A stretch of 20,421 nt of DNA from a virus: positions 1 to 20,421 of the IMG/VR virus record IMGVR_UViG_3300034418_000448; one strand, given 5' to 3'. A program made the position numbers and the translations under genes. A model generated the notes under the pieces. It had not been told where the DNA came from and did no database searches. It saw nothing but the letters and a program-made list of their open reading frames with translations. Positions 1 through 20,421 of this stretch are shown here, in pieces (position 1 is the first letter of the stretch; each line of letters opens with the position of its first letter).

Positions 1-120
1 CTCCACGCCGCTAATCGTGCCTCTTTGTGCTGCCCCGTAGAAAACTCTCTCACCTTTTTTCTCCCCATATTGCTTGGTCATAGCAGATTTAATCTTTTTT
101 CCTTTAGGTGTAAGCGGCAT
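1..120 (-). CDS. Small basic phage protein, C-terminus cut by window edge
   Basis: Leftward ORF that starts with ATG at 120 and runs off the window after 40 codons, so only the N-terminus is visible. It begins MPLTPKGKKIKSAM and continues with a Lys-rich segment and an FYGAAQRGTISGVE stretch. This resembles short proteins common in the structural blocks of marine phages, which often read KGKKI...YG.KKGE..FY (from memory; no function is known to me). The start is supported by two purine-rich GGAG-type sites just upstream and by only five bases separating it from the stop of the gene before it, which suggests the same leftward operon. Function unknown; the assignment as a real gene is fairly safe, the family call is weak. 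Confidence 0.7.
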   Translation of the reverse strand, partial: MPLTPKGKKIKSAMTKQYGEKKGERVFYGAAQRGTISGVE

Positions 121-125
121 CTCCT

Positions 126-464
126 TTAACTCCGTTGAGGCATATATGATTCTTTAAGTTTTACAGTAACAGTTACGGCACTGCCTACGCTGGCAAGGCC
201 ACGCAATTTGTCACCCTTAAACAACCATAATGGGTCATCGTTAATCTGAAGCAGTGAATTACCTAGCAATTCAACATTTTCAGCAAGGGTATAATATGTA
301 GCACTTTGGTTATCATACCAATCTAAACTAAATGTCACGTTAGAAGAACTAGCATTATTAATGTATATATTATCTACCTCTGCTTCATAGTTTGATGGAA
401 CAGTGTAGATGTCTGCATTACTTGTGGTCAGTTCAAGTCCAACGGTGCGGTTCTTTGTTTCCAT
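126..464 (-). CDS. Putative virion protein, beta-rich, 112 aa
   Basis: The protein is rich in Thr, Ser, Val, Asn and aromatic residues in alternating patterns (VTFSLDWYDN, AVTVTVKLKE), typical of beta-sandwich phage structural proteins. It has no signal peptide, membrane segment or catalytic motif. It starts with ATG at 464, two bases after the stop of the preceding 249-residue gene, and is followed by another small gene after five bases, so all three are probably co-transcribed leftward. Proteins of this shape next to a larger beta-rich protein often act as head-tail connectors, head decoration or tail components; that is inference from composition and position. I do not recognise a named family. 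Confidence 0.7.
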   Translation of the reverse strand: METKNRTVGLELTTSNADIYTVPSNYEAEVDNIYINNASSSNVTFSLDWYDNQSATYYTLAENVELLGNSLLQINDDPLWLFKGDKLRGLASVGSAVTVTVKLKESYMPQRS

Positions 465-465
465 A

Positions 466-1215
466 TTAGTTCTCTATGTAAAGGATGTCCATTGAAGCAG
501 CTACACGTAAGTCTGCATTCGAACTAGTGGCTACAGCGCGAAACTCAATGTCTGTCTTTTCTGAAATAGGTTCAGGCGTAATGTAGTTTTGGTGAAACGC
601 CGCCTGAAACAAATCAAACTTATTTTTAACACGAAACACGCCGTTAAGTTCTCGTGTAAGATAGCGCAACGTAGCGACCTTGTTGTTCTGTTCTGTAAAC
701 GCAGTAGCATCTAATGCTAGTAGATATGCCGTATATCCAGCAGGTACAGTCCACACTGTCATCAGGGTTTGATTTTCACCATTGGTAATCTGTGCATAAG
801 TAGTGCCGCCGTTGGCTACAGTTACGTCATCAGTGGGAGCAGTAGACCCCGCTATGAAACAGCGATTAACCCGCAGGAATGTTTGGGTTGTTGTAGCCGT
901 ACCACTACCAGCCAGTGTGACAGTCTCGTTGACTTCATTATAATCAGCATCCAGACCACCTACATTTACCTGCACACCATTATCCGTAGCACCTGCACCG
1001 CTAGTCACTGTCATAGCCACAGCACTAGATGGGTAAGTGTATATACCACCACCATCCCAAATGGTTTCTTCTACGTCTTGAATTACAGAATTGTGACCAA
1101 ACTTGAATATGCGTTTGTGACCATTTACAAGACCACGGGATACCTGTACAAAGTAGGGGTAGTAACCAACACCCCCACCCATTCCAATCAATTGTGGGTA
1201 GCTTGTTATACTCAT
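466..1215 (-). CDS. Putative phage structural (virion) protein, 249 aa
   Basis: The N-terminal part has a KRIFKFGHNSVIQDVEETIWDGGGIYTYPSSA segment split by ordinary residues; I recognise the GHN..V....ETIWD..G.Y.YP pattern from many marine phage genomes, where the protein is annotated as structural. The middle (about residues 65-155) is full of Thr, Gly, Ala and Val in beta-strand-like alternation, and the C-terminus ends in a short hydrophobic strand (DILYIEN). No enzyme motif is visible. The start codon is ATG at 1215, four bases after the stop of the next upstream small gene. Location at the head of the late block fits a capsid or tail accessory protein, but the exact role cannot be read from sequence. 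Confidence 0.78.
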   Translation of the reverse strand: MSITSYPQLIGMGGGVGYYPYFVQVSRGLVNGHKRIFKFGHNSVIQDVEETIWDGGGIYTYPSSAVAMTVTSGAGATDNGVQVNVGGLDADYNEVNETVTLAGSGTATTTQTFLRVNRCFIAGSTAPTDDVTVANGGTTYAQITNGENQTLMTVWTVPAGYTAYLLALDATAFTEQNNKVATLRYLTRELNGVFRVKNKFDLFQAAFHQNYITPEPISEKTDIEFRAVATSSNADLRVAASMDILYIEN

Positions 1216-1218
1216 TGT

Positions 1219-1329
1219 CTATCCAAAATATGCTTTAGGCTTGTTCCGCTTATTCACATTTTTCTTGTGAACACCCGGACGCCTAATGCGCTTCTTTTTC
1301 ATAAAACTATTGGCGTATTGCTTTGCCAT
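1219..1329 (-). CDS. Very small basic protein, 36 aa
   Basis: A 36-codon leftward ORF starting with ATG at 1329 and ending with TAG at 1221-1219. The product is strongly basic, with an MKKKRIRRPGVHKKN core (residues 10-24) and further Lys/Arg to the end. Its start codon shares one base with the TAA stop of the upstream 47-residue gene (TAATG), a translational-coupling arrangement, and its stop is three bases before the next gene. Tiny proteins with KKKR.RR.GVH cores recur in podovirus-like marine phages (from memory), but I know of no function. Nucleic-acid binding is a reasonable guess from charge only. Confidence 0.65.
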   Translation of the reverse strand: MAKQYANSFMKKKRIRRPGVHKKNVNKRNKPKAYFG

Positions 1330-1472
1330 TATTTCTTCTTCTTAGCCATGCCACCACGCATCATCATTTTCTTTTTAGCAGCCATCTTAGCCATGCCACC
1401 GCCGCGCATTCGCTTCTTGGCAACTCCTCCACGCATCATTTTCTTCGCTGCTACTTTTGTCTTGCCCTTCAT
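1329..1472 (-). CDS. MRGG-repeat basic peptide, 47 aa
   Basis: Leftward ORF with ATG at 1472 and TAA at 1331-1329. The product consists almost entirely of Met, Arg, Gly, Ala and Lys, with three tandem-like copies of an M-R-G-G unit (MMRGGVAKK, MRGGGMAKM, MMRGGMAKK). The repeat is also visible in the DNA, where CATGCCACC-type blocks recur. The C-terminal 86 bases of the 200-residue upstream gene overlap it in another frame. It is coupled by TAATG to the 36-residue gene that follows. The function is unknown; low complexity and high charge suggest DNA or RNA binding, or a small packaged virion component. Confidence 0.6.
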   Translation of the reverse strand: MKGKTKVAAKKMMRGGVAKKRMRGGGMAKMAAKKKMMMRGGMAKKKK

Positions 1473-1989
1473 TTCTCAATCTCCGTCTGTCTATAACTAA
1501 TGAGTGAAATACTTCTACGGGAAACTTTAAGTAGTAGCCACTCTTTTCTAAACTCAATGCTGCATCGTCCAATACAGATAGTCTCTGCACAAATACCATG
1601 CAGTATGTCAAGGAATTATCAACTACCCCATCTTCAATGAGAAAGTCCAGACCAGCCTTCTCAGCATCATAGTCTGGATGAAATACCATTAAGTGTAAGT
1701 CAGTACCTGACACTGACATTGCTTCGTTAACACCGTCACAGAAACCATCCAGATATTCCATGTCGGGTAAGGCTTCACTAGCCCACACAACTATGTCATA
1801 GTCATGTTTATCAAAGTCACGCACAGACTGTACCAGTCCATCTATGCCAGTGTTGATGCTAAAAGTAACCTTGTCATCAGCCCATGCCTGTTTAGCATAG
1901 GGGCAAGGTGGTAGTCCATTTAACTTGTCGTTAGGTATTTCAAGAAAGTTTTTAGACCAATTACGTATATCTTTTTCTACAGGATGCAC
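1387..1989 (-). CDS. Conserved-looking phage protein of unknown function, 200 aa
   Basis: The start is GTG at 1989, two bases after the TAG of the upstream gene; no ATG fits better. The N-terminus reads IRNWSKNFLEIPNDKLNGLPPCPYAKQAW, a pattern I have seen in marine phage hypothetical proteins (Trp, Asn, Cys-Pro-x-Ala). The middle is acidic and hydrophobic with a mixed alpha/beta look (YDIVVWASEALPD; DLHLMVFHPDYD), and the C-terminus is charged (about residues 168-200). No catalytic motif is recognised and there are no membrane segments. The last 28 codons overlap the MRGG-repeat gene in another frame, so the charged tail may have grown into pre-existing coding sequence. Function unknown. Confidence 0.7.
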   Translation of the reverse strand: MHPVEKDIRNWSKNFLEIPNDKLNGLPPCPYAKQAWADDKVTFSINTGIDGLVQSVRDFDKHDYDIVVWASEALPDMEYLDGFCDGVNEAMSVSGTDLHLMVFHPDYDAEKAGLDFLIEDGVVDNSLTYCMVFVQRLSVLDDAALSLEKSGYYLKFPVEVFHSLVIDRRRLRNEGQDKSSSEENDAWRSCQEANARRWHG

Positions 1990-1991
1990 CG

Positions 1992-2234
1992 CTATACGTC
2001 AAATCCCATGTTACGTACAGCATCCCGTCCTTTAGATGTGGAGGCCAATTTACGCAAGCCTGTGTTTGGCAACTTGTCAGTAACACTGCCACCAGCAGCA
2101 TACATATGCTCTTTACCATTGGCAACACCACCGCGCATCATGCCCTTCTTCATCTTTTTAATCTTGTCCTTTGGCATAGAACTAACACCGATTGACACAA
2201 CAGTTACCATATCGTCTTTCTTGTTCTTAGCCAC
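1992..2234 (-). CDS. Small basic protein with MRGG motif, 80 aa
   Basis: The reading frame is open from 2252, but I place the start at GTG 2234 because a GGAGAAAG ribosome site lies about seven bases upstream and the product then begins VAKNKK, matching the MAKNKK start of its neighbour. This gives an eight-base overlap with the preceding stop. The middle contains KMKKGMMRGGVANG, the same MMRGGVA unit as in the 47-residue gene downstream, followed by an MYAAGGSVTDKLPNTGLRKL segment. The C-terminus is short and mixed. Function unknown; the shared motif suggests that these small basic proteins form a related set. Confidence 0.62.
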   Translation of the reverse strand: MAKNKKDDMVTVVSIGVSSMPKDKIKKMKKGMMRGGVANGKEHMYAAGGSVTDKLPNTGLRKLASTSKGRDAVRNMGFDV

Positions 2235-2571
2235 GACTCTTTCTCCGATCAACGGTAGACTTTACCATACCGCCTACTCGCATATCTTGTGCGCCCTTAC
2301 GTGCTGCAAGTTTGGCTTTTTGTTGCGCTTCTTTTTCTGCATAAACTTCTTTAGCACCATCAATAATTTCTTGCACAGCTTCACGTGCTTCAGAAATAGA
2401 TACACCTTCTCTAAGTGCATCGTTTACAACAGACTCTTTGTTGAAAATATTAGCACCAAAATCTTTCCTTGCTTGATCCCGTGTCAGATCACCCATTTCA
2501 ATAGCACCATCAATAAAGAATCTAGCTTTCTCGTATAGTTGCCCAATTTGCTCTTTCTTGTTTTTAGCCAT
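2227..2571 (-). CDS. Helical charged protein, 114 aa
   Basis: Begins MAKNKKEQIGQLYEKARFFIDGAIEMGDL and is predicted by eye to be mostly alpha-helical, with long Ala/Glu/Lys-rich runs (residues 55-95) and a basic tail that carries MRVGGM, a relative of the MRGG units in neighbouring genes. ATG at 2571 overlaps the previous TAA by one base (TAATG). Its stop lies inside the start of the next gene. No enzyme motif or membrane segment is seen. Scaffold-like or head-assembly roles are possible for a helical charged protein beside virion genes, but this is only a guess from composition. Confidence 0.7.
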   Translation of the reverse strand: MAKNKKEQIGQLYEKARFFIDGAIEMGDLTRDQARKDFGANIFNKESVVNDALREGVSISEAREAVQEIIDGAKEVYAEKEAQQKAKLAARKGAQDMRVGGMVKSTVDRRKSRG

Positions 2572-2873
2572 TAGTATTTTCCTTTGCGTGACTTCGGGCT
2601 AGACTTTGTACTGCCACCCGGACCTTTCCATAAATGCCGACATGCCCAATAGCGAGCAGTCAACTTGTCATTCGCTGTATCACAGTTGTGCCTAGCACGA
2701 AACGACTTACGCGCCGCAGCACTATAGTTGTGACCATAGCCTGTAGCACCAAAATGTATCAACTTAACTTTATCACCGTCTTTGGCAAGAACCATCATCT
2801 TCTTACCTTCACGGTTTGACTTAATCGGTTTGTTATAACCTGGAAACTTTGTACCGCGATATTCAATAGTCAT
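2571..2873 (-). CDS. Conserved phage/virus small protein with HFG..GYGHN and CDTANDK motifs, 100 aa
   Basis: The protein starts with ATG at 2873, overlapping the previous stop as ATGA. The recognisable core is KLIHFGATGYGHNYS followed by KSFRARHNCDTANDKLTARYWACRHLW. This FRARH.CD.A.DK..A.YW.C..LW signature is widespread in marine phages and some large viruses, where it is listed as a protein of unknown function (from memory). The conserved Cys, His and Trp residues (C64, C78, H79, W81 region) could bind metal or form a compact fold. The C-terminal 17 residues are a basic, Ser/Lys-rich tail. It is co-directional and coupled with both neighbours. Function unknown. Confidence 0.75.
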   Translation of the reverse strand: MTIEYRGTKFPGYNKPIKSNREGKKMMVLAKDGDKVKLIHFGATGYGHNYSAAARKSFRARHNCDTANDKLTARYWACRHLWKGPGGSTKSSPKSRKGKY

Positions 2874-3076
2874 ACGGATGAACCTTTTTTTAGTTCTTCA
2901 CACTTCCACATAAATTGTACAGGAACACGTGGGAGAGTCGGTGTAATACTTGCCACCATCTCTTCAACACGGACTAGACATTCTTCTTCGGTTTTGTACG
3001 GGCCTCTATTGTCTGTAAACTGTACACAGTCATCCCGTGTCATCAGACTGCACACCAGTACCATTGCTGTCAACAT
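2870..3076 (-). CDS. Small Cys-containing protein with hydrophobic N-terminus, 68 aa
   Basis: ATG at 3076 (a second ATG at 3064 is possible) is preceded by an AAGGGTGG purine-rich site. The first nine residues (MLTAMVLVC) are hydrophobic and look like a short signal or lipobox-type segment, although no positive charge precedes them. Four cysteines (residues 9, 17, 34, 59) could make two disulfides in an exported form. The overlap with the upstream gene is about 47 bases when the first ATG is used. The stop TGA overlaps the ATG of the next gene. Function unknown; a small exported or envelope-facing protein is one possibility. Confidence 0.55.
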   Translation of the reverse strand: MLTAMVLVCSLMTRDDCVQFTDNRGPYKTEEECLVRVEEMVASITPTLPRVPVQFMWKCEELKKGSSV

Positions 3077-3278
3077 CGTCTGTCCACCCTTCCATACGCA
3101 TTGCCCACTCTACGTGTTCTAATGTGAAAGGGCGGCCATAATGGGCTTCTACTGCCTTACGTACATAAAATACATCGCTATGAGGTATGTGTAATCTATC
3201 TAATGTGTTCGTTCTAATTGCTTCATAGAATGCTTCAAGAACATCGTCTGTATATAGTTTTACAGATTTTTTCGCCAT
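3030..3278 (-). CDS. First gene of the leftward block, unknown function, 82 aa
   Basis: The frame is open from a TTG at 3284, but ATG at 3278 (MAKKSVKLYTDDVLEAFYEAI) is the more natural start. The product looks helical and mixed-charge, with YVRKAVEAHYGRPFTLEHVEWAMRMEGW in the middle and an acidic, Asp/Ser/Gly-rich tail. I see a weak resemblance to small helical DNA-binding domains in the TLEHVEWAM segment, but no clear helix-turn-helix. It is the first gene behind the leftward promoter at 3461-3489, with a leader of roughly 175 bases that contains the near-palindromic repeats. This position would suit an early product of the leftward transcript. Function unknown. Confidence 0.65.
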   Translation of the reverse strand: MAKKSVKLYTDDVLEAFYEAIRTNTLDRLHIPHSDVFYVRKAVEAHYGRPFTLEHVEWAMRMEGWTDDVDSNGTGVQSDDTG

Positions 3279-3334
3279 TGTCAACTACTTTTTTGGAAAT
3301 ACGGAATTTAGTCCATATGGGGTATATTGGATGT

Positions 3335-3447
3335 AACATTAAATGTCTTTAACAAGTTTATCTATATTTAATGTTTTCATTTAATGTCTTTAACATCTAA
3401 TGTTCTTACATCTATGTTTCTTTATTTAATGTAGAACATCTAATGTT
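3335..3447. repeat. Array of AACAT-N3-ATGTT near-palindromes and TTTAATGT repeats
   Basis: Two identical 13-mers AACATCTAATGTT (perfect 5-bp arms, 3-base centre) lie at 3392-3404 and 3435-3447, 43 bp apart. A third site with one arm mismatch (AACATTAAATGTC) is at 3335-3347. A 16-mer TTWAATGTCTTTAACA occurs at 3339-3354 and 3380-3395, 41 bp apart, and TTTAATGT also occurs at 3367 and 3425. Spacings near four helical turns would put protein-binding sites on the same DNA face. The rightmost site falls about +8 to +20 relative to the leftward promoter, a typical operator position. Replication iterons are the alternative reading. Confidence 0.7.
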
Positions 3448-3460
3448 TTATTTTATATAT

Positions 3461-3489
3461 GTTATACCATACCCCGAAAATCGTGTCAA
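3461..3489 (-). promoter_or_regulatory. Strong leftward sigma-70-type extended -10 promoter
   Basis: Read on the minus strand, TTGACA (3489-3484) is followed after exactly 17 bases by TATAAC (3466-3461), and the -10 is preceded by TGG, giving the extended TGn-TATAAC form. This is the best promoter match in the window. Transcription would begin near 3454 and read through the near-palindromic array into the first leftward gene at 3278. The match to consensus means host RNA polymerase could use it unaided, so expression of the late block would need repression or a later switch; the downstream repeats are candidates for that control. Confidence 0.75.
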
Positions 3490-3525
3490 GCATAAACTGC
3501 ATATGTCGCAGCAATTATCATAAGT

Positions 3526-3563
3526 TGCCTATTTTTTAGGCACTGTTGCACAATACTTGTGCA
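3526..3563. promoter_or_regulatory. Two adjacent perfect 6-bp hairpins upstream of the leftward promoter
   Basis: TGCCTA-TTTTT-TAGGCA (3526-3542) and TGCACA-ATACT-TGTGCA (3547-3563) are separated by four bases. Both have perfect 6-bp stems and 5-base loops. They lie 37-74 bp upstream of the -35 of the leftward promoter, an activator-site position. A GTTGCCT motif from the first hairpin recurs at 3580. They lack a trailing T tract, so simple terminators are unlikely. They could be protein-binding sites or part of an origin. Confidence 0.45.
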
Positions 3564-3628
3564 TAGGTTGTGTATGAGTTGCCTTTGTGGTTAACACTTA
3601 ATTTTCCCAATCTGTGTATTTCTCCATA

Positions 3629-3642
3629 TATACGTACGTATA
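3629..3642. repeat. 14-bp perfect palindrome TATACGTACGTATA
   Basis: TATACGTACGTATA is a perfect palindrome with no spacer, alternating purine and pyrimidine throughout. It is followed directly by a CCCGGGGTGTGGCCCC stretch containing a further short inverted repeat (GGGG-N5-CCCC, 3646-3658). A dimeric protein site or cruciform-prone element is plausible. No function can be assigned from sequence alone. Confidence 0.5.
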
Positions 3643-3948
3643 CCCGGGGTGTGGCCCCTGCCCGCCACCTTTGATCCGCGCGATTTGCGCCTGATTGCGA
3701 CACTTTTTATCTTATTCGCGCCAGCGCATGGTGGAATTGCGCGAGCATTCTATAAAAAAAGCAGCATTTTCAAGGGGTTGGTGGTGGATAGTCAATGGAT
3801 ATCCTATGAATTGACGCCATACCATAGTCAATAGATGCATCGAATAATGAAAGGCAACACAAAACTATAACGGCGATGCATATAATCTTAGCCATACCCC
3901 AACAATTTAGTGACGCCTAACATTTAAGAACACACCATGAACAAATCC
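3643..3948. other. Non-coding stretch with GC-rich patch and short repeats
   Basis: Positions 3643-3760 are clearly richer in G and C than the A/T-rich DNA on both sides, and contain clustered GCGC and GATTTGCGC/GATTGCGAC repeats. Further right, ATAGTCAAT occurs at 3788 and 3824, and the 8-mers ATGCATCG (about 3835) and CGATGCAT (about 3872) form an inverted repeat. A 61-codon rightward ORF across the patch lacks a convincing start context and is not called. The patch might be foreign, part of an origin, or the phage attachment site for the integrase at 10.3 kb. None of these is proven. Confidence 0.4.
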
Positions 3949-4020
3949 CTTTATACTTTATATATAAAAAATAAAAAATTTTTCTTAAAAATAATTTTAT
4001 CAATAAAAACAAAAACTTAA
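3949..4020. other. Nearly pure A/T tract, possible unwinding element
   Basis: About 70 bases contain almost no G or C and include runs such as TATATATAAAAAATAAAAAATTTTTC. Such tracts melt easily and often curve. Between divergent transcription units of a phage with its own primase and helicase, this suits a replication-origin unwinding element. It could instead be an UP-element-like promoter enhancer. The 4021-4235 stretch to its right is ordinary A-rich sequence in which I see no gene. Confidence 0.4.
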
Positions 4021-4235
4021 CCAGGCATACCATCTTAACTTATTGAAAACATTACAAATCTTTTTTCTTTACTTTGTTTTTTTCTTCATGATAGGATTTA
4101 ACCAAGATGAACGGCAAGACAGATTAGAGTCTTACAAAAATTATCTGATACCGATAAAGCCAAAAGCATCTAGAAACTGAATATCTAAACGCCACGGCAA
4201 ATTGATACAGTTTCGACAAGGGAATAAAAAAAGAA

Positions 4236-4264
4236 TTGACTAACCGAATAAAGCGAATTAGGAT
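4236..4264 (+). promoter_or_regulatory. Candidate rightward promoter for the early block
   Basis: TTGACT (4236-4241) is separated by 17 bases from TAGGAT (4259-4264). The -35 matches five of six consensus bases, the -10 four of six. A weaker overlapping candidate is TTGATA (4202-4207) with TAAAAA (4225-4230), also 17 bases apart. Transcription from either would run through the structured RNA region at 4320-4590 before the first rightward gene at 4624. A lone TATAAC at 4599-4604 has no -35 partner but could drive a very short leader if activated. Confidence 0.45.
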
Positions 4265-4319
4265 TTAGAGACTGAAACAAAACGAAAGGACCAAAAAACC
4301 AGACATTCAAAAAATGCTA

Positions 4320-4590
4320 GGTATCCATCACCAGCAAAAGCCCCAAAAGCACCCAAAAAGTGTAGGCATAGAACGATGGCAAGTGGACACATGAAATCCT
4401 TGTGGGTGGTACAGACCATAATGCACCAGAAGTGCGCCTAATTACCTGACCTACTGTAACGCCTATGCGCCTAGTTAGCCATAAGGTGAGGTCGAAGCGA
4501 GAGGGTATCCAGTAGGTCGGAGAGTGCCAAGACGGGGGTAGAGTGTAACTATCGGCAGCGGTAGTGTATGCCATGCACAAAACCCCCATT
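4320..4590 (+). ncRNA. Putative structured non-coding RNA or long 5' leader
   Basis: This stretch is less A/T-rich than its left flank, lacks a convincing ORF and folds into several helices. The main one pairs 4446-4456 with 4510-4520 over 11 bp, enclosing a smaller stem (4460-4467 with 4480-4488, one bulge). A second domain pairs 4534-4539 with 4582-4587 (GGGGGT/ACCCCC), then 4543-4547 with 4574-4578, capped by a 7-bp hairpin at 4548-4565 with a GCAG loop. A small hairpin sits at 4423-4435. The non-Watson-Crick pairs are G-U on the plus strand and would be A-C mismatches on the minus strand, so a rightward RNA is favoured. It resembles no RNA class I can name. Confidence 0.55.
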
Positions 4591-4623
4591 TCTTAATCTA
4601 TAACTAGACCAAGGGGTGACACA

Positions 4624-5223
4624 ATGAGTGTTGAAAATATTCTTGCCATATATAAGATGGCAACACCAGAAGAAAAGCGTGACGGTATTGTGTGGTATGC
4701 TGACGCATTGCGAGACTGTACCCGAATTGCGCTTGACACATGTGTTCCATTGCATGTTGTCGTTGGTGTGGTAGCAAGTCTATCGCCAAACAACAAGTGG
4801 GAACGCAATATTCAAAATGCAAAAGACTTAATCCATGCCTGTGTAAATGGGGATGGTATCGACAGTGTGAAGGTATGTACCTACCACAAAATGAAAGAAA
4901 AAGCATGGTCAATACTTGAGGCAATGCCTGACCATGATGGCGTGATTACTATATTGAATGGGCAAAAAATTATCTCATTCTATCGTAACATCATGGGTGA
5001 CGACACATGCACAATTGACGGTCACGCACGTAATATTGCATACGGTGAACGTGTGGGCTTGACAGATGACAAGACCAACATTGGTGTAAGGGAATACCGT
5101 ACACTACAGGCAGAGTATGTTCAGGCCGCGAAACGCACAAGGGTTAATGGGCGTGCGCTTAAAGCGTTTGAATTGCAAGCCATCACATGGGTGACATGGC
5201 GCAGAATACACAACATCAAGTGA
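4624..5223 (+). CDS. First early gene: possible HhH-type DNA glycosylase-like protein, 199 aa
   Basis: ATG at 4624 follows an AAGGGGTGA ribosome site. The protein is helical. Residues 48-70 (VGVVASLSPNNKWERNIQNA with flanks) resemble the segment of helix-hairpin-helix glycosylases that reads like SPQ..WE.NI. Residues 110-137 contain LNGQKIISFYRNI then CTIDGHARNI, similar in layout to the LPGVGxKTA...VDTHVxR motif of the endonuclease III family. K115 and D132 would match the catalytic Lys and Asp. This is motif-level similarity only; I recall the family as an uncharacterised phage DUF. As first gene behind the structured leader it is probably expressed early, perhaps acting on host or phage DNA bases. 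Confidence 0.75.
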   Translation: MSVENILAIYKMATPEEKRDGIVWYADALRDCTRIALDTCVPLHVVVGVVASLSPNNKWERNIQNAKDLIHACVNGDGIDSVKVCTYHKMKEKAWSILEAMPDHDGVITILNGQKIISFYRNIMGDDTCTIDGHARNIAYGERVGLTDDKTNIGVREYRTLQAEYVQAAKRTRVNGRALKAFELQAITWVTWRRIHNIK

Positions 5224-5231
5224 GGTGACAA

Positions 5232-5468
5232 ATGGTAATGAATAAGCAAACAAGCAATCTTGTTGAGATTGTAAAACTCAGGCAAAAAGTATCCCACCTC
5301 AACGGTAAAATATTGGGCATGTATAATCTTTTAGAGATGTCTGAGGATTGGATATCAGAAGAGCAACGCCATGGCTTATACATGGAAGCACAGTCATTGG
5401 AGGGTTTCTTTGCTATGAAGATAGAAGAAATCGAAGAAGAGATTGAAAAACTCAGACAAGGGGAATAA
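5232..5468 (+). CDS. Small coiled-coil protein, 78 aa
   Basis: ATG at 5232 has a GAGGTGA site eight bases upstream that overlaps the previous stop; a second ATG at 5238 is possible. The product is helical and acidic, with heptad-like hydrophobic spacing in residues 8-35 (LVEIVKLRQKVSHLNGKIL) and again in residues 58-76 (FFAMKIEEIEEEIEKLRQ). It therefore probably forms a two-helix coiled coil or oligomer. No known family is recognised. It belongs to the closely spaced early gene string and may inhibit or adapt a host protein, which is a common role for such small early proteins; this is inference only. Confidence 0.7.
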   Translation: MVMNKQTSNLVEIVKLRQKVSHLNGKILGMYNLLEMSEDWISEEQRHGLYMEAQSLEGFFAMKIEEIEEEIEKLRQGE

Positions 5469-5469
5469 A

Positions 5470-5646
5470 ATGACGTTAAAGTTTGAACGCAAAGAAAATT
5501 GGGGTGAGATTAGGTTCTACCCAAAGTGTGAAAAATCCAGGTTTCTTGCGGATTTGTGTGGACGCAAGACATTCTATAGGTATCAGGTGCTTGACATTCG
5601 TGACAAGTTAGGATATGAAATAGAACTTACAAACACCACACTCTAA
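5470..5646 (+). CDS. Small protein of unknown function, 58 aa
   Basis: ATG at 5470, one base after the preceding TAA, with AAGGGG upstream inside the previous gene. The product is mixed alpha/beta and basic, with aromatic residues (FERKENWGEIRFYPKC), two cysteines (residues 20 and 30) and a C-terminal hydrophilic strand. No motif is recognised. The tight spacing shows it belongs to the early operon. Confidence 0.65.
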   Translation: MTLKFERKENWGEIRFYPKCEKSRFLADLCGRKTFYRYQVLDIRDKLGYEIELTNTTL

Positions 5647-5668
5647 CCAGTATGAGGAGACTAAAACC

Positions 5669-5902
5669 ATGTTTAAGACTGTATTCACTAAGAAAGTATC
5701 AGGTATCACACGCAACCATGTAGGTGTGGAAAATCTGCAAGCCAGACGCACTACCAATCGGTATGGACGCAAGGGTACTATGTTGAGCAAACGAGCAACC
5801 AAGTCACTACTTGCTGTATCGCGTGTCGATCAAGGCGGTACTGTAATCAATGGCAAAGAATACAAGGGTGGTCAATTCTGCCCACGCCAGAACATTGCGT
5901 AA
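5669..5902 (+). CDS. Small basic protein, 77 aa
   Basis: ATG at 5669 is preceded by GAGGAG at a good distance. The protein is strongly basic (many Lys and Arg in residues 7-50) with an RRTTNRYGRKGTMLSKRATK core. It has one Cys near the C-terminus and no hydrophobic core long enough for a membrane helix. The end of the gene overlaps the next ORF in another frame by about 50 bases. The charge suggests nucleic-acid or ribosome binding; function unknown. Confidence 0.65.
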   Translation: MFKTVFTKKVSGITRNHVGVENLQARRTTNRYGRKGTMLSKRATKSLLAVSRVDQGGTVINGKEYKGGQFCPRQNIA

Positions 5903-6065
5903 GATATCGCGCATCAATCCAGTAGCCAAGGCGCTTGCCTTGTCCAAACGCAGGGCAAGTGTTATACCTAATAAAAAAAGGTATGATAGGAAGAGGGATA
6001 AAAAAGATGTCGAAAAAGATCATCACCTATCGCAAACCAGTAAAGGTCAAGGCGATTACGAATAA
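5850..6065 (+). CDS. Possible ArfA-like ribosome rescue factor, 71 aa
   Basis: The frame runs from ATG 5850; TTG 5895 is an alternative start. The core, residues 22-50, reads RINPVAKALALSKRRASVIPNKKRYDRKR in pieces. ArfA family proteins rescue stalled ribosomes by recruiting release factor RF2, and have a similar arrangement of NP/DP..., R..V..., KK.Y.RK. Many phages carry comparable NPVAKAL...KK.Y.RK proteins. The ORF overlaps the previous gene by 53 bases and the next by 59, and no strong ribosome site is visible at 5850, so the true start is uncertain. The reading as ArfA-like is by motif only; a plain small basic phage protein is the alternative. Confidence 0.5.
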   Translation: MAKNTRVVNSAHARTLRKISRINPVAKALALSKRRASVIPNKKRYDRKRDKKDVEKDHHLSQTSKGQGDYE

Positions 6066-6141
6066 ACAGAGAAAGCCTGTGTCAGCATTGCGTAAGCAAC
6101 AGCGACAGGACAAACAGCAACGACAGAGAATGGGGTACTAG
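6007..6141 (+). CDS. Small Lys/Gln/Arg-rich protein, 44 aa
   Basis: ATG at 6007 follows AAGAGGG by about nine bases. The product starts MSKKIITYRKPVKVKAIT and ends in a Gln/Arg/Lys-rich run (residues 28-42), so it is extremely basic and probably disordered or helical. It overlaps the 71-residue ORF by 59 bases in a different frame and is followed after three bases by the next gene. Function unknown; a nucleic-acid-binding peptide is likely from charge. Confidence 0.55.
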   Translation: MSKKIITYRKPVKVKAITNKQRKPVSALRKQQRQDKQQRQRMGY

Positions 6142-6144
6142 ACC

Positions 6145-6510
6145 ATGAACAAAGCAACAGCAAAAGCACTACGTGAAAAACTGAACGCAATCTTTGCGGA
6201 GCATGGCATTGATGGCTATGAGATACACGCAGGGAATGCATCATTTGATGACACACAAGTTACCTTCAAGGTAGAGGTACGTGAGCAGGGGGCTGGGTCA
6301 GTAGAAGAACGCGACTTAGAAACTTTTGCCAACATCATTGGGCTTGACACAACCAAGATTGCCAACCAGCAAGGCAAGACTTTCACGTTGGTTGGGTACA
6401 AGACACGTGCCAGAAAGAACCCATGGATTGTGCAAGACATGAGCAGTGGCACAAAGTATGTCATCAATGACATGACAGCCAAGCGTTGGTTTGCAAAGGA
6501 TATTGCATAA
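6145..6510 (+). CDS. Conserved-looking early phage protein, 121 aa
   Basis: ATG at 6145, three bases after the previous stop. The N-terminal half is mixed helix and strand (ALREKLNAIFAEHGI, then TFKVEVREQGAGSVEERD). The C-terminal half contains KTFTLVGYKTRARKNPWIVQDMSSGTKYVI with a basic loop, a pattern I have met in marine phage proteins of unknown role (GKTFTLVGYK.R..K.P....). No catalytic residues are evident. Its stop shares one base with the next start (TAATG). Function unknown. Confidence 0.72.
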   Translation: MNKATAKALREKLNAIFAEHGIDGYEIHAGNASFDDTQVTFKVEVREQGAGSVEERDLETFANIIGLDTTKIANQQGKTFTLVGYKTRARKNPWIVQDMSSGTKYVINDMTAKRWFAKDIA

Positions 6511-6686
6511 TGCGACAGCAAGATTTCAAAAACATGAAACGGTATCCCAATGGGGATATCGTTGATCTGTACAACGTCCATCATCTATTGACAGACAAAC
6601 AGAAAGACAGTCTATCTGACGATGATTGGTCAAGAGTGATTGAATATGAACTTGAGTTGGAGGCAATGCGCTATGAATGTGCTTAG
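6510..6686 (+). CDS. Small acidic protein, 58 aa
   Basis: ATG at 6510 overlaps the previous TAA (TAATG). The product is acidic and helical (LTDKQKDSLSDDDWSRVIEYELELEAM) with no recognised family. Its last 14 bases overlap the start of the methyltransferase gene, so the two are probably translationally coupled. A role with the methyltransferase is possible from position alone. Confidence 0.65.
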   Translation: MRQQDFKNMKRYPNGDIVDLYNVHHLLTDKQKDSLSDDDWSRVIEYELELEAMRYECA

Positions 6687-7602
6687 TTTATTTGACGGTA
6701 TGTCCTGTGGACAGATTGCACTACAGAAATCTGGATTTCAGGTTGACAAATATTTCGCGGCAGAAATAGATAAATACGCTATCAAAGTGGCAAAGGCTAA
6801 CTATCCTGACATGGTACATCTAGGTGATGTGCGTGATGTGTCAGCCAATGACCTGCCACAAATTGACCTATTGATTGGTGGCAGTCCATGCCAAGGGTTC
6901 TCATTTGCTGGCAAGCAATTGAACTTTGATGATCCACGCAGTAAATTATTCTGGGAATTTGTGCGCTTACTCAAAGAGTGCAAGCCCAAATATTTCTTGC
7001 TTGAGAATGTCAAGATGAAACAGCAGTCGATGGATGTCATCACTGAGGCATTAGGTGTCGAACCAATCTTTATCAACAGTAGCCTAGTGTCTGCACAAAA
7101 TCGGCAACGCTATTACTGGACAAACATTCCGATGGATGGATTGCCAGATGATAAGGGCATCAAACTGCGTGACATTCTTGAGGATGGTTTTGTGGATCGT
7201 GACAAGTCACATTGCTTGGACGCAAACTATTTCAAGGGTGGCAATCTCAAGTCATACTTTGAGAAACATCGTAGGCAACTTGTGTTCAGCAAGGATGGCT
7301 TGTGCCATGTCGGTGATGCAGATATCAGTGGCAATCAGACAGTCAAGCGAGTGTATCATCCTGATGGTAAAGCACCCTGCCTGACAACAATGGGTGGAGG
7401 ACATCGTGAACCCAAGACACTAACAAGTGATACCACATGGCGCAAACTTACTCCACTTGAATGCGAGAGATTGCAAACTGTACCAGAAGGTTACACCAAT
7501 CATGTCAGCAATACCCAACGCTACAAAATGCTTGGCAACGGCTGGACAGTTGATGTAATATCACATATCTTTAATGGAATGAAGGAGACAATCACATGCT
7601 AA
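6673..7602 (+). CDS. DNA (cytosine-5) methyltransferase, 309 aa
   Basis: Transfers a methyl group from S-adenosylmethionine to C5 of cytosine in DNA. The start is ATG 6673, since motif I (LFDGMSCGQIAL) follows at once. The conserved blocks appear in order: motif IV GGSPCQGFSFAGK with catalytic C73, motif VI LLENVKM (E111), motif VIII QNRQRYYW (Q142, R144, R146), a variable target-recognition region about residues 155-255 that contains an RVYHPDGKAPCLTTMGGGHREPK-like block, then the C-terminal LTPLECERLQTVPEGYT and MLGNGWTVDV (motifs IX-X). All catalytic residues are present, so it should be active. No restriction enzyme partner is adjacent, so it is probably an orphan methylase that protects phage DNA from host restriction or marks it. 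Confidence 0.95.
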   Translation: MNVLSLFDGMSCGQIALQKSGFQVDKYFAAEIDKYAIKVAKANYPDMVHLGDVRDVSANDLPQIDLLIGGSPCQGFSFAGKQLNFDDPRSKLFWEFVRLLKECKPKYFLLENVKMKQQSMDVITEALGVEPIFINSSLVSAQNRQRYYWTNIPMDGLPDDKGIKLRDILEDGFVDRDKSHCLDANYFKGGNLKSYFEKHRRQLVFSKDGLCHVGDADISGNQTVKRVYHPDGKAPCLTTMGGGHREPKTLTSDTTWRKLTPLECERLQTVPEGYTNHVSNTQRYKMLGNGWTVDVISHIFNGMKETITC

Positions 7603-7925
7603 CACTTAACACAACACACTATGACGCACCGAAGGAACATCTCGCTGAATCACTTGGCTTGTTACCTCATTGGGTTGTTGAATACAACCTGCTAGGTGAG
7701 ACAGACCTTGTTCAGTACATGACAGAACGCTATGGCTTTGGGGAGTTGTATCGTTTCGGCGGCGAAGTACAAGAGAATGGGTCATACAAAAGTAACTATG
7801 ATGAAGACGATGACCTAGAATATGTAGGCAAGATGGAGACAAAGGATGGTACAGTATACTTCTATCCCTATGCTATCACTGCCTTGCCTACTGATGACGG
7901 CTACTTTATTACAAGGATGGACTAA
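7596..7925 (+). CDS. Acidic protein of unknown function, 109 aa
   Basis: ATG at 7596 lies seven bases inside the end of the methyltransferase gene and has AAGGAG upstream. The product is acidic, with a DEDDDLE run (about residues 69-75) and several aromatic residues. The N-terminal half contains a helical segment (TDLVQYMTERYGFGELYRFGG), the C-terminal half beta-like (GTVYFYPYAITALP). No known family is recognised. Acidic early proteins often mimic DNA and inhibit host restriction or nucleases; the sequence is compatible with that but does not show it. Confidence 0.68.
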   Translation: MLTLNTTHYDAPKEHLAESLGLLPHWVVEYNLLGETDLVQYMTERYGFGELYRFGGEVQENGSYKSNYDEDDDLEYVGKMETKDGTVYFYPYAITALPTDDGYFITRMD

Positions 7926-7928
7926 CCT

Positions 7929-8069
7929 ATGCAAGAACTTATGAAAGAAGGACTGAAGAAACTTATGTTTGACCATGATTGGCTGGACACCAGCGTCATG
8001 GGCCTAACAGATGAGAACATTGACACTAACGATTATGAAGAGGAGATTAACTATGACACAGAAGATTGA
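7929..8069 (+). CDS. Very small acidic protein, 46 aa
   Basis: An ATG-started ORF (MQELMKEGLKKLMFDHDWLD...) ending in TGA at 8067-8069 and overlapping the start of the next gene by 17 bases. The N-terminus is an amphipathic helix and the C-terminus is very acidic (NDYEEEINYDTED). No strong ribosome site precedes it (only CTAACCT), so expression may depend on coupling to the previous gene, whose stop is four bases upstream. Function unknown. Confidence 0.5.
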   Translation: MQELMKEGLKKLMFDHDWLDTSVMGLTDENIDTNDYEEEINYDTED

Positions 8070-8595
8070 CCAATACTATGTCAAATCAAACAACGTAGTC
8101 TTTGAGGACGGTGAATGGTGGTATGTGAGTCCTGACACAACAGGATTCAAATATCGTGAACGACTCGAAAGTCATGCCCGAAAAAATCGGACGCGAATGT
8201 TTGTCAACGGTAAGTACATTCCCAAGTCACACCCACTCCATAAGCCAGGAAATTTCAAAAGTTTGGATGATGCGTGGTCACACAAAGAAATCAATAGTGT
8301 GCCACAGGGGTATGTATATGCCATCATCAATCCGGCTTGGCCTGAATGGGTAAAGATTGGTAGCGCTTCTATTGCAGAAGATAGACTCAATGGATACCAG
8401 ACATCCTCACCATTCCGCGACTACGAGATTGTCTGTACCTTTGAGACGAAAGACAAGCGCAAGGCTGAAACCCTGATGCACCGTACGTTAGAGCAGTATT
8501 CAGATGAACGGCGCAACGAATGGTTTAAGATAGACATTGACAAAGTAAAGGATATGTTCTATCACTATGACGATTCAGTAGTAAACAACCAGTAG
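8053..8595 (+). CDS. GIY-YIG superfamily protein of T5orf172/MUG113 type, 180 aa
   Basis: ATG at 8053 follows GAGGAG seven bases upstream. The C-terminal half (residues 85-160) shows the GIY-YIG-like order: GYVYAI (G86, Y87, Y89), then VKIGSA (K101, G103), R111 in EDRLNGYQTSSP, E139 and H143 in KAETLMHRTL, and EWFKI (E156). This matches the T5orf172/MUG113 branch of the GIY-YIG nuclease superfamily, whose members are found in phages and often next to methylases or DNA-binding domains. The N-terminal 80 residues (FEDGEWWYVSPDTTGFKY...) are probably a substrate or DNA-binding part. Likely role: DNA cleavage or nicking, host DNA degradation, or homing. Activity is inferred from motifs. Confidence 0.82.
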   Translation: MTQKIDQYYVKSNNVVFEDGEWWYVSPDTTGFKYRERLESHARKNRTRMFVNGKYIPKSHPLHKPGNFKSLDDAWSHKEINSVPQGYVYAIINPAWPEWVKIGSASIAEDRLNGYQTSSPFRDYEIVCTFETKDKRKAETLMHRTLEQYSDERRNEWFKIDIDKVKDMFYHYDDSVVNNQ

Positions 8596-8608
8596 AGGAG
8601 ACTTAACT

Positions 8609-9148
8609 ATGCCAAATTGGTGTGAGAACAGACTGACGATATGGCACAAGGATGCTGACGTACTTGATAACCTCATGGCGCAGGTTCGTGCAGACGAGAA
8701 CGGTGACTTGTTTAAGTACATCAAACCTATGCCAGACAATACTTTTCGCGGCGCACTTGGTAACGAGGAACGTGAAGAGTGTGAACGCAAAGGCATACCA
8801 AATTGGTATGACTGGTCGATTGATAATTGGGGAACTAAGTGGGATGCATGTCACATGGATTGGTCACATGGTGATGATAACAATGTAACATTCACCTTTG
8901 ACACTGCATGGTCGCCCCCCATTCCTATCTATGAAGCACTCATGGAGCAGGGCTTTGATGTCGAGGCATACTATGTCGAGTATGGTTGTGCCTTTGCTGG
9001 CGAGTGGCACTACTCAAGTGAAGATGAACAATACCTAGATGCATCCTTTAACATTGACGAAGAGCAAGTGTCGCCAGAATTAGATGAGGTATTTGATATC
9101 ACTCGACAACTTCAAGAGTGGGCAGAAGAAGCAAAGGAGTGTGCCTAA
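8609..9148 (+). CDS. Api92-like phage protein (DUF1281-type), 179 aa
   Basis: Starts MPNWCENRLTIWHKD, the hallmark N-terminus of Api92-like proteins (MPNWC.N.L.I), and contains WSIDNWGTKWDACHMDW and the TAWSPPIPIYEAL block, both typical of the family. The fold is described as ferredoxin-like; the biochemical function is unknown. A cluster of acidic and aromatic residues closes the protein (EEQVSPELDEVFDITRQLQEWAEEAKECA). The gene has a GAGGAG ribosome site and overlaps the next start by one base (TAATG). These proteins are common in phages and plasmids; a role in counter-defence or stress control has been speculated but is not shown here. Confidence 0.85.
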   Translation: MPNWCENRLTIWHKDADVLDNLMAQVRADENGDLFKYIKPMPDNTFRGALGNEEREECERKGIPNWYDWSIDNWGTKWDACHMDWSHGDDNNVTFTFDTAWSPPIPIYEALMEQGFDVEAYYVEYGCAFAGEWHYSSEDEQYLDASFNIDEEQVSPELDEVFDITRQLQEWAEEAKECA

Positions 9149-9663
9149 TGAATCGGTTTTTAATTGACCACCACCCTATCGCAATAGCCCAACAGTTATG
9201 CGATCAACACATTGTCAAGATGCCATTGGAAGAGGCGCAGATGTTATGCACTGCGCTGTGGCATCATGCACCAGAGTATGCAGAGGAACATGATCTATAC
9301 AGACCTGTACATCAAAATCATCCATGTACTCTGTGGGCTATGGAGAGTCGTGCAAACTACACATATGCGTTCAATCTATACTCAGCAATGCTCAAAGAAT
9401 ATACCTATCGCTACAGTAAGAAACATGGAGCAGGTAAACATTTCCTAGCACTAGCCAAGGGTAGAGACTTTGTTCCAGCACATGCTATCAATCATGTAAC
9501 AAAGCACCCTCAATGTTTTAGTGGAATGGATCACCTGAAGACAAAAGAACATTGGCCTATTACACCATATCGTAACTTTTACATTGCAGACAAATCTAAG
9601 TTTGCAAGGTACAACAATGGTCGGGATATGCCTGGCTGGATGAAAGGAGCAATCAATGTCTGA
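9148..9663 (+). CDS. Conserved phage protein with CDQHIVKM motif, 171 aa; possible DNA-repair lyase relative
   Basis: ATG 9148 overlaps the previous stop (TAATG). The signature DHHPIAIAQQLCDQHIVKMPLEEAQML near the N-terminus, NHPCTLWAMESRANYTYAFNLYSAM in the middle, and ITPYRNFYIADKSKFARYNNGRDMPGWM at the C-terminus define a family widespread in marine phages. It is His-, Tyr- and Trp-rich, which suggests metal or aromatic base contacts. I recall members sometimes being annotated as pyrimidine-dimer DNA glycosylase/lyase-like, with weak support; the C-terminal W-M-K... end is reminiscent of that family, but no proof is visible. UV repair would suit a phage of surface seawater. Confidence 0.75.
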   Translation: MNRFLIDHHPIAIAQQLCDQHIVKMPLEEAQMLCTALWHHAPEYAEEHDLYRPVHQNHPCTLWAMESRANYTYAFNLYSAMLKEYTYRYSKKHGAGKHFLALAKGRDFVPAHAINHVTKHPQCFSGMDHLKTKEHWPITPYRNFYIADKSKFARYNNGRDMPGWMKGAINV

Positions 9664-9835
9664 GTACAAACCTTTTATAGATAGGAAGCATCTTATGCAA
9701 CACGCATCTGTATTGATGGATGAGATTGATTTCCTAAGAGAGCAACTGCAACCCCACGATACTGGACACATACACACTGCAATCAGTGTGCTAGAAAGTC
9801 GTGTTGAGAAATTATTGGAGGACTTGAAAACATGA
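9656..9835 (+). CDS. Small helical protein, 59 aa
   Basis: ATG 9656 follows AAAGGAG by six bases and lies eight bases inside the end of the previous gene. The product is helical, with MQHASVLMDEIDFLREQL and ISVLESRVEKLLEDLK forming two likely amphipathic helices joined by a His/Pro/Gly loop, so a helical hairpin or coiled coil is likely. Its TGA stop overlaps the next ATG (ATGA). Function unknown. Confidence 0.68.
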   Translation: MSEYKPFIDRKHLMQHASVLMDEIDFLREQLQPHDTGHIHTAISVLESRVEKLLEDLKT

Positions 9836-10077
9836 GTAAAGAATTGAAAGCATGGGAAAAAGAACAGCAAAGACGTAAGCAGGAAATTGCAGTAGCGATT
9901 TCAGAGATGCGGCCTGAACAATGGAAGGCAGTAAATGATGCGTTCAAAGCATTGCTCGCATTTGATATTGACTTCTCTGAATGTTATGAAATATGTAGCG
10001 CAGATGTTCCAAGAGATTTGAAGAGGGCTATGGCTGCACTTCAGTATGAGTTTGACCTGAGTTATGACGATGCCTAG
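9832..10077 (+). CDS. Small helical protein, 81 aa
   Basis: ATG 9832 is coupled to the preceding stop by ATGA and has a TTGGAGG site upstream. The N-terminus is a charged helix (MSKELKAWEKEQQRRKQEIAVAISEM), followed by mixed helix with two Cys (residues 51 and 55, ECYEIC) and an acidic end. No known family is recognised. It belongs to the dense early operon. Confidence 0.66.
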   Translation: MSKELKAWEKEQQRRKQEIAVAISEMRPEQWKAVNDAFKALLAFDIDFSECYEICSADVPRDLKRAMAALQYEFDLSYDDA

Positions 10078-10252
10078 AAACTTAGAGGAGACACTTGTTG
10101 CTACATCTAAGGACGATCTATCCGAAAAGATCAGGTGGTATCTAAACAGATATCACCCCCTTGGATATGACACTAGAGTTATACGCATGACACATGATCC
10201 TAACACTGGTAGGTTCACTGCTGTTATGTCACGTTGGGATTCTTGCGATTAG
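10064..10252 (+). CDS. Small protein of unknown function, 62 aa
   Basis: The start is ATG 10064 or ATG 10070; both overlap the end of the previous gene by 8-14 bases. The product has a charged N-terminus and a compact C-terminal part (IRWYLNRYHPLGYDTRVIRMTHDPNTGRFTAVMSRWD) that looks like a short beta-alpha unit with several aromatic residues. It is followed after eleven bases by the membrane micropeptide gene. No family recognised. Confidence 0.62.
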   Translation: MTMPRNLEETLVATSKDDLSEKIRWYLNRYHPLGYDTRVIRMTHDPNTGRFTAVMSRWDSCD

Positions 10253-10263
10253 GAGAAAAATAC

Positions 10264-10320
10264 ATGGACATTATTATTGCAGTAATTGGTATGATTATTT
10301 TGTTGGCGTTTGGGCTATGA
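10264..10320 (+). CDS. 18-residue hydrophobic membrane micropeptide, coupled to integrase
   Basis: ATG at 10264, preceded by AGGAG at ideal distance, starts MDIIIAVIGMIILLAFGL and ends at TGA 10318-10320. Apart from Asp2 it is wholly hydrophobic and would make a single membrane helix. Its stop overlaps the ATG of the integrase gene (ATGA), so translation of the peptide would load ribosomes onto the integrase start, which lacks its own clear ribosome site. It may be a functional membrane peptide (for example a small toxin-like or host-envelope modulator) or a leader peptide controlling integrase translation. It is too short for most gene callers. Confidence 0.55.
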   Translation: MDIIIAVIGMIILLAFGL

Positions 10321-11249
10321 CTACTTTCAACGACATGGTAAGTGATTACTATTCTTCCTATGAATACAATGACTTGAGAGATGAAACTAAAGCAGATTAT
10401 AAATATCTAATCGGCCAGGTTTTAGATACAAAAGTTGAAGGAAGAATCTTTCGTAGCCTAGATGTCAAACAATTGACAACTAAGATGTGCAAACTTGCAT
10501 ACAACACATGGTGCGATAGAGGTATCCACTTCGCTAACAAGACAATGGCTATTGCGCGAGTCGTGTACAATCATGGCTTGCGTATGGAGATGGTCAACAA
10601 CAACCCATTCAATGCTGTTCGCAGGCGTAAGCCTAAGAGTCGAACCACCCTGTGGGATAAAGAACACATCGTCCAACTACTGGACACAGCATATAGCGAC
10701 TTTAACACACGCAACCTTGGGCTGATAGCACAGATGGCATATGAATGGTGTCAGCGTGTGGGTGACATGCGCCTACTCAAATGGTCTAGCATAGACTTTG
10801 AGCATAGGCGTGTGCATATCCTGCAATCCAAGCGTAGGGCAGAGGTTTATTTGCCTATCTCTGACGATCTTATGGATATGCTGGAACAGCAGCACGAAGA
10901 CTTCGGCTTTCAGGAGTACGTTGCCCCCCGTCCTTATCCTATTCAGGGTAAGTATGAACCCTATACTATATACAAAATGTCCAAGCATGGACGCACACTT
11001 ATTCGTAGCGCTGGGTTGCCTGACACTCTCCGACTGTCGGACTTACGGCGCACAGGTACTACAGAAATGGTCCAAGCAGGTGTTGGAATTGGACAGATAA
11101 TGTCGGTTACAGGACATGCTAACCCACAATCTGTAAAGCCTTACATAAAAAATACATTCGATGCTGCAAATTATGCATTGACAAAACGAACTGCGCATGG
11201 TAAAAGCACATTAGATGCCGCAAAAGATGAGGATACATACAATGTATAA
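10317..11249 (+). CDS. int: Tyrosine recombinase (phage integrase), 310 aa
   Basis: Catalyses site-specific strand exchange, usually between attP and a host attB. The start at ATG 10317 gives a normal N-terminal SAM-like core-binding domain (residues about 1-100, with HFANKTMAIARVVYNHGLRMEM) and a catalytic domain from about 112. Catalytic residues seen: R147 (WCQRVGD), K172 (LQSKRRAEVYLPI), R244 in LSDLRRTG, H267 in TGHANP, and the nucleophile Y276 in KPYIKNT. The first His of the usual HxLR box is replaced by Ser241. The gene sits directly ahead of the replication genes rather than at a genome end, and overlaps the primase start by eight bases. It implies temperate potential, or a role in resolving replication products. 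Confidence 0.93.
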   Translation: MTTFNDMVSDYYSSYEYNDLRDETKADYKYLIGQVLDTKVEGRIFRSLDVKQLTTKMCKLAYNTWCDRGIHFANKTMAIARVVYNHGLRMEMVNNNPFNAVRRRKPKSRTTLWDKEHIVQLLDTAYSDFNTRNLGLIAQMAYEWCQRVGDMRLLKWSSIDFEHRRVHILQSKRRAEVYLPISDDLMDMLEQQHEDFGFQEYVAPRPYPIQGKYEPYTIYKMSKHGRTLIRSAGLPDTLRLSDLRRTGTTEMVQAGVGIGQIMSVTGHANPQSVKPYIKNTFDAANYALTKRTAHGKSTLDAAKDEDTYNV

Positions 11250-12012
11250 TACATTAAATGATATAATAAATGAGACTACATTGTATATTGGTGAATCTAA
11301 GCGCATTAATTGTCCATCATGTAGAGGATATAAAACCTTTACAATTTCTAATATTGGTGGTAATGTAGTTTGGAATTGTTACAAGGCATCTTGTGGTATC
11401 AGTGGTGGCAAACGTGTTGGTATGACACCTAGTGATATCAGACAGATGAAAAAGAAACAGGAAGAAAAGGAAGTAGAATTTGTATTGCCACCATTTGTTG
11501 TGGCCCATCGTAATCAGAGACACCTAATTAAATGGTGTGCTGAGTGGGGTATTGACATTGATGAGTGTGGCTTGATGTATGATGTAAAGGAAGACCGTAT
11601 TGTATTTCCTGTCGTACATGACAACAAGATTGTTGACGCTACTGGTCGGGCGTTGACAAAGCGACTCCCTAAATGGCGAAGGTATGGGTCTTCTAGTCTC
11701 CCCTATACCTGTGGTCAAGGTGATGTCGCCGTGGTTGTTGAGGACTGTGTGAGTGCGTCTGTAGTTGGCAATGAGAAATTTGTCGGGGTCGCATTGCTGG
11801 GTACTACGCTGCTTGATGAACACAAGCAATATCTCACACGGTTCTCAACGGCTATCGTTGCTTTAGACCCTGACGCATTACCAAAGACTATCTCGATTGG
11901 TAAACAATTGCGTGGTTATGTGCCACAAGTAAAAGTGTTGCGCCTTGAACAAGACTTAAAGTATCGCAACCCGACAGACGTAGAAAAACTAAACAAACTA
12001 GGAGCAATATAA
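11242..12012 (+). CDS. DNA primase, T7 gp4 N-terminal type (zinc finger plus Toprim), 256 aa
   Basis: Makes RNA primers for lagging-strand synthesis. The start ATG 11242 has GAGGAT upstream and overlaps the integrase end by eight bases. A zinc-binding domain comes first, with ligands C24, C27, C46 and C51 (NCPSCRGYKTFTI, WNCYKASC). The Toprim domain follows, with VVVEDCVSAS (catalytic E167) and ALDPDA (D209, D211). The layout matches the primase half of T7 gene 4, but here the helicase is a separate gene that begins on the last base of this stop codon (TAATG). The protein therefore probably works as a complex with the downstream helicase. Confidence 0.9.
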   Translation: MYNTLNDIINETTLYIGESKRINCPSCRGYKTFTISNIGGNVVWNCYKASCGISGGKRVGMTPSDIRQMKKKQEEKEVEFVLPPFVVAHRNQRHLIKWCAEWGIDIDECGLMYDVKEDRIVFPVVHDNKIVDATGRALTKRLPKWRRYGSSSLPYTCGQGDVAVVVEDCVSASVVGNEKFVGVALLGTTLLDEHKQYLTRFSTAIVALDPDALPKTISIGKQLRGYVPQVKVLRLEQDLKYRNPTDVEKLNKLGAI

Positions 12013-13244
12013 TGGAACTTATGGAACTAGCATTGATACGAAGCCTTATGAACAAGGACTTCTATGACAACAATCGTGGGGCTAAATGCCCAGACAAACT
12101 ATTCAGTGGTGACAATCGTAAGATTAAAAAGGTTGTTGACATGGCAATGGATAAGTACAATCGAAGCGTAACCCCAGAGGAAGTACAGGCTTTGTTTGTA
12201 TCAAGTAATCCATCTATTACTACAGCGCAACGAGAAGCATATAGCAACATCTTCCATCGTATCCAGCGCACTGACCCACTAGGTAATGATGTAGCAGGAG
12301 AGGTGCTTTCTCGCCTGTTTCAGCAGGTTGTAGGGGCAGAGATATCAGAGTTGGGGTTTGACTATGTGAATGGCGACAAGTCCAGCCTAGAACCCTTACA
12401 GCGCATTCTTGAAAGATACAACGATGACTTCACACCCAACCTAAACATTGAGTGGGATGACATTACGATTGATACTATCATCTCTAAGAATGATCTTGAA
12501 GCACGATGGACGTTCAATATCCCAACGCTTGCAACCAAAGTTTCTGGTGTCAACGATGGACATCTTATTGAGGTTGGTGCTAGACCCAACACAGGTAAGA
12601 CATCCTTCCACGCAAGTTTGATCGCTGGTCCTGGTGGGTTTGCTGAACAAGGTGCAAACTGTATTGTACTCTGTAACGAAGAGAGTTACCATCGTGTTGC
12701 CGCAAGATATCTAACTGCAGCCACAGGCTTGACCATGTGGGATGTTAAGCAAAATCCTGCAAAGGCACGTGACCTGTATCGTCCTGTGTATGATAAGATT
12801 CGTATCAAAGATTCTACAGGCAGAGACATGTCTTGGGTAGAGAGTGTGTGTAAATCGTACAAGCCTGATGTTTTAGTCCTTGACATGGGCGATAAATTCG
12901 CTACAATGTCTGGCTACTCACGGCCTGACGAAGCACTCAAGGCTAATGCCATTTATGCTAGGATGATTGCCAAGCAATATGGTTGTGCTGTATTCTATAT
13001 GTCACAGTTGAGTGCAGAGGCAGAGGGTAAGACAATATTGAACCAGAGTATGATGGAAGGTTCACGAACTGGTAAGGCAGCAGAGGCAGACCTCATGGTG
13101 CTGATCGCTAAGAACCCTGTAGTTGATGGGCAGGACGAAGAAGACACACAGCGTCATCTGTGCGTAGTCAAGAACAAACTGACTGGCTGGCATGGTAGAG
13201 TACACTGTGAACTAAACTATACTATAGGCAGATATGAGGTGTAA
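12012..13244 (+). CDS. Replicative DNA helicase, DnaB/T7 gp4 C-terminal type, 410 aa
   Basis: Unwinds duplex DNA ahead of the polymerase as a hexameric RecA-fold motor. The N-terminal 150 residues are helical (a DnaB-like N-terminal or linker part). The motor domain shows Walker A GARPNTGKTS (G189 to T197, K196), the CNEES segment with catalytic-type Glu (E223/E224), Walker B DVLVLD (D291) and the SQLSAEAEGK sensor-type motif (about 331-340). EGSRTGKAAEADLMVLI follows, typical of DnaB family ATPases. Coupled to the primase gene by TAATG and followed by the polymerase gene after two bases, so the three form the replisome core. Confidence 0.92.
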   Translation: MELMELALIRSLMNKDFYDNNRGAKCPDKLFSGDNRKIKKVVDMAMDKYNRSVTPEEVQALFVSSNPSITTAQREAYSNIFHRIQRTDPLGNDVAGEVLSRLFQQVVGAEISELGFDYVNGDKSSLEPLQRILERYNDDFTPNLNIEWDDITIDTIISKNDLEARWTFNIPTLATKVSGVNDGHLIEVGARPNTGKTSFHASLIAGPGGFAEQGANCIVLCNEESYHRVAARYLTAATGLTMWDVKQNPAKARDLYRPVYDKIRIKDSTGRDMSWVESVCKSYKPDVLVLDMGDKFATMSGYSRPDEALKANAIYARMIAKQYGCAVFYMSQLSAEAEGKTILNQSMMEGSRTGKAAEADLMVLIAKNPVVDGQDEEDTQRHLCVVKNKLTGWHGRVHCELNYTIGRYEV

Positions 13245-13246
13245 TT

Positions 13247-15289
13247 ATGAAACTAACACTTGACGTAGAGAATACTGTCACACATCGGGATGGCAAGATG
13301 CATCTTGATCCCTTTGAACCAGACAACTCCCTGACTATGATTGGTATGCTGAGTGACCAAGGAGAAGAGGTTCTCGTTACCTTGGATCATAAAGAGGTCG
13401 ATAAGACCCCTAATGGTCACACTATAGTACAAGACTGGCTGGATAGAGCAACTGTGCTTATCATGCACAATGCTGCACACGACTTGTTGTGGTTGTGGGA
13501 ATCAGGCTTTACGTATGATGGGCCTGTATTTGACACAATGCTGGCAGAGTATGTATTACAGCGTGGTATAAAAGAACCACTGTCTCTTGAGGCATGTGCT
13601 GAACGATATGACTTGGACACCAAGAAGCAGGACACACTGAAAGAATACTTCAAGAAGGGGTATTCAACTCGTGACATTCCTCATGCAGAGTTGTGTGGTT
13701 ATCTATCTTCTGACCTTCATGCAACACAGCAGTTGTCAGATAAGTTGATGGTGAGTTTGAATAGTTTAGAAAGTGCTGGCTTGCGAGGCACAGTTGATCT
13801 AACAAATCAGTTTGCTGTAAGTCTTGCTCGTATCTATCAGCGAGGATTTACAGTGGACCTGTCAAAACTAGATGAGGTACGCCAGGAATTTGAAAAAGAA
13901 AAGTCTGAGTTGCATGAGAGTTTGAAGACACACATCCAGCGTATCATGGGTGACACGCCTATCAATCTCAATAGCCCAGAGCAATTGTCTTGGGTTATCT
14001 ACAGTCGCAAGGTTAAGGATAAGACTGTGTGGTCTAATGCTATACATCCCTACATGAAGGATGCACCATTTAAGGATTTGATAAGAAGAGAGACAGAACG
14101 TATTTACAAAACGTATGCTGAACAGTGTAGTGATTGTAATGGTACTGGATACATTCGTAAGACAAAGAAGGACGGAACACCCTTTGCTAAACCACATAAG
14201 TGTATACCATGTGCATCTAGTGGTTATCTATACAAACCTACTGAGCAGGTAGCTGGCTTAAAGTTTATGCCACCTAATGCTAAATGGGCTAGTGCCAATG
14301 GCTTTAGCACAAGCAAGGGTAATCTTGAGATGCTAGAGAAGGCCGCACATAGCAAGGGTATGGACGATGCTGTTGATTTCCTGCGTGACATTCGTAGGCT
14401 ATCGGCTGTTGAAACCTACTTGTCATCTTTTGTTGATGGCATACGAATACACACCAAGAAGGATGGTAAGTTACATGTAAGACTATTACAACATAGGGTT
14501 GCCACGGGGCGTCTGTCAGGTGCTGACCCTAACATGCAGAACATGCCACGTGGTCAGACATTCCCTGTAAAGAAAGTGTTTGTATCACGATTTATAGATG
14601 GCAAAATATTAGAGGCTGACTTTGCTCAACTAGAGTTCAGAGTGGCGGCATTTTTATCACAGGATGGAGTTGCAATTGAGGAAGTATCTACTGGATTTGA
14701 TGTACATGCATACACCGCTAAAGTTATTACCGATGCTGGTCAGCCTACGGATAGGCAGACTGCGAAAGCCCACACCTTCGCACCATTATACGGTGCCACC
14801 GGATTTGGCAGAACAAAAGCAGAGGCAGCGTACTACGAACACTTTACGCAGAAATACAAGGGCATCGCAGCTTGGCATTCCAGATTGGCTAAAGAGGCTT
14901 TAAGCACACAGATGATTACTACACCTTCTGGTAGGCAGTTTAAGTTTGAGGGTGTACAGCGTCTTGAGAGTGGTCGTGTAACTAACTTCACGCAGATTAA
15001 GAATTATCCTGTGCAGTCGTTTGCTACAGCAGACATTGTTCCCATCGCCCTGCTTCACATAGAAAAGTTATTGCACGGCATGAGATCGTGTGTTGTCAAC
15101 ACAGTACATGACAGTATTGTAATTGACGTACACCCATTCGAGGAACGATCTGTACTGGACATAATTAAAAAAACTAATGATGACCTTCCAGGTTTAATTA
15201 CAATGCGTTGGGGTATTGTGTTTAATGTACCACTAGAACTTGAGGCAAAAATAGGTAATAATTGGCTTGACACAAAAGACGTAGTGTGA
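13247..15289 (+). CDS. polA: Family A DNA polymerase with 3'-5' exonuclease and DnaJ-like zinc-motif insertion, 680 aa
   Basis: Replicative polymerase. The exonuclease has LDVEN (D6, E8), MHNAAHD (N75, D79) and YLSSD (Y152, D156). The polymerase has ATGRLSG (T420-G425), motif A LEADFAQLEFR (D458), motif B RQTAKAHTFAPLYG (R503, K507, F511, Y515) and motif C NTVHDS (H621, D622), so both activities should be intact. Between them, residues 294-327 contain CSDCNGTGY and KCIPCASSGY (C294, C297, C319, C322), resembling half of the DnaJ central zinc domain. I know this insertion from HMO-2011-type marine phages. Phe511 occupies the E. coli Phe762 position in the nucleotide-binding helix, as in E. coli Pol I and unlike Tyr in T7. 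Confidence 0.96.
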   Translation: MKLTLDVENTVTHRDGKMHLDPFEPDNSLTMIGMLSDQGEEVLVTLDHKEVDKTPNGHTIVQDWLDRATVLIMHNAAHDLLWLWESGFTYDGPVFDTMLAEYVLQRGIKEPLSLEACAERYDLDTKKQDTLKEYFKKGYSTRDIPHAELCGYLSSDLHATQQLSDKLMVSLNSLESAGLRGTVDLTNQFAVSLARIYQRGFTVDLSKLDEVRQEFEKEKSELHESLKTHIQRIMGDTPINLNSPEQLSWVIYSRKVKDKTVWSNAIHPYMKDAPFKDLIRRETERIYKTYAEQCSDCNGTGYIRKTKKDGTPFAKPHKCIPCASSGYLYKPTEQVAGLKFMPPNAKWASANGFSTSKGNLEMLEKAAHSKGMDDAVDFLRDIRRLSAVETYLSSFVDGIRIHTKKDGKLHVRLLQHRVATGRLSGADPNMQNMPRGQTFPVKKVFVSRFIDGKILEADFAQLEFRVAAFLSQDGVAIEEVSTGFDVHAYTAKVITDAGQPTDRQTAKAHTFAPLYGATGFGRTKAEAAYYEHFTQKYKGIAAWHSRLAKEALSTQMITTPSGRQFKFEGVQRLESGRVTNFTQIKNYPVQSFATADIVPIALLHIEKLLHGMRSCVVNTVHDSIVIDVHPFEERSVLDIIKKTNDDLPGLITMRWGIVFNVPLELEAKIGNNWLDTKDVV

Positions 15290-15295
15290 TACAAC
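15267..15295 (+). promoter_or_regulatory. Internal rightward extended -10 promoter before the ssDNA-binding candidate
   Basis: TTGACA (15267-15272) is followed after 17 bases by TACAAC (15290-15295), preceded by TGA, giving the same TTGACA-N14-TGn-TAyAAC form as the strong leftward promoter at 3461-3489. It overlaps the last codons of the polymerase gene, and the gene at 15331 starts about 30 bases after the expected transcription start, following an AAAGGAG ribosome site. It would let the next gene be made in larger amounts than the polymerase. Confidence 0.6.
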
Positions 15296-15330
15296 TACGG
15301 TTCTATTTTCAATGAAAGGAGCAAATACAT

Positions 15331-16203
15331 ATGAGTGAACTAACAGTAATTGATTCTAATAATTATGCAGCAGTGGCCCAAATGTTGGGCATGTCATCTG
15401 ATACCAATGACAACGCAAGCACACTTGCAAGAATCAAAATTCATAGCCAGCCCATCAAGGGTAAGGCAGAAGTCAATGGTAAGATGATGAATGTAGATAT
15501 AGTATCTGCAGGATCATTCTTCATGGCAGACGTTGAGGGTAAAACTATATACGCAGAGAAGATTAAGATGCGTATGTTCATGCAACGATTTATGTACCAG
15601 AAGTATGACCCTAATGCAAAGAACTATGTCAAGACAGTTATGTCAGAAAATCTTAAAATTGATCTTAAAGATAACTATGGTGGGTTTAACTGTGGCAAAC
15701 CTTCTGGGTACATCAAGGACTTTGATGCATTGTCAAAGGATAAACAAGACCTGATCCGATCAATCAAACGTACACGTTCTACGTATGGTACTGTCACGTT
15801 TATTGATGCAAAGGATGAGAAAGGTAATGCAGCAGAACTTGAGAACGTGCCTTTTGTTTTTGACATTAGCCAAAAGGAAGGGTTCAAAAATTTCGCAGAC
15901 GTTACAGCCAAGTTTGCCCAGCATCGTAGGCTTCCAATTATGCATGACATAATTGTATCCACTGCAGAACGAACTGGACCTAATGGCCCATACTACATTC
16001 CTGTGTGTGAGGCAGACCTTAACACAACACACGAGATTACTGATGAAGATCAAAGCCTACTGCGCGACTTTCAGGCTGTGATTGAGAATCATAATCGTTG
16101 GGTTCTGTCTGAATGGGAACAGAAGAACGTACAAAAAGCAACAGAAGAAGAGAAAGAACTCGCTGAATCTTTTGTTGACATTGATGTTGAAGAGGTAGAA
16201 TAG
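15331..16203 (+). CDS. Putative ssDNA-binding replication protein with acidic tail, 290 aa
   Basis: ATG 15331 follows AAAGGAG at a good distance. No enzyme motif is visible. The body mixes beta-rich segments (STLARIKIHSQPIKGKAEVNGKMMNVDIVSAGSFF; YGTVTFIDAKD) with helix. The C-terminus ends in an acidic tail (ATEEEKELAESFVDIDVEEVE, split around residue 275), as in T7 gp2.5-type and bacterial single-strand binding proteins, where the tail contacts polymerase and helicase. The position between polymerase and nuclease genes, and an own promoter, both fit a protein needed in large amounts. The assignment is inference from tail, location and length; I recognise no named family. Confidence 0.72.
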   Translation: MSELTVIDSNNYAAVAQMLGMSSDTNDNASTLARIKIHSQPIKGKAEVNGKMMNVDIVSAGSFFMADVEGKTIYAEKIKMRMFMQRFMYQKYDPNAKNYVKTVMSENLKIDLKDNYGGFNCGKPSGYIKDFDALSKDKQDLIRSIKRTRSTYGTVTFIDAKDEKGNAAELENVPFVFDISQKEGFKNFADVTAKFAQHRRLPIMHDIIVSTAERTGPNGPYYIPVCEADLNTTHEITDEDQSLLRDFQAVIENHNRWVLSEWEQKNVQKATEEEKELAESFVDIDVEEVE

Positions 16204-16204
16204 T

Positions 16205-17065
16205 ATGAACCATCCAGCTGAACTGGCGTTGCATAGTTACATGGAGAAGGCTTCCAATGGGAAGTCTACCATGTCGGAAAAAACTGCAAATCAGATTGCG
16301 GAAGATGTCCGACAGGCTGTGCTTCGCCAGTTTGGTGAGTCAGGTAGTAGAGAGTTTAAACTTCGCATGTCAAATATTGGTAGGCCAACCTGCCAGTTAT
16401 GGTTTGAGAAGAATAAACCAGAGACTGCCCTGCCTCGCCCAACCACATTCGTAATGAACATGATGCTTGGCGACATCGTTGAAGCAGTGTTCAAAGGTTT
16501 ATTAACTGAAGCAGGAGTAGAGTATGGTGATTCCGAAAATGTATCTCTTGATATTGGAGAGCATACCATTAATGGAACATATGACCTTGTTATTGATGGT
16601 GCTGTTGATGATGTTAAATCAGCATCTGATTGGTCTTATCGTAACAAGTTTGAGTCATTTGAAACTCTTCGTGATGGAGATGCTTTCGGATATGTCGGAC
16701 AACTTGTTGGCTATGCTACAGCAACTGGCTTAAAACCAGGTGGCTGGTGGGTAGTTAATAAAGCAAACGGTAACTTTAAATATGTACCAGCAACTAATGT
16801 TGAATCTGAAAAAGAAATGTTGAAGATTGTACAAACAGTCAAGACTGTAGATGACAATAAGTTTCAGCGTTGCTTTGAACCTGTAGAAGAAACATTCAGA
16901 GGCAAGCCGACTGGTAACAAAGTCCTAGCCAAAGAGTGTTCGTTCTGTGACTATCGCAAAGCATGTTGGCCTAACATGAAAGAGTTGCCAGCAGTGAAGT
17001 CACAGGCAAAGGAACCAAAGATTGTTTCGTACGTTGAACTAGCGAGTGAATACAGCAGTGCATAA
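16205..17065 (+). CDS. PD-(D/E)XK exonuclease of RecB/Cas4 type with Fe-S cysteines, 286 aa
   Basis: Likely degrades or trims DNA ends in recombination or replication. The RecB-family nuclease motifs are present in order: E93 in LGDIVEAVF, D127 in INGTYDLVI, D136-x-K138 in VDDVKSAS, and the Q166xxxY170 motif in GQLVGY. One cysteine near the N-terminus (C63 in RPTCQLWFE) and three near the C-terminus (C245, C248, C254 in CSFCDYRKAC) match the four-cysteine iron-sulfur arrangement of Cas4 and AddB nucleases. The start is two bases after the previous stop. Its neighbour is endonuclease I, so the pair probably processes replication and recombination intermediates, as T7 gp6 and gp3 do. No CRISPR array is nearby. 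Confidence 0.88.
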   Translation: MNHPAELALHSYMEKASNGKSTMSEKTANQIAEDVRQAVLRQFGESGSREFKLRMSNIGRPTCQLWFEKNKPETALPRPTTFVMNMMLGDIVEAVFKGLLTEAGVEYGDSENVSLDIGEHTINGTYDLVIDGAVDDVKSASDWSYRNKFESFETLRDGDAFGYVGQLVGYATATGLKPGGWWVVNKANGNFKYVPATNVESEKEMLKIVQTVKTVDDNKFQRCFEPVEETFRGKPTGNKVLAKECSFCDYRKACWPNMKELPAVKSQAKEPKIVSYVELASEYSSA

Positions 17066-17519
17066 TGCGAAACGATTTAGGGCAGCACGTAAGTTAGGAT
17101 TTCGTAGTGGCCTTGAGCATAAGATTTCTGAATATCTTACAGACCTGAAAGTAAAATTTGATTACGAGTCTATTAAGATTGAATGGGAAGACCTTGCTTA
17201 CAGGACATATACTCCAGACTTCGTGCTGTCCAATGGTATAATCATTGAGACAAAAGGAATGTTTACAGCGGCTGACAGAAGAAAGCACCTTGCAATCAAA
17301 CGTCAGCATCCTAAATTAGATATTCGGTTTGTCTTTGAAAACAGCAGACGAAAGCTACGCAAGGGTGCTAAGTCTACATACGCAGAGTGGTGCATAAAGT
17401 ATGGCTTTCGTTATTATGATAGGATCATACCTGAAGAATGGCTAAAGGAAAAGGGGAAAAATAGGCATCAGAAATTTATTAAATTTACAGGAACTAAAGT
17501 GAAGAGGAGCAATAAATGA
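17046..17519 (+). CDS. Endonuclease I, Holliday-junction resolvase (T7 gp3-like), 157 aa
   Basis: Cuts branched DNA such as Holliday junctions and helps degrade host DNA. The catalytic set of T7 endonuclease I is visible: E24 (FRSGLEHKI), D58 (YTPDFVL), and E68-x-K70 (IIIETKGMF). The C-terminus is basic, for DNA binding (KSTYAEWCIKYGF, then Lys-rich tail). The start is taken as GTG 17046, which gives a 20-base overlap with the nuclease gene; GTG 17058 is an alternative. Both lack a clear ribosome site, so translation is probably coupled to the upstream gene. Confidence 0.93.
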   Translation: MNTAVHNAKRFRAARKLGFRSGLEHKISEYLTDLKVKFDYESIKIEWEDLAYRTYTPDFVLSNGIIIETKGMFTAADRRKHLAIKRQHPKLDIRFVFENSRRKLRKGAKSTYAEWCIKYGFRYYDRIIPEEWLKEKGKNRHQKFIKFTGTKVKRSNK

Positions 17520-17884
17520 CAGAGGAAAACGAAGAAGATAAAGAAGTGGTTAAGATTACAGAAGAAGATTTTCTTATTCGTGTTAGTCCAATTAAAACTG
17601 ATGAAGGTGAGTTTACAGGAGAGGCTAGTTTCTCTGTCATTAGTTCACAGGATAATGAAATACCAAGGGCTTTATATGAGGACTTAGAGTATGTAGTAAA
17701 GTGTATGCTATCAACAATTCCTTTGATGGAACAGGATGAGGCTTTCAGAGACTTTGTTGCTAACTATGTGGAGAATTATTTTTCATACGAGTTTGATGAA
17801 AGAAGTGACAAGCCTGTTGTGCAGGGTGTAGATGGTAACGTAATAACAATAAACTTTAACACAGACACGAAAGGTAGCGCTTGA
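17516..17884 (+). CDS. Acidic protein of unknown function, 122 aa
   Basis: ATG 17516 overlaps the endonuclease stop (ATGA) with AAGAGGAG upstream. The N-terminus is a highly acidic run (MTEENEEDKEVVKITEEDF) and the rest is mixed, with a helical segment (RALYEDLEYVVKCMLSTIPLM) and beta-like C-terminus (GNVITINFNT). No family is recognised. Its strong negative charge beside DNA-processing genes suggests interaction with a basic nuclease or DNA mimicry; this is speculation. Confidence 0.7.
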   Translation: MTEENEEDKEVVKITEEDFLIRVSPIKTDEGEFTGEASFSVISSQDNEIPRALYEDLEYVVKCMLSTIPLMEQDEAFRDFVANYVENYFSYEFDERSDKPVVQGVDGNVITINFNTDTKGSA

Positions 17885-18234
17885 TGACAGATTATAATAA
17901 GATAATGAAAGAAATAGAAATGAAGCGACAGTGGAAAGATGTTGTCTTTGAAGACAAGACTGAACAGGCAGAACAACAGTCAGATAATAAATGGCTTGAC
18001 GGAGTACGTCCTGATATGGTAAACAATCCACCTCACTATAATCACGCAGGTATTGAATGCATTGAGGCTATTGAAGCAGCACTAACACCTGAAGAATTTC
18101 GTGGGTACTGTAAGGGGAACAACATCAAGTACACATGGCGAGAAAGATATAAGAACGGCGATCAAGATATTAAAAAGGCTAATTGGTATATGAATCGTCT
18201 AGCAACTTATGGGGAACGACATGACAAGAGTTAA
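17884..18234 (+). CDS. DUF3310 protein (T7 gp1.7-related nucleotide kinase domain), 116 aa
   Basis: ATG 17884 overlaps the previous TGA by one base. The C-terminal part (residues about 45-112) has NNPPHYNHAGIECIEAIEA, FRGYCKGNNIKYTWRERYKNG and KANWYMNRL, which is the DUF3310 signature: P-x-H-Y, IE.IEA, GN.IKY.WR...K. The same domain occurs in T7 gp1.7, a nucleotide kinase that acts on dTMP and dGMP (from memory). The N-terminal 40 residues are charged and variable. The gene lies just before the ribonucleotide reductase, so a role in deoxynucleotide supply is attractive, but kinase activity is only inferred. Confidence 0.88.
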   Translation: MTDYNKIMKEIEMKRQWKDVVFEDKTEQAEQQSDNKWLDGVRPDMVNNPPHYNHAGIECIEAIEAALTPEEFRGYCKGNNIKYTWRERYKNGDQDIKKANWYMNRLATYGERHDKS

Positions 18235-18382
18235 AGTATACATTACACTTGACATTGACCCAGAAGAATACCCTATACCAGCTGATGAAAATGTAGGGCA
18301 GGATATACAGGATAGTTTAGAAGAATACTTTTATGAAGTAGAGGGTGCTAACATTAGAAATATAAAAACAATTATGGAGTGA
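18221..18382 (+). CDS. Small acidic protein, 53 aa
   Basis: ATG 18221 lies inside the end of the DUF3310 gene (14-base overlap), preceded by GGGGAACGAC, and ends at TGA 18380-18382, six bases before the reductase start. The product (MTRVKVYITLDIDPEEYPIPADENVGQDI...) starts with a beta-strand-like segment, continues with an acidic helix (QDSLEEYFYEVEG) and ends with another strand (IRNIKTIME). The compact beta-alpha-beta look suggests a folded domain. Function unknown. Confidence 0.66.
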   Translation: MTRVKVYITLDIDPEEYPIPADENVGQDIQDSLEEYFYEVEGANIRNIKTIME

Positions 18383-18388
18383 TATACT

Positions 18389-20329
18389 ATGAACAACTAT
18401 TTACCAACAGACTACCAAAACTTTATTGCACTCTCACGTTACGCGAGGTGGAAAGAAGATGAGCAACGTAGAGAGACATGGACTGAAACTGTATCCAGAT
18501 ACTTTGACTATATGGAAAAGCATCTTGCAGACAAACATAACTATGTCTTGTCGGATGAACTACGGGCTGAACTAGAAGAGGCTGTACTGAATCAGCAAAT
18601 CATGCCTAGCATGAGGGCGTTGATGACTGCAGGTCCAGCACTAGATCGTTGCCATGTAGGTGGCTATAACTGCTCATACGTGCCTGTAGATAGCCCACGT
18701 GCATTTGACGAGACAATGTATATTCTCATGTGTGGAACAGGCGTAGGCTTTTCTGTGGAACGCAGTTGCGTTGAGAAACTGCCTATTGTAAATGAACACT
18801 TTGAAGAAAGCGATACAGTAATCAAGGTCGGAGATAGCCGTCCAGGTTGGGCGAAAGCGCTACGTGAACTTATCTCTCTGTTGTATGCTGGGCAAATTCC
18901 TAAATGGGATGTTTCAGAAGTTCGTCCTGCGGGCGCACGTCTTAAAACATTTGGTGGTCGGGCATCTGGCCCAGCACCACTGGAAGAACTATTTGAGTTT
19001 ATCATTCAAAAGTTTAAGGCGGCATCAGGACGTAGGCTGTATCCAATCGAATGCCACGACATTATGTGTAAGATTGGCGAGGTTGTTGTAGTCGGTGGTG
19101 TGCGCCGTAGCGCATTGATTTCGTTGTCTAATCTTAACGATGACCAGATGCGTCATGCAAAAGCAGGTGATTGGTTTAAGTATGAAGGACAGCGTATGCT
19201 TGCTAACAACAGTGTTGCTTACAAAGAGAAGCCACAGATGGGTACATTCATGCGCGAATGGCTGGCTTTGTATGAATCAAGGTCAGGTGAACGTGGTATA
19301 TTTAACAGGCAATCGGCAAAAATGCAAGCATCGAAGAATGGTCGGCGTGATACTGAACATGAGTTTGGGTGTAATCCATGTAGTGAAATTATCCTGCGCC
19401 CATATCAGTTCTGCAATCTATCAGAGGTTGTAGCACGTGCATCAGATACACAACAGACTCTATCTGAGAAGGTTCGCCTTGCTACAATTCTTGGTACATT
19501 CCAATCAACACTGACTGACTTCAAATATCTTCGTAATATCTGGAAGAAAAACACAGAGGAAGAACGCTTGCTCGGTGTATCCCTTACAGGTATCATGGAT
19601 AATGAACTGTTGTCTGGTAAGTCGGCACATTTAGGTATTAATATTGGTCAGACACTTGAACGTCTACGTGATGTTGCTGTCGAAACTAATGCAGCACTGG
19701 CTGAACAGATTGGTATTCCACAATCAACAGCCATTACTTGTGTTAAGCCTAGTGGTACAGTCAGTCAGTTAGTCGATAGTGCATCAGGCATTCATGCAAG
19801 GCATAACCCTTACTACATCAGGACTGTTCGAGGGGATAACAAAGACCCAATTACACAGTTTCTGATTAGCACTGGTATTCCTGCTGAACCAGATCACATG
19901 AAGCCAGACAGCACAACGGTATTTAGTTTTCCTATGAAGTCGCCTGATCGTGCTGTAACTCGTACAGATATGACTGCTATTGAACAACTTGAGTTGTGGT
20001 TAATGTATCAGCGTTACTGGTGTGAACACAAACCTAGTGTTACCATTACTGTAAAAGAACATGAGTGGTTTGAGGTAGGTGCTTGGGTGTATAAAAACTT
20101 CGATGAGGTATCTGGTATTAGTTTCTTGCCACATGATGACCATGTGTATAAGCAAGCACCTTATCAGGACATTGATGCAGAACAATACAAAGAGTTCTTG
20201 GCAAAGATGCCAAAGAGTGTAGACTGGTCAAAACTACAGGAGTTTGAGAAGGAAGATACCACATCAGGTGGACGCGAGTTGGCTTGTACTGCTGGCGTGT
20301 GTGAAGTAGTTGACTTAGATGCAGCATGA
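18389..20329 (+). CDS. nrdJ: Class II (adenosylcobalamin-dependent) ribonucleotide reductase, 646 aa
   Basis: Reduces ribonucleotides to deoxyribonucleotides using B12 to generate the thiyl radical. Visible landmarks of the monomeric class II type: C95 in GGYNCSY and C342 in QFCNLSE as the active-site dithiol pair, CNPCSEI with N329, radical C331 and E333, the CVKPSGTVSQ phosphate-binding block (about 451-460), and the C-terminal shuttle pair C633-x4-C638 in LACTAGVCE. No other subunit is needed. At 646 residues it is shorter than the roughly 740-residue Lactobacillus enzyme, without an obvious ATP-cone. Its stop overlaps the next ATG (ATGA). It provides dNTPs for the T7-like replisome and needs cobalamin from the host. 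Confidence 0.95.
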   Translation: MNNYLPTDYQNFIALSRYARWKEDEQRRETWTETVSRYFDYMEKHLADKHNYVLSDELRAELEEAVLNQQIMPSMRALMTAGPALDRCHVGGYNCSYVPVDSPRAFDETMYILMCGTGVGFSVERSCVEKLPIVNEHFEESDTVIKVGDSRPGWAKALRELISLLYAGQIPKWDVSEVRPAGARLKTFGGRASGPAPLEELFEFIIQKFKAASGRRLYPIECHDIMCKIGEVVVVGGVRRSALISLSNLNDDQMRHAKAGDWFKYEGQRMLANNSVAYKEKPQMGTFMREWLALYESRSGERGIFNRQSAKMQASKNGRRDTEHEFGCNPCSEIILRPYQFCNLSEVVARASDTQQTLSEKVRLATILGTFQSTLTDFKYLRNIWKKNTEEERLLGVSLTGIMDNELLSGKSAHLGINIGQTLERLRDVAVETNAALAEQIGIPQSTAITCVKPSGTVSQLVDSASGIHARHNPYYIRTVRGDNKDPITQFLISTGIPAEPDHMKPDSTTVFSFPMKSPDRAVTRTDMTAIEQLELWLMYQRYWCEHKPSVTITVKEHEWFEVGAWVYKNFDEVSGISFLPHDDHVYKQAPYQDIDAEQYKEFLAKMPKSVDWSKLQEFEKEDTTSGGRELACTAGVCEVVDLDAA

Positions 20330-20421
20330 TGCTACAGTACGAATTATTTGCAGTAGAACATCAAGAAGATGAGAATGGTATTTTATGCAGAGATTGTGGA
20401 TTAAAAAAACCCAGAACATCT
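20326..20421 (+). CDS. CxxC-containing protein, C-terminus cut by window edge
   Basis: ATG 20326 (or ATG 20329) overlaps the reductase stop and the frame stays open to the window end for 32 codons. The visible part is MMLQYELFAVEHQEDENGILCRDCGLKKPRTS, with a CRDC pair that could belong to a zinc-binding HNH or endonuclease VII-type protein, or another small zinc protein. Too little is present to decide. The ATGA junction indicates translational coupling with the reductase. Confidence 0.6.
   Translation, partial: MMLQYELFAVEHQEDENGILCRDCGLKKPRTS

Follow-up and report, generated by a model that had tools for sequence, protein, structure and literature searches.

In the phage genome analyzed here (the window, meaning the whole stretch of 20,421 nucleotides), the late genes occupy the minus strand from position 126 to about 3700 and the early genes begin on the plus strand at 4624, and the divergent intergenic region that separates them raises the question of whether it encodes a new structured RNA, as an initial annotation had proposed, and of what such an RNA might do. 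Judging from its genes, the source of the window is an HMO-2011-like marine phage, in that its DNA polymerase is 76% identical to that of Puniceispirillum phage HMO-2011 and 67% identical to those of Roseobacter phages CRP-345 and CRP-1; the DnaB-like helicase, integrase, phage endonuclease I and ribonucleotide reductase found in the window are also consistent with the HMO-2011 group. The RNA region gave no nucleotide match among sequenced phages, we found no paper treating HMO-2011 together with noncoding RNA, and the words "noncoding", "intergenic" and "promoter" are absent from the one article on HMO-2011-type phages that was searched for them (PMC8528129).

Promoter and limits of the transcript

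The features identified at this locus are collected in Table 1. The identical -35 and -10 elements, followed by GAGACT (or GATACT), are kept in the RNAs of the type found in the window (class I) and in most relatives carrying other RNA bodies, and the transcript is predicted to start near 4271. The initial annotation had placed the RNA at 4320-4590, a start that falls inside hairpin HA; promoter and predicted RNA start lie about 50-85 bases further upstream, and the RNA is longer than had been claimed. At the other end, the candidate terminus near 4595 consists of a conserved G+C stem followed by a tail with only five U in eight positions, and we infer its terminator-like nature, as a simple terminator scan, limited to short loops, made no call there; as a terminator, this tail would probably be leaky. 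Because a promoter scan between the RNA and gene 4624 gave no convincing promoter in class I, the class I RNA would also be a 5' leader. Upstream of the promoter, a conserved inverted repeat, GAAACTG...CAGTTTC, occupies 4178-4222 (in L015 it reads GACACT...AGTGTC), and by eye another promoter-like motif can be made out at about 4070-4095; a further short structured transcript upstream of the 4236 promoter is possible.

Table 1. Features of the early RNA locus in the window, and RNA bodies found at the same site in related loci
Feature	Position	Strand	Basis or remark
Sigma70-type promoter, TTGACT-N17-TAGGAT	4236-4264	+	Promoter scan; A-rich immediately 5'
Structured noncoding RNA, class I, about 325 nt	4271-4595	+	Ten distinct homologous sequences, full-length nhmmer matches; covariation
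Hairpin HA (4316-4318/4333-4335, 4320-4322/4330-4332)	4316-4335	+	Loop in pseudoknot
Pseudoknot, HA loop 4325-4329 with 4375-4379	4325-4379	+	3 of 5 pairs with both-side changes
Hairpin HB (4340-4342/4365-4367, 4349-4352/4360-4363)	4340-4367	+	Compensation; includes GGCATA
Hairpin HD (4380-4383/4399-4402)	4380-4402	+	100% paired; 3 of 4 pairs with both-side changes; loop conserved
Hairpin HE	4406-4419	+	98% of cells paired; wobble changes only
Hairpin HF	4423-4435	+	Almost invariant across class I; strongly conserved including flanks
Long helix HG (4446-4456/4510-4520)	4446-4520	+	100% of cells paired; 5 pairs with both-side changes
Exchangeable insert within HG	4457-4509	+	Three unlike versions in ten sequences (alignment A2)
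3' domain: P1 4534-4539/4582-4587, P2 4543-4547/4574-4578, P3 4548-4553/4560-4565	4534-4587	+	Conserved UAUGCC strand, 4567-4572
U-rich tail AUUUCUUA behind P1 stem, putatively terminator-like	4588-4595	+	Read from the sequence
First early gene, DUF7178/phrog_3842 protein, no assigned function	4624-5223	+	Pfam and PHROGs
Class II body (L003, L012, L095)			Own body after shared promoter
Class III body (L006, L007, L017, L021, L024, L154, L190)			About 500-560 nt
Class IV body (L060; further members L027, L070, L078)
Class V body (L065, L068, L074)			About 160-200 nt
L112 body			Separate body after shared promoter

Evidence for a selected fold

Relatives were gathered through the first early gene (80 loci) and, in addition, through searches with DNA patterns taken from the RNA itself. 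Ten distinct sequences, so far all from one phage clade, carry the whole RNA and form class I, namely the window (W), L002, L004, L015, L025, L083, L090, L108, L109 and L110. Each matches the class I profile end to end at E < 1e-86, values that indicate membership rather than discovery since the profile was made from those same ten sequences, so that the independent evidence comes from the pattern searches. In the alignment of the ten (A2) we named 53 pairs, counted as eleven helices.

On its own, the fold that had been proposed for the window is no evidence of structure, as the single-sequence folding energy is no better than that of shuffled sequences (z = -0.85 for the plus strand and 0.66 for the minus; 19 of 100 shuffles fold as well), and the case for a real RNA fold is instead made by compensating mutations in the nine other sequences. 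Standard pairs occupy 97.7% of the 521 helix cells, compared to 31-47% when partners are slid by one to three columns, and changes on both sides of a pair are seen in 19 of the 53 pairs, compared to none or one in the slid controls; because the structure was chosen while viewing the alignment, the percentage paired is inflated more than the count of both-side changes. None of 500 shuffles matched the observed values, with the exception of the number of pair types, and RNAalifold, which was blind to the named structure, returned -57.4 kcal/mol against -22.5 ± 4.1 for column shuffles. Under a stricter, home-made tree-based null, ten of the 53 proposed pairs were significant after correction over the proposed pairs. 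Tree-based covariation over all column pairs of the ten class I sequences gave no significance, a comparison with little power given ten related sequences. The proposed helices thus carry compensatory changes beyond the controls, as expected of a structured RNA under selection, and the compensation that was to be looked for among homologues is present in class I.

HA has two pairs with both-side changes, with GCU/AGC becoming GCG/CGC in L025, and the pseudoknot formed by its loop reads CCATC/GATGG in the window, TCATC/GATGA in L004, TCGTC/GACGA in L108 and L110, and TCCAC/GTGGG in L090, and pairs in nine of the ten sequences, L083 being the exception. L108 carries two copies of the HA hairpin whose loops differ, each with its own matching partner in the sequence. 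In HB, GCC/GGC becomes GGC/GCC in L004, L108 and L110, and GCAC/GTGT becomes GTAC/GTAT in L002. This hairpin also disposes of the pseudoknot once suggested between GGCATA and TATGCC, as the GGC of the former pairs locally with GCC, and swaps with this HB partner while TATGCC stays constant. HD shows CAAG/CTTG replaced by CGGA/TCCG, CAGA/TCTG or CAGG/CCTG, and L083 has an extra HE/HF-like copy (GCAT/ATGC). The 11-bp long-range helix of the initial annotation, HG, was borne out in all ten sequences, with GACCTACTG/CAGTAGGTC changing to GACCTACCC/GGGTAGGTC in L004 and to GATACACTG/CAGTGTATC in L015. The segment enclosed by HG, where a nested stem had been drawn, is occupied by other sequence in seven of the ten, and shows almost no variation in the remaining three. 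As for the three-helix 3' domain, P1 and P2 stood, being 100% paired, with three both-side changes in P2 (GTGTA/TGCAC to CTATG/CATAG), and P3 did not, as seven relatives have a CCGC/GCGG or CCG/CGG stem in its place.

The strand was originally argued from G-U pairs, an argument that is reasonable in kind and weaker than claimed, as most wobbles lie at helix ends. The named structure contains 39 G-U and 2 A-C cells, many of them at helix ends, and this count favours the strand that was drawn because the structure was drawn on the plus strand and is hence biased; when each strand's own predicted structure was used, G-U and A-C counts did not discriminate for class I. The assignment to the plus strand is therefore based on how promoter and tail are oriented, and on wobbles inside helices: at internal positions of HG and P2, U-G is exchanged for C-G or U-A. 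The U-G, C-G and U-A interchange inside HG, the orientation of the promoter and the compensation in helices and pseudoknot make it most improbable that this is a DNA-level element, such as a replication origin or operator array, or a chance folding, in spite of the divergent intergenic position and the ordinary single-sequence folding energy that would suit one.

No gene was found in the region, as had been stated. The 90-aa minus-strand ORF of the window (4317-4589), which has amino-acid similarity in relatives, was considered as a coding candidate and rejected, since its frame is broken by stops in L004, L015 and L108 and by frameshifts in L002 and L025 and has no conserved start; no conserved reading frame across the RNA was found in the class I relatives. 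Nor was any known RNA class recognized. Rfam 15 at gathering thresholds returned nothing for the window and 20 related loci but tRNAs in the relatives, and permissive scans gave two sub-threshold matches only for 3600-4700 (E of at least 1.2, both on the opposite strand and not overlapping the RNA), and one tRNA only for ten related loci. In the homologous loci that were scanned with ARAGORN, no tRNA or tmRNA overlapped the RNA. A separate tRNA-Trp (CCA) does lie near the early RNA in L006 (3737-3810), L009, L024 and L025 (2905-2978), in the last of these before the first early gene. With compensation, no conserved frame and no Rfam match, the core proposal holds, in that the stretch separating the early promoter from the first early gene encodes a new structured RNA on the plus strand.

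Other RNA bodies at the same site

In other loci, the promoter leads into unlike RNA bodies, with at least five body architectures that range from about 160 to 560 nt and seem to use pseudoknotted hairpin loops as modules. RNAalifold consensus energies were -73.8, -75.6 and -70.7 kcal/mol for classes II, III and IV, against shuffled-column means of -35.0, -20.8 and -38.1, and in all three the plus strand folds better than the minus. Class III, with 49 consensus pairs showing both-side changes in RNAalifold and no Rfam match, is a candidate large noncoding RNA in its own right (2083-2638 in L006, 1989-2488 in L017, and before the early gene in L154 and L190). The body of L018 is class II-like, and the usual promoter is absent there. 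A recurring module, recognized by eye and unscored, has a hairpin loop pairing with a strand just 3' of it, often beyond a second hairpin, for example GATGCAA/TTGCATC in class II, GGTGTAA/TTGCACC in L018 and GCCAGT/ACTGGC in L168.

The 3' domain is often common to differing bodies. A covariance model of it (R1), built from class I, class II and L112, matched class IV loci and L018, all outside the model, at E-values that are rough, owing to short calibration (L027, 1.3e-7; L060, 9.8e-5; L070, L071 and L073, 1.5e-4; L018, 3e-4; and, more weakly, L056, 0.0026, and L078, 0.0043), and these matches lie on the expected strand just upstream of early genes. The model gave no significant match in isolates HMO-2011, CRP-1, CRP-345, CRP-603, CRP-2, CRP-207 and CRP-13, or in 72 loci found through a neighbouring late gene. 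Bacterial homologues were also considered and rejected: the 3'-domain pattern had seven matches in a 257-Gb collection, none with a paired P2, which points to chance.

Cultured HMO-2011, CRP-1 and CRP-345 may carry an early RNA of their own. They have about 880-990 nt ahead of the early genes, and share an element GCCTCG...GCAGAGG (L099 5948-6031, L101 4830-4913 and L103 4512-4587, respectively) whose inner hairpin covaries (GTAATC/GATTAC, GGTATC/GATACC, GCAATC/GATTGC). In L006, L008, L017, L018, L021, L024 and L093, we also observed repeated promoters, TTGAC...GGGGTGTAATGT, each followed by a CCC-containing half-site, so as to form operator-like palindromes in front of small early genes, an arrangement that would suit control by a single phage repressor.

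Possible modes of action and relation to known RNAs

Starting from the observed fold, the conserved promoter, the lack of coding and the persistence of the RNA while its neighbours change, the explanation we favour, and to which we would give roughly an even chance, is that of an early noncoding RNA working as RNA, and most likely acting on a host factor in trans. Once the phage DNA enters, 4271-4595 would be transcribed by the host RNA polymerase from the 4236-4264 promoter, and the transcript would fold into its hairpin-plus-pseudoknot modules, long helix and 3' domain; the latter would stop enough polymerases to yield a stable RNA, with the others continuing into the early genes. The RNA could then accumulate free and, early in infection, act in trans on a protein or an RNA of the host, with the variable body possibly deciding the binding partner, and the conserved ends securing synthesis and 3'-end formation. 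The gene that follows the RNA is in fact not constant, being DUF7178 in W and L004 and a GP88-family gene in L090, L109, L110 and L095; L002 and L025 have inserts separating RNA and gene, which in L025 amount to about 220 extra bp and include the tRNA-Trp. Such retention of the RNA despite a differing downstream gene and these extra bases speaks against a gene-specific switch. Moreover, a new TTGAC...TAATGT promoter comes right after the terminator-like stem at the end of the RNA in class III and in L018, which suggests a stand-alone transcript.

Less probable, but a serious contender, is a cis-acting leader of the early operon, in which the nascent RNA would set transcription through attenuation at the 3' stem or through modification of RNA polymerase. 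The put RNA of phage HK022, two small stem-loops that act in cis and modify RNA polymerase to read through terminators, is likewise a structured RNA directly after an early phage promoter. A leader would fit an RNA that always follows the first early promoter and precedes the early genes, a class I gene without a promoter of its own, and a terminator-like 3' domain. However, the stem and new promoter of class III and L018 imply that those loci do not require the RNA in cis, no conserved alternative pairing that would open P1 was seen, and the large, exchangeable bodies, which range from 160 to 560 nt, fold in unlike ways and end in a terminator-like stem, differ from the short put element.

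An immunity-type RNA seems unlikely. The CI RNA of phage P4 stops early transcription by pairing in trans with leaders of its own type, and is, similarly, a structured, leader-derived early RNA beside a terminator; by analogy, all or part of the leader RNA would pair with same-type leaders and halt early transcription, and rapid change of the body would create new immunity types. Conserved ends, swapped bodies, changing loops, leader position and terminator-like end would all fit, as would an integrase, which is present in the window and, according to PMC8528129, in all HMO-2011-type isolates. The covarying loops, however, pair inside the same RNA and are thus engaged in cis, inspection found no self-antisense segment or antisense target, and the early RNA is larger than CI RNA and pseudoknotted.

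It is very improbable that the RNA serves gene 4624 as a riboswitch or translational regulator, with the ribosome-binding site AAGGGGUGAC hidden by the CCCC strand of P1: the GGGGU of this site could base-pair with the 3' strand of P1 in the sequences of W and L004, but L012 has AAAAGGUGACAC though P1 is kept, the complementarity, and any anti-SD switch with it, is not conserved among relatives, the L002 and L025 inserts intervene, and two unrelated gene families follow the same RNA.

To our knowledge, large structured phage RNAs are few, and none has a known function. GOLLD and ROOL, which are large, phage-borne, pseudoknotted or ornate, and without an assigned function (PMC12286853), are the nearest in kind, and by Rfam covariance-model match the early RNA is a member of neither. 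GOLLD has a conserved 3' and a variable 5' region (PMC12286853), but exceeds 800 nt, compared to about 325 nt here, and the early RNA has a fixed site after the first early promoter. ROOL resembles the early RNA in being a phage-borne ornate RNA with several pseudoknots (PMC12286853), but the early RNA is shorter, has another fold and no Rfam match.

The early RNA is a well-supported new large phage RNA in a group of phages infecting marine bacteria, and its position implies synthesis at the very start of infection; the other structured RNAs found at the same site in relatives provide a natural series of variants for studying RNA action before phage proteins. As a tentative suggestion, HMO-2011-like marine phages may possess a dedicated early RNA locus with a constant promoter, a frequently constant 3' end and an exchangeable, rapidly replaced body, and these bodies might be RNA effectors, made by the host polymerase before any phage protein, whose diversity would stem from an arms race with competing phages or the defences of the host.
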